Assembly (NCBI RefSeq): GCF_023913515.1
Contig: NZ_CP099393.1
Location: forward strand, 186,001-250,000
Source: Natronococcus sp. CG52
GTDB lineage: Archaea; Halobacteriota; Halobacteria; Halobacteriales; Natrialbaceae
Length of the DNA: 64,000 bases
Direction: 5' to 3'
Shown: positions 1-64,000 of the stretch, piece by piece
Layout: every line of letters begins with the position of its first letter
Position numbering within the stretch: the stretch's first letter is position 1
Translations under genes and position numbers: made by a program
Notes under the pieces: generated by a model
The model's input: the letters and a program-made list of their open reading frames with translations, nothing else
Told to the model about the DNA's origin: nothing
Database searches by the model: none

Positions 1-896
1 GCCATACGAGTAACCGACATGACCCACGCGAACAACGCCGCAGCGGCGACGATGAACAGAATGATTGATGTGGTTCGGACAGATTCTCTACTTGCACTCA
101 TGATATAGCTTGTCGACACGTTCCGGTAAACGAATACGTTGATAGCGATGACATACAGAACGGTTATTGCGGCCACTTCACTCGGGCCAAAAAGTCCTGC
201 AAGCATTCCGGCAATTAGGATGACCGGCGTCATGACGGCAGGAAGCGTGTAGGAAAACCCACTCCAACCGACCTTCTCGTCCGGATCGACTGTGGGAAAG
301 TCCCGTCGCACCGAGATGAAGTACGTTGTGATCATAAGTAAGACGACGGTCATGAGTGCCGGGATGATCCCCGCCATAAACAACGCAAGAATTGACTCTT
401 CAGCCAGTAGTCCATAAATGATCAGCGGAATACTCGGCGGGAATATTGGACCAGCGGTCGCCGAAGCAGCCGTTATCGCGGCCGCGTAGGCACTATCGTA
501 ATTATACTCCTCCATTGCGTAGATCATCGCTCGACCGACTCCACCGATATCAGCCAGTGCAGCCCCGGACATTCCAGAGAAGATGAGACTCGCAATGATG
601 TTGACCTGAGCAAGACCACCACGAATTCCTCCGACTAATTTATTCGAGAATTTAAATATTTTTGTTGTGAAATCAGCGTGATTTAGGAGAGAGCCGACAT
701 AGATAAACAACGGAATCGTCAGGACCGTGTATGAATTGAGTGCATATACTACCCGTTGTGCGACGATGGTAATCGGTTCACCCGCCCACAACACATAGCC
801 AATTGATGGTGCCAGCAGCGCAATCGCCACCGGGAAGCGTAAAAGCAACAGCAATAAGAACGCGGCAACGACCATCACTCCGAAGATTTCGCTCAT
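1..896 (-). CDS. dctM: TRAP transporter large permease (DctM), partial
   Basis: Translation from the ATG at 896 gives a very hydrophobic protein of about 298 residues that runs off the left edge of the window. It shows DctM hallmarks: repeated membrane helices, a loop reading GGIRGGLAQVNIIASLIFSGMSG, and a second-half PIFPPSIPLIIYG motif. DctM is the ion-coupled membrane channel of tripartite TRAP importers and works with a periplasmic-side binding protein (DctP) and DctQ. Its ATG overlaps the TGA of a short DctQ-like tail (ATGA), the arrangement of an intact Q-M operon, but the rest of that dctQ is gone because an IS66-type element sits at 991. Expression from a natural promoter is therefore doubtful. 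The family call is firm; the substrate is unknown, probably an organic or sugar acid. Confidence 0.9.
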   Translation of the reverse strand, partial: MSEIFGVMVVAAFLLLLLLRFPVAIALLAPSIGYVLWAGEPITIVAQRVVYALNSYTVLTIPLFIYVGSLLNHADFTTKIFKFSNKLVGGIRGGLAQVNIIASLIFSGMSGAALADIGGVGRAMIYAMEEYNYDSAYAAAITAASATAGPIFPPSIPLIIYGLLAEESILALFMAGIIPALMTVVLLMITTYFISVRRDFPTVDPDEKVGWSGFSYTLPAVMTPVILIAGMLAGLFGPSEVAAITVLYVIAINVFVYRNVSTSYIMSASRESVRTTSIILFIVAAAALFAWVMSVTRM

Positions 897-990
897 GACC
901 CATCACCAAGTGTGTGCATGGTCGCCACAACATAATGCGCATACTTATACATTTCTATAGAGGAAATCTCGAACATATGTAAAAGGTACT
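893..990 (-). pseudogene. DctQ C-terminal stub cut by an IS66-type element
   Basis: Reading the minus strand from 990 gives an open frame of about 31 residues ending LGDGS and a TGA that overlaps the dctM start. In the other TRAP sets of this window dctQ meets or nearly meets dctM in the same way, so this is best read as the last part of a dctQ gene. It begins exactly where the IS66-type inverted repeat starts at 991. The fragment is short, so the assignment rests on position and overlap rather than on a motif. Confidence 0.5.
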
Positions 991-1903
991 TGTTTACCCC
1001 CAGACTAATTTCGGTATTCTCTCGTAAGTGGAGAACAGTTGGCACGGTAGGTCGATGCAGCAGGCAAGCAAATGCATTTCTGAGGGATGGTCTCCAGGCA
1101 GGAGACCATCCCGTATCGCCTGCGCATGACTTCTTCAGAGCCTTCCAAAGAAGAGATACTCACTCGCCTTGCTGCGCTTGAGGACGAAGTCGAGCAGCTT
1201 CGTGAAGAGAACAAACGGCTTAGGCCAAGCTTCGATGGTACGAAGGACCGCATACACCACCTAGCAAAGACCAATCGACCGATGAGGAGTCGTCGTCCTC
1301 GTTGAGCGAGGACGACGACGAAGAGCCTCGGACTGACGGTGGGACGCCTGGTCGGAACCCTGAACATGATCCTGAATGGCGCTCTGCACCTGAGCCAGAC
1401 CGGGAAGTCCAAGTCACCTGTGACTGCTGTCCAGAATGTGGCGAGACGTTCGACGAGTCGGAGGGCGTCAGCCCTCGACTCGTCGAAGAGATTCCTGATC
1501 CGCAACCTCCAGAGACAACCCAGTACAACCGCCACCACTACGAGTGCGACTCCTGTGGGAACCAGACCGTTGCTTCTCACCCCGAGTGCCCTGACGAGGG
1601 GAAGTTCGAGGTGAGATCGAAGATAGGATTGACCACTGGCTCACCTTTGTCGGTGAGCCAGCGGTCTCCCCGACGAACAACGCCGCCGAGAACGCTCTTC
1701 GTGAGCCGGTCGTTCTCCGGCAAATCATCGGGACACTCCGCAATGACCGCGGGATGTTCGTTCACGAGACGTTGCTGTCCCTGCTGGCGCCACGTCGCCA
1801 GCAGGGACGGAATCCCTATGAGGAACTCAAGCGAGTCGTCCGAGATAACGGGATGGTTTCCCGGAAGCACGCTGTGCCAGCTGTCGAGTCCTCGGGGTAA
1901 ACA
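991..1903 (+). mobile_element. Internally deleted IS66-family element with both ends kept
   Basis: The segment starts with TGTTTACCCCCAGA at 991 and ends with TCCTCGGGGTAAACA at 1903, an imperfect terminal inverted repeat. Inside are the N-terminal and C-terminal parts of an IS66-type transposase, but the middle is missing, so this is a 0.9-kb non-autonomous derivative. I see no matching target duplication (left flank AAGGTACT, right flank CATACAAT), which suggests that one flank was later rearranged. Strong hairpins lie at 1084-1112, 1289-1319, 1449-1487, 1636-1661 and 1777-1808 (see findings). Confidence 0.8.
1126..1900 (+). pseudogene. IS66-family transposase remnant, centre deleted and frameshifted
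   Basis: The N-terminal piece (from ATG 1126) has the IS66 coiled-coil start EEILTRLAALEDEVEQLREE, then slips frame near 1230-1300. A second frame from about 1305 has the zinc-ribbon region with CDCCPECG and CDSCG cysteine pairs. A third frame from about 1612 carries the C-terminal part with the NNAAENALR motif that holds the catalytic Glu of IS66 enzymes, and ends at TAA 1898-1900 inside the terminal repeat. The segment that should carry the two catalytic Asp residues is missing. It cannot encode an active enzyme. Read-through from this remnant into the following dctP makes a long artificial ORF from 1302. Confidence 0.85.
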
Positions 1904-1962
1904 CATACAATATTTTATTGATTCTCCTCTACTTCCGATACTGTCTCGCATCGCCGCCACCG

Positions 1963-1972
1963 TTATATTTAT
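1963..1972 (+). promoter_or_regulatory. TATA box for dctP at 2001
   Basis: TTATATTTAT lies about 33 bases before the ATG at 2001, a spacing that predicts a short-leader transcript. It lies outside the IS66 remnant, supporting a native promoter for dctPQ. Confidence 0.5.
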
Positions 1973-2000
1973 CCCTTCCCTCTACTATTGGCGAAAGTGC

Positions 2001-3038
2001 ATGGTGAATGTGACAGATTGCCGTAGGCGTACAGCGCTCAAGGCACTTGGTGCAGGAGCTCTGGCAGGGTTAGCTGGGTGCACGGGGACAGATGGCGACG
2101 ATATCTCGTGGCGATATACCCACGAACACACTGCCGAACACAATGTTGGACAAGCAGCGGAGGATTTCGCAGACAGAGTGGAGGAGGAAACTGATGGTCG
2201 ACTGTCCATCGAGGTGTACCCTTCCAGTGAACTAGGCGGTATCGAAGAGCAGGTTGAAGGTGTCAGTAGCGGCTCGATCGATATGGGCCACTACGATTAT
2301 TCGGCAATGGCTTCGATGTACCGTCCATTGTATGTGTTTAACACACCGTTCATTTACGAAGATACGGATCATCTCTTGGAAGCATTAGATCCTCGGGAGT
2401 CACCGGTTATCCAGGACATGCAAGACGAGATGATCGAGGAAACCAACATGCGGCTTATCGGCCGATACTACTACGGTCGACGTATGTTGACCTGTGATGA
2501 ACGTATCGAGCATCCTGACGACCTCGATGGAAAGGCGATCCGAGTCGTCCCGAACGACATGTGGATTGCGATGGGCCGTGGAATGGGTGCTCAGCCCGAA
2601 TCTGTCGAGTTCTCCGAACTCCCGAGCGCATTAGCTACCGGTGTTGTATCAGGCCAGGAGAACCCACTTGACACCATCATTGATAACGCACTTCACGAGA
2701 ACCAGTCCCATGTGATGCTGACCGCTCACATGCGGGCACCGATTTCAATCACGGTAAATGAAGATAGTTGGCAACAGCTATCCGATGAAGATCAGGAGAC
2801 TGTATATAACCTGATGGACGAGCTGGGACAAGAAACGGTCGACCGAGGACTGGAACGCGAAGAAGAGCTCCTCGTTGAGTTGCAGGAAGATGAGGGGACC
2901 GAAGTCGTAGGTTCCGGCGAACTCGGTACCGAAGAAGAGTTCGACCGAAACGACTTCAGGGAACCTGTCCAAGAAGAGGTCGAAGAAGAGTTCGATGATC
3001 TGGTTTCAATGATGGACCAGATCAGGGATATGGCGTAG
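2001..3038 (+). CDS. dctP: TRAP transporter solute-binding lipoprotein (DctP)
   Basis: A 345-residue secreted binding protein. The start at 2001 is chosen because it gives a proper N-terminus: a twin-arginine-type CRRRTALKAL followed by a hydrophobic stretch and the lipobox LAGC near residue 27, so it should be exported by Tat and anchored by lipid at Cys. The body has the DctP/TakP fold features: AEDFADRVEEET early, DLDGKAIRVVP in the middle, and the GQENPLDTI segment near the ligand-binding Asn/Arg region. It is followed 54 bases later by dctQ. No dctM follows, which is unusual because P, Q and M normally travel together. The ligand cannot be named; family members bind C4-dicarboxylates, uronates, aldonates and 2-oxo acids. 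Confidence 0.93.
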   Translation: MVNVTDCRRRTALKALGAGALAGLAGCTGTDGDDISWRYTHEHTAEHNVGQAAEDFADRVEEETDGRLSIEVYPSSELGGIEEQVEGVSSGSIDMGHYDYSAMASMYRPLYVFNTPFIYEDTDHLLEALDPRESPVIQDMQDEMIEETNMRLIGRYYYGRRMLTCDERIEHPDDLDGKAIRVVPNDMWIAMGRGMGAQPESVEFSELPSALATGVVSGQENPLDTIIDNALHENQSHVMLTAHMRAPISITVNEDSWQQLSDEDQETVYNLMDELGQETVDRGLEREEELLVELQEDEGTEVVGSGELGTEEEFDRNDFREPVQEEVEEEFDDLVSMMDQIRDMA

Positions 3039-3092
3039 ACCATCAAGAGTTAATTATATCACACCCCATTCCATTTATATACACAAAAATAC

Positions 3093-3602
3093 ATGGACCG
3101 GATAAAAAATCTCGCGATGACCGCATTCGAGAGAGAGTACGAAATGGAGCTCTCGGCCCTGCTCATGATCGTGATAATTGTGTTCATGTCCTATCAGGTG
3201 ATGGGGCGAACGTTTGGATTCGAATCGACGTGGGTACCTGAGGCAGCATCATTGATGGTCATATTTATGGTATTTTTGACCCTTGGGCGGATGCGCATCG
3301 ACAGAGAGCACATTCGTGTCGATTTCTTCTACAATCGGTATCCAGAGCGCGTTCAAACGCTGCTGGACCTTGCCGCGCGGTTAACCGTGATTGGTGTCTC
3401 ACTCGTAATGGTCTATGCAACAGTGATTACGATGTTCGAGTTCTCTCATGTTAGAACGCCTGGTGCAGGAATCCCCACACCAGTTCTGTTCTTTGCTGGA
3501 TTTATTGGTTTCCTCCTCTATGGAGCAGCGTACGTGTACGACTTCAAATCGTTTCTGCATAATGCTCTAAACGATCGGTCATCTTATGGTACCGACGACT
3601 GA
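3093..3602 (+). CDS. dctQ: TRAP transporter small permease (DctQ)
   Basis: A 169-residue membrane protein with four predicted helices (about residues 20-40, 50-65, 90-112 and 128-148). The sequence RMRIDREHIRVDFFY after helix 2 is the typical DctQ signature. It lies 54 bases after dctP and is surely its partner. The large permease expected next is absent: the gene is followed by transposase-like debris and a decayed LarA-like gene. The pair could use the DctM at 1-896, whose own partners seem lost, or be non-functional. Confidence 0.9.
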   Translation: MDRIKNLAMTAFEREYEMELSALLMIVIIVFMSYQVMGRTFGFESTWVPEAASLMVIFMVFLTLGRMRIDREHIRVDFFYNRYPERVQTLLDLAARLTVIGVSLVMVYATVITMFEFSHVRTPGAGIPTPVLFFAGFIGFLLYGAAYVYDFKSFLHNALNDRSSYGTDD

Positions 3603-3915
3603 TCTCACTGCTACTGAGAAAACGATATTCGACGCTTGTGAAGAAATGCCGCTGCCGGAGTTTGACGTCATCGAGCAGGTGTAGAAGACGACCCCAACCC
3701 CCTGAAGACCGAACCGCGGAGCGCACCAGGCAGGCAATTATCATGCCTGCCCGTGAGAACGTACCTGACGACGGCAAAGTCACCGTCGGCAGCCGGGGGA
3801 CTGCTAAACCTACCGACACTCATCCGGAGCGTCTTTGAGCGACTTGACGAGCCGACTACGAGCCGTTCAATTTTCCTGCTATGAGGAGCCACGGTAGGAC
3901 AACCGCCGAGAGATA
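3603..3915 (+). pseudogene. Transposase-like remnant, frameshifted, family not identified
   Basis: Two frames join into a coding-like stretch. One begins after the dctQ stop and reads ATEKTIFDACEEMPLPEFD. The next, from about 3682, contains TEPRSAPGRQLSCLPVRTYL and SAAGGLLNLPTLIRSVFERL before a stop. I do not recognise the family with certainty. The segment has a perfect 8-bp hairpin (3729-3736 with 3744-3751), the same peculiarity as the clear transposase remnants in this window, so a mobile-element origin is my inference. Confidence 0.4.
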
Positions 3916-3929
3916 GTAGGAGATGATTG

Positions 3930-4830
3930 AATCACGCAGTGACCGAGACCAGGATTGGTCGTGAAATCTGCTCGAGTATGTAAGTCGTCAAAGCGAGCGA
4001 AACTCCCGATGAAGGTGTCGAGGTCGTCGTTGACGAAAATGCTGCAGCGGCGGATCCGATACTTCCGATCAATCGGATCAAACTGTACACCATTTTTGAC
4101 GGTGTGATAGAGAGTGGGCTCTCGAAGATACTGGTGATCGGTATAGGGAAGCTGTGCAGCACAAAAACCGGTCTCGAGTGGGCAATCGATTGGAGTTCTC
4201 AGAACCTGATTCTCGAAATCACTGGACAATTATTGATGATCTGACATTTGTCAGTGGCGTCGCCGTCGTTGAGGACCAGTACGACAAGACGGCTCTCATC
4301 AAGGGAATCCGCCCGGAGTGCCTTCTCGACCGAGAAGCGGAATTGCTGGAGGCGATATACAAGCTCATGCCGACAATTCCATTCGACGAAGTCGACGTTC
4401 TCGTTTTGGACTGCCAAGACATGAGTAGACATGGCTCAATACAAACGTCATCGATTGATAACTGTTTACGACCAACGAACCCCGAGCTCCCGGACATCAA
4501 GCTCTCATCCGCGGACTCACCGAAACGACCCAGAACGCAATGAGTATGGAATCCTCGGACTTTGTTTACTCAGACACCTCCGACGAACTAAACAATGATG
4601 GTACGTTGATAAACGCGATTACTGCAAACACGATTCGAGGAATTTTACTGCCACCCATCGTCGAAACGGATCATGCGGAACTGATCGCATCGCTCTTGAG
4701 AATCGGTGTCGTCGATTCGGTTGAGGTTCGAGTGCCTTGAGCAGCAGACACGATGCACCTCGGCACGCTGGACGTATCTCAGGCGCTTATAAGGAGGGGT
4801 GTCAATACGACGGTCTCCGGGTAGTCAGGG
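3930..4830 (+). pseudogene. Decayed LarA-like (DUF2088) racemase gene, 5'-truncated
   Basis: Translating successive frames gives a clear relative of the intact protein at 24376-25701 from about its residue 120 onward. Matching blocks include INRIKLYTIFDGVIESGLSK (intact copy VNRVKVHTDFNGPVESGLSK), VSGVAVVEDQYDKTALIKGI (intact VGGIALLENAADRAAHIEGI), and a C-terminal part around 4500-4740 with LINAITANTIRGILLP. At least three frameshifts and one in-frame stop separate the blocks, and the N-terminal third is missing. The active-site His of the KVH motif has become Tyr here (KLY), so it was probably already drifting. It cannot make a working enzyme. From about 4780 to 4990 the minus strand carries another coding-like scrap that I do not recognise. 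Confidence 0.75.
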
Positions 4831-5011
4831 AGCCAAATCAGATCGAAATCGATGGTGGGCAGTTTGAGAATCCATCGCCATACATCGCGTTTTGACCCCC
4901 CGGCTCTGAACTGGTGTAGCATAGCTGATTTTCCTGTCTTCAGCAGCTTCGAAGCGAGGCTATAAACGCAAACATTAATATATTTGTCGTGTGGGAGTAT
5001 GACACACAACG

Positions 5012-5851
5012 ATGAATACGCCGTCAGTGACACTGCCGAGCGGTGACGATATGCCAGTTGTCGGTATGGGAACCTGGGATATAGCCGGTGATACGGTCAA
5101 AGACTCTGTGCGTATCGCGCTTGATGCCGGATACACTCACATCGATACCGCCGAGGGGTATATGAATGAAAGTGAAATTGGCGACGCGATTGCCGACTAC
5201 GACCGCGAGGAGCTGTTTCTCACCTCGAAAGTGTTACCGAAGAATCTCGACTATGAGTCGGTTCTTCGAGCGTGTGACCGGTCGTTGGAGCGGTTGGAAA
5301 CTGATTATCTAGACCTCTACTTAATCCACTGGCCCAATCCCGCCATCTCGCTGCAAGAGACTCTCAACGCGATGGAGACACTTCATGACGACGGGAAGGT
5401 TCGGAACATCGGCGTCTCGAACTTCAGTCCGTACCAGCTCAGCATCGCGCACCACATCTCAGAAACGCCTATCGCAGTCAACCAGATCGAATACCATCCG
5501 TGGCTCCAGCGGCCGGACTGGATCGACTACTGTCGCGAGAGCGAGACGTTTGTGGAGGCCGCCGCTCCGTTGGCTCGAACTGAAATCCTCAGCGACGAGG
5601 TCGTTCAAGAAATAGCTAAGAAATATGATGAGAAACCTGCGCAGGTTGTTTTGAAGTGGGCCGTTGAGAACGACATCATCGTTATTCCGAAGTCGACGTC
5701 ACCTGAACATATCCGTGAAAACAGTGAATTATTCGGCTGGGAACTCGATGCATCCGACCACAAGCGTATCGACCAGCGTGACCGTAACTATCCAGTCTAC
5801 GATGATCGTACCAGAAACTGGAACGACGACGTATATGGCATCTCGCAATAG
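5012..5851 (+). CDS. Aldo/keto reductase
   Basis: A 279-residue aldo/keto reductase that should reduce a carbonyl to an alcohol, or the reverse, with NAD(P)H. The catalytic tetrad is visible: D45 and Y50 in HIDTAEGY, K73 in TSKVLPKN and H106 in LIHWPNP. The cofactor-binding end has VIPKSTSPEHIREN near residue 215. It is most like the short 2,5-diketogluconate reductase/prostaglandin synthase branch. The start is supported by an AT-rich box (TTAATATATT, 4975-4984) about 30 bases upstream. It stands alone between decayed regions, so its pathway is unclear; a role in aldose or ketose reduction is inferred from the sugar-acid setting. Confidence 0.92.
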   Translation: MNTPSVTLPSGDDMPVVGMGTWDIAGDTVKDSVRIALDAGYTHIDTAEGYMNESEIGDAIADYDREELFLTSKVLPKNLDYESVLRACDRSLERLETDYLDLYLIHWPNPAISLQETLNAMETLHDDGKVRNIGVSNFSPYQLSIAHHISETPIAVNQIEYHPWLQRPDWIDYCRESETFVEAAAPLARTEILSDEVVQEIAKKYDEKPAQVVLKWAVENDIIVIPKSTSPEHIRENSELFGWELDASDHKRIDQRDRNYPVYDDRTRNWNDDVYGISQ

Positions 5852-5959
5852 CACTGTACCGTGAACACTCAGTGTTGGGGCCTGGTAAGATTCTCCCTAC
5901 TGTAAACAGTTGTTAGCTATTCGAATTTCGAACTGTTCATAGGCTGTTGAGGCAGATGT

Positions 5960-6535
5960 CCTAACCCTTGAGGTCTTTGTATTTCTCCGGAGGTATCATC
6001 GACGATGTTGGCCTTATTTGTGACCTGACTGAATCGAGATGTGACTTCATCAGCGATCGACGTGATTTTCTCGACGGGCGCATACAGGTCGTTCATCTCA
6101 TTGTAGGCCTGCTGATACCGTTCGTTTTGCTCCGACGCCGCGGCGCGATTTCTTCGATCGAGTGGCTTACATCGTCGCTTGCGCGTTCGATCGCTCCGAC
6201 ACGCTCAATTGCATCCGCACTGGTTCTCTCGATATCTTCCGCTAACTTCTGAATGTTGACGATCGTCTGCTTGAGGTCCGTGAGCATCTCGTTGAATGCG
6301 CCGGCGATATCCTCGAAGGGCTTCGTTGTTGACGTCCCCGTCGTAGCGTTGTGTGAAATCGCCGTCGGCAGGTCGAGGCCTAACCTCACCGCACTCATTA
6401 GCTTTCTGTCCGAGACGGGTAACAACCTCCTCAGATTCCCGATAGACTTCGGCTGCATTTTTCTGTGTAGCTTCACCCTCGGCCTTCGAGCCCTGGATAT
6501 TTTCGATCGCTCTTGTGGCGTAGATTGTTGGTGAG
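5960..6535 (-). pseudogene. Haloarchaeal transducer (MCP/Htr) remnant
   Basis: Several minus-strand frames together read as the HAMP-containing part of a methyl-accepting transducer: VADGDFTQR-like sequence, PFEDIAGAFNEMLTDLKQTI, then DIERTSADAIERVGAIERASDDVSHSIEEI. A further frame gives QAYNEMNDLYAPVEKITSIA and ends near 5960. Frame changes occur near 6330 and 6140. The sensor domain and the distal signalling domain are missing. It is joined on its upstream side to an IS1595 remnant, so a chimeric ORF across both is an artefact. Confidence 0.65.
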
Positions 6536-6589
6536 GCACAGTGCAGTTTCGAGGATAGTTTTGAGCGCTTCTTTCCCTGTTTTTCGATA

Positions 6590-7020
6590 GACACGACGGC
6601 GTCGCTAGAAAGCACGGAGATACGGTGTAAGTTTGTCTTTGGGGATACCTCGATGGGGCGAGAAGCTCAGTCGCACCGGCGACCCCTGGCTCTCGCAGGT
6701 AGAACGTCTCCATCTGCGTATTCGCCCTCGCCGTGAACGACGTATTAGCGGTCGAATGCGTCGTCCTTGTCCAGCGGTTCGTACGCTGAAAGGCGTTAGT
6801 ATAGAAGGTGAGCAACTCCTGCTGACGGTCAGCCAGCAGGAGTCGAATCGTCGATTCGTCTATGGCTTTCGCTGGGATCACGTAGCGATTTCCGGTGACA
6901 CGGTCAACCAGAATGAACACCGGTGGCTTATCCTCGTGATACGTTCCGCGTATAGAGAGTTCGAGACGACTGAGATAAGCGGTTATCGGTCGCGACCAAC
7001 CGCGACCGACCACCTCTATC
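6590..7020 (-). pseudogene. IS1595-family transposase remnant
   Basis: The minus strand here is a truncated, frameshifted relative of the intact transposase at 30873-31757. Shared stretches include DKPPVFILVDRVTGNRYVIP, DESTIRLLLADRQQE and the tail region after LREPGVAGATELL (other frame). The zinc-ribbon N-terminus is missing. The segment keeps a hairpin at 6813-6826/6832-6845 at the same place in the gene as in the intact copy, with compensating base changes (see findings). Confidence 0.8.
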
Positions 7021-7082
7021 GTGTTCGATAAAAAATCGTCCGCTGATCGATTACGGTAGCCGATACGCGCCCGAGAATTCTC

Positions 7083-8438
7083 TTACGAGACGCTGATCAG
7101 CTCTTCCTGTAGTTGTCTGAGGTTGTATAAGAACGAGCTTTGGTCGATATCCACGGATTCGTACGTGATCGTCTCGTCCTTTGCGATCTCTTCGGTCACT
7201 TCTGCGCCGTCCAACAGCTCAAAGGGAACGTAATCTTCTTCCGCAGCCGTCGACGCCTCGATGACTTGTCCGAATGCCGTGTATCCGCCACCGCCATCGA
7301 TCTCTTCGCCCGGCTCAAGGTCGCGTTTTGCCACACCGACGACTTCGGCTACGTGTTTATCTGAGGTGCCAGTAGCCTCGTTTCGAAGCGCGGCGTTCGC
7401 AATACTGACCGGGGTTTCGAGTCCTGGCAGGTGGAACGGTCGGTGGAAAACCTGGTATTTCCCATTGTTCGAGGTATACAACCCATCACCATCGTACTGC
7501 TCGAGATACTCCTGCACTCGACCGACCGGTGCCTCTGTTACGACGAAAATGCCGTTACTGATATCGTTGTCGACCGAACTCCCGTCCGGGTAGAGCGTGC
7601 TAACGGTATCAACGACACCGGTGCTATTCAATATCCCACCATCAGATTTCGGACGTAGTTTGTCTCCTATTTCCGGAATCTCGGCCGTCGGATAGTGCAT
7701 GCCGGGAACGTCGGGGCGAAGACCGGTCGCATTTGCGACGGCACACATTTCGATGGCGGGTTTGCTACCGTCGATAAACGAGTTCCACATCTGTGGATTG
7801 AGATCGTGCTCTTCGACGAACTCGTGTTCGAAATCCATTCGGTCGAAGACGTCGTCCGGCGTTTCGTACTGGTTTTCCTCGAGGTACGCGTTGCCCTTTC
7901 CTGCTGCGACTACGTTGAGTCCGATCGTCTGCGCCCAGTGGACCAGTTCGACGATAAGTGCTGGTTGATCGCCGTACGCCATCGTATAGGTGACGCCATT
8001 ATTCTCGGCCATCTTTGATAAAATAGGTCCGACGACGGTGTCTGCCTCGACTGTCACCATAACGACGTGCTTTTTGTCCTGAATGGCATGGTACGCGTGT
8101 CGAGCACCGATATTCGGAATTCCTGTCGCTTCGACCACAACATCGATATCTGCGTCGATGAGGTCTAATCCATCCGAAAAAATTACCCTGTTTCCGTTCC
8201 TAATCTCCTTAGACGCAGCCACCGGGTCATTCAACGTAACGATATTTTCATCGTCGACGCCGCCAGAGTCGTACGCGTCTTTCGCCTTCTCCGTATCAAT
8301 ATCTGCGATTGCAGCGGTTTTCATCCCATTTACCTGCTCGATCTGATCGATGAGGTTCTCTCCGAAGAGACCGGCGCCGATTACGCCGACCGCTATTGGA
8401 TCCGATTGATTAGCCAATTTTGTGGGGATACTGATCAT
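7083..8438 (-). CDS. NAD(P)-dependent oxidoreductase with C-terminal SAF domain
   Basis: A 451-residue protein when started at the ATG at 8438. An upstream ATG at 8522 is possible, but the TATA box at 8469-8478 lies between the two and would give a short-leader transcript at 8438. The N-terminal half is a Rossmann domain like homoserine dehydrogenase (VGVIGAGLFGENL, then VVEATGIPNIGARHAYHAI). The C-terminal part has the SAF fold signature (KRDLEPGEEIDGGGGYTAFG) seen in sugar-acid and antifreeze/FlgA-like proteins. Such fusions occur in clusters for sugar-acid use and are often annotated as homoserine dehydrogenase-like, but the substrate is not established. It is divergent from no neighbour and is transcribed alone. 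Confidence 0.85.
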   Translation of the reverse strand: MISIPTKLANQSDPIAVGVIGAGLFGENLIDQIEQVNGMKTAAIADIDTEKAKDAYDSGGVDDENIVTLNDPVAASKEIRNGNRVIFSDGLDLIDADIDVVVEATGIPNIGARHAYHAIQDKKHVVMVTVEADTVVGPILSKMAENNGVTYTMAYGDQPALIVELVHWAQTIGLNVVAAGKGNAYLEENQYETPDDVFDRMDFEHEFVEEHDLNPQMWNSFIDGSKPAIEMCAVANATGLRPDVPGMHYPTAEIPEIGDKLRPKSDGGILNSTGVVDTVSTLYPDGSSVDNDISNGIFVVTEAPVGRVQEYLEQYDGDGLYTSNNGKYQVFHRPFHLPGLETPVSIANAALRNEATGTSDKHVAEVVGVAKRDLEPGEEIDGGGGYTAFGQVIEASTAAEEDYVPFELLDGAEVTEEIAKDETITYESVDIDQSSFLYNLRQLQEELISVS

Positions 8439-8468
8439 AATCCAAGTAAGCGAATGTCCAAGAGATGG

Positions 8469-8478
8469 TTTAAATATT
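8469..8478 (-). promoter_or_regulatory. TATA box for the SAF-domain oxidoreductase
   Basis: On the minus strand AATATTTAAA is centred about 35 bases before the ATG at 8438. It decides the start choice, because an ATG at 8522 would lie upstream of the predicted transcript. Confidence 0.5.
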
Positions 8479-8522
8479 GGGGTTCCTGCAATTCGGAACG
8501 TCGAACGTATCCGGTAGTCCAT

Positions 8523-8842
8523 CGTTGATATTTCGTGATAGCACTTCGCCGAGAACGCCTCGAGAATATCTGCTTACCATACCTAAACAGCTGATTCAGG
8601 TAACCGAGGTGGATTCGTTGATCCCACTCCGTTCGTCCTGTTGACCGCATATTTTCGTAGAGAACCCTCTTGTGAATCACACACCGCTCGAGTACCCACA
8701 CCCACTCGACGTCCCGGTCGCAATGCGACCGATATGAATCACTCAAGCCTAGCATCGGTGTTTGAGCGATTCTGGTGGGCGTTCGAGATAGATGCGTCAC
8801 TAGCCACTTCGTCGGTCGAGCCAACAGTGTCGATGCAACCGT
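8523..8842. other. Intergenic, no recognised gene
   Basis: A minus-strand open frame overlaps this stretch (with residues such as HKRVLYENMRSTGRTEWDQR), but I do not recognise it, its coding signal is uncertain, and it runs into the next gene's promoter. It may be a decayed fragment. Confidence 0.3.
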
Positions 8843-10018
8843 CTATTCTAGTATGCTTGTAATCACAATCGCTACCAGAACTGCTAAGGAGAGTACAGTG
8901 AGTGCGCCGAACGCGACCAGCCATCCAAAGATATCCGAGAGAAACCCGACAACAACCGATCCCAAGGACCCAAGTATAAGATACACTGTTCTTACGAGTC
9001 CGAAGCCGGTATTTCGTTCTTCAGCGGACAGATTATCCATAAACCGAGGTTCAATTGCTGATTCGACACCTAATCCGATGCTGACTAACAAGACGGCAAC
9101 GCCAATCGCGACGAGATATGAGTAGACGAGAAAAACGCCGAATCCGACAGATGTGATCAGCATACAACCGATTATGACGCTATCCCGGTTGTATTTGTCC
9201 GAGAGCGATCCGACGAAGGGTTTTGTAACCGCCTGAACGACAAAATACCCGGCAAATACGAGTCCGGACAATGTCGCGGAGTGACCGTGATAATCGATCA
9301 GAAACGCCGGAAGAAACGAGGCGATCGCCTGCCAAATAAAAGCAAAGCTCGCAGCAATCCCAACCGTAAACGCGATCGACGGTCGGGAGAGAAGCAACAC
9401 GAGCGGCCCTAACTCAAGTTTCTCGGTCATCGGCTTATCTGGTTCCTTTGCGTCAGTCGGGCGGATACGCCACGCGAATAGCACGAACACGGGTGCTGCA
9501 ACTACGGCGCCGATCGCAACGCCAGCTCGCCACCCGAATTGCGTTCCTACCCACGCAGCTGCGGGTGGTGCAATCAATCCCGCGGCGGGTCCTCCTGCCG
9601 TGTGAATGCCGATTGCCGTTCCAATGCTGTCTTTGTAGACTCGCGTGAGAAACGTCGTTGCGACGCTATAATGGAGCCCGGCAACACCACCCAATAGAAT
9701 CACGAAAACCACGAATACCGGAAATACGGGAGATACAGCCAGCAAAATAGTCATTACGGTCGTCCCCCCGATAGCGATGAGGATGACTATTCGCTCTCCG
9801 AATCGATTTCCGAGAATACCGCTCGGAAACTGTGCGAGAGCATACGCTAACCACATTCCTGAGAGAGCAAGTCCAATCGCAGTATTCGAAATACTGAAGT
9901 TAGCCGTTATTGCAGGCACAAGCGGACTGATACCGAGCCTGGCCACCATGGTTGCGAAAAAAGCGCCAGTACAGAGCGCGAGGATCGTATACTGATATCT
10001 CCAGCGTAGCTGATCCAT
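8843..10018 (-). CDS. MFS transporter
   Basis: A 391-residue major facilitator protein with about 12 hydrophobic helices. Loop 2-3 contains GNRFGERIVI, the degenerate form of the GxxxDxxGRR signature, and the second half repeats it as GSLSDKYNRDSVI. Helix 4-5 has ATTFLTRVYKD and then GIHTAGGPAAGLIAPP, typical of the organic-anion/sugar-acid carriers. It should move a small solute by proton or sodium coupling across the cytoplasmic membrane. It lies between two sugar-acid oxidoreductase genes on the same strand, with gaps of over 100 bases, so separate promoters are likely. The substrate is unknown. Confidence 0.9.
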   Translation of the reverse strand: MDQLRWRYQYTILALCTGAFFATMVARLGISPLVPAITANFSISNTAIGLALSGMWLAYALAQFPSGILGNRFGERIVILIAIGGTTVMTILLAVSPVFPVFVVFVILLGGVAGLHYSVATTFLTRVYKDSIGTAIGIHTAGGPAAGLIAPPAAAWVGTQFGWRAGVAIGAVVAAPVFVLFAWRIRPTDAKEPDKPMTEKLELGPLVLLLSRPSIAFTVGIAASFAFIWQAIASFLPAFLIDYHGHSATLSGLVFAGYFVVQAVTKPFVGSLSDKYNRDSVIIGCMLITSVGFGVFLVYSYLVAIGVAVLLVSIGLGVESAIEPRFMDNLSAEERNTGFGLVRTVYLILGSLGSVVVGFLSDIFGWLVAFGALTVLSLAVLVAIVITSILE

Positions 10019-10156
10019 TTCGATACGTATGGTTAGGGATTCTTTCTCAAGACTTCAATGTTCCGATGACTAGATAAAAATCAGTCCCGTGGTGGGGTTG
10101 GAATTCGCAACCTTGCTGATCCACATACACACAACCTCGATTACTCGAAAGGTGGT

Positions 10157-11086
10157 TTATTTTTGGTTATTTATCGCACGTAGGAGTTCGTCACGTTCTT
10201 GAATTATCTTTTCGGAGGAGCGATTATAAGAGAAGAACCCTTCTCCGTCGGCGATTCCGTCACGGCCTTCTTGTAGTAGTTCCTCGTAGACTCCATGAGG
10301 CTCCTCAGCATTGCAGAGTTCCGGATAGAGGTTTTCCGAAATGGATTGAAACAGCTCGAGACCGGAAATATCGACCGTCTCCAACGGACCAACAGCAGCT
10401 GTCCGGAGTGCATACCCGTCTCTGACAGCGGCGTTGATATCTTCGGCCGAGGCGACATCCTCTTCAACGAGATGTAAACACTCCCGGAGAACTGCGAACT
10501 GGATGCGGTTCCAAACGAACCCAGGGACATCTCTGTTGAGGACGATTGGTCTCTTGCCGATGTCCTCGATGAATTCCTTCGTTCGCGTGATGGTTGTTTG
10601 GGCGGTTTCTTGTCCCGGAACGATTTCGACGAGAGGCATCAGATACGGTGGATTCCACCAGTGACAACCGACGATCCGCTCTGCAACGTGTGGGACTTCA
10701 GCTGCAATCTTCGTGATCTTGATTCCAGACGTGTTCGAAGCAAGAATTGCTTCGTCGGGTGCGTCCTCTTCGAGGGCTTCGAACAAGTCTCGCTTTGCGC
10801 TGAGTTCTTCGGAAATCGTTTCTAAAACGAGATCAGCATTGCTAACGGCATCAGATTGGTCGAGTGACGTATCGATCTGCTCGTCGACCAATGTCTGGAT
10901 CTCATCCTCATCGGCATTCGGTCGAAGGAACAGTATATTGTCATGTATCTGGGACATCGCGCGGTCGATGTTAGACGAGCGATGATCAACTAGAACGACC
11001 TCAACGTCGTTCGTTAGAAACTGTGTTGCGAGCCCAGAGCCCATAATACCTGCACCGATGATCGTTATCTTTTGAACGGACGTCAT
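10157..11086 (-). CDS. 3-hydroxyacyl-CoA dehydrogenase-family protein (L-gulonate dehydrogenase-like)
   Basis: A 309-residue NAD-dependent dehydrogenase. The Rossmann start KITIIGAGIMGSGLATQF lies directly after the chosen Met at 11086; the longer reading from 11149 adds 21 residues with no domain match. The middle keeps the family motif ASNTSGIKITKIA, then GCHWWNPPYLMPLVEIVPG with the catalytic-type His, and NRDVPGFVWNRIQ. A C-terminal helical domain follows. Members without CoA context oxidise free 3-hydroxy acids such as L-gulonate or carnitine. The sugar-acid setting favours that over fatty-acid oxidation, but this is inference. An A/G-rich SD-like run (AGGAGGG) sits about 20 bases upstream. 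Confidence 0.85.
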   Translation of the reverse strand: MTSVQKITIIGAGIMGSGLATQFLTNDVEVVLVDHRSSNIDRAMSQIHDNILFLRPNADEDEIQTLVDEQIDTSLDQSDAVSNADLVLETISEELSAKRDLFEALEEDAPDEAILASNTSGIKITKIAAEVPHVAERIVGCHWWNPPYLMPLVEIVPGQETAQTTITRTKEFIEDIGKRPIVLNRDVPGFVWNRIQFAVLRECLHLVEEDVASAEDINAAVRDGYALRTAAVGPLETVDISGLELFQSISENLYPELCNAEEPHGVYEELLQEGRDGIADGEGFFSYNRSSEKIIQERDELLRAINNQK

Positions 11087-11633
11087 GAATTGGATATCAC
11101 AGTTCCCTCCTAGTAATAGTTTTCCATGATCAATCTTCAGATCTGCCATATGTCGAAATGGTGCTTGAAATGCGGCGTATCAGTTAGAATAACTGCAAGA
11201 CTTTTTAGGATAAACGAATGATCGGTCTCGTGTGGACGAAACCGGAATTTCTCCAACCCGTGGATCCAAAGAAGAGATGTCACTGCGTTCTATATGAATG
11301 AAAGCGAGATCAGATCGACTCGAGGTCATCATAAAGGTACGTGGGGTGATGCGCTGCTACGGTCACTCGTCTCGCCGTCTCCTCAAAGAGCTTGATTTGG
11401 TCTGGTGGGTAAGTTTGGAAGACGATAGTAAATACACTGTGCACGTGAACGTCCCCTCACGCAAGCAAAGACTAGAGAACGCCTGTCCCTGGCGTTTGTA
11501 TCGGTTTACGCATCTACAAATCTTGAGTTAGTATCTTCAATTTGAGTGTTTTCTAACTTCCGTCGATCGACGGCTGATGTCGGCGGATCATCGGCGATAC
11601 ATAGAAGATGCTGGAGAAAAGCAATGCTATCTA
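11087..11633. other. Intergenic 0.55 kb, no supported gene
   Basis: A small plus-strand frame at 11298-11531 starts MKARSDRLEVIIKVRG, but it has no recognisable domain. I see no clear IS ends. The glycerate kinase promoter probably lies near its right end. Confidence 0.3.
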
Positions 11634-12977
11634 ATGATCAAAAACCATAGCCGTCTTACCCGGACACAGGGCCACGAAGTGGCATTGGCATGTGTCAAAC
11701 GAGATATCAAAGCTGCTCATCCAGCAACCGTAATCGAGACCTCTATCGAAGTTAATGGAGATCAACTAACGATCTCACCACTACATGCTGCCACGGAATC
11801 GTCTACCCACGATCTCAGCGCGTACGATCGAATCGTCGTTCTCGGGGGTGGAAACGCTGCAGGCCGCCTCGCAAAGGCGCTTGAGGCAGAGTTCGGGGAG
11901 CACCTGACTGAGGGCATCGTGGCTACAGACGTGGTAGCGGCGACGAACCAAATCGAGGTTTTGAAAAGCGACCATCCTGTTCCGAGTGAGCGTGGTGTGG
12001 CTGCTGCTGAGCGTGTCTTGGAGGCTGCCAAACGCGCCGGCCCAAATGACCTCGTCATCGGCTGTATCTCCGGCGGCGGAAGTGCGCTACTTCCTGCTCC
12101 CGTCAACGGGGTCTCGCTTCGCGACTTGCAGGAAACGACCGAAGCTCTGCTAGAAAGCGGCGCGACTATCGAGGAGATAAACGCGGTCCGCAAGCACATC
12201 TCACGGATCAAGGGTGGGCGTCTGGCACAGGCCGCTGCCCCGGCATTAGTCATCGGAATTCTACTCAGTGATGTTGTCGGCGACGACCCTGGCGTGATCG
12301 CCAGTGGGCCGTTCACTCCGGATCCGACATCGTTCAACGATGCGCTTGATGTCCTCGAACGCTACTCTATCGATCCACCGGCTGCAGTGGTCAACCATCT
12401 TCGGGACGGCCAACGGGGTCAGCAGCTAGAAACTCCCACAGCTACTGAAGTCACTCACACGTCGACATACGTTCTGGCGAGCAACCGGACCGCCTTGGAG
12501 GCCGCGCGTACCGAAGCGCGAGAGCGAGGATACGAGTCTGTTGTACTGTCCGCGAATGTTCGCGGTGAAGCCCGTAAAGCGGCGAAGACTCACGTCGCGA
12601 TCGCCGAAGAGTCTCGAGCGACGGGTGACCCTGTTTCACCTCCAGTCGTGTTCCTTTCTGGTGGAGAAACAACTGTTACGCTAGTCGATGATTCGGGTGA
12701 TGGTGGACCGAACCAGGAGTTCGCACTGAGCGCAGCACTTGAACTCGATGATGACAACGTTATTGTTGCGAGTGTGGATACAGACGGCATCGACGGTGCA
12801 ACGAATGTCGCCGGTGCTATTGTCGAATCATCGACAGTCGACGACTTAGCAGATCGGATGGCGCTAGCGCGTAATGATGCGCGAATTGCACTCAAAGAAG
12901 CTGGGGCGCTAATTCACACGGGTCCGACTGGAACGAACGTGAACGATCTCCGAGTTCTTGTCGTCGAAGAAGGGTAG
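11634..12977 (+). CDS. Glycerate 2-kinase (MOFRL family), copy 1
   Basis: A 447-residue protein that should phosphorylate D-glycerate to 2-phosphoglycerate, sending the end product of several sugar-acid routes into lower glycolysis. The start at 11634 (MIKNHSRLTR) is chosen because it aligns residue for residue with the paralog at 28449 (MIENRANLAR). Visible motifs: VVLGGGNAAGRLAKALE near residue 80, SDHPVPSERGVAAAERV, the glycine-rich GCISGGGSALLPAP, EINAVRKHISRIKGGRLA, then SDVVGDDPGVIASGP and the C-terminal MOFRL part with LSGGETTVT, GGPNQEFALSAA and HTGPTGTNVNDLRVL. Base composition looks less GC-rich than the second copy, suggesting different histories. Confidence 0.92.
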   Translation: MIKNHSRLTRTQGHEVALACVKRDIKAAHPATVIETSIEVNGDQLTISPLHAATESSTHDLSAYDRIVVLGGGNAAGRLAKALEAEFGEHLTEGIVATDVVAATNQIEVLKSDHPVPSERGVAAAERVLEAAKRAGPNDLVIGCISGGGSALLPAPVNGVSLRDLQETTEALLESGATIEEINAVRKHISRIKGGRLAQAAAPALVIGILLSDVVGDDPGVIASGPFTPDPTSFNDALDVLERYSIDPPAAVVNHLRDGQRGQQLETPTATEVTHTSTYVLASNRTALEAARTEARERGYESVVLSANVRGEARKAAKTHVAIAEESRATGDPVSPPVVFLSGGETTVTLVDDSGDGGPNQEFALSAALELDDDNVIVASVDTDGIDGATNVAGAIVESSTVDDLADRMALARNDARIALKEAGALIHTGPTGTNVNDLRVLVVEEG

Positions 12978-13199
12978 TACACCATTCTGCAGGACCGATT
13001 ACGGATGCTTCCACGGTCGAAGCGTTCCTCCCTTTCTCATCATCGTCACACGTCATGAAGTCGGGATACACCATTGCAATGTTAGTCGAGTAACAATTGT
13101 TATGGGATGGAACGGAAGAAAGGTACTGCTTCGGAACTTCTTCCAGTTTGACACTTGTGCTGATTTCTAATGTGTCCGGTTTCTATATCAGGGATTGAG

Positions 13200-13601
13200 T
13201 TATTTGTACTCAATCAACTCTACGGGCATTCCGGGGGTCGACGACGGATCGACGAAGGCGCGCGCGTACGATCCGAGTCCGTCGACTGGTTCGTTGTTGT
13301 ACATCTCGTACCCGTTTGTGTCGAACTTTTCCATCGATGCCTCGATGTCGGAGACGGCGAACGCGATGTGATAACGCGACTGCTCCAACAGTGTATCGAG
13401 CAATCCGTCGAGATACGTTCCACGCTCGTGGCGGCAAATAACTTCCATTTGATATCCAGGTAGGTCGACGAAGGCCACGTCGACTTTCTCGTCGACGCTT
13501 CCCGTCTGTGTTACTTCACCGTTCAAGATATTCGTGTAGTAATCGACCGACTGCTCGAGATTATCGACTATGTGCCCAATGTGATGTAGATCATCGATCA
13601 T
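13200..13601 (-). CDS. VOC (glyoxalase/dioxygenase superfamily) protein
   Basis: A 133-residue single-repeat vicinal-oxygen-chelate protein. It begins IDDLHHIGHIVDNLEQSVDYYTNIL, with the metal-ligand His near residue 7, and has MEVICRHE, then RYHIAFAVSDIEASMEKF with the next ligand His, and ends GMPVELIEYK with the terminal Glu. This layout matches methylmalonyl-CoA epimerase and glyoxalase-like enzymes, which bind a divalent metal and act on a small carbonyl or acid. The exact substrate cannot be read. It stands alone on the minus strand before a Gfo/Idh-ADH pair and could act on a 2-oxo or enol intermediate of that route. Confidence 0.82.
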   Translation of the reverse strand: MIDDLHHIGHIVDNLEQSVDYYTNILNGEVTQTGSVDEKVDVAFVDLPGYQMEVICRHERGTYLDGLLDTLLEQSRYHIAFAVSDIEASMEKFDTNGYEMYNNEPVDGLGSYARAFVDPSSTPGMPVELIEYK

Positions 13602-13730
13602 AAGTTACGATCTGTATCTATCTACTTAAACATGTGGCAAATCAGCGGCCAAAACAACGAGACGGAAGATGAACTGGGCTGGGTCCGAGGGGACTTTCTG
13701 CGTGTTTCCCGCTATCGTGACTTAGGAACG

Positions 13731-14747
13731 CTAGTTTTCGGTCAGCGCTATCTCGCGGTCTTCGGTTGCGGACTGTTTCGCGGCTTCGATGATTCGAAGC
13801 TGGGTCAGGATCTCTCGACCAGATGCCTCCGGTTGACGGTTGTCTCGGATCGATTCGGCGAACTCCTTCATCTGGAGCGCGAAGTTGTGCGGTTCGTTCC
13901 CTGCCTGTGTGATTGACTCGTCGTTTATCTCGAGGTTCGTGGTTGCGACACCGACTAGCTCACCGCTGTGATCTCCCTTTTGGTCCCAGAAGATCGAACC
14001 ATCCTCTCCGACGACTAGCCCTTGATGTCTTATCGGCGCGTTGTTGATCGAGAGGAAATTAGTCGCGTGGGTTCCGTCATCGAAGTTGATGACGAGAGTC
14101 ACATCATCGTGACCTTCGAAATCATCGTTATTGGATGTACCTGAGGCGTACACCGAAACCGGTTCTCGATCGTCCAACATCCAAAGGGTATAATCGATAC
14201 TATGAGATCCGAGCATCGGATATGAGAGTCCCCCCGTTTTTTCTTCAGACTGCCACCACGGTGGTGCAGATTCGATATCGAAGTGACAGGCGAAGGTGTA
14301 CTGAAGATTCAGTGGCTTTCCAATCTCGTCGATCCGGTCTTTGGCCTCCTTAAGAGAGGAGAAGAATCGCCGTGATTGGCCAATCATCAGATTAACGTCG
14401 TTCTCTTCGGCCGCTTCGACCATGGCCTCACCTTGTTCAACCGAGGTAGCCATGACCTTCTCGACCAGGACGTGTTTCCCAGCCTCGAGCGCTTCAATGG
14501 CGATTGGAGCATGGAGGTGATGGGGAACACAAACCACAACGGCATCGATATCCGGGTTATCATACGCCTCTTCCGTCGAGGTATAATATTCGACACCGTA
14601 TTCATCTGCAGTAGCTTTCGCACGGGATTCGTCGATATCGACGACAGCTGTTAGTTCACACAGGTTGTCCCAATGAGTGATGCCATCGATATGACTTCTC
14701 GCGACCCTTCCTAATCCGACAACAGCAATGTTAATTTTCGAGCTCAT
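13731..14747 (-). CDS. Gfo/Idh/MocA-family oxidoreductase
   Basis: A 338-residue NAD(P)-dependent sugar dehydrogenase. The Rossmann motif VVGLGRVARSHI is at residues 9-20, CVPHHLHAPIAIEALEAGKHVLVEK follows, and the usual EKP cofactor motif appears as EKV (E96-K97-V98). The C-terminal domain has HFDIESAPPWWQSEEKTGG and GSHSIDYTLWML, with the DxxxH catalytic-type pair of the family. It should oxidise or reduce a sugar, inositol or sugar-derived hydroxyl. Its start lies 4 bases after the stop of the zinc-ADH read in the same direction, so the two form an operon (ADH first). The Pro-to-Val change in the EKP motif is a small oddity. Confidence 0.9.
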   Translation of the reverse strand: MSSKINIAVVGLGRVARSHIDGITHWDNLCELTAVVDIDESRAKATADEYGVEYYTSTEEAYDNPDIDAVVVCVPHHLHAPIAIEALEAGKHVLVEKVMATSVEQGEAMVEAAEENDVNLMIGQSRRFFSSLKEAKDRIDEIGKPLNLQYTFACHFDIESAPPWWQSEEKTGGLSYPMLGSHSIDYTLWMLDDREPVSVYASGTSNNDDFEGHDDVTLVINFDDGTHATNFLSINNAPIRHQGLVVGEDGSIFWDQKGDHSGELVGVATTNLEINDESITQAGNEPHNFALQMKEFAESIRDNRQPEASGREILTQLRIIEAAKQSATEDREIALTEN

Positions 14748-14751
14748 TGTC

Positions 14752-15774
14752 CTATGGTGTCAGCATAACTTTGATTTGTGACTCGTCCGAACTATACTGC
14801 TCCATCGCCTCGTTCGCTTCCGAAATAGGGTACGAATCAGTGACGAGAGAGCGAATGTCGAGTGTTCCATTAACGATTGGCTTCATGAGCCGGGAAACCC
14901 ACCTGTCAAGGAACTCCGGACCGTGGTGCATGAGGTTTGGAAATCGCGCTTCCATGCCGTGATGATGAATACGGTGTAAATCGACCTCGATTGGATCAAA
15001 TACGTCCGGAATGGAGACGACGATTCCCTCGTCGCGAGTCTGTTGAATTGCCATGTTAAGATATTCCTCCGCATGTGGATTCCAGTAGCCACAGGAGTGA
15101 TAACTCACGTCTACGCCTGCATCACCGCTCGCATGACCACTCGCATCTTCATTGGCATTATACTGTGTATGCTCTTGAACGATCGAGGCGATATCGTCCG
15201 TTTCGGTATTTGCGACAATATCTGCTCCACGTTCTTTCGCAACTTCCAACCGGGCGTCACGGTGATCGGCTGCGATAACGGTCGCCGCGCCTTTCTTTTT
15301 CAGCCCTTCGACTGCGATTTGGCCCTGAAAGTTCAACCCTGTGATTAGGACATCGTCGCCCGGTTGTACACCACTTTGGAAGACACCGTAGATGCCGACG
15401 CAAGCCGGCTCCTCGAGGCTGGCCAGTTCCAGGTCAATTTCGTCCGGTGCTGGTTGAAGACTGTCGACAGGCGCCTTGAAATGCGACGAGAAAGAATTAT
15501 TCGGTCCGAAGAGCATCACATCGTCCCCTGGCTCGTACTCACGGACCTTCGATCCAACTTCAATGACAGTTCCGCTCCCCTCGTGTCCGGGGTATTCAAA
15601 AATCCCGTCAGGGAGATCATCCGAAATCGGGAGCCCCTTCCATGCGCGAAGATCCGCGTCACAGATACTCGCTTGTGCTGTCTCAACAAGCACTTCATCC
15701 TCGTCTAATGACAAATCTCGTTCGACTAGTTCCAGCTCTTCTGGGTCAGGCATCCGCACACTCTGAACTTCCAT
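14752..15774 (-). CDS. Zinc-dependent alcohol dehydrogenase (MDR), no structural-zinc loop
   Basis: A 340-residue medium-chain dehydrogenase from the ATG at 15774. A longer reading from 15873 is rejected because a TATA box lies at 15797-15807, about 29 bases before 15774. Catalytic-zinc ligands look present: C38 in ASICDADLRAW, H64-E65 in YPGHEGSG, and E122/C125 in LEEPACVGIYG. The usual four-cysteine structural-zinc lobe is missing: residues 87-105 read MLFGPNNSFSSHFKAPVDS. The nucleotide motif is altered (ITGLNFQGQIAVEGLKKKG instead of GxGxxG). It is the first gene of an operon with the Gfo/Idh gene and probably oxidises a polyol or sugar acid. Confidence 0.88.
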   Translation of the reverse strand: MEVQSVRMPDPEELELVERDLSLDEDEVLVETAQASICDADLRAWKGLPISDDLPDGIFEYPGHEGSGTVIEVGSKVREYEPGDDVMLFGPNNSFSSHFKAPVDSLQPAPDEIDLELASLEEPACVGIYGVFQSGVQPGDDVLITGLNFQGQIAVEGLKKKGAATVIAADHRDARLEVAKERGADIVANTETDDIASIVQEHTQYNANEDASGHASGDAGVDVSYHSCGYWNPHAEEYLNMAIQQTRDEGIVVSIPDVFDPIEVDLHRIHHHGMEARFPNLMHHGPEFLDRWVSRLMKPIVNGTLDIRSLVTDSYPISEANEAMEQYSSDESQIKVMLTP

Positions 15775-15796
15775 GTTCAGGCCGGAGATTGATTCG

Positions 15797-15807
15797 AATA
15801 TATATAA
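15797..15807 (-). promoter_or_regulatory. TATA box for the ADH-Gfo/Idh operon
   Basis: TTATATATATT on the minus strand, centred about 29 bases before the ATG at 15774. It predicts a leaderless transcript and fixes the start of the zinc-ADH. Confidence 0.6.
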
Positions 15808-15874
15808 TACTTTGGGAGAAGGCAAGCCCGTGGTATATTTGGATAACTCGTTTTTCAGTAGCAGTCGTATCAAC

Positions 15875-16475
15875 TACTATTTCCAGAACGCTCTCAGGGT
15901 ATTCGATTACATCTTTGTTGTAATATTCGGGTTGAGGTCACTGTGAATGAGACTGACCGTTGTAGAAAATCAAAATTGATTGATGGGATAGCGTTATCCT
16001 CCTCGAATCTCTTACAATAGTACTACTGTAATCAAAAAGGCGGTCTATCATAACATTTGTCAGGTGAGTAATTCACAATGAGAATCGATAGACGCCTTCA
16101 TCGAATTTATTACAATTTGTGTTATTCTTCGTTTCGTATTTAAGAGAAGTATCTAACGGGTTACAACCATCTTGTAACGACACCGTCTAGTTCTGATCCT
16201 CCTCGATTGGTATGTTTCCATCGAGAGTTTGATGCGGTCTCCGAACATTGTAGTAATACACGAATTGGTTTCAGAAAGTTCGATCGTTGGCTTTTGTCAG
16301 CTGTTCTGCTGTGGACACCGCAGCGACCTCTCTAAGAAGTAAATAGTTACCCCCATTTTTGGAAATTGATAAATAATTAATTAATTAGAAATGTAACAAA
16401 TACCGTCGATTGCGGCTCCTCGATAAACTATCTCGCGAACCCAGTGACCGCGATGTAGTTCCGAGACGTACTGGA
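15875..16475 (-). pseudogene. AT-rich gap with tail of an integrase-core transposase
   Basis: Around 16170-16290 the minus strand reads FVYYYNVRRPHQTLDGNIPI, the conserved C-terminal end of integrase-core (DDE) transposases of the IS6/IS481 kind. The rest of the gene is not recognisable. The remaining bases to 16475 are AT-rich and hold no supported gene. Confidence 0.5.
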
Positions 16476-17609
16476 TCAGTTCAGTCGATGCTCTTCGACG
16501 GCGTCTTCATCGAGTCGAATTCCGAGGCCGGGCTCTTCCGGAGGCTGGATTCGGCCGCCATCTTCCACGTAGATCGCCTCGGGATTCTCTACGTACGGAC
16601 TTGCGATGTATCGCCCCGGATCGTCGATGTCGTCTGTATAGACCCCGAATTCGATGAGATCGCAAGCCGGACTCGCGGCGGCGATGTGGACGCTCGCGGC
16701 GTAGTTGATAATAGGGCCAAATGCGTGCGGGACAAGTCGTTTGTCGTACGGTTCGAGCATCGTCGCGACTCGGTTTGCCGCCGTAATTCCGCCAACGAAG
16801 TCGAGAGCAGGCTGATACACTTCAAGCGCCGCCGATTCGAGGAGATCAGTTGCGGGATAGTGCGTTACGTGGTTCTGATACGCCGCGATAGATACCGAGA
16901 GCCGCCGATTCAGTTCAGCCTGGCCTTGGACGTTATTGTGAGAAATCGGTTCCTCGAACCACTCGAGACCGTACTCGCTCGCTGTCTCCCCGACGTCGAG
17001 GGCGTCTTTAAAGTCGTAAGTCGTGTTCGAATCGATGGCTAAGTCCAGTTCATCTGGTGTGTTCTCCTGGACCTGTCGGATCCGCTTTCGATCCTCTTCG
17101 ACTCCATGGCCAGCGACGATTTTCATCAGCGGGAACCCCTTTTCAGCCAGCCAGTGACCGTCCTCGATTAGCTCATCAATCGGTTTTGAAAAGGGGAAGG
17201 TTGCGTATGCCTGAACTTCGCCAACTTCGCCACCCAACAACTCGTACACGGGTTCACCCGCATGTTTCCCTTTGATGTCCCAAAGCGCTTCATCGATGGC
17301 GCTCAGTGCACGATACGATCCTTCGCGTTTCACGTGGATATCCATCTCGTGCCACCTAGCGATGACGTCGCGCGGGTCTTTGCCCTCGATCTCGTGTCCC
17401 ACGGCTTCCATTCCTTTCGCCGCTGTTTCTGCCTTAAGTCCGACTGGGTCGTCGAGGTACGTCTCTCCTAACCCCGTAATTCCCTCATCGGTGTGGACCT
17501 TCACGACGACTGGTGTAACGGTCGCGTCGAACGACGTCCTGCCGCTCTGAAGCGCAACGGTATCAATAGCACTTTCTAATACGATCGGTTCGACATGCTC
17601 GATTTGCAT
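16476..17609 (-). CDS. Enolase-superfamily (mandelate racemase/MLE-like) protein
   Basis: A 377-residue enolase-superfamily protein, probably a sugar-acid dehydratase or cycloisomerase. The start at 17609 has a TATA-like element 33 bases upstream; a longer reading from 17633 adds eight residues. The capping domain (1-120) ends in ALSAIDEALWDIKGKHAG, and the barrel holds MKIVAGHG (K163), AIDSNTTY with metal ligand D193, EWFEEPIS with ligand E219/E220 and PHAFG with H295. The third metal ligand, normally the Glu of a GGE or GE motif, is missing: the equivalent strand reads VSIAAYQNH, with Gln at 245. The KxK base is also reduced to one Lys. Function may therefore differ from classical members. 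Confidence 0.87.
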   Translation of the reverse strand: MQIEHVEPIVLESAIDTVALQSGRTSFDATVTPVVVKVHTDEGITGLGETYLDDPVGLKAETAAKGMEAVGHEIEGKDPRDVIARWHEMDIHVKREGSYRALSAIDEALWDIKGKHAGEPVYELLGGEVGEVQAYATFPFSKPIDELIEDGHWLAEKGFPLMKIVAGHGVEEDRKRIRQVQENTPDELDLAIDSNTTYDFKDALDVGETASEYGLEWFEEPISHNNVQGQAELNRRLSVSIAAYQNHVTHYPATDLLESAALEVYQPALDFVGGITAANRVATMLEPYDKRLVPHAFGPIINYAASVHIAAASPACDLIEFGVYTDDIDDPGRYIASPYVENPEAIYVEDGGRIQPPEEPGLGIRLDEDAVEEHRLN

Positions 17610-17637
17610 GGTGTATGTGAACAACAAATGCATCAGT

Positions 17638-17646
17638 TAAAAAACC
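17638..17646 (-). promoter_or_regulatory. TATA-like element for the enolase-superfamily gene
   Basis: On the minus strand GTTTTTTAA lies about 33 bases before the ATG at 17609, consistent with a short-leader transcript. Confidence 0.4.
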
Positions 17647-18023
17647 TTACGTCAAATTTGAAAATGAGCCGTCAAGAGATCGAAAGTACAACTTCTACCA
17701 TCCTGCCTTACTACAGAATTCTGCATGGTCAGGTCGAATACCGGTAACCGATGGTCCAAACTCCAACAGTAACCGGCGGCATCCCTGAAAGTAAATCGGA
17801 TAGTGATCGCACTCTATTTCTTCACCAGCCGTCAGTTTATCAATAGGTTCGTTTGGGACGAGGAGAGCGATCCGGCAAAAGGTAGTACAGAGTATCGGAA
17901 ACGACGGAACTACCGATCGTGTGAGACGTGGATCACTCGAGTCACGCTTTCGGGAGTCGTCCCAGCATGAAAGCAATCGGGGAGACCAAAACATTATCAC
18001 CCACTTTTTCGATGTGTTACGGC
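17647..18023. other. Intergenic with an unrecognised minus-strand ORF fragment
   Basis: The minus strand from about 17870 to 17695 reads like real protein (LTAGEEIECDHYPIYFQGCR, ending FCSKAGW), but I cannot assign it. It has no start of its own in that part and may be the tail of a decayed gene. The M24 peptidase promoter should lie near 17990. Confidence 0.3.
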
Positions 18024-19130
18024 ATGGCACCATTCAGCGACCGTCTTAAACAACTCGAACGACGTCTCACAGATAACGGTGCGAGCGGAGCAATAATTGG
18101 AACGGGGCCTAACGCCCGCTATTTCACGGGATTTAGCGGTGAACGCAATCGGCATCTGCTCTTCCTCGTTACGGCTGACAGTGAACGATCGTTCTTTTCA
18201 CCCAAACAATACGCCGGTCAGGTTCGGAAGAATAGCCGAGTCGGTGAAGTGCGATCGGTATCCTGCAATACGATCGATGCAGTCGTTAGTACCCTCGTTG
18301 AGAGACTTCCAGATCGGAACGGACAATACTTCGTTGATGGCGGCATGCCCGCCGAAGAAGCATATCGCCTGGAACGGGCGCTACCGGATGCAACGTTTAC
18401 TCTCCTCGACGAAATCGTAATGTCGATGCGATCGATCAAAGACAAAACCGAACGAGATGCGCTTCGCAATGCCGCAGCGAAGACCGATCAGGTATCCCGC
18501 ACGATCCGGGAGTTAGGGGACGACGTTATTGGGTTGACAGAGCGGGAGCTCGCTGTCGAAATTCGGTCGCAGTTACACGAGCAAGGGGCCGAAAGAATGG
18601 CGTTTCCAGTTGTAGTAGCGGCGGGGCCGAACGGAGCGCACCCGACACAACATCGCCATGGTGATCGTCAAATCGAAAAGGACGAACCAGTCGTGCTCGA
18701 TTTCGGTGGTTTCTTCGACGGGTACGCTAGCGATCAGACGCGAACCGTCGTCTTCGACGGTGATCCATTGGATAAGTTCGTTGAGGCTCATCGCATCGTC
18801 CGAGCGGCGCTGAAAGCAGGCGTCGAGGCGGCACAGCCGGGCATGACGGCGAGCGAACTCGATAGTATCGTCCGCGACGTCGTCGTAGACCATGGGTACG
18901 GCGACGAATTCATTACTGGAACTGGGCATGGGGTTGGTCTCCAAGCACACGAACCACCGTCTATCAGCGCAGGCTCTGACGCTGTGCTCGAGTCGGGGAT
19001 GGTGTTCAGCATCGAACCGGGTATCTACGTAGAGGGCGAATTCGGTGTTCGGTTGGAGACACTCATGATACTGACCGAAGATGGGTCCGAAATGATCAAC
19101 GATTCACCATACACTTGGCGTCCTCTGTAA
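18024..19130 (+). CDS. M24-family Xaa-Pro aminopeptidase/creatinase-like metallopeptidase
   Basis: A 368-residue cytoplasmic metalloenzyme; the Met at 18024 (MAPFSDRLKQL) is taken as start because the longer frame to 17928 has no domain match. The N-terminal creatinase domain is followed by the pita-bread catalytic domain. All five metal ligands can be placed: two Asp in LDFGGFFDGYASDQTRT, His in GTGHGVGLQAHE, Glu in FSIEPGIY and Glu in GVRLETLM. It should remove N-terminal residues before proline, but the family also contains creatinase-like and sugar-acid-cluster members of unknown role. It lies 85 bases before the LtnD-like dehydrogenase on the same strand. Confidence 0.92.
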   Translation: MAPFSDRLKQLERRLTDNGASGAIIGTGPNARYFTGFSGERNRHLLFLVTADSERSFFSPKQYAGQVRKNSRVGEVRSVSCNTIDAVVSTLVERLPDRNGQYFVDGGMPAEEAYRLERALPDATFTLLDEIVMSMRSIKDKTERDALRNAAAKTDQVSRTIRELGDDVIGLTERELAVEIRSQLHEQGAERMAFPVVVAAGPNGAHPTQHRHGDRQIEKDEPVVLDFGGFFDGYASDQTRTVVFDGDPLDKFVEAHRIVRAALKAGVEAAQPGMTASELDSIVRDVVVDHGYGDEFITGTGHGVGLQAHEPPSISAGSDAVLESGMVFSIEPGIYVEGEFGVRLETLMILTEDGSEMINDSPYTWRPL

Positions 19131-19215
19131 TTGTCTCCGTTGTGGAATGCGAATTGATCGATCTGATCAGTCGCCAATACTTATGTATCTTCGGTGTACT
19201 TTATTATAGTGAACC

Positions 19216-20085
19216 ATGCCCACAGTTGGACTCATTGGTGTCGGTTTTATTGGAAAACTGTTTCTCGACGATTTGATTACAGCCGATTACGACGTTGTTG
19301 TCTTTGACATCGACGACTCGAAGGTTGAGTATGCGATCGAACGCGGCGCAACGGCGTCGGATAGCCCCGCGACACTCGGCCGCAAAGTGGACATCGTTCT
19401 CATGTCGCTTCCGGGGTCCGTCGAAGTAGAAGCGACACTGGAAGGAGAGAACGGTCTTTTGGAAGGGGTAGACGACGGAGATCTTGTTATAGACGTCACG
19501 ACGACGCATCCCGAAACCTCGGTCACTTGCTATGAACAATGCGACGAACAGAATGTCCGGTTTATCGAAGCACCGATTACTGGTGGGTCCCCTCGCGAAG
19601 GGTACCACATGATGATCGGTGGACGTGAAACAGACTATCGGGCGGCAACCGAGATACTCGACGTGATATGTAGCGATCATACCCGCGTTGGCGAAATCGG
19701 CAAAGGAACGATACTAAAACTTGCACTTCAGATGCGTTACGCGGGGCACAATGCTGTAGACGCAGAAGTCGTCGAGTTCTGTCGAGATAACGATGTGGAT
19801 CCCGAAGTGCTCAACGAATTCCTCGAGATGGGCATCTGGGAAAATTACTTCTCTGGCGATTTTAGTCAGGACATCGAAGGGCTAGGTGGGTTAGCCATCT
19901 GGCACAAAGATATCAATTATGCTCGACAAGTAGCTCGTGAGAATGGGACGTCTCTACCGCTCAATGCCGCCGTCAACGAGGCGTACAAAGCGACAGTTCG
20001 TCGTACAGACGAAAACGAGGGGCACGCAGCAACACTGATCAAATACTGGCAGCTTCTCAACAACGCCGATTTGAGCGATACATAA
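19216..20085 (+). CDS. 3-hydroxyisobutyrate dehydrogenase-family NAD-dependent dehydrogenase (LtnD-like)
   Basis: A 289-residue beta-hydroxyacid dehydrogenase. The Rossmann motif GLIGVGFIGK is at residues 5-14, the substrate motif at 118-126 reads EAPITGGSP (DAPVSGG in most relatives), and the catalytic Lys is K168 in GKGTILKLALQM. The Asn normally four residues after it is Gln here (Q172). Family members include 3-hydroxyisobutyrate, tartronate semialdehyde and L-threonate (LtnD) dehydrogenases. With a DUF1537 kinase and PdxA2 gene 2 kb downstream, an LtnD-like role in oxidising a four-carbon acid at C2 is a reasonable inference, but intervening IS debris means it is not in the same operon. 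Confidence 0.88.
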   Translation: MPTVGLIGVGFIGKLFLDDLITADYDVVVFDIDDSKVEYAIERGATASDSPATLGRKVDIVLMSLPGSVEVEATLEGENGLLEGVDDGDLVIDVTTTHPETSVTCYEQCDEQNVRFIEAPITGGSPREGYHMMIGGRETDYRAATEILDVICSDHTRVGEIGKGTILKLALQMRYAGHNAVDAEVVEFCRDNDVDPEVLNEFLEMGIWENYFSGDFSQDIEGLGGLAIWHKDINYARQVARENGTSLPLNAAVNEAYKATVRRTDENEGHAATLIKYWQLLNNADLSDT

Positions 20086-20293
20086 CGGCCATCGCGGAGA
20101 TCTCGGAAGGCGCAGTGAGGCACCCTCCGGTATTGAGGCTGACTCCAATTAACGTGATCGCACCTGAGCAATCAGACCAGCAGACTCCCGAATTGAAAAG
20201 GATTCACGACTGGTAAAAACGACGCTAAACCGATGTAGCTAATCTTGTTTTCACGGAATGTCAAATCGAGTTCAGTGCACTCGCATCCCAGTG

Positions 20294-20453
20294 TCTCACC
20301 CGGCGCATCCCCGACGCAGCGACCCTCCGTATGGAGGTCGTTGCGTGGGAGCAACATTGGAACGAGTCAACTACCTCTATCGACTGGCAGTTCTCAACCA
20401 CAAACGTTCGGACGAAACTCCGAACGCTCTATCCTGTCTCAAATGATACTTGA
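20294..20453 (+). pseudogene. IS630-type transposase C-terminal remnant
   Basis: The plus strand reads TRRIPDAATLRMEVVAWEQH, then STTSIDWQFSTTNVRTKLRT and LYPVSNDT before TGA at 20453. This is the typical C-terminus of haloarchaeal IS630-type transposases (W..ERN...I.W.FTT..AR.KL..LYP). Upstream parts are absent. It contains a hairpin, 20316-20328 with 20333-20344 (one bulge, one G-T pair). Confidence 0.65.
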
Positions 20454-20699
20454 AGCAACAATAGTTAGGCCGGCTTGAGAAGTGAGCAGGTTGTAGCACT
20501 ATGTTGGACGCTCGTAAACCTGCTCAGCGAGTACTACGCGTCGGAATTTGATGAAGTTGGCGTGAGCGGACGACGACGCCCGCCAGAGGGTGCGCCGTTC
20601 GCCTTCACTCTCCCGGATACTCGCTTCGAGAGACACAAGCGAATCTTTGCTCAATGGGTCTAGAGTGACCTCGTCAACCAATTTGGCACTGATCATGTC

Positions 20700-21165
20700 G
20701 GCTAGGTGATGGCGTGCCTGAAACGCCATCAGCGTATCCGTCGCGGATCGCCATTGATGTGGCTGCTGTCAAGATCAACGGCGACTGGTCTTGGGTATAT
20801 ACTGCAATAGACGCCGAGTCAAAGCTGACTCTTGACGCCGCAGTCTTTGGATAACGAGGCTCCAAACCAGCCGCCGCATTCCCGCACCGTTTGACCGAAA
20901 AACACGATCCCTCCGACACCGTGTTTCTCGTCGATGGCTACGGCTGTCTGGCTGACCTCTGTCGATTAGAACTTGTGCAGCCAGATCGACTATATTAGTT
21001 GGAACCTGATCGAAAAATGGATTCACACTCTCAAAATACGTGTTGATCGCTTCCATAATTCGTGGATGGCAGTCGGGCCAGTATCAGAGAATGGCTTGAT
21101 CAGTTCGTACACTACTACACACAACGGCCACATCAGTCACTCAACGGACAGGCGCTAGCGAAGGT
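20700..21165 (+). pseudogene. IS6-type transposase remnant
   Basis: Across two frames the plus strand gives VKINGDWSWVYTAIDAESKL, TEKHD.SDTVFLVDGYG, NLIEKWIHTLK.RVDRFHNS and QFVHYYTQRPHQSLNGQA. These are the DDE-domain blocks of IS6-type haloarchaeal transposases, in order, but with stops near 20855 and 20995 and frame changes. The N-terminal helix-turn-helix is not recognisable. A perfect 9-bp hairpin lies at 20707-20715/20723-20731. Confidence 0.75.
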
Positions 21166-21187
21166 GCTAAACTACTTGACTTCGCAC

Positions 21188-21800
21188 CTATATGTACAGG
21201 TCCTCCACATCGTGCATGAGATAGTCGATGCTTCGAGATGGGCTAGCGAGAGCCCAGGAAAGGATATTTTGCAGAGTTTCTCGAAACGAGAGTTTGAGAT
21301 TGACTTGAAAGGACGTCGCTCGTGAAAGCACTGTTCCCAGAGCGCTTTGTGCAGCACCGAGCTTCAGAAGATTGTAGCTGACCATCAGCAGGTGCCAGTG
21401 GCGACTGGCACCTGTGTCACTTCGCAAGTCGCAGTCTCCCAATGGCTCGCTGGTGCGTCGATCTTAGTGCTCACAATGTACTTGATGCTCAACTCATCGT
21501 CTTCGTCGTCCGGCTCTTTCTTCGTGATCAGCACCTACCGGTCCCAGTTTCGACACTGCGAGCTTCTTCGTCCAGATGTGGTAGGTCTCGCTATCGACAG
21601 TTCATGGCTGCGTGTCGATGCGCTCACGTAGCGCATCAACGCGCAACCGTTCCCCTGCGTACATCACAGTGCGATCGTTCTTGATCAAAGACATCCATTC
21701 TTTGGAGTAGCCTTCGAGATGGTCGATAACTTCTCCCGAACAATACGTCAAAACGACGGAAGATGCGGGTGAACTTGTTGGAACGTTTGCTGATGCCTGA
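21188..21800 (-). pseudogene. IS4-type transposase C-terminal half, frameshifted
   Basis: Minus-strand frames read EVIDHLEGYSKEWMSLIKND, GERLRVDALRERIDTQP, ETYHIWTKKLAVSKLG, LSIKYIVSTKIDAPASHW and RHWHLLMVSYNLLKLGAAQS. This is the second half of the common haloarchaeal DDE transposase that starts ITSFLxxxxxLEYFSTRQ; the start of such a gene survives separately at 29078-29444. There is at least one frameshift near 21470. Hairpins lie at 21389-21399/21404-21414 (11 bp) and 21617-21624/21630-21637 (8 bp). Confidence 0.75.
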
Positions 21801-22059
21801 AAATAGCTCAAAACTGGATCAATCTCGGTATACAGTATGTGATGCTCTGGGACGATACGCCCACTTTTGTCGGGCGTTCGAGACGCTCACGGAACCGAGC
21901 GAAAAAGTAGCGCCCTTCATTGGGACGAACGACACCCTCCGCACGTCTAACCGCAAGTTCGTCTCAAACTCGACCCTCATTGTGTGGAGTTATTATCACA
22001 TCAAACCACACGTTTCGGGACGAACTGTTTTGTACTGGCGCCAAAGATGTACATATAGG

Positions 22060-23343
22060 ATGAATGTCCTCGTCGTTGCAGACGACTTTACCGGAGCGAT
22101 GGATACGGGATACGGATTCGCCGCTGACGGACGAGCGGTCCGCGTGGTACTCTCGGAACCCACGAGCGGAACTGACCGTGAATCGTTCGAGATACACGAC
22201 AGCGAATCGTCGGAGTCGACCGACGTGCTGACAATCGACGTGGATACGCGAGATGTTTCACCCGAAACCGCCCGCAAGACCGTCTCAAATACGCTCGATC
22301 CCAACTGTCCACTCGTCTATAAAAAGGTTGACTCGACGTTGCGTGGTAACGTCGTTCCGGAAGTCGACGGTGCTATCGATGCAATCGATGCGGATATCGC
22401 CGTCGTCGCTCCCGCGTTCCCGTCAACGGGACGAGTGACCGCGAACGGTGTTCACCTCGTCGATGGCATTCCACTCGCCGACGCTGGGTACAACGTCCCC
22501 GAGTCGAACCTCCGAACGATTTTTGACCCCTCACGCTATCGAGTCTCGACTCTCGGCGTCGAGACCGTCGTTCAAGGATCCGATGCTGTTCGGTCGGCGC
22601 TCGCGTCAGAGGTCAGTTCTAACCCGACTATCGTCGCGTGCGACGCGGTTCACGACCGTCATCTGGCGACTATCGCCTCTGGCGCGCAGTCGCTCGACGC
22701 AACCGTTCTGTTCGTCGGAAGCGGCGGGCTCGCGAGCGCCGTATCCGTCCCAGGTTCGGATAACAGAACTCCGTGTTTAGACGCTCCCGATGGCAATATT
22801 CTCGCCGTCGTGGGAAGCGTCAACGAAGCCACGTTAAAGCAACTCGAGGCCGTATCGGCCGAGTATATTTACTCTCTCGATTCGGCTGCGGCCGTCCGTG
22901 AACCGGTTCGCGTCGGTCGGGGTGCGGCGACCGCGCTCGCCGACCGATTGGCTGAGCACGGATGTGCCGTTATCACCGCCACGACCGAACCAAGTGCGGT
23001 TGAACGAGCCAATGAAGCAGCCACCGATCTTCGAGGTGATATCGATGCGGGCGCACGCGTCGCATCCGCACTCGCAGCGGCTACCACTGAGGTGAGTGAG
23101 AGGGCGCCCCTATCATCTCTCTTTCTTACGGGCGGATCGACCGCTCGAGCCGTTCTCGAGTCAGTGTCAGCAACCGAAATCGAACTCACAGGTACCTTGG
23201 TTGGTGATGGAATCCCCGAGGGGCGAATTTGCGACGGAGAGTTCGCTGGAACTCGTGTCGTGACGAAAGCAGGCGGGTTCGGAACGGAGGGGAGTATACT
23301 TAACTGTCTCACCTACTTAGGTAATATCGATGAGCGAAACTGA
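22060..23343 (+). CDS. Four-carbon acid sugar kinase (DUF1537 family)
   Basis: A 427-residue ATP-dependent kinase. The start at 22060 gives MNVLVVADDFTGAMDTGYGF, the family's N-terminal motif; the frame extends upstream to 21763 through IS debris, which I reject. Other motifs: YKKVDSTLRGNVVPEVDG, APAFPSTGRVTANGVHLVDG, LTGGSTARAVLESV and TKAGGFGTEGSI at the C-terminal ATP site. DUF1537 kinases phosphorylate D-threonate, D-erythronate or 3-oxo-tetronate at O4. The last 14 bases overlap the start of the PdxA-like gene, whose product would use the 4-phosphate. The pairing is the known logic of threonate/erythronate catabolism, so that route is a strong inference here. Confidence 0.93.
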   Translation: MNVLVVADDFTGAMDTGYGFAADGRAVRVVLSEPTSGTDRESFEIHDSESSESTDVLTIDVDTRDVSPETARKTVSNTLDPNCPLVYKKVDSTLRGNVVPEVDGAIDAIDADIAVVAPAFPSTGRVTANGVHLVDGIPLADAGYNVPESNLRTIFDPSRYRVSTLGVETVVQGSDAVRSALASEVSSNPTIVACDAVHDRHLATIASGAQSLDATVLFVGSGGLASAVSVPGSDNRTPCLDAPDGNILAVVGSVNEATLKQLEAVSAEYIYSLDSAAAVREPVRVGRGAATALADRLAEHGCAVITATTEPSAVERANEAATDLRGDIDAGARVASALAAATTEVSERAPLSSLFLTGGSTARAVLESVSATEIELTGTLVGDGIPEGRICDGEFAGTRVVTKAGGFGTEGSILNCLTYLGNIDERN

Positions 23344-24379
23344 ACGCCCAATTATCGCCATAACGATGGGTGATCCATCCGGGATCGGAAGCGAAATCAT
23401 CGTCGATGCATATGATCGACTTCTTGAGGCCGCTCGTCCCATCGTTATCGGGGACGCCGACGTGATGCGCTCAGCTGTCGACGTCCGCGACTCGCAGCAT
23501 GCGATTCAAGCAGTCGAAAGCGTTGAGGTCGCCTCTTTCGGCGCTGATGCGATTCCTGTACTTGATCTGGGAAACGTCGATGATCTCGAGTATGGCGTCA
23601 TCCGGGAATCTTACGGTGAAGCAAGTCTCGAGTACGTCGACCGTGCCATCGAACTTGCGAAGGCCGGAATGGTCGACGCGATCTCGACTGCACCGATCAA
23701 CAAGCAGTCGACACGACTCGCCGGAAGCGAATACGCTGGCCACACTGGTATGCTCGCCGACTACACGGATACTGAGAATTACTCGATGATGCTCGTCGAG
23801 GACGACCTCATTGTCACCCACGTCAGCACGCACGTACCGCTCCGGCGAGCCTGCGAACTGGTAACAGAGGAAAACGTCCTCGAGACGATTCGGGTGACTG
23901 ACGATGGGCTCCACGATCTCGGAGTCGACGATCCGTCGATCGCCGTCGCCGGACTTAATCCTCACGCCAGTGACGGCGGGCTTCTCGGCGATGCGGACGG
24001 CGAGGAGATCCGACCGGCTGTCGAACACGCTCGAGACGAGGGAATAGACGCCTCCGGGCCGGAGTCGCCAGATACTGTCTACGTGCAGGCCGCTCGTGGC
24101 GACTACGACTGTGTCGTGTCGATGTATCACGATCAGGGTCACATCCCGATTAAGATGCTCGGATTCTCTAGCGGAGGCACAGTTTCCGGCGTCAACGTAA
24201 CTATCGGCTTGCCGATCATCCGAACGAGTGTTGATCACGGCACCGCCTTTGACATCGCGGGTGAAGGAATCGCCTCGTCAGTCAGCATGGTAGATGCGAC
24301 CGAAGTCGCAGCTGATATCGCATGCCGCCGTCGCGAACGCGAGCAAACGTCACCGGACGTGGGTGAGGGTACTGAATGA
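23330..24379 (+). CDS. PdxA2-like 4-phospho-threonate/erythronate dehydrogenase
   Basis: A 349-residue member of the PdxA family: NAD-dependent oxidation of a 4-phosphorylated 3-hydroxy acid, followed by loss of CO2 to give dihydroxyacetone phosphate. Motifs: ITMGDPSGIGSE at 11-22, STAPINKQ at 119-126, and the three metal His at H168 (THVSTHVPLRR), H212 (GLNPHASDGG) and H267 (MYHDQGHIPIKML). Archaea make vitamin B6 by the PdxS/PdxT route, so a biosynthetic PdxA role is unlikely; the overlap with a DUF1537 kinase marks it as the catabolic PdxA2 type. It overlaps the next gene by four bases (ATGA), so the three genes are one translationally coupled operon. Confidence 0.92.
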   Translation: MSETERPIIAITMGDPSGIGSEIIVDAYDRLLEAARPIVIGDADVMRSAVDVRDSQHAIQAVESVEVASFGADAIPVLDLGNVDDLEYGVIRESYGEASLEYVDRAIELAKAGMVDAISTAPINKQSTRLAGSEYAGHTGMLADYTDTENYSMMLVEDDLIVTHVSTHVPLRRACELVTEENVLETIRVTDDGLHDLGVDDPSIAVAGLNPHASDGGLLGDADGEEIRPAVEHARDEGIDASGPESPDTVYVQAARGDYDCVVSMYHDQGHIPIKMLGFSSGGTVSGVNVTIGLPIIRTSVDHGTAFDIAGEGIASSVSMVDATEVAADIACRRREREQTSPDVGEGTE

Positions 24380-25701
24380 AAATGGAATTCGAGTTCCCCG
24401 ACGCCGACGTTCTTCGAGGAGCGAACGATCACACGCTCGAGGAGTTGCCCAGATTCGCCACCGTTGAACGAAAACGGAATCTAGAGCAAGTCGGCGATGT
24501 CGCGGCTGCATCGAAAGCCGCGGTTGACGACATCGACGCATTTGAATCGCTTCCAACCGGAGCCGAGATAGCGGTCACCGCAGGCAGCCGTGGCGTCCAC
24601 GACATGCCTGCGACACTCTCGGCCGTAATCGAAGAGTTACAGGACCGGGGGTACGATCCGTTCATCCTGCCGGCGATGGGAAGTCACGGCGGGGCGACGG
24701 CGGAAGGGCAACGTGAGATGCTTGAGGGACTCGGCGTTACACCGACGGTGATGGGCTGTGAAATCCGATCATCAATGGAAACCGAGGAAGTCGACGAGGA
24801 TTCGCTCGGTCGGCCAGTCTACGCGTCACGTGACGCCCTCGAGGTAGATGCCATTCTTCTGGTGAACCGCGTCAAAGTGCATACCGACTTCAATGGCCCC
24901 GTCGAGAGTGGATTGTCGAAAATTGCAGTGGTCGGTCTCGGGAAACACCGAGGTGCTGAATCCTTGCACAACGCCGCCATTGCGACTGACTTTTCGGACG
25001 TGATTCAGGACAGGATGGAGATTTTGCTTTCGGAGACGCCGATCGTCGGCGGAATCGCCCTCCTCGAGAACGCGGCCGATCGAGCGGCCCATATTGAAGG
25101 TATAAACAGTTCAGAGATTCAAGAAAGGGAACCGGAACTGCTCCAGATAGCTCGGGAGTACTTTCCGAAACTGCCGGTCGATGATCTCGACATGCTGATC
25201 GTCGATGAGGCGGGCAAAGACAAGTCTGGTACCGGGATGGATAGCAATGTTCTCGGTCGCTACCAGTTCCATGGCGAGGACGAACCCGAATCACCAAACA
25301 TCACCCGAGTGTACGTTCGGTCGTTGACTGACCCCTCACACGGGAACGGGCTCGGAGTGGGTTTGGCGGATTTTGTCCATCGGGATTTCGTGGCCGATAT
25401 CGATTTCGAAGACATGTACGTCAATATCGTGACGAGCGGGGAGACCAACCGGGCGAAGCTACCGTTCGTTGTCCCGGATGACCTGACTGCACTTCTGCTC
25501 GCGTGTTCGACGACCGGCGTCGGAGAGGCCGAAAAGCTCCGCGTGGCTCGCATTCAAAGCACTATGGAACCAGACTCGCTCGTCGTCTCTGAACCCGTCG
25601 CGAATCAACTGTCTGCCCGAGACGACCTTACTGTCGGTCCTCTTGAACCACTCTCCGTCGAAGACGGCGAATTGGTGGCTAATCCGTACGACAACGTTTG
25701 A
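24376..25701 (+). CDS. LarA-like (DUF2088) racemase/epimerase
   Basis: A 441-residue member of the lactate racemase (LarA) superfamily, enzymes that use a nickel pincer cofactor to invert the carbon next to a carboxylate. Candidate active-site residues: H75 in SRGVHDMPAT, H104 in GSHGGATAEG, H169 in VNRVKVHTDF and the presumed cofactor-binding K182 in VESGLSKIAV; spacing matches LarA His/Lys pairs. It is the third gene of a coupled operon with the DUF1537 kinase and PdxA2, so its substrate is probably a four-carbon sugar acid and its job a C2 or C3 epimerisation feeding the kinase. That is inference. LarB/C/E genes needed for the cofactor are not in this window. A decayed relative lies at 3930-4830. 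Confidence 0.88.
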   Translation: MKMEFEFPDADVLRGANDHTLEELPRFATVERKRNLEQVGDVAAASKAAVDDIDAFESLPTGAEIAVTAGSRGVHDMPATLSAVIEELQDRGYDPFILPAMGSHGGATAEGQREMLEGLGVTPTVMGCEIRSSMETEEVDEDSLGRPVYASRDALEVDAILLVNRVKVHTDFNGPVESGLSKIAVVGLGKHRGAESLHNAAIATDFSDVIQDRMEILLSETPIVGGIALLENAADRAAHIEGINSSEIQEREPELLQIAREYFPKLPVDDLDMLIVDEAGKDKSGTGMDSNVLGRYQFHGEDEPESPNITRVYVRSLTDPSHGNGLGVGLADFVHRDFVADIDFEDMYVNIVTSGETNRAKLPFVVPDDLTALLLACSTTGVGEAEKLRVARIQSTMEPDSLVVSEPVANQLSARDDLTVGPLEPLSVEDGELVANPYDNV

Positions 25702-25799
25702 ATCGATTGGTGACCGGTGCTACAGACTACCGGCATTGAAAACCAATGGTCATTAATCGGTCAGGTACCGACTACCTGTGAACGAATTCCGATGACCAC

Positions 25800-25900
25800 A
25801 GGCACTGTCTAGTTGAATTCCTCTTCGACTGACGTTTTTCGTTAAGTGATTGATGCGGTCTTTGATAGTTGTAGTAATGTGCGAGCTGTTCAATCCTACG
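25800..25900 (-). pseudogene. IS6-type transposase C-terminal tail
   Basis: The minus strand reads QLAHYYNYQRPHQSLNEKRQ, the end of an IS6-type integrase core. It is fused directly to the inside of an alcohol dehydrogenase fragment, so it marks an old insertion or deletion endpoint. Confidence 0.6.
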
Positions 25901-26260
25901 TACGCGCCGTCGTGAATCAACGCCGGTGATGACCGTATCTTGGCAGACATTCTCCAGGCCAAGTCGGCACTGATAGCAGGAGCCACAGCCACGGATCGGT
26001 CGCTCAACGACACGGTCGCCCGGTTCGAAGCGTAGCATCCTCGCCAACGTCGACAATGCGGCCGGTATATTCGTGGCCGATGACGGTCGGAAGCGACACC
26101 GTTCGAAAGCCGACTTGAATTTGTATATCCCCGCGTCATTGCCACAGAGGCTGACGTAATCGACCTCAATCAGTGCCTCTCCGCGCCGGCTCCGGCTGCT
26201 CGAGATCGACAAGTTCCATTTCCCCGTACTCTCGACTCGTTTTCGCAAGTGCGTGCATAC
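25901..26260 (-). pseudogene. Zinc-alcohol dehydrogenase N-terminal remnant
   Basis: Minus-strand frames match the first 115 or so residues of the intact enzyme at 49234-50277: EALIEVDYVSLCGNDAGIYK, KSAFERC, then FEPGDRVVERPIRGCGSCYQ and NVCQDTVITGVD. Two frameshifts break it, and everything after residue 115 has been replaced by IS6-type sequence. It retains the zinc ligands but cannot be a functional enzyme. Confidence 0.8.
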
Positions 26261-26317
26261 CTCGGATCCTCGTCCGACGGTTATAATTCTATGGGAGCGA
26301 CTGATTGTCTCCGAGAG

Positions 26318-26760
26318 TTAGATGTCGACGGGTTCGTCGCGTTCGGCGGCCTCGTGAATCGCCCGGATCGTTCGCATGTCTGCGAGTCCGTGGCGGCCGT
26401 CGGGGAGAATCGACTCGCCGCTCACCACGCGGTCGGCGAAGTAATCGAACTCCTCGCGCATCTCCTCGATGGCACCGTAGTCGGTGTCTTCGATCGTCGC
26501 GCTGAGGCTACCCGACGAGAGGTGCAAGGTCGCTTCGCCGTGAAACGCAGGTGCGAGTTCGATCGTCCCTTCGGTGCCGATGATTTTGAGCTGCGTGTCG
26601 CCTTGCGCGTGCTGACTGGTCGTACAAATCAGCGGAACGTCGCCTTCGAGCACGAGCGTGAACGTCGCGGTCTGGTCGGGAACATCCTCGAACGCCTCGT
26701 AAGACGAGGCCATCCGCGCGCTCGCCTGCACGGGTTCACGCTCTACCTCCGGTGGCACGA
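26318..26760 (-). pseudogene. Gfo/Idh/MocA-family C-terminal fragment
   Basis: The minus strand encodes about 145 residues of the C-terminal beta-sheet domain of a Gfo/Idh-type sugar dehydrogenase (ASSYEAFEDVPDQTATFTLV, LKIIGTEGTIELAPAFHGEA, EEMREEFDYFADRVVSGE), ending properly at 26318. The NAD-binding half is missing: the frame meets plus-strand membrane-protein sequence near 26760. It resembles the haloarchaeal xylose 1-dehydrogenase/GFO6 type. It is out of context and truncated, so non-functional as a dehydrogenase. Confidence 0.7.
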
Positions 26761-26769
26761 CGCCCTCCC

Positions 26770-27028
26770 ACAGCTAACGGCCTCCTCTGACAGGCGATGG
26801 TTCATCCTCGGCGGTATCGTCAGCACGCTGTTTCTCCTCGGGTACTACGTCGCGCTCTCCATCGCACCGGTGAGCATCGTCGCCCCGATCGTCATCACCA
26901 ACACGCTGTTCGTCATCCTGCTCTCGATACTGTTCATGCCGACGCGCCTCGAGAAAGTGACGTGGCGTCTCGTCGCTGCAGCGACCGTCGTCTTCGTCGG
27001 CGTCTTTCTCATCACCCTCTTCGGGTAA
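26770..27028 (+). pseudogene. EamA/DMT-family transporter C-terminal fragment
   Basis: The plus strand reads RRWFILGGIVSTLFLLGYYV, PVSIVAPIVITNTLFVILLS and a last helix VVFVGVFLITLFG, the final helices of an EamA-type drug/metabolite exporter. The first eight helices are absent; a longer plus ORF from 26249 is only the antisense of the Gfo/Idh fragment joined to this tail. Confidence 0.65.
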
Positions 27029-27105
27029 CGGCACGCCGTCTCGTTCGTGAGATACGACGAGATCTCCAAAGGGGGAACCACGTTCCGATCGCGATACCGG
27101 ACCGA

Positions 27106-28449
27106 CTACGGTTCCCCAACAACGAGAACGCGTAGATCATTCACGTTCGTTCCGGTCGGGCCGGTGTGAAGTATCGCACCGGCGTCCTCAAGCACGCTCC
27201 GTGCGTCGTTGCGCGCCAGGGCTGCCCGTCCAGTCGCGCCGTCGACCGTCGACGCCTCGACGATCGCACCGGCGGTGTCCGTCGCACCATCGATGCCGTC
27301 CGTATCCACGCTCGCGACGACGACGTCGTCGAGGTCTAACTCGAGCGCAGCGCTCAGCGCGAACTCCTGGTTCGGCCCCCCCTCGCCCGGATCGTCGACC
27401 AGCGTGACGGTCGTCTCCCCGCCGGAGAGAAACACGGCCGGCGGGGAGACGGGGTTTCCGGTTGCCCGGGACTCCTCACCGATCGCGATATGGGGCTTCG
27501 CCGCTTCCCGGGCTTCGCCGCGAACGTTCGCTGAGAGGACAACGGGCTCATATCCGCGTTCTAGCGCCGCAACACGTGCGGCCTCGAGGGCGGTCCGGTT
27601 GCTCGCCAGGACGTGCGTTGACGCGCGATCGATTTCCGCGGCCGTCGGCGTCTCCGGTCGCCGACCCTGCTGGCCCGCTTGGAGGTAGTCGATTACTGCG
27701 GTCGGGGGATTAATGGCGTAGCGCTCAAGGACGTCGAGCGCGTCGTCGAACGACGTCGGATCCGGCGTAAACGGTCCGCTGGCTATCACGCCGGGATCGT
27801 CGCCGACGACGTCGCTGAGAAGGATTCCGACGACGGGTGCGGGTGACGCAGTCTGTGCCAGTCGTCCGCCCTTGATCCGCGAGAGATGCTTGCGGACCGC
27901 GTTTATCTCCTCGATAGTCGCGCCGCTTTCCAGCAGCGCTTCGGTCGTCGCCTGCAGGTCGTGAAGCGAAATCTCGTCGATGGGAGCGGGAAGCAGCGCG
28001 CTTCCGCCGCCGGAGACACAGCCGACGACGAGATCGTCCGAGCCGGCAGCTTCGGCGGCCGCCAGAACGCGTTCGGCAGCCGCAACGCCCCGCTCGCTTG
28101 GAACCGGGTGGTCGCTTTCCAGGACCTCGATACGGTCCGTCGTCGCCGGCACGTCCGTGGCAACGACGCCGCCGGACAGGTGGTCCCCGAGCGCCGTCTC
28201 GAGTGCCTTCGCGAGGCGGCCTGCGGCGTTTCCCCCGCCGAGGACGACGACCCGATCGTACGCGTCGAGATTGTACGTGGGCGATCCCGCCGCGGGATGC
28301 GGGAGTGTGAGCGTCAGTCGGTTCTCGTCGACGTCGATCCCCGTTTCGATCACGGTTTCCGGACGAGCGGCTTCGATGCCCCGTTGGATGCAAGTCAGCG
28401 CCACCTCGTGTCCCCGCGTACGGGCAAGATTGGCACGGTTCTCGATCAT
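27106..28449 (-). CDS. Glycerate 2-kinase (MOFRL family), copy 2
   Basis: A 447-residue protein of the same length as copy 1 at 11634-12977 and very similar along its whole length: VVLGGGNAAGRLAKALETA, ESDHPVPSERGVAAAERVLA, GCVSGGGSALLPAPIDEIS, KHLSRIKGGRLAQTA, LSGGETTVTLVDDPGEGGPN and HTGPTGTNVNDLRVLVVGE. It should make 2-phosphoglycerate from glycerate. Codon use is markedly more GC-rich than in copy 1, and the gene sits in a patch of truncated genes (25740-27028), so it may have come from a different donor. No gene follows it closely on the same strand. Confidence 0.92.
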   Translation of the reverse strand: MIENRANLARTRGHEVALTCIQRGIEAARPETVIETGIDVDENRLTLTLPHPAAGSPTYNLDAYDRVVVLGGGNAAGRLAKALETALGDHLSGGVVATDVPATTDRIEVLESDHPVPSERGVAAAERVLAAAEAAGSDDLVVGCVSGGGSALLPAPIDEISLHDLQATTEALLESGATIEEINAVRKHLSRIKGGRLAQTASPAPVVGILLSDVVGDDPGVIASGPFTPDPTSFDDALDVLERYAINPPTAVIDYLQAGQQGRRPETPTAAEIDRASTHVLASNRTALEAARVAALERGYEPVVLSANVRGEAREAAKPHIAIGEESRATGNPVSPPAVFLSGGETTVTLVDDPGEGGPNQEFALSAALELDLDDVVVASVDTDGIDGATDTAGAIVEASTVDGATGRAALARNDARSVLEDAGAILHTGPTGTNVNDLRVLVVGEP

Positions 28450-29075
28450 CGGATAGATTGTTTCTTTCTGGTATCTTGTATGTATCGCCGACGTACGCGA
28501 CGGTTTCGATAGGCGGGTGGCGCCAGCGACGACGCTACAGAAGTCGGAAAGGTCGGCTGAAGACGCCGTTTCGACCGCGAAAAGGGCGCTTCGGTCGATT
28601 CTGATGTCGTCCCCGTGGCTTCTGCCCGGTCTTTCCGCGCCACTCGCTTCTCACTCACATTTGTTCCTTATTGAGGAACGAATGCTGCGATACGATCCGA
28701 GTGCGGCCGATCAGCCGACCTACGCTGGATCGACTTCACCAGGTTCTAGACCTCTCTGAACGGCATCCGTTCACGCGAAGAGGGACCAACTTCGTTTCAC
28801 AATGTGGAACGAAGTAGCGACAATCGAGCGTGCTCGAGAGCGTGGAGCCATATCGATAGCGATAATTCGACGTACGAGTTACGAACAATTCGCCCAATTC
28901 CGGAGGTAGAGAGACCGTTTCAGGTATTGTCGACTGTACGCTGTAGCGGATCCGACGCCACTTTGTCAGTGTCACCGTTCTTATGCCGTGAATGCCCGTA
29001 CGTTCGTGGATGTTCAAAACGGTCTGAAATTTGTTCGCCATGTGGAACGCAAATCAGGTGATAATCGCGTCCCTC
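28450..29075. other. Intergenic 0.6 kb, no supported gene
   Basis: Several small frames overlap on both strands without recognisable domains. A hairpin of 12 bp with one mismatch lies at 28789-28800/28804-28815, and a second short one (TGAACGG/CCGTTCA) just before it. In this window such hairpins accompany transposon remains, so a decayed IS is possible. Confidence 0.3.
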
Positions 29076-29077
29076 AT

Positions 29078-29444
29078 CAGTACCGGTTCTATGGGTGACG
29101 AGGCAATCAGGGTGTAGTCGTAGAGGCGAATAAGGCGGCGCATCCTTGCTCGATAATGATCGTATCCATCGTACAGGCTAGGAAGTGCGTTCCTCATCGT
29201 GGAACTCGAGTCGTCCGTTGCGGGAGGGTCTCGTGGTCGGTTGTAGGTACGCCGTCCCGGGCGTAACCGGTGAGATCGATGACGCCCACGCATGCTCAGT
29301 CGGATGGATACCTTGAACGGTCTTGTTGCTGGCTGCAGCGAGACCTGTGACGTACGTCTTGGCGTGATGCTTCTGCCTCGTCGAGAAATACTCTAACTGG
29401 TCTATTGGTTCAGTAAATGATAAGAATGATGTGATAGGGAGCAT
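29078..29444 (-). pseudogene. IS4-type transposase N-terminal remnant
   Basis: The minus strand begins MLPITSFLSFTEPIDQLEYF, then STRQKHHAKTYVTGLAAASN and KTVQGIHPTEHAW, which is the N-terminus of the haloarchaeal DDE transposase family whose C-terminal half is found at 21188-21800. Frame is lost after about 60 residues. The rest is deleted. Confidence 0.7.
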
Positions 29445-29733
29445 CAGCGGATCACGTTGACTCTACTCACTCCACCAGCATAACGTGCGAAGTCAAGTAA
29501 CTAAACACCGTCCTCTCTACACCCTTCCGCAAGTGGAGAAAGTGAGACCGGACGGCATCGAGCCCTATTGGAGAGGCTGATCCTCACGGACCAGTATTTG
29601 GTTTGGATGTTTACCGACACGGAACGTCGGTACAAGCTTCCAAAGTGGAGCAAGTGCGAGTGGAATTAAAGTCCGTTACGTCAGCAGTACAGGACTAAAC
29701 ACGGACGCAGCGGACCACCGCGCCCGCGGTACT

Positions 29734-30522
29734 TCACAAATTCGATGCCCCCGCGCCTCCGTCCAGCGTAATCGTTTCCCCATTTATGTAACTTGACTGG
29801 GGTGACGAGAGAAATGCGACGGTCCGTCCGAGGTCCATTGGGTCGCCGATACTCTCATTGGGAATACCGGAACTCCGATCGGCCAACCCCTCTTCGTAAG
29901 AGTCGTATTCTCCTCGGTCGATTTCCTGTTCGATGATTTCACGGATACGTGGCGTTTCGTGAATCCCAGGGAGGACGGCATTCGCACGAACTTCCGGGGC
30001 GAGTTCTTTTGAAAGCGTCTTTTCGAGTCCGATAACGCTCATCCGAACGGAATTCGAAAGAACAAGGCCGTCGATCGCCTCTTTGACGCTGCCCGAGGTG
30101 ATATTGACGACCGTTCCACCACCGTCCTCAAGGGGGCCGCTTGCTCCACGAACGAGTCGAACGACGCTCATCACCAGTAAATCGAACGCATCGTACCAGT
30201 CTTCGTCGCTCTTTTCGAGAAACGGTCCACTTGGCGGGCCACCTGCGCTCGTCACGAGATGGTCGAGTCCTTCGAACTCGTCGACGGTTCGATCTACTAA
30301 CGCCGTGATGTCATCGGGCTCGGTTAGATCACCGGAGTGGCCGATGACCTCGCCCGTGGCGTCTGCGCGAACGTCTTCGACCGCCTTTTGAAGTCGATCT
30401 TCGTCTCGACCGTTCATTACGACGTTCGCTCCTTCTTGTGCGAGTGCACGAGCAGATGCCTTGCCGAGACCACTGCTAGAAGCGGTTACGAGCGCTGAAT
30501 TCCCGTCCAGTTGTAAATCCAT
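29734..30522 (-). CDS. SDR-family oxidoreductase lacking the catalytic Tyr
   Basis: A 262-residue short-chain dehydrogenase fold. The cofactor motif VTASSSGLGKASARALAQEG is at residues 12-31, then VTSAGGPPSGPF in the NAG region and VVNITSGSVKEAI with the usual Ser. The YxxxK pair is absent: the site reads LVLSNSVRMSVIGLEKTL. This LSNxxR form recurs in one SDR branch often annotated as 3-oxoacyl reductase or YvaG-like; its reaction is not settled. The C-terminus SYINGETITLDGGAG is normal. A TATA-like element lies about 30 bases before the ATG. It stands alone on the minus strand, upstream of an IS1595 element. Confidence 0.88.
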   Translation of the reverse strand: MDLQLDGNSALVTASSSGLGKASARALAQEGANVVMNGRDEDRLQKAVEDVRADATGEVIGHSGDLTEPDDITALVDRTVDEFEGLDHLVTSAGGPPSGPFLEKSDEDWYDAFDLLVMSVVRLVRGASGPLEDGGGTVVNITSGSVKEAIDGLVLSNSVRMSVIGLEKTLSKELAPEVRANAVLPGIHETPRIREIIEQEIDRGEYDSYEEGLADRSSGIPNESIGDPMDLGRTVAFLSSPQSSYINGETITLDGGAGASNL

Positions 30523-30790
30523 GGTTCATTTTCTTTCGTATCGCCAGATAAAGATTGTGTTGAATACCCATCTGTCCCGCCGATTATGATGATTTCGTAG
30601 TGAGCGAGCTATCGGTAGCAACAGTCGCTATCACACGAGCACTGCTCTTCGAACGTCTCCGTACTCAGGTGCTCCGTAATGGTGGTATCCATGGAGAGAC
30701 GTCGTCTCGGCGTTCCGCCATCACCCCAGCTACGCAGTGGAAAGATAGAGACTCCTCACCATGGACCAGCGTCTTTTCTTTTCGCTCTTC

Positions 30791-31772
30791 CGTAGGAGAT
30801 TGTTGATACTGCTGAGCTGTCGCTGTAGAGTCGAAGAGGACAAGGGCACCGCGTTAGCGGTGCCCGACACGGATGATTCCGCTAGATGTATTTGGGTCGG
30901 AATCGGTCGCAGCGGACCTGCTCCAACAGGTTCGCTGGCGTGACGGTGTTACCTGTCCTCGCTGCCGTTCTGACCTCACGGTCAGAAACGGCAGCTATGG
31001 GCACTTTCAGCGGTATCTCTGTAAGGATTGCGACCGCACATTCAACGATAAGACGGGCACGATTTTTGCTCACTCGAAGATTGCGCTCCGCCGGTGGTTG
31101 TTCTCGATCTACGCGTTTCTCCGGTTTAACACGAGTCTCCGGCAGCTACAGTGCGAGATCGAGGTGACACACAAGACGATCCACCGGCGCATCGAGCGCT
31201 TCGCCAGAGCGCTCGATGCGCCTTCCCTCGATCTCGTCGGGCCGGTCGAAATTGACGAAGTGTACGTATCTGCTGGAAAGAAAGGCCGCGAGCGCGACCA
31301 AGAGTCGCGCTCGCGTGGTCTCTCCACGCGTGGGCGCGGAACGTATGATGGCGACAAGCCACCCGTGTTTATTCTCGCTGATCGCGGGACGGGACAGCGG
31401 TACGTGATCCCGGCGAAAGCCGCTGACGAATCGACGATTCGACTCCTCTTGGCGGTCCGCCAAGAGGAGTCGCTGACCGTCTATACTGACGGCTTTCGAG
31501 CGTACGAGCCACTTGAAGAGGACGACGCATTCACTCGTGAATACGTCGTCCACAGTGACAGTGAATACGCCGACGAAGAGGTCCACGTTAATACCTGTGA
31601 GAGCCACGCGTCGCTGACGCGACGGTGGCTCTCGCCACATCGAGGTATCTCGAAAAATAAGCTAACACAGTATCTCAGGGCATTCCAACTCCGCCAAGAA
31701 TTATATCGAAAGCCGGGAAGAGACGCACTCAAACACGCTATTCAAGCGACTCTCTGAAATCAACAAGTGCTA
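30791..31772 (+). mobile_element. IS1595-family insertion sequence
   Basis: The intact transposase at 30873-31757 is flanked by a short inverted pair: GTAGGAGATTGTTGAT at 30792-30807 and ATCAACAAGTGCTAC at 31759-31773 (reverse complement GTAGCACTTGTTGAT), sharing GTAG and TTGTTGAT. These are candidate ends; exact borders and a target duplication are not certain. The element contains at least seven strong hairpins (see findings). A decayed relative lies at 6590-7020. Confidence 0.7.
30873..31757 (+). CDS. IS1595-family transposase
   Basis: A complete 294-residue transposase. The N-terminal zinc ribbon has CPRCRSDL and CKDCDRTF pairs, followed by a helix-turn-helix-like region LRQLQCEIEVTHKTIHRRIE. 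The ISXO2-type catalytic domain shows the acidic triad: Asp in GPVEIDEVYVS, Asp in VYTDGFRAYE and the third acid in VHVNTCESH. The C-terminal RGISKNKLTQYLRAFQLRQE is typical of the family. No stop or frameshift is seen, so it may still be active. A perfect 9-bp hairpin (30844-30865) ends seven bases before the ATG and could affect translation. Confidence 0.92.
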   Translation: MIPLDVFGSESVAADLLQQVRWRDGVTCPRCRSDLTVRNGSYGHFQRYLCKDCDRTFNDKTGTIFAHSKIALRRWLFSIYAFLRFNTSLRQLQCEIEVTHKTIHRRIERFARALDAPSLDLVGPVEIDEVYVSAGKKGRERDQESRSRGLSTRGRGTYDGDKPPVFILADRGTGQRYVIPAKAADESTIRLLLAVRQEESLTVYTDGFRAYEPLEEDDAFTREYVVHSDSEYADEEVHVNTCESHASLTRRWLSPHRGISKNKLTQYLRAFQLRQELYRKPGRDALKHAIQATL

Positions 31773-31836
31773 CGCAAGAGCGTTTATTTTTGTATGCCCG
31801 CCGGCCCCGTTAGTGAGCTCGACATCGGACTCGAAT

Positions 31837-33018
31837 TCACCGTGCATTTTCGTAGATCTGGATAACGTCCGATCGGTCGAGATCTCGCGGATTGCGATCG
31901 ATATTGTGCTGCGAGTATTCGAAAGCGATGTCGGCAAACGACTCCAGTTCCTCGCGGTCGAGGTCACCGAGGTGTCCGATCGTCGTCGGAATGCCGACGT
32001 CTTCAGTTAGTGTGAACACTGCGTCGACGCTCGCGTACGCCCGCTCCAGCGTCGAGCCAGCAGCGGTAGCATCGAGGATCTCGGCGATTTCGGCGAACCG
32101 TTCGACTTCGGCCGGCACGTTATACTCCATTACGTGCGGAAGCAACATCGCGTTTGCCTTTCCGTGGCCCACCTTATATTCGACGCCGAGCGGGTATGTG
32201 AGCGCATGGACGGCACCGAGTCCGGAATTGACAAACGCCTGTCCAGCGATCGTCGCCGCCAGACTCATGTTGTATCGTGCTTCGTCGTTGTTCGCTCCTT
32301 GGTGCACTGCTTGTCTGAGATTCTGACCAACCAGCCTGATCGCTTCGCGTGCGAGCATATCGGAGTAGGGCGTTCTCGGCACCGTGGTGTAGCTTTCGAT
32401 TGCGTGGGTGAGCGCATCTAATCCGGTCGCCGCTGCGACTGGTTTCGGGAGCGAACGAGTTAACTCCGAATCTACGATAGCGAGATCGGCGAACAGGTGT
32501 TTATCGTAGACCACCTGTTTGATACCATCGTTATCGGAGAACACACCGATATGAGTTACCTCACTCCCGGTTCCCGCAGTCGTAGGGATAAGCGCAAGCG
32601 GTCGACCAGACCCTGGGACGTTTCCCATTCCGAGCGTATCTGTGATGTCGACGTCGTGATCGGCGAGCGCGGATGTGAGTTTTGCCGTATCGAGTGCGCT
32701 GCCACCACCGACACCGACCACCAGTTCGTGATTGCCGGCCTGAAGCGTTTCGACGGCGTCGTCAACCATCGACAGCTTTGGTTCTGGTTTCGCATCTGTG
32801 AATAGGTCAACATCGGTATTCACTTCCTCGAGAGTATCGACGACGGGGTCGGTCACGCCCGCGTTAACAATGTTCTCGTCGGTAACGATGAGGGCCGAGT
32901 CGACGCCATTGGCGGTGGCGTACTCCGATAGTTCGCTGACGGCACCGAGTCCGTACGTAATCTGATCGGGGCTCTGTACGGAGTACGGCCCGGTTAGTGA
33001 AACAAGACTGTCTGTCAT
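31837..33018 (-). CDS. Iron-containing alcohol dehydrogenase
   Basis: A 393-residue group III alcohol dehydrogenase. Start at 33018 (MTDSLVSLTGPYS); upstream extension to 33234 runs antisense through a pseudogene and is rejected. The NAD site is VVGVGGGSALDTAKLTSALA, with PTTAGTGSEVTH after it. Metal ligands fit Asp in ADLAIVDSEL, His in DALTHAIESY, His in GLGAVHALTYPLG and His in VGHGKANAMLLPH. These enzymes oxidise or reduce short diols, lactaldehyde or sugar-derived alcohols. No operon partner is adjacent; it might handle lactaldehyde or a hydroxyaldehyde released by aldolases in these pathways. Confidence 0.92.
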   Translation of the reverse strand: MTDSLVSLTGPYSVQSPDQITYGLGAVSELSEYATANGVDSALIVTDENIVNAGVTDPVVDTLEEVNTDVDLFTDAKPEPKLSMVDDAVETLQAGNHELVVGVGGGSALDTAKLTSALADHDVDITDTLGMGNVPGSGRPLALIPTTAGTGSEVTHIGVFSDNDGIKQVVYDKHLFADLAIVDSELTRSLPKPVAAATGLDALTHAIESYTTVPRTPYSDMLAREAIRLVGQNLRQAVHQGANNDEARYNMSLAATIAGQAFVNSGLGAVHALTYPLGVEYKVGHGKANAMLLPHVMEYNVPAEVERFAEIAEILDATAAGSTLERAYASVDAVFTLTEDVGIPTTIGHLGDLDREELESFADIAFEYSQHNIDRNPRDLDRSDVIQIYENAR

Positions 33019-33089
33019 AGCTGTACCATCTCCAGCACGCGAATTATAAGTTATGTCATTCACTAACTCCGTTCTATGTGACTTCCGAG

Positions 33090-33430
33090 GCGGGATCAAA
33101 TCGAGCGAGTACCACTCCGAGTCTACTGAAACCTTCTTTGTACACACTCCCGGAATCCGCGTCGTCTGTCCGAGCACGCCTGCCGAGACGAGAGGACTCC
33201 TCGAAGCGAGCATTCGGTCGGACGATCCGGTCATATCCCTTGAACAAAGAGCATCTATCGCGGGAAACCGAAGAAGTTCCCGAAACGGAACCTACGCTTT
33301 CGCTCGACGACGGACGAGTCGTCCGCGAGGGGTCGGACGTGACTGTCCTCACGTGGGGTGCGATGGTCCGCCACGCGGTGACAGCAGTCGATCAGGTCGA
33401 CGCCGATGTCGAAATCGTCAAGAGTGAATT
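33090..33430 (+). pseudogene. 2-oxoacid dehydrogenase E1-beta remnant
   Basis: Frames read VHTPGIRVVCPSTPAETRGL, LEASIRSDDPVI, then REKPEEVPETEPTLSLDDGR-like sequence and VVREGSDVTVLTWGAMVRHA. This is the middle of a pyruvate/branched-chain 2-oxoacid dehydrogenase or acetoin dehydrogenase E1 beta subunit. A frameshift lies near 3'-side of 33235 and both ends are missing. It is joined at about 33430 to a thioesterase piece. Confidence 0.7.
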
Positions 33431-33659
33431 CGAATATACAGCCGAACTCACGTTAGAAGAGACGGTAACCGTGTATCAGAGAATCGGAGGCCTCGGGGAA
33501 TCGAGCATCCCGTTCACGTACGAACTACGAACTGACGGAGAAACTGCCGCAACCGGTTGGTCGTACTGATCGCGTTCGACAGAGAAGAGCGGCAGTCGAT
33601 CAAAATTCCGGAGGAGTGGCGGACCGCAATAGTCGAATACGAAGGTCACGACGAATAGT
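33431..33659 (+). pseudogene. Hot-dog thioesterase C-terminal remnant
   Basis: The plus strand reads YTAELTLEETVTVYQRIGGL, GESSIPFTYELRTDGETAATG, then after a frameshift at about 33560 IAFDREERQSIKIPEEWRTA and a stop at 33659. This is the C-terminal half of a 4HBT (FadM/YbgC-like) acyl-CoA thioesterase. The catalytic N-terminal part is absent and the piece is fused to the E1-beta remnant, so two deletions have met here. Confidence 0.65.
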
Positions 33660-34244
33660 TCCTCTCGAGCGCGGAGTGCGCCAGATCTCTTGTTCATTTC
33701 GGCGAGTAGAATCTATCCGATGTCATATCCATAGTGAGAGGGCAGGGAAGAGTATACACCTCTCGTTACGACTAAATCGGTGATTCTCGTCCAGTTACAG
33801 TAGTCAGAAATCAGTCTTTCATATCGTTCCACATATCTAAACACCGCTACTTGATTTAACCAACTTAGTACGAATTTAGCGACTCTCATATCCAGCTACC
33901 AACGGCCTCAACTGGGTTCCGGCGAGGTTTCTTCTGTTTCGTCTATTTCGGCAGTCGGTACATCGATCCTGGCCCTTGTTCTAGATAACAGAACAGAGAC
34001 TATTACAGTAGTACGGACGTATAGATCGCAATAGAAGCAGATATGAGAGCGAAAACTCCAATTGCCACGGTACGTTATCCCATAATGCGTTCATCCATAT
34101 AGAACACCGTGCTACCAGTAACCGGTTAAAACCGAATGCGGTCCATCAATATCACCACCGAATTTCTCAGCAGTTCAGACGCAGGACATGCCGCTAGTTC
34201 GAGTATGCCCAACACATTGCCTAGGGTGAAGACCGAGAGGAGCT
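33660..34244. other. Intergenic 0.6 kb, no supported gene
   Basis: AT-richer than the genes around it. One minus-strand stretch near 34000 could encode a membrane helix followed by a charged tail (AIGVFALISASIAIYTSVLL), possibly the end of a decayed carrier, but it is too short to assign. Confidence 0.3.
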
Positions 34245-34691
34245 TCACTCCTCGTCAATGAGAACGGTTACCGGTCCCTCGAAGTTCAGGATCACCGACT
34301 GTGCGACATCACCGAAAATCACCTTGCCGGTCGGCGATCGACGCCGGCCAACGATGAATATATGATCGCAATCATGATCTTCCGCTTCCGTGAGGATATC
34401 TTCCGGAAGGTCACCAACGAGTCCGACGGCCTCATAATCAACGTCAATGTCTGCCAGCGCCGACGATGCAACATTTTCTGCAGTACGTTTCGCTGCATCG
34501 GTTACATCGTCGAAATCTTCCGCCTTCACGCCCTGGTTTGCTTTTCGCTGTACTTCGCCTTCATACTCATCAGCGTCAACGACGTTGAGGACAACCAGTT
34601 TCGCTGCAACTCCGTTCGCTAATAAACCGGCCCTCAAGAGCAGACGACGGCTTGCTTCTGTATCATCCACGACTGTCAATGCACAGTCCAT
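34245..34691 (-). CDS. Universal stress protein (UspA), TRAP-associated
   Basis: A 148-residue Usp-fold protein. It starts with MDCALTVVDDTEASRRLL (first beta strand with the nucleotide-contacting Asp) and ends with FIVGRRRSPTGKVIFGDVAQ and SVILNFEGPVTVLIDE, the ATP-binding G-x2-G-x9-G-S/T loop in relaxed form. It lies about 100 bases after dctM on the same strand. A similar protein (63741) sits at the matching place after the third TRAP system. In Halomonas TeaD is a Usp protein that regulates the TeaABC TRAP importer; an equivalent role here is inference. Confidence 0.88.
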   Translation of the reverse strand: MDCALTVVDDTEASRRLLLRAGLLANGVAAKLVVLNVVDADEYEGEVQRKANQGVKAEDFDDVTDAAKRTAENVASSALADIDVDYEAVGLVGDLPEDILTEAEDHDCDHIFIVGRRRSPTGKVIFGDVAQSVILNFEGPVTVLIDEE

Positions 34692-34796
34692 ACAGACTAC
34701 ACTCTTCGAATCTATTTAATTACTGGGCAAACTGTACGAGAAGGGACAATTCTACGAAAGGTCCTCGAGTGATTGGATTAGAGAACGAAAGAGAGT

Positions 34797-36089
34797 TCAG
34801 ATGAACCCAAACTGTCGCGGCAACCAAAGGGTGAGTTCCGGGAAGTAGATGACAAACATGATAACGATTAGATCGACGACGAAGAACGGAACAATCCGCT
34901 TTGCGATCGGCCAGACTGGCGTGCTTGACACACTCGAGGCCGCGAAGAGGCAGATACCGACAGGAGGTGTGATGAGCCCGAAACACAGCGCAACGATAAA
35001 CATGATTCCGAACTGGAACTCGTGAATTCCAATCTGGGTCGCCATATCGTGAAGCGTCGGTGCAAGGATGATAGTAGCCGCGCCGATCTCGAGCCAGGTC
35101 CCGATGAACAATAGTACGAGGAGGACGATTACCATGAATCCAATGATACCGACGCCGCTTCCGGCGATTGTATCAGCAAGCATTCGTGGGACGCCCTCCC
35201 GAGCGAGTAACCATGACAAAATCATCGCGAACCCGATGATAAGATACAGTTGAGCAGCACGCAGCAGCGAATCGTGGAGCGCGCGGTAGATTCCATGAGC
35301 GTCGAGAGTCCGGAAGATGAGCAGTCCAAGGAGGATTCCGTACGCGCACGCGACCGCGGCCGCTTCGGTAGGCGTCATGATCCCTGCCATGATTCCACCC
35401 AGGATGATTATCGGCATAGTCAGCGCGAGCACCGAGTCGAGTACGAGTCGTGGATACTCACTCGTATCGATGTCTTCCTCGTATTTTGGATAATCGTTCT
35501 TCCAAGATAGGATACCAACCAGTATCATCAGTGCAAGACCGAGTAGAACACCGGGAATAATGGCCGCGGCGAACAATCCTCCGACGGATGTCTGAGTGAC
35601 GCCTCCGTAAATAACGATAATAATGCTCGGCGGGATGATCGGTCCAACGAGCGACGAGGAAGCGGTTACTGCAGCGCTGAAATCACGATCATACCCTTCT
35701 TCGGCCATCGCGGGCACAAAGATTCGGCCGAGTGCCGCTACGTCGGCGACTGCTGCACCCGTAATCCCGGCGAAGAACAGACTCGCGAAGACGTTCGCCT
35801 GAGCAAGTCCGCCGCGAACCCGTCCGATCGTAACGTTAGCAAACTTGACAAGCCGCGGTGTGATCTTTGCCTCGTTCATCAACTCCCCGGCGAACAGGAA
35901 AAACGGAATTGCCAGCAGGACGAACGAATCCATACCATTGTAGACGCGTGAGACGCCGATCGTCATCGACTGATCAGCGAACGACAGCCACAATAAGCCG
36001 ATGATTCCGATCCCGAACGCGATCTCCATTCGGGCGAAGATAAGAATTATCAGAAGGACAGCGAGTGCGAGGATCAGCATCGTATTCAT
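34797..36089 (-). CDS. dctM: TRAP transporter large permease (DctM)
   Basis: A 430-residue membrane protein with about 12 helices. DctM signatures: LAIPFFLFAGELMNEAKI, GRVRGGLAQANVFASLFFAG, VGPIIPPSIIIVIYGGV, GGIMAGIMTPTEAAAVACAY and GLITPPVGICLFAASSV. It forms the ion-coupled translocation channel of a TRAP importer. Its ATG meets the stop of dctQ at 36089 (one-base overlap), so Q and M are translationally coupled. The order on the minus strand is dctP, dctQ, dctM, usp. Substrate not determinable; the neighbourhood suggests a sugar acid or uronate. Confidence 0.95.
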   Translation of the reverse strand: MNTMLILALAVLLIILIFARMEIAFGIGIIGLLWLSFADQSMTIGVSRVYNGMDSFVLLAIPFFLFAGELMNEAKITPRLVKFANVTIGRVRGGLAQANVFASLFFAGITGAAVADVAALGRIFVPAMAEEGYDRDFSAAVTASSSLVGPIIPPSIIIVIYGGVTQTSVGGLFAAAIIPGVLLGLALMILVGILSWKNDYPKYEEDIDTSEYPRLVLDSVLALTMPIIILGGIMAGIMTPTEAAAVACAYGILLGLLIFRTLDAHGIYRALHDSLLRAAQLYLIIGFAMILSWLLAREGVPRMLADTIAGSGVGIIGFMVIVLLVLLFIGTWLEIGAATIILAPTLHDMATQIGIHEFQFGIMFIVALCFGLITPPVGICLFAASSVSSTPVWPIAKRIVPFFVVDLIVIMFVIYFPELTLWLPRQFGFI

Positions 36090-36733
36090 CAGTCATCACC
36101 TCCATCGATTCTCGCACGCTCAACTTCTTCCGATTTTGTTTTCTGATCCTCTTCGTATGCCTGGAATCGGGCATTGTAATCCCGATCAAGCGTATCGGGA
36201 TAGTAGTTTATCTCAATTAGTTTTCGTGTAGAGAAGATCATAATAATGACTCCCGAGATAGGGAAGACGATGTACGTCCAAAACATATCAAAGCCCATAG
36301 CTGGAGCCGTGGAGCGGAAGCCGCTCGTGGCCGCGTAATACCATCCCTGGAAAAAGAAAAACAGGCCGACCCAGAAAACGATGAGTAGTTCAATCGACCT
36401 GATGATACGACGGACAGTAAGGGGCAGACGCTGGAAGACGAATTCGACCTGTAGGTGCTTGTCATCCTTGATCAGAACACCGGCGAGTAATAGCGTAATC
36501 CAGATCATCATGTAACGGCTGAGTTCGCTACCCCAAGCCGGCACAAATCCAAGGATATACCTGGTAATAACCTGTGCCGTGATTACGAGAACGAGAATCG
36601 CTCCCGTAATGACACAAATCGCCCAGATGAAGGACGCGAGCTTATCGGTTGCGGTGAAGTAAAGCTGTATCACCCGTTCGATAGTACTATCCGCCTCACT
36701 CGGTCGCATTTCGGTCGCTGTATCCTCGGTCAT
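36089..36733 (-). CDS. dctQ: TRAP transporter small permease (DctQ)
   Basis: A 214-residue protein, longer than usual because of a roughly 30-residue acidic N-terminal tail and a charged C-terminal tail (YEEDQKTKSEEVERARIDGG). Four helices lie at about 32-55, 68-86, 110-132 and 150-170. The loop LAGVLIKDDKHLQVEFVFQR carries the DctQ signature. It lies 68 bases after dctP and overlaps dctM by one base. Confidence 0.92.
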   Translation of the reverse strand: MTEDTATEMRPSEADSTIERVIQLYFTATDKLASFIWAICVITGAILVLVITAQVITRYILGFVPAWGSELSRYMMIWITLLLAGVLIKDDKHLQVEFVFQRLPLTVRRIIRSIELLIVFWVGLFFFFQGWYYAATSGFRSTAPAMGFDMFWTYIVFPISGVIIMIFSTRKLIEINYYPDTLDRDYNARFQAYEEDQKTKSEEVERARIDGGDD

Positions 36734-36801
36734 TTTACTTGCGTCTCTCTGGTGTTGTTCATCATAGTAAATAAACGTGAGTATCCGCTCAGGAGTTGTG
36801 C

Positions 36802-37986
36802 TTAGGGCGCGTGGTCGTCGAAGCCGAGTTCTTCGCGTGCTCGGTCGATCGCGTCCATCATATCGTCGAGCATGTCCGGGTCGTCCATCTCGTCACGAAT
36901 AACTTCGTTGACTGGTTCTTGCGTCGCCTCACGGAACGTCGCGATTTCCTCTTCGTCAGGTTCGTAGACCTCGACGCCTTCCGCTTCCACGATGTTGGTC
37001 CCCCAGGCTCGCTGAAGTTGGTTGACTTTCCGAGCGTCGGCCGATGCCATCTGTCCAGCTTGGATCACCAAACCTTGGTATTCGGCGGGAAGGTCCTGGA
37101 ACCACTCGTCGTTACAGTGGATAAAGTTCATCGTAAAGCAGTGTCCATCAGTGACGATCCAGTCTATCACTTCTTGAAGGTTCCCGCTAATTACCGTCGG
37201 GATAGAGTTCTCTTGCCCGTCGACGACACCCTGATCGATTCCTTCGTACAGCTCTTCCCACGCCATCGGCTCCGGACTGGCACCAAGCTGTCGGACGAGT
37301 TCCATGTGGGCCTCGATCTCCATCGTTCGGATGTTCAGTCCCTCCATATCACTCGCATCCCGAATTTCAGTACCCGCAACGCCGAAGTTACGGAACCCAC
37401 CGTTATCGTACCAGGTGAGCATTCGGAGTCCGGTGTGATCACGGAAGTCTTCCCACAATCTCTGACCGAACTCTTTGTCGAAGACGTAGTTTGCAGTGAT
37501 AACGTCCTGCTCTATGTTCCCAGTTGCAAATGCGAACGGGGAGGCGTATACGTTGATGTTTGGATAGAACGGCGCAAGGTGGCCTTCAGCAGTCGAACCG
37601 ACGAGTTCAACCGCACCCTCGATATTCTGCTCAGTCACCTCCACGAGACCACCGAGGCCGCCACCAGGAACGATATCGATCGTGAACTGTCCGTCAGTAC
37701 GCTCCTCGATGTAATTCTTGAACGTCGTTGCTGCCCGGTGCTGGTGCATCCCCGTATCTTCCGGCCCGGAATGTGCGAGAGTTGCTTCGATTTCGGGCAA
37801 GTCGTCAAGGTTATCAACGTCACCACCTGCCTCGCTACTACCCTCGTCAGGGAAGATCATATCGGTACAGCCGGCAATTGAGCCCATTGCCGCTGTAGCC
37901 CCTGTCGCTTGTAAAAGCCGCCGTCGCTTTTTATTTATATTACCAGTACCCTTCTGTCCCCCGTTAACGGACTTCTCGTGTTCCAT
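36802..37986 (-). CDS. dctP: TRAP transporter solute-binding lipoprotein (DctP)
   Basis: A 394-residue extracellular binding protein. The ATG at 37986 is preferred over 38013, because the TATA box at 38014-38024 would place transcription start downstream of 38013. The N-terminus has KKRRRLLQATG, a hydrophobic core and the lipobox SIAGC, marking a Tat-exported lipoprotein; an acidic linker follows. The body has FKNYIEERTDGQFTIDIVPG, EMEGLNIRTMEIEAHMELVR and the GVVDGQENSIPT motif of DctP/TakP proteins. It heads the P-Q-M-usp operon. Ligand is unknown. Confidence 0.93.
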   Translation of the reverse strand: MEHEKSVNGGQKGTGNINKKRRRLLQATGATAAMGSIAGCTDMIFPDEGSSEAGGDVDNLDDLPEIEATLAHSGPEDTGMHQHRAATTFKNYIEERTDGQFTIDIVPGGGLGGLVEVTEQNIEGAVELVGSTAEGHLAPFYPNINVYASPFAFATGNIEQDVITANYVFDKEFGQRLWEDFRDHTGLRMLTWYDNGGFRNFGVAGTEIRDASDMEGLNIRTMEIEAHMELVRQLGASPEPMAWEELYEGIDQGVVDGQENSIPTVISGNLQEVIDWIVTDGHCFTMNFIHCNDEWFQDLPAEYQGLVIQAGQMASADARKVNQLQRAWGTNIVEAEGVEVYEPDEEEIATFREATQEPVNEVIRDEMDDPDMLDDMMDAIDRAREELGFDDHAP

Positions 37987-38013
37987 GCTCACAAGCAGTA
38001 CAACTATCTTCAT

Positions 38014-38024
38014 ACTATATAATA
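38014..38024 (-). promoter_or_regulatory. TATA box for the dctPQM-usp operon
   Basis: TATTATATAGT on the minus strand. Counting about 27 bases downstream puts the transcript start near 37992, just before the ATG at 37986, which argues against the upstream ATG at 38013. Confidence 0.55.
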
Positions 38025-38460
38025 GTTCCTAATGATGAAAATATACGGATATATTTTACTTATATTAGGATAGTATATTATTCATTCATTTCTCCATATA
38101 TAGTAATGAATCTCAGTATCACGACTCTAGCATGTTCTTAATATGATAGAAATGAGTAGTATTGGTTGCGAATTAGAACTCTTAGATGGGGACAAAGCTA
38201 GTGAAGGAGAGCAATACGGCTCTATCGAACTGCATATTTTAAACATCACAAATGCCCTAAATTACGAGGTTCTCAAAAATACCGGAATGTTTTGTGACTT
38301 GTGTGATTTCCATCCTTATTTTTTATTATACAGATTCGTAGGTGAACGCATTGGTCACAGTTTGTATGAACGATTTTCGTCTTCTCCAACCCTTGACCAG
38401 TAAAAGGAAAAGACTGCCATACAGAACTTTCATTATCAAGTCGAAACCTGGATTGGGTGT
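38025..38460. other. AT-rich intergenic region
   Basis: A strongly AT-rich spacer between the divergent dctP and enolase-superfamily genes. A small plus-strand frame (38143-38403) has AT-driven composition unlike the neighbours and no domain; I do not support it. The region should hold the promoters and operators of both flanking units. Confidence 0.4.
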
Positions 38461-39597
38461 ATGTCAGTTGTAATCGATACTGTCAAAGCGATCGGCCTCA
38501 CTGCACCACCAGCAGAACCGTTTGGGTACTCCCAGGAATGGGTAACGGAACGTACTTCCACGCTAGTTCGAATCGAGGCGAGCGATGGGACGGTTGGTTG
38601 GGGCGAATGTTGGGGCCCGATCGCCGGTACACGAGAGACCATTACAGACTTTTTTACCCCACAGCTCGAGGGGGAGGATCCACTCGCCGTCGAGAGAATA
38701 TACGAAGATCTGTACGAAGCAAGCCGAGCCGCGTATATGTCTACGATTCCACTCCCTGCGATTAGTGGGATTGATATCGCGCTCTGGGACCTTCGAGGGA
38801 AACTTCTGAACCAATCGATTGCGGACCTCCTCGGCGGTCGGCGCCGGGATGCCGTTCGTGCGTATGCGACAGGTCACTACTTCAAACATGGACACGCTCT
38901 CGAAGAGCAGTACGATCGAATCGCAGCAGAGGCTGCAGACAACGCGGCCGAATTCGGTGCAGTCAAAGCGAAGATAGGGCTCGAATTACTCGGGTACGGT
39001 CACGAAGCAGATATCGAACTTGTGCGCCGCATTCGTGATGCGATTGGACCAGATGTGGCACTTTTTGTGGATGCGAACTATGCGTACGATACTGCTACTG
39101 CCCGGACAGTTGGTCGAGCGCTTGAGGATATGAACATCGGCTTCTTCGAAGAACCGGTCCGTCCACAAAACGTCGATGGATACGTCCACTTACGGGATAC
39201 ACTCGAGATCCCGGTCGCAGGTGGTGAGTGCCACGGGCCGCGTGATTTTGAACGACTGTTAGAGAACAATGCTGTCGATATTGCCCAACCGGATTTGTGT
39301 AACGTCGGCGGCATCACTGCGGCCAATCGGGTCGCACACGCCGCAGCTGCAGCACACGTTCAAGTAATTCCACACGTTTGGGGAACCCCTGTAGCGCTAG
39401 CTGCAAGTCTGCAACTCATCGCAACGCTCCCAGGAGACCCGTGGATCGAGTTTGATACCTCGTCCAATCCCCTACGTGACAGCCTCAGCCCAGACCCGAT
39501 TTGTGCGACGGATGGAACAGTGCAGGTTCCTACTGGACCGGGTCTCGGTATCAATCTTGATTCTACTGCAGTCGATCAATATCGTGTAAGCGACTAA
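38461..39597 (+). CDS. Enolase-superfamily dehydratase (mandelate racemase subgroup)
   Basis: A 378-residue enzyme with the full mandelate-racemase-type active site: K169 and K171 in VKAKIGLE (KxK base), metal ligands D204 (FVDANYAY), E230 (GFFEEPV) and E256 (AGGECHGP), and H305 (VIPHVWGTP), which pairs with an Asp. It should abstract a proton next to a carboxylate and eliminate water from a sugar acid, giving a 2-keto-3-deoxy acid. It lies opposite the second TRAP operon across a 0.45-kb spacer, a typical transporter-plus-first-enzyme arrangement. The exact substrate (for example galactonate, arabinonate, a deoxysugar acid) cannot be read. Confidence 0.92.
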   Translation: MSVVIDTVKAIGLTAPPAEPFGYSQEWVTERTSTLVRIEASDGTVGWGECWGPIAGTRETITDFFTPQLEGEDPLAVERIYEDLYEASRAAYMSTIPLPAISGIDIALWDLRGKLLNQSIADLLGGRRRDAVRAYATGHYFKHGHALEEQYDRIAAEAADNAAEFGAVKAKIGLELLGYGHEADIELVRRIRDAIGPDVALFVDANYAYDTATARTVGRALEDMNIGFFEEPVRPQNVDGYVHLRDTLEIPVAGGECHGPRDFERLLENNAVDIAQPDLCNVGGITAANRVAHAAAAAHVQVIPHVWGTPVALAASLQLIATLPGDPWIEFDTSSNPLRDSLSPDPICATDGTVQVPTGPGLGINLDSTAVDQYRVSD

Positions 39598-39689
39598 AAG
39601 TGCCTCGGGCGAGTATAATCGGAAAATGAACGATCCTTTCTTACATTCGCTACCGCTAACGAGTAGGCGGTTTGCTCCTTGAGAGTGAG

Positions 39690-39905
39690 TACATTACACC
39701 GACTCACCAGTAAGTGAACCGCCACGGATCACCGCGCCCGTGGCTTCCCATAGATTACTCTGAAACACTCCCCTTCTTGACGATATTGATGGTCGCTTCC
39801 GATTCCCGTGGTCTTGTCGGCCGCACTCCCGACACTTGAATCGTGGTGCTGCGGAGTCGGTATGGACGACGGCTGATAAGTTGGCCGGGTATCAGGCTTC
39901 ACCTC
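39690..39905 (-). pseudogene. TnpB (IS200/IS605) C-terminal remnant and right-end hairpin
   Basis: The minus strand reads VVHTDSAAPRFKCRECGRQD and HGNRKRPSISS, close to the zinc-finger end of TnpB proteins (FxCRECGYQDHADRNAAxNI), then a degenerate tail to a stop near 39691. An imperfect palindrome GCCACGG...CCGTGGC at 39721-39744 is a candidate right-end hairpin. The catalytic part is missing, so no nuclease is made. A similar GC-rich sequence occurs at 29700-29731. Confidence 0.55.
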
Positions 39906-40111
39906 CGTACACGGTGGCGCGGGTACTCACCCTTGGTATTTTGTATAGACCCATCCCGGGGTTTTTCTCTTAATTTTTTATGACAACTGCTTTTTCGTAC
40001 GTTTTAATAGGGATTATTTAGATGCTATTTGTATCATGGTCATTTATACAGAACCGGCTACAGCTCATCGAGCAGAAGATTGCGCATATACACCTGTGGG
40101 AGGGAGACCCA

Positions 40112-41383
40112 GTGAACAGTAACGATCGGTCGATCGTCGGGTATGTCATGGCTGGCCACGGGCTAGTACACACGTACGAAATGTCGATTCCGATTCTGAT
40201 GACGATTTGGCTACTCGAATTTTCGGTAACATCAGCACTACTCGGGCTGGTCGTCACCGTCGGGTATGCACTCTTCGGCGTTGGGGCCCTTCCTGGTGGT
40301 ATCCTTGTCGATCGATACGACTCTCGGCTGTTGATCGCCGGCTGTCTGTTCGGAATGGGCGTATCGTTTCTGCTTCTCAGTCTCTCACCAAACATCGCTA
40401 CGATCACGGTTGCGCTCGCAATCTGGGGGATCACTGCCAGCGTCTATCACCCGGCAGGGCTCGCCCTGATCAGTAACGGTGTCACCGAGACCGGATCAGC
40501 ATTCGCATATCACGGAATGGCAGGGAATATTGGAACCGCGTTCGGTCCGCTCGCAACTGCGCTTCTATTGCTAACCGTCGAGTGGCGAATAGCCGCTGCA
40601 TTGCTCGCGGTCCCAGCACTGGTCATCGCTGTTGCGGGAGTAGCAATCGAGTTCGACGAATGGGCGGCTTTAGAGCGAACCGACCGGACTGACGGAGGGG
40701 AAGATTCGTCTGCACAGATTCGATCAGCAGCGGAATTCATCGGGAACACGCGCCAAGTGTTCACAGTCGGTTTCGTGTTAATTCTCGTCGTGATCACGTT
40801 CGACGGCCTCTACTATCGGGGTATACTAACGTTCCTTCCGGAGTTGCTCGGCGATTTCCTCATCGCGTTTACCGGTGATATCGAGCATCAATTCCTTGAT
40901 GAAAGCAGTCCGGTGGCAGAGGAGTTCGACCTCGCGCAGTACGTGTACGTCGGTCTGCTCACCGTGGGAATCGGCGGACAGTATGTCGGTGGAAAGCTGA
41001 CCGATCGATTCGAGCCCGAAAGGGGGCTAGTAGTCGTACTGATCGGACTCGTAGGGATCAGTCTGGCGTTCGTCCCTGCGGCCAATGCGAGCCTCACGAC
41101 GCTCTTGCTCATCACTGCGGCTCTCGGATTTGCGCTATTTGCGATGCAGCCGCTAATTCAAGCAACGATCGCTAAATACTCACCACCGGGATCTCGCGGA
41201 CTGGCGTTCGGCTACACCTACCTCGCTGCGTTCGGGATCGGTGCCGCCGGTGCAACGATCGTCGGGGCACTCCTCACGTACGCATCGATCGTCGTCGTCT
41301 TCGTTGTTCTCGGACTGTTTGCCGCCGCCGGATTAACGTGTTCGTTCGTTCTCCTCTCCCGCGATCGGTCGGTCTCTACGTAG
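40112..41383 (+). CDS. MFS transporter
   Basis: A 423-residue major facilitator carrier. I choose the GTG at 40112, six bases after a strong SD-like GGGAGGGAG; the ATG at 40022 would add an unhydrophobic 30-residue leader. About 12 helices. Loop 2-3 has GGILVDRYDSRLLI and the second half GGKLTDRFEPERGL, the two copies of the family motif. Helix 4 has the SVYHPAGLALISN segment typical of the fosmidomycin-resistance-like branch. A long periplasmic insert of about 40 residues (FLIAFTGDIEHQFLDES on) follows helix 7. It lies directly upstream of a dehydratase gene on the same strand and probably imports its substrate or a precursor. Confidence 0.9.
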   Translation: MNSNDRSIVGYVMAGHGLVHTYEMSIPILMTIWLLEFSVTSALLGLVVTVGYALFGVGALPGGILVDRYDSRLLIAGCLFGMGVSFLLLSLSPNIATITVALAIWGITASVYHPAGLALISNGVTETGSAFAYHGMAGNIGTAFGPLATALLLLTVEWRIAAALLAVPALVIAVAGVAIEFDEWAALERTDRTDGGEDSSAQIRSAAEFIGNTRQVFTVGFVLILVVITFDGLYYRGILTFLPELLGDFLIAFTGDIEHQFLDESSPVAEEFDLAQYVYVGLLTVGIGGQYVGGKLTDRFEPERGLVVVLIGLVGISLAFVPAANASLTTLLLITAALGFALFAMQPLIQATIAKYSPPGSRGLAFGYTYLAAFGIGAAGATIVGALLTYASIVVVFVVLGLFAAAGLTCSFVLLSRDRSVST

Positions 41384-41388
41384 TTGGA

Positions 41389-41396
41389 TTTATTAC
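41389..41396 (+). promoter_or_regulatory. TATA box for the dehydratase at 41419
   Basis: TTTATTAC lies about 27 bases before the ATG at 41419, giving a leaderless transcript. It favours 41419 over the upstream ATG at 41398. Confidence 0.45.
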
Positions 41397-41418
41397 GATG
41401 GCTTCCACTTCCCAGTGT

Positions 41419-42594
41419 ATGGGTCCGACGATCACCCGTATAGAGAGTCAGGAGTTCCGCTATCCGCTCGAAGACGTTGGGAGCGACGAGCACGGATTTA
41501 ATCTCGTCTACGAGCCAGGAGAGACGACGTGGCGAAAACTGTTCGCGATCAAGATCCACACCGACGAGGGGGTGACGGGCGAGTACGTCGGCGGCAACTC
41601 GCCGGGCGCCGCCCAGATCAACATGTTCGCCGATTACCTCGTCGGCAAGAACCCGCTCGAGCGCGAGAAACACTGGAGCGAGATCAAGCGCGCCCTTCGC
41701 AAGTACGACCGGATGGGCATCGGCCCGATCGACATCGCACTCTGGGATCTCGCCGGCAAGTACTACGATGCGCCCATTCACGAGTTGCTCGGCACGTACC
41801 GAACGAAGATCCCTGCATATGCCTCAACCTATCACGGCGACGAAAACGGCGGCCTCGATACGCCGGAAGCCTTCGCCGACTTCGGTGAGGAGTGTCTCGA
41901 GCGGGGCTTCCCCGGCTTCAAGATTCACGGCTGGGGCGGCGGCGATGAGAGCCGGGATATCGAGCGGGAAATCGACTCCATTCACGCCGTTGGCGAGCGA
42001 GTCGGAGACGAAATGGACCTCATGTTCGATCCGGCTTGCGAGTACGAAACGTTCGCCGAGGCACTCAAGGTCGGCCGGGCACTCGACGAGCAGAACTTCC
42101 TCTGGTACGAGGATCCGTACCGCGACGGAGGCATTTCACAGAGCGGCCATCGAAAGCTCAGAGAGAGATTAGAGACGCCGCTGCTGCAAACGGAACACAT
42201 CCGCGGCTTGGAGGCACACGCAGATTTCGTCATCGGCGACGGAACGGACTTCGTTCGGGCCGATCCTGAGTACGATGCGGGCATCACGGGCGCGATGAAG
42301 ATCGCGCACATGACGGAAGCGTTCGGACTCGACGTCGAGTTCCACGCGCCCGGTCCGGCACAGCGTCACTGTATCGCTGCGACGCGAAACACGAACTACT
42401 ACGAACTGGCACTCGTTCATCCCGACTGTGCGAACACGCAACCACCAGTCTACAAGGGAGAGTACTCGGACATGATCGACGCGATCGACGACGATGGTCG
42501 CGTTGACGTGCCTGACGGCCCTGGACTGGGGGTTGAGTACGATTGGGAGTACATCGAAGAGATGCAGACTGGTTCGATCCACGTTTACGAATAA
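41419..42594 (+). CDS. Enolase-superfamily (mandelate racemase-like) dehydratase
   Basis: A 391-residue protein. The capping domain ends IGPIDIALWDLAGKYYDAPI. Active-site residues: K168 and H170 in GFKIHGWGGG (KxH in place of KxK), metal ligands D204 (LMFDPACEY), E231 (WYEDPYRDGG) and E259 (LQTEHIRGL), and H309 (VEFHAPGPAQRH). This is the pattern of a sugar-acid dehydratase outside the best-known subgroups. One base separates its stop from the Gfo/Idh gene ATG, so the two are co-transcribed: dehydrogenase makes the acid, dehydratase removes water. The start follows a TATA box; alternative ATG at 41398. Confidence 0.9.
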   Translation: MGPTITRIESQEFRYPLEDVGSDEHGFNLVYEPGETTWRKLFAIKIHTDEGVTGEYVGGNSPGAAQINMFADYLVGKNPLEREKHWSEIKRALRKYDRMGIGPIDIALWDLAGKYYDAPIHELLGTYRTKIPAYASTYHGDENGGLDTPEAFADFGEECLERGFPGFKIHGWGGGDESRDIEREIDSIHAVGERVGDEMDLMFDPACEYETFAEALKVGRALDEQNFLWYEDPYRDGGISQSGHRKLRERLETPLLQTEHIRGLEAHADFVIGDGTDFVRADPEYDAGITGAMKIAHMTEAFGLDVEFHAPGPAQRHCIAATRNTNYYELALVHPDCANTQPPVYKGEYSDMIDAIDDDGRVDVPDGPGLGVEYDWEYIEEMQTGSIHVYE

Positions 42595-42595
42595 T

Positions 42596-43696
42596 ATGAC
42601 TTACCGCGCAGGAATCATCGGTACGGGAGGTATCGCTGGAATGGGCATCCTCGGCATGCACGAGGAGGACAAAATCGGGCAGTCGAAAATTCGAGCGAGT
42701 CACGCCGGCGGATTCGAGGCTCAGGACGAGATCGAACTCGTCGCAGTCGCAGACGTTGACGAAGAGAAACTCGAACGGTTCGGGACGGCGTGGGACATTC
42801 CCGCCGAGCGTCAGTACGTCGGCCACGAGTCGATGCTCGCGGCCGAAGATCTGGATATTGTATCGGTGTGTACACCATCCTATCTCCACCACGAGCACGT
42901 CATTGACGCGGCACGGTCGGATGCAGAACCCGACCTCATCTGGTGCGAGAAGCCAATTGCTTCGCAGGTCAGCGCCGCAGAGGAGATGGCGTCCCTCTGT
43001 GCGGAGACCGATACCGAGCTGTTGATCAACCACTCGTTCCGATTCACCGACAAGCAACGGAAACTCAGGCAACTCATTCAGGAGGAGGACATCCTCGGCG
43101 AGATTCAGTCAGTTAGCACGCAGTTCCGGATGGAACTTCTGCGGAACTCGACGCACCTGCTCGATACGCTGGTGTATCTTCTTGATTCGCGGGCCGAAAC
43201 CGTTTCAGGCTACATCACCGGTGAAAACGAGGCCGTCGACAGTCTCGACGCAGCCCAGACGGTCGATGATGCTGGCGGAGGTGGGTTCGTCGTGATGGAC
43301 GACGGGACGTTCGTCACCGTCGACTGTACGATTCCGCGTGAGCACTCGTCGATGGCGATCTCGATCATCGGATCGAACGGCAAACTCTATCTGAACAACG
43401 ACGATGGTGAGTGGCGGTACTGGCGACTCACTGATGACGGAGAGCATGTCGAAGAGAGTCTCCCCGGGATCGAAGGCGCCTGGACCTGGGAAGACGACTA
43501 CAAGCGGGCGTTTAGTAACGCCGCTTCCCACATCGTCGACGTACTGGACGGACGTGCCGAGAACGCTTCGCCCGGCGAAGAGGCAACCCAGAGTCTCGAG
43601 ATCATCATCGCCTTCTACCTCTCGCACCATACGAACGGACAGGTCGACGTGCCGCTCGCGAGGCCGCTTCGTGACGTGCGCGTCACGTCTTGGTGA
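42596..43696 (+). CDS. Gfo/Idh/MocA-family oxidoreductase
   Basis: A 366-residue sugar dehydrogenase. Start at 42596 follows the dehydratase stop by one base; a longer frame to 42494 lies inside the previous gene. The Rossmann motif IGTGGIAGMGILGMHEEDK is at 8-26 and the canonical cofactor motif LIWCEKPIAS near residue 120. The C-terminal half has FRFTDKQRKLRQLIQ, then NSTHLLDTLVYLLD with the catalytic-type His, and a beta sheet with GGFVVMDDGTFVTVDCTIPR. It should oxidise a sugar at C1 (or similar) with NAD(P). Coupled to the enolase-superfamily gene it likely supplies its acid. Confidence 0.92.
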   Translation: MTYRAGIIGTGGIAGMGILGMHEEDKIGQSKIRASHAGGFEAQDEIELVAVADVDEEKLERFGTAWDIPAERQYVGHESMLAAEDLDIVSVCTPSYLHHEHVIDAARSDAEPDLIWCEKPIASQVSAAEEMASLCAETDTELLINHSFRFTDKQRKLRQLIQEEDILGEIQSVSTQFRMELLRNSTHLLDTLVYLLDSRAETVSGYITGENEAVDSLDAAQTVDDAGGGGFVVMDDGTFVTVDCTIPREHSSMAISIIGSNGKLYLNNDDGEWRYWRLTDDGEHVEESLPGIEGAWTWEDDYKRAFSNAASHIVDVLDGRAENASPGEEATQSLEIIIAFYLSHHTNGQVDVPLARPLRDVRVTSW

Positions 43697-43835
43697 GCCG
43701 GACGAGACGCGTTCATCTCGGGATCCGGGCGAGTGATTCTCGCTCGAAGTCACCGCTGACCCAAAAGTAGCAATTCGCAGCGTATTGCCTATCTTCAACC
43801 GAGAATATACGTACTCTCGGCAAGTACGCCCGTAC

Positions 43836-44813
43836 ATGGGTTCTGGTACACCCGACATCGTCGTTCTTCGGAGCACAGCACACGGAATATCCAGCGAAGC
43901 GTGCGCGGATGCGCTCCAGTCACGTCTTCCGGAATACGATATCAGGTTAGCGTCGACGCCACGAGAAGAGAGGGAATTAATCGAGCACGCGCCGATTGCG
44001 ACCGGAACCGACATCGATACGGATCTACTCTCTAGCGCGTCTTCTCTCGAGCTATTCGCCTGTGCCTCCGCTGGTGTGGGACACCTCCCACTGGAAACAC
44101 TTGCAAAGAACGGCGTCACAGTGACGAACGCCTCTGGGATCCACGCGCCGAATATTGCCGAGCACGTTCTCGGCAACCTACTCGTATTCGCCCGGCGGCT
44201 CCACGAGGGATGGCGTCGACAGCGTAACAACGAGTGGCGCCGTTTCCCGGCACGTGAACTCAACGGGAGTACAGTAACTGTTGTCGGGATGGGAGCGATC
44301 GGAGAGCGGACGCTCGAACTGCTCGAGCCGCTCGACGTTGAGCGGATCGGAATCCGCAATTCCCCCGAGAAAGGTGGTCCCGCTGACGAGATTTTCGGGT
44401 ACGATAGCGACATCCATGCGGCATTCGCGCGAACCGACTATCTGGTACTCGCGTGCCCGTTGACGGATACAACTGAGGGGTTGATCAACGATGAGGTCTT
44501 CACGACCCTACCACCAGACGCGGTCATCGTAAACGTTGCCCGCGGTCCAGTCGTCGATACCGATGCACTACTCGCGGCGGTGCAAAAGAATGCTATCCGC
44601 GGTGCTGCACTTGACGTGACCGACCCAGAGCCGCTGCCACAGAACCACCCGCTGTGGGACTTCGAGAACGTACTGATAACGCCGCACTATTCGGGCCACA
44701 CCGAAGAATACTGGGAGCGGCATACGGATATCATGGTTCGTAACGTCGAACGTATCGAAGCAGAAGGATACGACACCGAGTTCGAAAATCAGGTCGCCAC
44801 TCCCGGAGAGTAA
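43836..44813 (+). CDS. D-2-hydroxyacid dehydrogenase
   Basis: A 325-residue D-isomer-specific 2-hydroxyacid dehydrogenase. The start at 43836 is set by a TATA-like AATATAC at 43804-43810. The NAD motif VVGMGAIGERTLELL lies mid-protein, followed by CPLTDTTEGLINDEVF, NVARGPVVDTDALL with the substrate-binding Arg, DPEPLPQNHPLWDFENVLIT with the Glu, and TPHYSGHT with the catalytic His. It could reduce 2-oxo acids (glyoxylate, hydroxypyruvate, a keto-deoxy acid). It is one of two such enzymes in the window; the other (45757) is on the opposite strand. Confidence 0.92.
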   Translation: MGSGTPDIVVLRSTAHGISSEACADALQSRLPEYDIRLASTPREERELIEHAPIATGTDIDTDLLSSASSLELFACASAGVGHLPLETLAKNGVTVTNASGIHAPNIAEHVLGNLLVFARRLHEGWRRQRNNEWRRFPARELNGSTVTVVGMGAIGERTLELLEPLDVERIGIRNSPEKGGPADEIFGYDSDIHAAFARTDYLVLACPLTDTTEGLINDEVFTTLPPDAVIVNVARGPVVDTDALLAAVQKNAIRGAALDVTDPEPLPQNHPLWDFENVLITPHYSGHTEEYWERHTDIMVRNVERIEAEGYDTEFENQVATPGE

Positions 44814-44946
44814 CGCTGCAGAAGGAGAGTCTCCATCGGTTCGCTGGCATCCTTCCCAGGAATCGAACCCGACATTACGGTACTGAATTGTCGTATCGGC
44901 TTGCCGAAATAGTAAGGACTATCGGGTGAGCGCGACCAGCACCGGT

Positions 44947-45678
44947 ATGCGACGCGTTCGATTCAGAGACTTAGCTGGCGCGACTCGTACCGGTGTATGG
45001 ACCGACGATGGAATCGAGTTCGGAGCGGAAACGTACGATCCGGACGAAGTGGACATTCTTCCGCCGAGCGATCCGTCGAAGATCGTCTGCATCGGATTGA
45101 ACTATGCCGATCACGCGGAAGAGGAAGGGATGGAGTTGCCCGACCGTCCGATGCTCTTTCTCAAACCGCCGAACACGGTCGCCGGCCACGGAGATACGAT
45201 TACGCTACCAGCGGGGAAAGAGACCGTCGAATTCGAAGCCGAGTTCGGCGTCGTCATCGGCGAACAGTGTCGGAACGTCCCCGAGAACGAGGCGATGGAT
45301 GTTGTGGAGGGATTCACCTGCATAAACGATGTCTCTAACCGTGACGATCAGCGGCAGGAACAAAACTGGATTCGCGGAAAGGCGTTCGATGACGCCGCAC
45401 CGATCGGTCCAGTCGTCGCGACGCCGGACGAAGTTCCTGACGACGCACGTATCGAACTCCGGCTTAACGGTGAGACCCGTCAGGAATCGACTATCGATGA
45501 GTTCATTTTCTCAGTACCGGAGTTGATCGCCGAAATCACGGCGTACATGACTCTCGAGCCGGGCGACGTCATTTCGACGGGGACCACTGCGGGCGTCGGA
45601 GCGCTCTCTGATGGGGATCGTGTCGAAGTCGAAGTCGAAGGGATCGGAACCCTCGAGCACGACGTCCGAGAGATCTAA
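44947..45678 (+). CDS. FAH-family hydrolase (acylpyruvate/diketo-acid hydrolase-like)
   Basis: A 243-residue fumarylacetoacetate hydrolase fold. The ATG at 44947 gives MRRVRFRDLAG; a GTG seven codons earlier is possible. Motifs: CIGLNYADHAEEEGMELP, LFLKPPNTVAGHGDTI, the metal Glu pair in VEFEAEFGVVIGE, the Asp in INDVSNRDDQ and KAFDDAAPIGPVV. This short form is typical of acylpyruvases and of 2,4-diketo-3-deoxy-fuconate/rhamnonate hydrolases, which release pyruvate plus lactate. LutABC at 55597-58273 could then oxidise the lactate. That pathway link is inferred from gene content, not proven. Confidence 0.88.
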   Translation: MRRVRFRDLAGATRTGVWTDDGIEFGAETYDPDEVDILPPSDPSKIVCIGLNYADHAEEEGMELPDRPMLFLKPPNTVAGHGDTITLPAGKETVEFEAEFGVVIGEQCRNVPENEAMDVVEGFTCINDVSNRDDQRQEQNWIRGKAFDDAAPIGPVVATPDEVPDDARIELRLNGETRQESTIDEFIFSVPELIAEITAYMTLEPGDVISTGTTAGVGALSDGDRVEVEVEGIGTLEHDVREI

Positions 45679-45756
45679 GGCATCGGCGATTCCGTTTTTA
45701 CGCAATCGAATCGTGATGAAAGGAATGTGACGACGGTGAGACGTCGGCTCGTTCTA

Positions 45757-46725
45757 CTAAAGCACGTCCTCGTTGACTGGATTCGTCGGCGTTTCGTTCT
45801 CGAGCACCGAAACGACGTCTCCTGCGATAGTACTCCGCATGTCGACAATCGACTCCTCGGAGTACCACGCGACGTGGGGCGTTAACACCGTTTCCTCGAG
45901 ATCGAAAAGCGGGTGATCTTCCGGAGGCTCCTCGGGCATTACGTCGAGACCGGCACCACGGAGTTCGCCGTCGCTGAGCGCGTCGTGGAGTGCATCAACA
46001 TCGATCGTCGGCCCGCGAGATGTGTTAACGATGACCGTGTCGTCGTCCATTGCGGCGAAGGCCTCTTCGTCGAACATTTCTCGGGTTTCGTCGGTCAGTG
46101 GCGTGTGCACCGATATGATATCGGATCGGTCGAGGAGTTCCTCGAGCGAGACCTTCTCGACGCCGTGCTCAGCCATTTCCGCTTCGTCGACATAGGGGTC
46201 GTAGGAAATCGGTTCAAGCCCGAACGGTTCCGCCTTTTTGGCAACTTCTTTCGGGATTTTGCCAAACCCTGCAAGTCCGAGCGTTCGTCCCCGGAGGCGA
46301 TAGATGGGCCGTCCGTTCGTCCAGTCCCAAGTCCGAGACTCGATCTCGGCAGTGAACTGGGCCGTTCGACGCTCGACCGATAGAATGAGTGCCATCGTGT
46401 GTGTCGGTACCTCGTCAAGGCAGTAATCGGGGACGTTGAGCGCGACGACGTCGTGATCGGTCGCCGCTTCGAGATCGATCGTGTCGACCCCGATACCGTA
46501 TCGTCCCACCGCCTGTATCTCGGGACCGGCTTCGAAAACCTCCCGTGTGATCGGCGCGTACTGATTCAAGAGTGCATCGGGACGAACGTCTTTGACCGCC
46601 TCGATGACTTCGGCTTCGGTTTCCGCCTGCGCTTCAGCGATTTCGATGTCGGCGTCCGACAAATGGTCGCGTTCGATGGAAAGATCCGGAAAGTCGAAAT
46701 CCGTGACTAGTATCGTGTGAGTCAT
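45757..46725 (-). CDS. C-terminal-binding-protein-like D-2-hydroxyacid dehydrogenase
   Basis: A 322-residue enzyme; the Met at 46725 (MTHTILVTDFDFPDLSIE) is taken as start because the frame before it is non-homologous. The NAD loop reads LGLAGFGKIPKEVAKKAE (GFGKIP rather than GxGxIG), followed by SVHTPLTDETREMFDEEAFA, VNTSRGPTIDVDAL with the substrate Arg, and TPHVAWYSEES with the catalytic His. The YGIGVDTIDLEAAT segment is typical of CtBP-like bacterial/archaeal proteins. It should reduce a 2-oxo acid or oxidise a D-2-hydroxy acid. It is convergent with the FAH gene. Confidence 0.9.
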   Translation of the reverse strand: MTHTILVTDFDFPDLSIERDHLSDADIEIAEAQAETEAEVIEAVKDVRPDALLNQYAPITREVFEAGPEIQAVGRYGIGVDTIDLEAATDHDVVALNVPDYCLDEVPTHTMALILSVERRTAQFTAEIESRTWDWTNGRPIYRLRGRTLGLAGFGKIPKEVAKKAEPFGLEPISYDPYVDEAEMAEHGVEKVSLEELLDRSDIISVHTPLTDETREMFDEEAFAAMDDDTVIVNTSRGPTIDVDALHDALSDGELRGAGLDVMPEEPPEDHPLFDLEETVLTPHVAWYSEESIVDMRSTIAGDVVSVLENETPTNPVNEDVL

Positions 46726-46847
46726 CCTATGCCAGTGTTTCTCCGAAACCAAAAAAGAATTTCGGACGCAAAGCCGGTGAATCTGCTCGATTCCGCCGGC
46801 AAGGTAGTGGTCGCCGTTCGAATGAGATGAAAGAGTGAGCGCCACAG

Positions 46848-46974
46848 CTATAGTAGCCACTGAAAGTCAGTGCACACCCGATCGCACGACGGGAGCGCGG
46901 TTCTCGCTTGCTTCGCTCGCTCCGAACCGCGGACAGTGCGATCGGCGTGGAAACCGTTTCAGTTGGTACTATAG
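46848..46974. repeat. Palindromic MITE-like repeat, 127 bp
   Basis: The ends are inverted copies: CTATAGTAGCCACTGAAA at 46848 and, on the other strand from 46974, CTATAGTACCAACTGAAA (16 of 18 bases). A second inner pair, CCGATCGCAC on each arm, extends the symmetry. No coding capacity. It lies in the spacer between two genes whose starts both face it. The sequence recalls a repeat I believe is spread through several haloarchaeal genomes, but I cannot check copy number here. Confidence 0.75.
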
Positions 46975-47112
46975 GCAGGAAAGCGGAGTCAATCGAATTC
47001 GGAGGGTTGTAGGAAAGGGAAACGGCGATAGTTCCGGGGTATGGCCGGAAATTCACATCAGGACTTACTCTTACTGAACCGAATCCCCGTCGTCCAACCA
47101 ACGTAAAGGTAG

Positions 47113-47976
47113 CTACACCGTTATGACCGGGTTCGAGAGGGTACCGATCGACTCGATGTCGATCGTAACGAGGTCCCCCTCCTGCAGCGTGAACTCTTCA
47201 GGCGGGACGAGCGACGTCCCTGTGAGGAGAACCGAGGCTTCCGGGACGGAATTGTTTCGAGTGTAGTAAGAGACGAGCTCCTCGCAGGTGCGGTCCATCT
47301 CGCTAGTCGACGTTTCACCCGTATAGACCGTTTCCCCGTCGCGCTCGATCGTCATCGACAGCGTCAGGTCGTGAGGGTCGCCAATCGTCTCCGGCGAAAC
47401 GATGCACGGTCCGATCGAACAGCAACGGTCGTAGACTTTCGCTTGGGGCAAATACAGCGGATTTTCTCCTTCAATCGATCTGCTACTCATGTCGTTACCG
47501 ATCGTGTATCCGACCGGTTCTCCATTGTAGAGCACGATCCCCAGCTCGGGTTCGGGGACGTCCCAGTCGGAGTCGGTCCGAATACCGACCGCCTCGTCGG
47601 GACCAACCGTCCGATTCGGCGTCGCTTTGAAGAAGACCTCCGGTCGCTCGCTCTCGTACACGTTGAGATACATTTCCGGCATCCCGCTTTCGGATTCCCG
47701 TGCTTCTTCGCTGATTTGATACGTAACGCCTGCGGCCCATACTTCCGCGGCCTCGATGGGTGCGAGCGGTTCATCGAGCGACGTTGTCACCGCCTCGGCG
47801 TCTGTGAGCAATTGATCCGTAAGTTCATCGATCGACTTTCCAACGACGTCGGCCGTCCTGGCGAGACCGGTAAACGACGTGAGGGAATCGGTTATCGCAG
47901 TGAGGTCGTACGTGGTGCCATCGTGATCGACGATCAGTCGCTGACCGCTATCGGTCGATACGTGAAAGTATCGCAT
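47113..47976 (-). CDS. FAH-family 2-keto-3-deoxy-pentonate dehydratase-like protein
   Basis: A 287-residue FAH-fold enzyme; the ATG at 47976 follows a TATA-like element at 48003-48012. The length and motifs (AAEVWAAGVTYQISEEARES, GMPEMYLNVYESERPEVFFK, DVPEPELGIVLYNGE, GNDMSSRSIEGENPLYLPQA, KVYDRCCSIGPC) match the archaeal 2-keto-3-deoxy-arabinonate/xylonate dehydratases, which convert the keto-deoxy acid to 2-oxoglutarate semialdehyde. The Glu residues in PEPELG and the Asp in GNDMSS should hold the metal. The aldehyde dehydrogenase at 53961 would finish the route to 2-oxoglutarate. Assignment to this subfamily is from recall of the haloarchaeal sequences. Confidence 0.87.
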   Translation of the reverse strand: MRYFHVSTDSGQRLIVDHDGTTYDLTAITDSLTSFTGLARTADVVGKSIDELTDQLLTDAEAVTTSLDEPLAPIEAAEVWAAGVTYQISEEARESESGMPEMYLNVYESERPEVFFKATPNRTVGPDEAVGIRTDSDWDVPEPELGIVLYNGEPVGYTIGNDMSSRSIEGENPLYLPQAKVYDRCCSIGPCIVSPETIGDPHDLTLSMTIERDGETVYTGETSTSEMDRTCEELVSYYTRNNSVPEASVLLTGTSLVPPEEFTLQEGDLVTIDIESIGTLSNPVITV

Positions 47977-48145
47977 ACCAGAAATAGTTCTGGGTATTCC
48001 GTAATAGTTTTTGCCCCTTGTGGCGGCGAGCGGTATCGGCATTTCGAGTCACGGCTTTGACTCAACCGGGTGTAACCAACCGAGCATCTAATCAGGGCTA
48101 CCTCGAAATCGATACATTAAGGAAGCGAGTTGCGAATATCATGAT

Positions 48146-48925
48146 ATGTCTCGACAAGGGACAGACAGTCACGTATCAGTCGACGGAAAGCGTACAGTTG
48201 TTGTCGGCGGAACGAGCGGCATCGGTCGCGCCATCGCGCTTGCGTTCGCCGAGGATGGCGCTGATGTCGTTGCTTCAAGCCGAACGCAGTCGGCGGTCGA
48301 AGAGGTTGCGGCGGAGCTTCGTGAGCGAGGGGCCGATACGATCGAACAGTGTTGTGACGTCACGGACCGGGAATCATTGATCGAACTACGCGATGCCGTC
48401 GTTAACGAATTCGGCGGTGTCGACGTACTCGTCGCCTCTCCAGGAGCAATAGCCCGGGAATCGATCACTGAAATCGCCGACGAGGCGTGGAACCACGTCC
48501 TCGAGATACAGTTGACCGGTGTCCACCGGGCTTGCCAACTCTTCGAACCGGCGATCGAAGAGGGGAGTATCATTACGATCTCCTCGATGTCCCCGCAGCG
48601 GTCGATGCCAAACCTCGCCGCGTACTCCGCCGCGAAGGGCGGAATCGATGCGTACACCCGAGTGGCTGCGAAGGAGTTTGGCCCGGACATCCGCGTGAAC
48701 GGCCTTCGGCCGGGATTCTTCCTGACCCCTCAGACCGAAGACGCCTACGCCGAAGGGTCCTCTCGACGAAAAGGCGTCGAACATCAGACCGAAGTAGGCC
48801 GAATCGGTCAGCCTCAGGAACTCGCCGGCGCAGCGATTTACCTGGCGAGCGACTCGGCCTCGTACACGACCGGCGAGATTCTCACCGTCGACGGCGGTTT
48901 CTCGAACAGCGCGTTTCAGGAGTGA
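48146..48925 (+). CDS. SDR-family NAD(P)-dependent dehydrogenase
   Basis: A 259-residue classical short-chain dehydrogenase with every key element: VVVGGTSGIGRAIALAFAED at 17-36, CDVTDRESL, the NAG-type strand written VLVASPGAIA, catalytic Ser in ITISSMSPQ and the Y-K pair in AAYSAAKGGIDAYTR, and a final GGFSNSAFQE. It should oxidise a hydroxyl of a sugar or keto-deoxy acid. In fucose/rhamnose-type routes an SDR of this kind makes the 2,4-diketo-3-deoxy acid that an FAH hydrolase cleaves; both FAH genes are close, so that is one possible role. Divergent from the FAH gene at 47976. Confidence 0.93.
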   Translation: MSRQGTDSHVSVDGKRTVVVGGTSGIGRAIALAFAEDGADVVASSRTQSAVEEVAAELRERGADTIEQCCDVTDRESLIELRDAVVNEFGGVDVLVASPGAIARESITEIADEAWNHVLEIQLTGVHRACQLFEPAIEEGSIITISSMSPQRSMPNLAAYSAAKGGIDAYTRVAAKEFGPDIRVNGLRPGFFLTPQTEDAYAEGSSRRKGVEHQTEVGRIGQPQELAGAAIYLASDSASYTTGEILTVDGGFSNSAFQE

Positions 48926-49233
48926 CGACTGCCAACGTCGCTAAAGCTGTCTCGAGACTGTAGTTCGCGCGTCGCGTTCGCCGATTTCAGCCGGTTTTTC
49001 GAGAGCTGCCTGAAGCAAGACAGAAGATAGGCAATACATCTCTCGTGCACTCGATAGTCGGACGGTCACGACCACAACTTCCAGTCACATCACAGTCAAC
49101 CGCCGTGACAGGCGTGTAGAGAGGAAACGACTGCTGGCGTTTACAGGCGGTCTAGGAGAATGCCCTGGGGCTTGACCTTGAGGCGATTCACCAATCCCAC
49201 AGAATTATAACTACCCCTGGGTATGATCTTCAC
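48926..49233. other. Intergenic, no supported gene
   Basis: I see no gene, IS end or stable RNA. The ADH promoter is probably near AGAATTATAAC at 49201-49211, about 25-30 bases before the ATG at 49234. Confidence 0.4.
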
Positions 49234-50277
49234 ATGCAAGCGCTAACCAAGACTGCGCGAGAGTATGGTTCGATGGAACTGAGAGAGTACCCGGTCCCAG
49301 AGCCAGGTCCGAACGAAGCGCTCATCGAGGTCGACTACGCCGGACTCTGTGGTAGCGATGCGGGAATCTACAAGTTTAAGTCGGCGTTCGAGCGAATGGA
49401 TCTCCCGACGATCACAGGCCACGAGTATACCGGCCACATCGTCGAAACCGGAGATGAGGTCACGGATTTCGAGCCTGGCGACCAGGTCGTTGAGCGACCG
49501 ATCCGCGGTTGCGGTTCGTGCTACCAGTGTAAATCCGGTAACGAGAACGTCTGCCAGGACGCGGTGATCACAGGCGTCGATCACGATGGTGCGTTTGCGG
49601 GATACATTAGCGTTCCAGAATCCGAACTTCAGGCCGTCCCTGACAGTATCAACCCGAGAAACGCCGCTATCGTCGAACCGACGAGCATCGCCGCAAGAGC
49701 CGTTATCGAGAACTCACGAGTTAGACCCGCCGACCGAGTACTGGTTGCGGGTCCCGGTCCGATCGGTCTACTGACTGCACAGATCGCTGATGCACAGGGG
49801 GGCGAGGTTCTCGTTGCTGGCGTCGAGCAAGATTCGTCATACCGACTCCCGCTCGCGCGCGAACTCGGATTCGAAACCGTCGACGTCGAAACCGAGGACG
49901 CCGACGCCGTCTTTGAGAACCGAACCGACGGGATCGGATTCGATGTCGTGTTTGATACGACCGGCCATCCCTCGGGACTGACGATGTCAGCTGATGCCGT
50001 CCGAAAGGGAGGACAGATCGTCTTGATCGCGCTGACCGGCGAAACGACGATGTCGTACTCGCCGCTGGTTCGTTCGGAAACCGACCTCCAGTGTTCTTAC
50101 GCGTCGATGTGGGAAGACTTCGAGCGATCCCTCCGACTGATCGATTCCGGCGTAATCGACTGCGAGACGTTCGTCGATACCCGGTTCTCCGTTCGAGATG
50201 AAGACGAGGCGTTCGAAGCGTTCCTCGCAGGCGAGACGTGCAAGCCCGTCTTCGACCTCTCCGAGTGTCGCGAATAA
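49234..50277 (+). CDS. Zinc-dependent alcohol dehydrogenase (MDR), L-threonine/sorbitol DH type
   Basis: A 347-residue enzyme with both zinc sites: catalytic C39 (AGLCGSDAG), H63-E64 (TGHEYTG) and structural Cys at 93, 96, 99 and 107 in RGCGSCYQCKSGNENVC. The NAD motif is VAGPGPIGLLTAQIA. It should oxidise a secondary hydroxyl of a sugar, polyol or aldonate. A decayed relative of its first third lies at 25901-26260, so this gene family was present twice. It precedes an enolase-superfamily gene by 200 bases on the same strand, which suggests consecutive steps. An AT-rich box (AATTATAAC) precedes the start. Confidence 0.93.
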   Translation: MQALTKTAREYGSMELREYPVPEPGPNEALIEVDYAGLCGSDAGIYKFKSAFERMDLPTITGHEYTGHIVETGDEVTDFEPGDQVVERPIRGCGSCYQCKSGNENVCQDAVITGVDHDGAFAGYISVPESELQAVPDSINPRNAAIVEPTSIAARAVIENSRVRPADRVLVAGPGPIGLLTAQIADAQGGEVLVAGVEQDSSYRLPLARELGFETVDVETEDADAVFENRTDGIGFDVVFDTTGHPSGLTMSADAVRKGGQIVLIALTGETTMSYSPLVRSETDLQCSYASMWEDFERSLRLIDSGVIDCETFVDTRFSVRDEDEAFEAFLAGETCKPVFDLSECRE

Positions 50278-50476
50278 CGGCTACTTGTCCGTCTGTGTGC
50301 AACCCAAGTAAGGCCTGACAACACCGGAAATCGATGGTGGATCGATCTACCGGAGTTCCCACGATTCTAGATAAAAAGGGATGAAGCAGTCTACAACTCC
50401 CGTCCACGACGGCCTTGCTAGATTAGTGGGAAAGGGAAGTTTTAGTATGACGTAACATATCGTGGATAGTTGAGGT

Positions 50477-51709
50477 ATGAACTACCGCAATCTCTCAGAT
50501 CCGAATGCAACGTATACGATGCGAAACCTCTCGTCGGAAACAATGGGTCTTAAAAACACCCGGGCTGGGCCCCGAGACCTCGAGATCACCGATATACAGA
50601 CCACGATCGTTGAGGGGAACTACCCATGGACGTTAGTGCGCGTCTACACGGACGCCGGTATCGTCGGCGACGGCGAGTCCTACTGGGGTGCGGGAGAGCC
50701 AGAAATCATCGAGCGAATGTCGTCCTTTCTAATCGGCGAGAACCCGACCGACATCGACCGCCTGTATGAACACCTCGTCGAAAAGCTCGCTGGCGAAGGG
50801 TCAATCTCCGGAAAGGTGATTTCTGCCATCTCCGGGATTGAAATCGCGCTTCACGACATCACCGGAAAGGCTCTCGGTGTTCCGGCGTACCAGCTGCTCG
50901 GGGGCAAGTACCGTGACGAGGTTCGGGCCTACTGCGATTGTCATGCTGGCGACGAAGCTGATCCTGAAGCCAACGCCAGGGAGGCCGAACGCGTCGTCGA
51001 AGAACTCGGGTTCGACGCAATCAAGTTCGACCTCGACGTCCCGTCAGGCCACCAAAAGGACCGCGCGAACAGACACCTTCGGAAACCTGAGATTGAACAC
51101 AAGATCGACATCGTTCGTGCCGTAACCGAACGGATCGGTACCCGAGCCGACGTCGCCTTCGACTGCCACTGGGCGTTTACCGCGAACAGCGCTCATCGCC
51201 TCGCGTCCGCCGCCGAGGAGTACGACGTCTGGTGGCTCGAAGATCCGATTCCACCAGAAAATCACGACGTTCAGCGCGAAGTGACACGGCGAACCACGAC
51301 ACCGATTACCGTCGGCGAAAACGTCTATCGGAAGTTCGGTCACCGCCAGCTCCTCGAAGAGCAAGCGGTCGACATCATCGCACCGGATCTTCCCCGGGTC
51401 GGCGGTATGCGCGAGACGAGAAAGATCGCCGATTTGGCGGACATGTACTATATCCCGGTCGCGATGCACAACGTCTCCTCACCGGTCGGAACAATGGCGA
51501 GCGCACAGGTCGGCGCCGCGATTCCGAACTCGCTGGCCGTCGAGTACCATGCTTATGAGGTCGAGTGGTGGAACGATCTCGTCGAAGAGGACCTCATCGA
51601 AGAGGGGTACATCGAAGTTCCCGAGCAGCCGGGTCTCGGTCTCACCCTCGACCTCGATACCGTCGAGAAGCACATGGCTGAGGGCGAAACGCTCATCGAC
51701 GAGGCTTGA
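50477..51709 (+). CDS. Enolase-superfamily sugar-acid dehydratase
   Basis: A 410-residue protein; Met16 or Met23 could also be the true start, since the domain begins near residue 35. Active-site residues: K183 and D185 in AIKFDLDV (KxD), metal ligands D229 (AFDCHWAF, with H231), E255 (WWLEDPIPPEN) and E281 (TVGENVYR), and H331 (VAMHNVSSP). The D-x-H at the second strand is seen in mannonate/gluconate/xylonate-type acid-sugar dehydratases. It should dehydrate an aldonate to the 2-keto-3-deoxy acid. With the FAH dehydratase (47113) and aldehyde dehydrogenase (53961) it completes a plausible oxidative pentose route. Confidence 0.92.
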   Translation: MNYRNLSDPNATYTMRNLSSETMGLKNTRAGPRDLEITDIQTTIVEGNYPWTLVRVYTDAGIVGDGESYWGAGEPEIIERMSSFLIGENPTDIDRLYEHLVEKLAGEGSISGKVISAISGIEIALHDITGKALGVPAYQLLGGKYRDEVRAYCDCHAGDEADPEANAREAERVVEELGFDAIKFDLDVPSGHQKDRANRHLRKPEIEHKIDIVRAVTERIGTRADVAFDCHWAFTANSAHRLASAAEEYDVWWLEDPIPPENHDVQREVTRRTTTPITVGENVYRKFGHRQLLEEQAVDIIAPDLPRVGGMRETRKIADLADMYYIPVAMHNVSSPVGTMASAQVGAAIPNSLAVEYHAYEVEWWNDLVEEDLIEEGYIEVPEQPGLGLTLDLDTVEKHMAEGETLIDEA

Positions 51710-51989
51710 CCTCCTCCCCGCCCAGAACAGTAATTGCGAAGTGTGCATTGGACACTACCTAAACCGGGACAAGAGCGTCTAACTGGTTGGATCTCACCCA
51801 ATCCAATGCACAATACCGAACTACTGTGAAGGGCGAGGCGTTGCGCCTGCTTATTTTGTAACCGGCTTTCCAGTTCGACATGAGCTAATTCTTGAGCGGT
51901 CTCGATCGGCTAGCACACCGGGAGATACACGGCGAACCGTTCTGTATGATAGAACAACGGTTTTGTACCTGTGATCTATATCCCAAGAC

Positions 51990-52757
51990 ATGGAAAGAGA
52001 TCCAAAATATCCGGTTCGCACGACGGTTCGATCATTCGAGATTATCGAGTTTCTCAAAGAGAACCACGGGGCAGGAGTAACTGAAACAGCGAAAGCGCTC
52101 GATATGAGCAAAGGAGTCGTCCACAACCACCTGAATACGCTCGAAGCGATCGAGTTCGTTGTCAAGGAGGACGAAGAGTACCGCTTGTCGTTACGATTTC
52201 TTGAGCTTGGAGAGTACCAGCGAAATCAGATGCGGCTGTACCGAATCGGTCGAGAGCAAGTAAAGGAGTTAGCTTCTGAAACCGGAGAGCTCGTCAATCT
52301 CGCGACGGAAGAGCACGGGCGGTGCGTCTACCTTTCTCTCTCGCGTGGAGAGAAGGCAGTGGAGGCAGATACGTATGCCGGTCACCGGCCTTATCTCCAC
52401 AACACCGCGCTCGGCAAAGCGATACTCGCGCACCTGCCTGATACCCGAATAACGGAGATCCTCGACCACCGTGGCCTGCCGCAGTCGACAGAGCACACGA
52501 TCACCGATCGAGACGTCCTCTTCGAGGAACTAGAGGCGATACGTGATCGCGGTGTGGCGTTCGACCGCCAAGAGCGTCTCTCCGGACTCCGGTGCGTCGC
52601 CGCCCCAATCAAGAAAAACGACGGAGTGGTCGCCGGCGCGATCAGCGTCTCAGGGCCAATGACGCGCATGCAAGGCGAACTGTTCGAAGAAACGCTACCG
52701 AACGCCGTTCGTAGCACCGCCAACGTCATCGAACTCAACCTAGAGTATTCGAACTGA
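51990..52757 (+). CDS. IclR-family transcription regulator
   Basis: A 255-residue regulator. Residues about 10-65 form the winged helix-turn-helix (SFEIIEFLKENHGAGVTETA, ALDMSKGVVHNHLNTLEAI). The C-terminal IclR effector domain contains YLSLSRGEKAVEADTYAGHR, HNTALGKAILAHLPDTRI, GLRCVAAPIKKNDGVVAGAI and SVSGPMTRM. Such haloarchaeal IclR proteins control sugar catabolism genes. It lies between the dehydratase operon and the aldehyde dehydrogenase, so these are likely targets. It is a paralog of the next gene. Confidence 0.93.
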   Translation: MERDPKYPVRTTVRSFEIIEFLKENHGAGVTETAKALDMSKGVVHNHLNTLEAIEFVVKEDEEYRLSLRFLELGEYQRNQMRLYRIGREQVKELASETGELVNLATEEHGRCVYLSLSRGEKAVEADTYAGHRPYLHNTALGKAILAHLPDTRITEILDHRGLPQSTEHTITDRDVLFEELEAIRDRGVAFDRQERLSGLRCVAAPIKKNDGVVAGAISVSGPMTRMQGELFEETLPNAVRSTANVIELNLEYSN

Positions 52758-53072
52758 CGCTCTTTCTATCTCGAATTACGATGCCGGCAGTACCCAATAA
52801 TATGAGCCTGTTTGATGCTTTCGCCAGACGTATATGTCATACAAATTTAATTATCCTTCCTCGATACGTGTTCAGACTCTAAGAACGAATATGTTCGGGC
52901 ACCATGCTGAGAGCATCACCTATCATCAGAAAGCTGGTAGCCCGGCCCCAAATATTACAGAAGTACTGGTGTAAACGAAGAGGTGGCTAATGGAGAACAT
53001 ACGTTCATCCCTCACGAACACTATGATACGTCGAACCATAGTACATATATGCACCTATGGTCCATCATGAGT

Positions 53073-53852
53073 ATGAACGATCAAGAGCGTACCGGGATCA
53101 AATCGGTCGAACACTCGTTAGGCATCATTGAACAGCTTCGGGATCACGGACCGATCGGCGTCTCCGACCTTGCAAAGAAGGTAGACATGCCGAAGAGCAC
53201 CGTCCACGTTCACCTCCAGACGCTCCGAAACTGGGACTACGTCGTTCAAACGGACGGGAAGTACGACGTCGGCCTACGGTTTCTCGAAACCGGGAGCATC
53301 GTTCGTCGACGAAATAGCCTCTACCGGGCTGCCCGAGAAGAAGTCGACCGGCTCGCGACCGAGGTTGAGGAGGCGGCGAATCTCGGCGTCGAACAGGACG
53401 GACAGCGGGTTATCCTCTACAAGTCCGAGTTTGGAGAGGCGATTTACGATAATACGTCGACGGGCGAATTCACGCATATGCATTGGACATCGATCGGAAA
53501 AGCGATTCTCGCGAACCTTTCGAACGAGCGGGTCAACGAGATCGTAGACCGACACGGATTACCAGAAGCAACAGAACAAACGATCACTGACAGTGAACAG
53601 CTGTTTAATGAGCTTGAACAGATTCGCGAACAAGGATTTGCGGTCGAAAACGAAGAGCACCGAAACGGAGTCGTCGCAGTCGCTGTTCCAATATTCGACA
53701 CGCAGGCCGATGTAGTGATTGGAGCACTCTCGATCTCAGGCCCGCGACAGCGACTCGTTGCAAACGAGAGCGGAACCGAGGTTGAGGAGGAGATCATCAA
53801 CGCCGTTCAGAACCGAGCAAATGTGGCCGAACTCCGGTACAACCACTACTGA
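53073..53852 (+). CDS. IclR-family transcription regulator
   Basis: A 259-residue IclR protein. The Met at 53073 aligns with the first residue of the paralog at 51990 and lies about 27 bases after ACATATAT (53043-53050); ATG 53067 and a longer frame from 52983 are alternatives. The winged helix (SLGIIEQLRDHGPIGVSDLA, MPKSTVHVHLQTLRNW) is followed by the effector domain (HMHWTSIGKAILANLSNERV, GVVAVAVPIFDTQADVVIGA, LSISGP). Two adjacent IclR genes suggest two different sensed acids or a cross-regulated pair. It ends 108 bases before the aldehyde dehydrogenase gene. Confidence 0.92.
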   Translation: MNDQERTGIKSVEHSLGIIEQLRDHGPIGVSDLAKKVDMPKSTVHVHLQTLRNWDYVVQTDGKYDVGLRFLETGSIVRRRNSLYRAAREEVDRLATEVEEAANLGVEQDGQRVILYKSEFGEAIYDNTSTGEFTHMHWTSIGKAILANLSNERVNEIVDRHGLPEATEQTITDSEQLFNELEQIREQGFAVENEEHRNGVVAVAVPIFDTQADVVIGALSISGPRQRLVANESGTEVEEEIINAVQNRANVAELRYNHY

Positions 53853-53960
53853 ACCCCGCATAGCTCTCCAATCGTCCGTAGCGGTCTGATCAGAGGCGAG
53901 CGGAGGTCAACTACGAGCAGACGCAAGAAATTTCACAACTCGGGGTATACCGGATAGTGT

Positions 53961-55406
53961 ATGTCCGCAAACGAGACTCGCCTCCACTTCGTGGATGGCG
54001 AATGGACTGAGTCCGAGACCGGCGAAACGTTCGAGACGCATAATCCCGCGGCACCTGAAGAGCCCGTCGCGACGTACCCCAAGGGAAGCGCTGATGACGC
54101 CGCTCGTGCGATCGAAGCCGCGAACGATGCAGCAGAGACGTGGGCTGAGACGCCCGGCCCCGAACGTGGTCGGATCCTCTCCGAAACCGGTCGTATTCTT
54201 GCTGATCGGAAGGACGAACTGACGGAACTGCTCGTTCTCGAAGAAGGAAAAACCCGAAGCGAGGCCGCCGGCGAGGTCCAGCGAGCGATCGACATCTTCG
54301 ACTACTACGGTGCGAAGGCCCGCGACCTCGGTGGTACGGTGAAGAGTGCAAGTGGTTCGCAGACGAATCTCTACACGATTAACGAGCCCGTCGGTGTCGC
54401 GGCTCTGATCACACCGTGGAACTATCCGATCGCCATTCCGGCCTGGAAGCTCGCGCCCGCGCTCGCCGCGGGTAACGCGGTCGTTCTCAAGCCGGCATCG
54501 CTCGCACCCGGCGTCGCCCGCGAGATCGTCGAAGCACTCGATGAGGCCGGCATTCCGGATGGCGTCGTGAACTTCGTAACCGGATCTGGAAGCGACGTTG
54601 GCAGCGAACTTGCTACCCACGAGGCTGTCGACGCCGTGTCGTTCACGGGCAGCACAAAAGTCGGGAACACGGTCTACGATCAAGCAACCGACGATGGAAA
54701 GCGGGTCCAACTCGAGATGGGCGGAAAGAATCCGACAATCGTCTCGGAGAATGCGGACGTCGAAGAAGCCGCCGACATCGTCGCCAACGGTGCGTTCGGC
54801 GTTACTGGACAGGCCTGTACCGCCGCCTCCCGCGCAATCGTCCACACGGACGTTCACGACGAGTTCGTTGATGCGGTCGTCGAACGGGCCGAAGCGATTG
54901 AGCCGGATGTGGGCCTCGAAGATCCCGATATGGGGCCGCACGTGAGCCAGGACGAACTCGAGAGCACTCTCGAGTACGTCGATGTCGGCCAGCGCGAGGG
55001 TGCGTCCCTCGAGTACGGCGGCGAAGAACTCGATCGCGACGGGTATTTCGTCGAGCCCGCCGTGTTCACTGACGTCGATCCAGACATGCGGATCGCTCGG
55101 GAAGAGATCTTCGGCCCGGTGCTCTCGGTGATCGAGGTCGAGAGCTTCGACGAGGCGGTCGAGGTTGCGAACGATACGCAGTACGGCCTCTCCGCGAGCA
55201 TCGTCACGGACGATCACACCGAGGCGAACCGATTCGTCGACGAGGTCGAGGCCGGCGTCGTGAAGGTCAACGACAAGACGACCGGACTCGAACTGCACGT
55301 TCCCTTCGGCGGCGTCAAGGCCTCTTCGAGCGAGACCTGGCGCGAACAGGGAGACGCTGGACTCGACTTCTACACCATCAGCAAGACGGTGTACGACAGC
55401 TACTAA
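53961..55406 (+). CDS. Aldehyde dehydrogenase (2-oxoglutarate semialdehyde dehydrogenase-like)
   Basis: A 481-residue NAD(P)-dependent aldehyde dehydrogenase with all catalytic residues: N154 (TPWNYPIA), K177 (LKPAS), E252 (LEMGGKNP) and C286 (GQACTAASR), plus EEIFGPVLSV near the C-terminus. It closely recalls the haloarchaeal 2-oxoglutarate semialdehyde dehydrogenase (XacF type) of the xylose/arabinose pathway, the last step to 2-oxoglutarate. The FAH-fold dehydratase at 47113 would provide its substrate. It follows the second IclR gene. Its stop codon lies inside a strong hairpin. Confidence 0.93.
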   Translation: MSANETRLHFVDGEWTESETGETFETHNPAAPEEPVATYPKGSADDAARAIEAANDAAETWAETPGPERGRILSETGRILADRKDELTELLVLEEGKTRSEAAGEVQRAIDIFDYYGAKARDLGGTVKSASGSQTNLYTINEPVGVAALITPWNYPIAIPAWKLAPALAAGNAVVLKPASLAPGVAREIVEALDEAGIPDGVVNFVTGSGSDVGSELATHEAVDAVSFTGSTKVGNTVYDQATDDGKRVQLEMGGKNPTIVSENADVEEAADIVANGAFGVTGQACTAASRAIVHTDVHDEFVDAVVERAEAIEPDVGLEDPDMGPHVSQDELESTLEYVDVGQREGASLEYGGEELDRDGYFVEPAVFTDVDPDMRIAREEIFGPVLSVIEVESFDEAVEVANDTQYGLSASIVTDDHTEANRFVDEVEAGVVKVNDKTTGLELHVPFGGVKASSSETWREQGDAGLDFYTISKTVYDSY

Positions 55407-55426
55407 CGCGAGTAGCTCGCGTTAGT
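55402..55426 (+). terminator. Hairpin at the end of the aldehyde dehydrogenase gene
   Basis: ACTAACGCGAG and CTCGCGTTAGT form a perfect 11-bp stem with a TAG loop. The left arm includes the stop codon, and a T-containing stretch follows. Terminator or 3'-end stabiliser; archaeal termination mainly needs the T tract, so the role is uncertain. Confidence 0.5.
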
Positions 55427-55596
55427 TCCGTTTCGGCTTTCGACCACTTCTCACGACCTGTACCTGTCACCTATCTATCAGAAGAGCGCGAAACCTTTAT
55501 TTCGGGTAACTCCCGATTAGGGACGTAAATGGTCCGAGTAGAGAGCAACTTGTTCGTTCCAGTCACCTGTCCCGCTCGTCCGGGAGTGGGTACTCA

Positions 55597-56103
55597 ATGA
55601 GCGCAATCGATCGGTTCTCGAGCGCCGCGACTGCCGCCGGCGCGACGGTCCACACCGTCGACCGGGCGAACGCCGCGGAAACACTCGAGAAACTCGTCAG
55701 ACCCCCTGCCGTCGGTGTCCCGTTGTCGATCGACGGCGTGTCGCTTCCAGCAGGGGTCGAAACGAATCCCGATGATGAGCAACTACGGGCGGCTATCACC
55801 GGTATTACAGACGTTCCGTTAGGGATCGAAACGCTCGGGAGCGTCGTCGTTCCTTCCGACGAAGCGTCGACGGGACCGATCAGTCTCTTTGCAGAGCGAC
55901 AGGTTGCGGTGATCGAGCGCAACAACATCGTTGAGGACGTTGAGTCGGCGTTTTCGTCGCTCGGCGAACGGTATCGTTCCGACAGCGGTGGGAATGACGC
56001 AGTAATAGTCACGGGCCCGAGTACGACAGGAGACATGGGCGCACTCGTAACCGGTGTCCATGGACCGGCGGAGCTACACCTCGTGGTGATCGACGATGAG
56101 TAG
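55597..56103 (+). CDS. lutC: LUD-domain protein LutC
   Basis: A 168-residue LUD (lactate utilisation) domain protein, the LutC subunit of the three-part L-lactate oxidation complex. The core shows RPPAVGVPLSIDGVSLPAGV, SVVVPSDEASTGPISLFAER, HxxV replaced by QVAVIERNNIVEDVESAF, and the conserved VTGPSTTGDMGALVTGVHGP near the end. An SD-like GGGAG lies about 10 bases before the ATG. It overlaps the next gene by eight bases, so translation is coupled. LutABC converts L-lactate to pyruvate in the cytoplasm through an iron-sulfur route. Confidence 0.88.
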   Translation: MSAIDRFSSAATAAGATVHTVDRANAAETLEKLVRPPAVGVPLSIDGVSLPAGVETNPDDEQLRAAITGITDVPLGIETLGSVVVPSDEASTGPISLFAERQVAVIERNNIVEDVESAFSSLGERYRSDSGGNDAVIVTGPSTTGDMGALVTGVHGPAELHLVVIDDE

Positions 56104-58273
56104 CGAATCCGACCGCGACGTCGCGGCGAACATCCGCCGGCTGATGAGCGAGGAAGGCGAAGCGGTGTCGACGAACACGCGCCTGTTCAACGAGCGGCGG
56201 TACATGTCGCTCGAGGAGCTCGGCGAGAGCCGTCACGAAGAACTCCGCGAGCGGGCGCGATCGATCAAGGAGGACGCTATCGAACGGCTTCCCGAGCTGA
56301 TCGACCAGCTCACCGAGAGCGTCGAGGAAAACGGCGGTGCGGTGTACGTCGCCGAGGACGCCGAGGACGCGAACGCGTACATCCGAGACGTTTGTGAAGA
56401 CGCAGGTGCCGAAACCGTCGTCAAGAGCAAGTCGATGACAACCGAAGAGCTCGAAGTCAACGACGCGCTCGAGACGGCCGAAATCGAGCCCGTCGAGACC
56501 GACCTCGGGGAACTCGTTATCCAGATCGCTGGAGAGGAACCCTCGCACATTGTCGGCCCCGGCCTTCACAAGTCTCGCGAGGAGATCGCGGAACTCTTCA
56601 ACGAACACTTCGATCCCGATGTGCCGCTCGAGACCGCCCAAGAGCTGACGAAGTTCGCTCGCGATTACCTCGCCGAGCGGATCGCAGAGGCTGACGTCGG
56701 CATGACGGGGGCAAACTTCCTCGCCGCGGATACGGGGACGATGGCACTAATCACGAACGAGGGGAACGCCCGCAAGGTCGTCGAGGCGAACGATACGCAC
56801 ATCGCAGTCGCGGGCGTGGAGAAGATCGTCCCCTCGCTCGAGGATATCGCGACGTTCACCCAACTCGTCGCCCGATCGGGGACCGGGCAGTCGATCACGT
56901 CGTACACGAGCCTCTTCTCGCCGCCGGTAGATACACCACCGGTCGACGCCGACGAGCGGGAATTCCACCTCGTGCTGATCGATAACGGACGGATGGAGAT
57001 GCGCGACGACGACCAGCTCCGGGAGACGCTGTACTGCGTCCGCTGTTCGGCGTGTCTCAACTCGTGTGCGAACTTCCAGTCGGTCGGCGGCCACGCCTTC
57101 GGCGGTGAAACGTACACCGGCGGCATCGCTACTGGCTGGGAAGCGGGCGTCCACGGACAGGAGTCGGCTGCCGAGTTCAACGATCTCTGTACTGGTTGCT
57201 CACGGTGTGTCAACCAGTGTCCCGTCAAGATCGATATCCCGTGGATCAATACCGTCGTTCGTGACCGCATCAATCGGGGCAAAGATCCCGAAGCGTTCGA
57301 TCACGTCTTCGAAAGCCTGACTCCGGACGAGGAGCCCGCCGGGATGGATCTTGGCAAGCGCTTCTTCGGAAACTTCGAAACGGCCGCCAAACTCGGCAGC
57401 GCAACCGCGCCCCTCTCGAACTGGGCCGCGGACCTCGGGCCGACGAGAGCAATCCTCGAACGGACACTCGGAATCGATGCGCGCCGCGAACTCCCCTCGT
57501 TCGAGCGCGAGACGCTTCGCAAGTGGTTCGAAGCACGTGATATGACGCAGCCTGACGACCCCATCCGTCGTGCCGTCCTCTACCCGGACTTGTACACCAA
57601 CTACGTCGATCCCGACCGGGGCAAAGCCGCGGTCCGGACGCTCGAGGCGCTCGGCGTCGCCGTCGAGATGCCGCCGGTCCGTTCGAGCGGCCGAGCGCCG
57701 CTCTCGCAAGGAATGGTTCAGACTGCGCAGGACCACGCGGAAGACGTTACAGAGCGACTCGAACCGTATATCGAAGCGAACTACGACGTGGTCGTTATCG
57801 AGCCGAGCGATCTCGCGATGTTCAAGCGCGAGTACGAAAAGTTCCTCCCGAGCGATGAGTTCGAGCGGCTCGAGGCGAACAGCTACGAGATTCTGGAGTA
57901 CGTGTACGGACTCGACGAGAACGGTGCCTCCCTCGAGGACCTCTCGACCGGCGAAGCATCGTCGGTGTTCTACCACAGTCACTGTCAACAGCGCACGCTC
58001 GGTCTCGAGCCGTACACGGTATCAGTTCTCGAGGATCTCGAGTACGAAGTCTCGACGAGCGATACGGAGTGTTGCGGGATGGCCGGCTCGTTCGGATACA
58101 AGAGCGACTATTACGAACTGAGTATGGAGGTCGGTTCACGGCTAAAAGAGCAACACGACACTGTCGGAGATCCGGCCGTCGCGAGCGGAACGTCCTGTCA
58201 GGATCAGATCAGCGATCTCGTCGGGGATCGGCCGCCCCATCCGATCGAATTGATCGCCCCCACTCAAACGTAG
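56096..58273 (+). CDS. LutB-LutA fusion: LUD, 4Fe-4S and CCG domain lactate oxidation protein
   Basis: A 725-residue protein joining two subunits that are usually separate. Residues 1-300 are a LUD domain (GANFLAADTGTMALITNEGN, TPPVDADEREFHLVLIDNGR). Two ferredoxin-type clusters follow: CVRCSACLNSC near 314 and CTGCSRCVNQCP near 365. From about 495 the LutA/GlcF-like part has PDLYTNYVDPDRGKAAVRTL, then a CCG domain with HSHCQQRTLG (about 628) and TECCGMAGSFG (about 657). The first of the two usual CCG motifs is degenerate. It should pass electrons from lactate (or glycolate-like acid) to the respiratory chain. LutC is encoded just before with overlap. Confidence 0.9.
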   Translation: MSSESDRDVAANIRRLMSEEGEAVSTNTRLFNERRYMSLEELGESRHEELRERARSIKEDAIERLPELIDQLTESVEENGGAVYVAEDAEDANAYIRDVCEDAGAETVVKSKSMTTEELEVNDALETAEIEPVETDLGELVIQIAGEEPSHIVGPGLHKSREEIAELFNEHFDPDVPLETAQELTKFARDYLAERIAEADVGMTGANFLAADTGTMALITNEGNARKVVEANDTHIAVAGVEKIVPSLEDIATFTQLVARSGTGQSITSYTSLFSPPVDTPPVDADEREFHLVLIDNGRMEMRDDDQLRETLYCVRCSACLNSCANFQSVGGHAFGGETYTGGIATGWEAGVHGQESAAEFNDLCTGCSRCVNQCPVKIDIPWINTVVRDRINRGKDPEAFDHVFESLTPDEEPAGMDLGKRFFGNFETAAKLGSATAPLSNWAADLGPTRAILERTLGIDARRELPSFERETLRKWFEARDMTQPDDPIRRAVLYPDLYTNYVDPDRGKAAVRTLEALGVAVEMPPVRSSGRAPLSQGMVQTAQDHAEDVTERLEPYIEANYDVVVIEPSDLAMFKREYEKFLPSDEFERLEANSYEILEYVYGLDENGASLEDLSTGEASSVFYHSHCQQRTLGLEPYTVSVLEDLEYEVSTSDTECCGMAGSFGYKSDYYELSMEVGSRLKEQHDTVGDPAVASGTSCQDQISDLVGDRPPHPIELIAPTQT

Positions 58274-58383
58274 TCCAAGCGGGACGATCGCTATCTTTTC
58301 GGCCGTAGCCGTTGTCGTGAGGCTGTCACGTCCTCGTCTTCACTGAGCGACCAGTAGGACCGAGTAGGGCGGAGAGTTCATAG

Positions 58384-59346
58384 CTAGTCTTCGGCCTGCT
58401 CGAGGAGCCCGCGCAGATATCCGATGGCGAACAACCGCCCGTGTGTTTCGTAGCCAGGATTGTCGTTGGACTCGCCGGCCATTGTTGGGACATGATCGGG
58501 ACGCATGAGGCCGTCGTACCCAATGTCTCGATACGCACGGATGGCAGCAAGCATATCGGTGGGCCCGTTATCGTGCCATGTTTCAACGAAGGAGTCAACG
58601 GATCCTTCGACGTCGCGGAAATGAACGTAATTGATGCGGTCGCCGAAGTGGCGGATCGTTTCGGGGATGTCGACACCCATGGCAGCGAAATTCCCCTGGC
58701 AGAACGTGATCCCGTTGTGTTCACTGTCGATGATGTCTAGAACACGGTCGTAGGCCTCAACACTGGTGATGATCCGTTCAATACCCCGTATTGGCGACAG
58801 AGGCGGATCGTTTGGATGGAGCGCGAGGTAGACATCTGCTTCCTCGGCAACGGGGACAACCCGCTCGAGGAAGTACTCGAGAGTAGTCCAAAGCGTCTCT
58901 TCAGTGACTGGCGCTTCTGGCGGGTTGGGGCCACGCTGCATTTCGTCGTGGTCATAGGCCGTGGTGAGCGATCCACCGCGGGCAGGGCGAGCACTATCGG
59001 TGCGACTCCATCGACGCGACGCCATCCAGTCGTAGCAGACGGTAGATATTCCGGCAGCGCCGGCGTTCCGCAAGAACTCGCAGAACGCATCGATCTCTGC
59101 ATCGCGTACCTCCCTGCCGAGTACCGTTTTGTCGGTCAGAGGAAAGGCTTCCTCGATAACTTGGAGATCCAATCCTGCGTTTCGAAATGCGTTTTTCAAC
59201 CGTAACAATTCGTCGTATTCCCGATATCGTTGACCGGCACCGATATTAAGGGAATTGATAACGGCATGATCGACGCCGCTTTGCTTCGCCAAATCCCACC
59301 GTTCGTCTCGATTCGGTGGTAAGATGAGTGCTTCTTTGATGGTCAT
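58384..59346 (-). CDS. uxuA: Mannonate dehydratase (UxuA-like), copy 1
   Basis: A 320-residue TIM-barrel enzyme of the UxuA family, shorter than the bacterial 350-400. Metal and substrate motifs: YLALHPNDPPLSPIRGI, GITFCQGNFAAMGVDIPETI, INYVHFRDVEGS, ETWHDNGPTDM and LMRPDHVPTMAGE, carrying the His/Cys/Asp set of the family. D-mannonate loses water to give 2-keto-3-deoxygluconate in hexuronate use. Copy 2 lies 198 bases upstream on the same strand and is about as similar as recent paralogs. An AT-rich box (CTATAATT on the minus strand near 59380) gives it a promoter of its own. Confidence 0.9.
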   Translation of the reverse strand: MTIKEALILPPNRDERWDLAKQSGVDHAVINSLNIGAGQRYREYDELLRLKNAFRNAGLDLQVIEEAFPLTDKTVLGREVRDAEIDAFCEFLRNAGAAGISTVCYDWMASRRWSRTDSARPARGGSLTTAYDHDEMQRGPNPPEAPVTEETLWTTLEYFLERVVPVAEEADVYLALHPNDPPLSPIRGIERIITSVEAYDRVLDIIDSEHNGITFCQGNFAAMGVDIPETIRHFGDRINYVHFRDVEGSVDSFVETWHDNGPTDMLAAIRAYRDIGYDGLMRPDHVPTMAGESNDNPGYETHGRLFAIGYLRGLLEQAED

Positions 59347-59544
59347 TCTCTTGCGTTCACGATTGAGATTAACCTAACGCCAATTATAGTTTCCCCTCCG
59401 TGCACTCGCTAAATCGTCGGATGACGGTTTTGTTCTTGCCGTCTCCAAAGCATGTATCTGACCACGGTAGGGCACCAAACTCACTAGTGGTCTTCGGGCG
59501 TTCTCTGTTACCTCCATTCTCGGAGGTCGTCCGCGGGCGCAGCT

Positions 59545-60507
59545 CTACGCGTCCGACTCGACGGCTTCGATAAGCCCTTTCATGTACCCGACAGCGAAGA
59601 GCCGACCGAGCGTCTCGTAGCCGGGATTGGTGTTCTCCTCAGTCGCCATCGTCGGGACGTGATCAGGTCGCATCGGGCCGTTGAATCCGATATCCCGATA
59701 GGCGCGCATCGCCGCAAGCATGTCCGTCGGTCCGTCGTCGTGCCACGTTTCGACGAACTGTTCCGCATCTCCCTCGACGTCCCGGAAGTGGACGAAGTTG
59801 ATCGCATCGCCGAAGTGGCGGATCGTTTCGGGAATGTCGACACCCATTGCGGCGAAGTTTCCTTGGCAGAACGTAATGCCGTTGTGATCGCTCGGATAGA
59901 TATCGAGGACACGATCATACGCCTCGACACTACGGATGATGCGGCTCATGCCGCGAACTTCGGGTAGCGGTGGATCGTCCGGATGAAGACCGAGTTTTAC
60001 CCCTGCCTCCTCGGCGACGGGAACAACCTGCTCGAGGAAGTACTCAAGGTTCTCCCAGAGTTCTTCCTCGGACACCGGCCCGGCTGGATCAGATGGCCCC
60101 CCAACCATGTGCTCGTGATTGTATCCGGTCGTCAGTGAGCCGCCGCGAGAACGAATATCGACGGCCGTTCGTGCCCAGCGACGCCCGGCCATCCAGTCGT
60201 AGCAGACGACGGGGATCCCGAGTTCGCCAACATCGCGAAGGAACTGACAGAACTCTTCGATCTCTTCGTCTCGGCCAGGCTTTCCTAATCGCGTCTTGTC
60301 CGTTATTGGAACGCACCCTTCGATAACTTCGATGTCGATTCCCGCATTGGCGAAGCTATTCCGTAATCGAAGGAGCGTATCATAGTCCCAGAATTGGCGA
60401 TCGTCTCCGATTTCGAGCGTATGGACGACCGCGTCTGTAACGCCCATCTGTTTCGCTAGCTGCCAGCGCTCGTCCGGTTCGGTTGGTAAGATTACTGCTG
60501 GTTCCAT
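59545..60507 (-). CDS. uxuA: Mannonate dehydratase (UxuA-like), copy 2
   Basis: A 320-residue paralog of copy 1 with the same motifs: KLGLHPDDPPLPEVRGM, GITFCQGNFAAMGVDIPETI, INFVHFRDVEGD, ETWHDDGPTDM and PMRPDHVPTMATE. All metal-ligand positions are kept, so both copies look active. They differ mainly in the first 120 residues and around the loop after residue 125 (AVDIRSRGGSL here; DSARPARGGSL in copy 1), which may reflect different substrates. It is divergent from the dctPQM operon at 60655, whose promoter shares the 150-base spacer. That layout suggests a uronate-derived acid as the TRAP cargo. Confidence 0.9.
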   Translation of the reverse strand: MEPAVILPTEPDERWQLAKQMGVTDAVVHTLEIGDDRQFWDYDTLLRLRNSFANAGIDIEVIEGCVPITDKTRLGKPGRDEEIEEFCQFLRDVGELGIPVVCYDWMAGRRWARTAVDIRSRGGSLTTGYNHEHMVGGPSDPAGPVSEEELWENLEYFLEQVVPVAEEAGVKLGLHPDDPPLPEVRGMSRIIRSVEAYDRVLDIYPSDHNGITFCQGNFAAMGVDIPETIRHFGDAINFVHFRDVEGDAEQFVETWHDDGPTDMLAAMRAYRDIGFNGPMRPDHVPTMATEENTNPGYETLGRLFAVGYMKGLIEAVESDA

Positions 60508-60619
60508 GCGCTACTCCCGACGAAGGAACACGCCTAAATAAATTCTTCCTCTCTGCATCTACTCTTTCGATACAAATTCTGGTAGTTGGCTCTACCCGTG
60601 AGTCGGGATACACCATAAA

Positions 60620-60628
60620 TTATAAATA
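60620..60628 (+). promoter_or_regulatory. TATA box for dctPQM at 60655
   Basis: TTATAAATA is centred about 31 bases before the ATG at 60655, giving a transcript with a very short leader. Confidence 0.6.
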
Positions 60629-60654
60629 GGGATGTGCTCACCTACCAATGAGGC

Positions 60655-61668
60655 ATGACAGTAGGAAACAACCTGAATAGGCGGAAATTTCTCTCAACCG
60701 CAGGTGCAGCATCTGTTTCAGGAATGGCTGCGTTAGCGGGGTGCATGGGCGGTGATAATGGCGGCGTTGAAATGACGATCGGGAGTGCATTCGAACCTGG
60801 TCACATCAACGTCGAAGCCGCTGAAATGTTCGCGGAGGAGATCGAAGAACAGTCTGACGGTGACTTCGAGGTAGAAGTGACACCCGGTGGAGCGATGGGT
60901 GCAGAAGACGAGATCACGTCGCTCGTGGCGGAGCAGGGGGCTGAAGCCCACGCAGCCGGAACTGTTCCCTTCGACATGTACACGCCCGAATACTGGTTCT
61001 TCGGGAGCCCCTTCGTCATGGAGGATTACGACCACCTCCTCCGCGTGATGGACACCGATATCATGGAAGGGGTTGAGGATCAGATGATCGAAGAAGGTAA
61101 CCAGCGCCCGCTCGGACAGCAGATCTACCGCGGTGAACGACACTTCACTGCCAACAGTCCGGTCACGGCGCCCGAAGACCTAGAGGGACTTGCACTCCGG
61201 CTTCCAGAACTCGATCCGTGGGTAGATATCTGGGATCAGGTCGGAGCAGATCCGACGCCGGTTGCGCTTGACGAACTCTACAGTGCGCTGGAGCAGGGGA
61301 CTGCCGATTCCTCCGAGGGCGACGCGGAACAGATTTCCTCGTTTAACCTCCACGAGGTTCAATCCCACGTCAGCCTAACTGGACATCTCGTCGAAACAGG
61401 AAACATCTACATGAACGAGGACTTCTTCCAAAGTCTCGACGACAGCTATCAGGACATGGTCCTCGAAATCGGTTCGGACGTCACCGAAGAAGCGGCAGAA
61501 ATCTCACTCGAGCGAGAGGATGACCTCATCGACGAACTCGAGGAGGAAGGAATGGAAGTCGTGGACGATGTCGACCACGGGGCGTTCGAGGACGAAGCCG
61601 AGGACGCAGTCGAGCAGTGGTTCGACGAAGAGTGGGTTGGAACGTGGGACGATGTCTTGAGTATCTGA
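60655..61668 (+). CDS. dctP: TRAP transporter solute-binding lipoprotein (DctP)
   Basis: A 337-residue binding protein. The N-terminus NRRKFLSTAGAASVSGMAAL with lipobox ALAGC is a clear Tat lipoprotein signal. The body has EMFAEEIEEQSDGDFEVEVT, FGSPFVMEDYDHLLRVMDT, EDLEGLALRLPELDPWVDIW and ALEQGTADSSEGDAEQI, where the usual GxVDGQEN motif has become GTADSSEGD, a notable change at the ligand-contact loop. It heads a P-Q-M operon followed by a universal stress gene. Ligand unknown; the neighbouring UxuA pair hints at hexuronate-related acids. Confidence 0.92.
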   Translation: MTVGNNLNRRKFLSTAGAASVSGMAALAGCMGGDNGGVEMTIGSAFEPGHINVEAAEMFAEEIEEQSDGDFEVEVTPGGAMGAEDEITSLVAEQGAEAHAAGTVPFDMYTPEYWFFGSPFVMEDYDHLLRVMDTDIMEGVEDQMIEEGNQRPLGQQIYRGERHFTANSPVTAPEDLEGLALRLPELDPWVDIWDQVGADPTPVALDELYSALEQGTADSSEGDAEQISSFNLHEVQSHVSLTGHLVETGNIYMNEDFFQSLDDSYQDMVLEIGSDVTEEAAEISLEREDDLIDELEEEGMEVVDDVDHGAFEDEAEDAVEQWFDEEWVGTWDDVLSI

Positions 61669-61692
61669 ACCATCCGGTACGAGTAGATCACC

Positions 61693-62247
61693 ATGGATAT
61701 TGACCAGGATTTGGGCCTTCGTCGTGACTCCCTTTTCGATGCCGTTACACTGTATACCGCGACTGCATTGTTCGGTGTCACGATCGGTTTAACGGTCGTC
61801 CAAGTGTTTGTCCGACAACTCGGCTTCCAATCGCTTGGACCGATGTACCTGACGGAGCCACTTGCACGATTCACACTCATCATTGCGACGTTTCTCGGCG
61901 CCGCAGTTGCCGCCCGAAATGATGAAAACATCAAAATGACGCTCATAACGGACCGACTCGAAAACTACAGTCCAAGCGCAGCAAGATCATTGCGAATCGT
62001 CTCGAGCGCGATCGTAATTGGGTTCGTTGCTCTCGCAATGATCGCGACGTTTCGTGCTGCGCTCGGAAACTGGTACACCAGCATCGGCGGGGTCCGAATC
62101 GTTACCGAGGGATACCTCTACCTCGGAATCAGTATCGGGCTTGCAGTGTTTCTCTTCTACGAGATCACCAAAATCAAGCAAGTGCTCGGTGTGGAAGTAG
62201 GACAGTCATCGAAAGCAAGCGCGGGATCGGATACGGAGGAACTCTAA
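61693..62247 (+). CDS. dctQ: TRAP transporter small permease (DctQ)
   Basis: A 184-residue protein with four helices (about 20-40, 56-76, 100-122 and 138-158). The loop AAVAARNDENIKMTLITDRL is the DctQ signature. It sits 24 bases after dctP and one base before dctM, so the three are one transcript. Confidence 0.9.
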   Translation: MDIDQDLGLRRDSLFDAVTLYTATALFGVTIGLTVVQVFVRQLGFQSLGPMYLTEPLARFTLIIATFLGAAVAARNDENIKMTLITDRLENYSPSAARSLRIVSSAIVIGFVALAMIATFRAALGNWYTSIGGVRIVTEGYLYLGISIGLAVFLFYEITKIKQVLGVEVGQSSKASAGSDTEEL

Positions 62248-62248
62248 G

Positions 62249-63541
62249 ATGGATCTGCTAATCATCGGCTTTCTCTTCCTGGGCGTGTTGCTTCTGTTGT
62301 ACGGAGCTGGCGTTCCCGTCGCAATCGCGATGGGTGTGACCAGCGTTGTCGTGATGGTCTCGCCCTATGGGACCGGCCTCAACCTGGGTGTGATCGCAAA
62401 CCAGATGCTCTATGGCCTCAACACGTTCACCCTACTGGCAATCCCGTTCTACCTATTACTTGGGCGGTTGATGAATCACATCGGGATGACGCGGCGTATC
62501 TTCCGGTTCGCGCAGGCGCTTGTGGGCCAACTGCGCGGCGGCATCGCGCACGTCAACATCGTCGCGAGTATGCTGTTCTCGGGCATGTCGGGACTCGCGG
62601 TCGCTGACGCCGCCGGTCTCGGGCGTGTTGAGTACACCGCAATGCGCGAGAACGGGTACGACAAGCAGCTCTCGCTCGGCGTCACGGGCGGTTCATCCAT
62701 CATTGGACCGATCATTCCCCCGAGTGTTCCGGTTATCATTTACGGCGTGCTTGCGGAGGAGTCGATCGGCGACCTCTTCTTAGCGGGCATCCTCCCAGGA
62801 ATCCTCCTCGGACTGCTCATGATGGTGCTGGTCGTCGTGATCGTTCGCATGAGCGGATACGGGATCGACCAGGTGTTCGAATGGGACGAACTCTGGGAGA
62901 GTTTCAGAGGCGCGTTCCTTGCCCTGTTGACGCCACTCCTCATTATCGGTGGGATTCTCTCCGGCTGGTTTACCGCGACCGAGGCGGGTGCGATTGCGAT
63001 CGTGTACGTCCTCCTCGTCGGCGCTTACTACGGCGAGCTTAACCCTCGCGGACTCCTCCAAGAAATGCGCGACAGTACAGTTGAAACGTTCTCGCTGACG
63101 TTCATCGTCGGCGTCGCCGCGCTGTACGGGCTGGTCGCGGTGCAACTCCAGCTCCCCATCATGATGGCCAACGCGATCACCGACTTCACGACCAACACCA
63201 CCCTCATCATCCTCCTCCTGGTGCTCCTGTTGCTCGTCGTCGGAACGTTCATGGAGACGATCGCAGCGATCTCCATCCTCGTGCCGGTGTTGATGCCCGT
63301 TCTCGAGATCTCTGGGATCGATCCGCTCCACTTCGGGATCGTGATGATCCTCACCCTCATGTTGGGGCTCCTGACGCCCCCGTTCGGCGTCATCCTCTTC
63401 GTCCTCGAGAAAGTGACTGACGCCAGCATCGAGGAGGTAATGAAGGCAGTGCTGCCGTTCTATCTCCCGATCCTAGGTGTGCTCTTCCTCATCATCATCT
63501 TCCCCGAGATCGTGACCATAGTCCCGGAGATAGCGAACTAA
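62249..63541 (+). CDS. dctM: TRAP transporter large permease (DctM)
   Basis: A 430-residue, 12-helix permease with LAIPFYLLLGRLMNHIGMT, GQLRGGIAHVNIVASMLFSG, IGPIIPPSVPVIIYGVLAEE, GWFTATEAGAIAIVYVLLVG and GLLTPPFGVILFVLEKVTD. It begins one base after dctQ. It is as long as the DctM at 34797 and closes a complete TRAP set. More GC-rich at wobble positions than dctP and dctQ before it. Substrate class inferred as sugar acid from context. Confidence 0.95.
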   Translation: MDLLIIGFLFLGVLLLLYGAGVPVAIAMGVTSVVVMVSPYGTGLNLGVIANQMLYGLNTFTLLAIPFYLLLGRLMNHIGMTRRIFRFAQALVGQLRGGIAHVNIVASMLFSGMSGLAVADAAGLGRVEYTAMRENGYDKQLSLGVTGGSSIIGPIIPPSVPVIIYGVLAEESIGDLFLAGILPGILLGLLMMVLVVVIVRMSGYGIDQVFEWDELWESFRGAFLALLTPLLIIGGILSGWFTATEAGAIAIVYVLLVGAYYGELNPRGLLQEMRDSTVETFSLTFIVGVAALYGLVAVQLQLPIMMANAITDFTTNTTLIILLLVLLLLVVGTFMETIAAISILVPVLMPVLEISGIDPLHFGIVMILTLMLGLLTPPFGVILFVLEKVTDASIEEVMKAVLPFYLPILGVLFLIIIFPEIVTIVPEIAN

Positions 63542-63740
63542 CCTCTCCTATCTTCGTCTGCCCCGATTAGGTTATTCCGGTCGACGAACGCATCCGTCTC
63601 TGATCGCCATTCGACCGGTATTACCACTCTCATAACCGATTTTCATTGAACGGCCGACACCCAGTTCGATGGTCGCGGCGCGAATCGAGCGCGAGATGGG
63701 CTACCAGAGTAATTATGAATCTTCGTAAACTGGATTCGGT

Positions 63741-64000
63741 ATGGACCGACTGCTAGTCGTCGTCGATGATTCGGAGACACACCGACAACTCCTCGAGAAG
63801 GCCGGCACGATCGCCGCCGGCGTCGGGTGTGAGTTAGTCGTCCTCGATATCGTTGACGAGAACGAGTTCACGGGTTCAGTCCAACGACAGGCGAATCGTG
63901 GTGGACAGGGTGAATCCTTCGACGAGGTGACGACGAAAGCCGCGGCGAACGCCCAAGAACTCGCCGACGAAGTGCTCGCCGATGAAGACATTGAGTACGA
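63741..64000 (+). CDS. Universal stress protein (UspA), partial, TRAP-associated
   Basis: The first 86 residues of a Usp-fold protein, cut by the window edge. MDRLLVVVDDSETHRQLLEK and ELVVLDIVDENEFTGSVQRQ match the protein at 34245-34691 (MDCALTVVDDTEASRRLL, VVLNVVDADEYEGEVQRK), including the unusual middle helix EDFDDVTDAAKRT/ESFDEVTTKAAAN. A TATA-like element (AGTAATTATG, 63706-63715) suggests its own promoter. Its place right after dctM repeats the arrangement of the second TRAP locus. Confidence 0.85.
   Translation, partial: MDRLLVVVDDSETHRQLLEKAGTIAAGVGCELVVLDIVDENEFTGSVQRQANRGGQGESFDEVTTKAAANAQELADEVLADEDIEY

Follow-up and report, generated by a model that had tools for sequence, protein, structure and literature searches.

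The DNA analysed here, hereafter the window, is a 64 kb stretch (C3:186001-250000) of a three-contig, 4.74 Mb genome in which genes were called mechanically. Its transposon-derived features and their hairpins, together with one decayed host gene, are as follows.

1084..1112, plus strand: 12 bp hairpin at the edge of the IS66 remnant
1090..1910, plus strand: IS66 (ISH10/ISNpe24-like) remnant, transposase sense on this strand
1289..1319, plus strand: 13 bp hairpin in the IS66 remnant
1636..1661, plus strand: 10 bp hairpin CTGGCTCACC in the IS66 remnant, equal to ISH10 stem 1152-1177
1777..1808, plus strand: 13 bp hairpin GTCCCTGCTGGCG in the IS66 remnant, equal to ISH10 stem 1293-1324
3605..4790, plus strand: decayed DUF362 / lactate-racemase-domain host gene, containing the 8 bp stem 3729-3751
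6505..6951, minus strand: decayed IS1595 copy, ~80% DNA identity to IS1595
6815..6843, minus strand: 10 bp hairpin ACTCCTGCTG in the decayed IS1595 copy, of the stem type of IS1595 coding hairpin 3
20262..20460, plus strand: IS630 remnant, 3' end of the transposase
20316..20344, plus strand: imperfect IS630 hairpin (intact relative: GCGGCGA..CTCC-GAAC-GGAG.TCGCCGC)
20462..21174, plus strand: IS6 remnant, containing the 9 bp hairpin 20707-20731
21175..21750, minus strand: IS701 remnant
21389..21414, minus strand: 11 bp hairpin CAGGTGCCAGT in the IS701 remnant, kept in intact IS701 (ISHti12 967-994)
21617..21637, minus strand: 8 bp hairpin GATGCGCT in the IS701 remnant, the decayed form of an 11 bp hairpin of intact IS701
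30783..31782, plus strand: intact IS1595 (ISH4 group) element, ~1.0 kb; homolog matches end at 30783 and 31783-31784
30844..30865, plus strand: IS1595 leader hairpin GGGCACCGC-GTTA-GCGGTGCCC, its final base 7 nt upstream of the ATG
30873..31757, plus strand: IS1595 transposase, 294 aa (Pfam DDE_Tnp_IS1595, 3.4e-20)
31186..31222, plus strand: IS1595 coding hairpin 1, 15 bp, loop 7
31287..31315, plus strand: IS1595 coding hairpin 2, 12 bp, loop 5
31440..31472, plus strand: IS1595 coding hairpin 3, 15 bp, loop 3

A first-pass annotation of this DNA had proposed that hairpins mark transposon remnants of several types, and had quoted five stems. All five are there: four are perfect (20707-20731, 9 bp; 21389-21414, 11 bp; 21617-21637, 8 bp; 3729-3751, 8 bp), and the one at 20316-20344 is imperfect. 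Counting perfect stems with loops of 3-10 nt against a local Markov expectation, we found 27 of at least 8 bp in the 64 kb window (10.1 expected), 10 of at least 10 bp (1.05 expected) and 8 of at least 11 bp (0.25 expected), an excess that rises with stem length. The longest stems of the window are not in the quoted stretch but in the IS66 remnant (1084-1808) and the intact IS1595 element (31186-31472).

Of the five hairpins first quoted, three are part of a wider trait: the IS630 stem and the IS701 pair recur in intact relatives, and the IS6 and 3729 stems do not. Intact IS630 has the 20316-20344 hairpin as an interrupted stem with one pair compensated, so that this hairpin, though imperfect, is conserved. 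Both hairpins at 21389-21414 and 21617-21637 are inherited, standing at homologous positions in intact IS701 genes; the 'IS4-type' label first given to the remnant was wrong, and its family is IS701. The IS6 hairpin is missing from an intact IS6 relative and is attributed to chance. The unassigned scrap that follows dctQ is not a transposon; its matches are host genes of the DUF362 / lactate-racemase-domain type, and its stem is at chance level; this decayed gene adjoins dctQ, and its nearest intact relatives lie on Haloarcula and Halomicrobium plasmids. In the IS66 remnant, the stems at 1636 and 1777 agree with ISH10 in spacing and order. A 578-aa ORF annotated as DctP (window 1302-3038) begins within this remnant; the DctP domain starts only at residue 274, and the true dctP start is therefore probably near 2100.

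The intact IS1595 element has the ends CGCTCTTCCGTAG...CTACGCAAGAGCG and is flanked by TTTCTTTT / TTTATTTT, a possible target duplication. Copies of its transposase in other genomes are 95-97% identical. The leader hairpin covaries among homologs (GGACACCGC, GGGTGACGC, GGGTGATGC), and covariation among the hairpins of this element is greatest in coding hairpin 3, which as DNA has 16 bp arms with 1 nt between them. In none of 10,000 codon shuffles did the transposase gene reach its observed hairpin score. The suggested use of hairpins as a transposon fingerprint proved itself at 6815-6843, where the stems revealed the decayed IS1595 copy, to which Pfam and NCBIfam profiles had assigned no family.

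The hairpin pattern in haloarchaeal transposase genes is real, and stronger than the first-pass annotation supposed. Haloarchaeal IS1595, ISH3, IS5, IS4 (ISH8, ISH32), IS66, IS630 and IS701 genes carry 1-6 perfect coding-sequence hairpins of 10-17 bp; the proposal that many unrelated transposon types share the trait thus holds for at least seven IS families. In the home genome we scanned both megaplasmids and 840 kb of chromosome (1,343 ORFs) against codon shuffles. The megaplasmid ORFs contain 48 stems of at least 10 bp versus 10.9 expected, and two large chromosomal stretches contain 28 versus 19.4. The top-scoring genes are mostly IS1595, IS5/IS4-type, ISH3, IS630 and IS66 transposases, and stems of at least 12 bp number 16.8 per 10 kb in labelled transposases versus 0.06 in other ORFs, a ratio that is inflated because some transposase labels were assigned after the scan.

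Annotated plasmids provided a comparison free of such scan-dependent labelling. On pNRC100 (40-90 kb), hairpin scores are 31-78 for ISH8B, ISH8E, ISH10 and ISH3B, 0 for ISH7B and 0-1 for 24 other genes; hairpins are absent from ISH7B and from two integrases. Every transposase gene tested on Natrinema pellirubrum pNATPE01 scores 15-56, and among its other genes 16 score 0 and three score 1-4. Scores are 0-2 for the 25 genes of a Haloterrigena metabolic region. Trait-type hairpins are absent from the haloarchaeal host genes surveyed (~75 annotated, ~1,330 ORFs). Host genes therefore do not equal transposases in hairpin density, and intact IS elements of other haloarchaea do carry the hairpins, the two points on which the original idea had been made to depend.

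The trait is restricted to certain IS families of Halobacteria. Hairpin scores are 0 for each of eight bacterial IS1595 genes, 0-1 for four bacterial IS66 genes and 0 for E. coli IS30, IS5 and IS1, so that the comparison proposed with bacteria carrying the same IS families is negative for IS1595, IS66 and IS5. Among non-haloarchaeal genes of the same phylum, 17 of 20 score 0, and most methanogen transposases tested are without hairpins. In genomes that we take to be those of halophilic methanogens, stems turn up singly in only a few copies, and one IS enters that count several times. The only strong case that we found beyond Halobacteria is in one methanogen genome, where copies of a single IS5-type transposase share a 13-bp hairpin, AATTCATGTTCTC. 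We tie the trait to host lineage, since hairpins are absent from bacterial IS1595 and IS66 of similar G+C. The first-pass annotation had envisaged a host- or lifestyle-linked property; the former part stands, and salt lifestyle is no explanation, because the three Salinibacter transposases tested score 0 and the halophilic methanogens show isolated stems at most. Within haloarchaea, nearly all TnpB genes are without hairpins, and IS6, originally listed as a carrier, drops out, with no stem of at least 9 bp in 18 of 20 copies.

The alignments drew their homologs from as many as 125 genomes belonging to the same family; these homologs are not independent of each other, and the conservation counts that follow are therefore not probabilities. 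In the six aligned families (all but IS630), hairpins stand at a constant distance from the start codon, with three fixed-position hairpins per gene in IS1595, five to six in ISH3, three in IS5 and four each in IS4/ISH8, IS66 and IS701. Depending on the family, these positions are held down to 54-79% protein identity. Some homologous copies are without one or more of their family's hairpins, and one IS5 paralog of the home genome has no stems of at least 10 bp. The hairpins are spread along whole coding sequences and not confined to the initiation region. By inspection, no sequence motif is common to the stems, which differ among families and within one gene; palindromes bound by a dimeric protein would be expected to share one.

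The stems are constrained at silent sites and covary. In five families, identity at four-fold degenerate sites is.83-.95 in stems versus.63-.65 elsewhere, and.54-.74 at the few such sites in loops; circular shifts of the stem labels matched the observed constraint in 0-2 of ~300-520. Across 289 stem pairs from six families, 94% of cells pair, and 37 of the pairs have double-sided changes, where shuffling gives 18.6 on average (27 at most) and sliding the partners gives 10-16. Many of these link codon position 1 to the third position of the opposite arm, so that silent changes follow coding changes. Chance or base composition as the cause is ruled out by the Markov expectation, the codon-preserving shuffles and the host genes, and amino-acid conservation alone by the codon shuffles together with synonymous constraint that is found in stems and not in loops. 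Codon phase was likewise discarded: pairing in the stems is mostly between codon positions 1 and 3, and so it is in chance stems of host genes.

A replication-associated repair process had also been suggested. As a mutational artefact, hairpin-mediated template switching might make and repair perfect palindromes in fast-copying elements, with no function. Symmetric pairing and the suppression of divergence in both arms would fit such switching, but each hairpin is inherited at a single position across a whole family, and the effect is not seen in host genes of the same replicon, in IS6, in TnpB or in bacterial ISs. Fixed inherited positions and strong synonymous constraint in stems, not loops, speak against a replication-repair origin, and we regard a mutational artefact as highly improbable.

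Excess folding is also evident gene-wide. Relative to codon shuffles, folding is 13-30% stronger in transposase coding sequences, as opposed to 2% in host genes; the mean excess is 19% for 16 haloarchaeal transposases (z -3.4 to -10.5), 2% for 27 host genes (mean z -0.95) and 5% for 16 bacterial transposases (mean z -1.6). When six transposase mRNAs are folded globally by computation, pair probabilities within the hairpins range over.85-1.0, and hairpin energies lie between -16 and -36 kcal/mol. IS6 has an intermediate gene-wide excess despite having no long stems; its local folding energy is clearly below that of codon shuffles, with a slight lean towards the sense strand. Such folding resembles the GORS of some RNA viruses, in which gene-wide internal pairing also exceeds that of codon-preserving shuffles, but here it is found in mRNAs of DNA transposons and includes separate, long, perfect hairpins whose sites are conserved. 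A compact self-paired mRNA, comparable to the ordered RNA of some viruses, might escape hybridisation-based or nuclease host defence against transposons. The excess in IS6 agrees with such shielding, as does the clade restriction, which suggests a host factor; however, general compaction would not call for stems as specific as these, which are perfect, conserved and fixed in position, and we hold shielding to be very unlikely.

We see an even chance that unrelated haloarchaeal IS families acquired coding-sequence hairpins independently and keep them by selection, the hairpins serving, within the transposase mRNA, as an inbuilt brake on its translation. Folded transposase mRNA would slow or stall translating ribosomes and/or become open to cleavage, abundant transposase transcripts would thereby give little transposase, and the RNA-binding protein SmAP1 could melt the stems, so allowing translation and transposition. 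Haloarchaeal mRNAs are mostly leaderless, and one might speculate that the clade restriction arises because they leave less room for the leader-based occlusion of bacterial ISs. That mRNA is the acting molecule, that translation is affected and that SmAP1 acts on the stems we infer in part from published H. salinarum data (PMC10134880), which were not gathered to test hairpins and whose fit is the reason that we favour mRNA. In that study, mobilome mRNAs are abundant and proteins were seen for 4 of 33, three of these being TnpB, a type mostly without hairpins here. It also describes a ribosome pile-up at the 5' end of one ISH3 mRNA, with SmAP1 and processing sites, and lowered transposition of ISH3 and IS4 upon SmAP1 loss; both families are hairpin-rich here.

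Two observations stand against an mRNA brake: IS6 mRNAs are without hairpins, and the mean strand difference in folding excess over 16 different transposases is almost nil (1.187 vs 1.179). In favour of the brake, the excess is slightly larger on the sense strand in intact copies of IS1595 (12/12), ISH3 (7/7) and IS6 (12/15). A third observation against it concerns the pairs themselves. Were the structure purely one of mRNA, G-U should be clearly preferred, and the lack of such a preference counts against an mRNA-only reading: non-Watson-Crick pairs in stems of intact copies, on the sense strand, include 75 G-U versus 71 A-C cells, arising from 46 versus 36 distinct changes. Third-position C>T and G>A changes in stems are suppressed equally. 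G-U asymmetry was accordingly abandoned as proof of mRNA action.

Because G-U is tolerated no better than A-C, there is room for a role in DNA or in antisense RNA. As DNA, the interrupted palindromes could form cruciforms or single-strand folds that affect the element's transposition, replication or transcription. Tolerance of non-Watson-Crick pairs that is symmetric between strands, excess folding that is on average near equal on both, and a covarying hairpin in the non-coding leader of IS1595 are consistent with this role, but the analysed stems are internal to the coding sequence and not near the ends of the transposon, the families have neither a sequence motif nor a structural one in common, and three families lean slightly to the sense strand; we consider it unlikely. 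If stems were instead needed in both a structured sense mRNA and a structured cis-antisense RNA, paired stem-loops serving antisense control of the transposase, the symmetric G-U and A-C counts would be accounted for. Antisense RNAs over transposases are indeed reported: they make up 58 of the 846 asRNAs of H. salinarum and are also described for H. volcanii (PMC6523106, PMC5892119). The stems run gene-long, whereas reported regulatory asRNAs overlap 5' ends, and long hairpins may themselves yield false antisense or start-site reads, which leaves antisense control quite unlikely.

Convergence of unrelated transposons, within a single host lineage, on one nucleic-acid feature argues for host-specific pressure. 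We lean towards regarding the hairpins of at least seven unrelated families as a clade-wide control layer, whether SmAP1 operates them as gene-wide brakes on translation or, a more radical idea, a factor peculiar to haloarchaea senses them as DNA structures and governs transposition. Haloarchaeal jumping elements would apparently have a shared means of restraint that is so far undescribed.

In the open-access literature we found no earlier account of haloarchaeal transposase genes containing internal hairpins or inverted repeats. RNA control of bacterial ISs (IS10, IS50/Tn5, IS200, ISPpu9) is similar in that structure is tied to the transposase gene and, on our hypothesis, lowers its synthesis; it differs in that bacterial structures in the leader hide the ribosome-binding site, while the haloarchaeal ones occur throughout coding sequences. 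IS1595, the sole family examined for stable structure upstream of the start codon, has it (-28 to -7), and this leader hairpin near the ATG is a likeness to bacterial leader control. The haloarchaeal coding-sequence hairpins, several to a gene, are moreover conserved, and many unrelated families have them. SmAP1 and asRNA regulation of the Halobacterium mobilome (PMC10134880, PMC6523106) concerns the same host group and IS families (ISH3, IS4) and the same combination of much mRNA with undetected protein, and its authors mention hairpin melting by SmAP1; in the portions of these papers available, conserved coding-sequence hairpins are not reported and no structural target is named for the SmAP1 effect. 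Hairpins are also known from haloarchaeal IS elements in IS200/IS605 and sotRNA (RF02656). There, with Y1 HUH transposases and subterminal hairpins, terminal DNA hairpins bind TnpA, and sotRNA is a tnpB 3' RNA, whereas the present hairpins are internal to the genes of DDE transposons. They do not resemble stimulators of programmed frameshifting either, where a slippery site joins two overlapping frames, the IS1595, ISH3 and IS5 genes being single intact ORFs with several hairpins. Rfam families, including sot0042, had no significant match in the window, only a sub-threshold sR55.

The hairpins offer a sequence basis for two puzzling findings of PMC10134880, abundant Halobacterium transposase mRNA with unseen protein and reduced ISH3 and IS4 transposition without SmAP1. 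They also provide a family-independent marker of decayed transposon DNA, and antisense, transcript-end and ribosome-profiling signals from haloarchaeal transposases need checking for hairpin artefacts.

Of the strong non-transposase hits of the home-genome scan, two, on the chromosome, are copies of a dispersed palindromic repeat that is present at window position 46873 (C3:232873) and at ~45 more sites on C1 and C2. Its core is CACACC(C)GATCGCAC ... GTGCGATCGG(G)TGTG, the sampled 1.6 Mb contain ~46 matches to a half-site, and the repeat is REP- or MITE-like. A further strong exception is a multi-copy, mobile-looking stretch on C2 (C2:165206-165696), an unannotated haloarchaeal sequence near an IS6 that contains a 16-bp perfect hairpin and is probably an undescribed mobile element or remnant.
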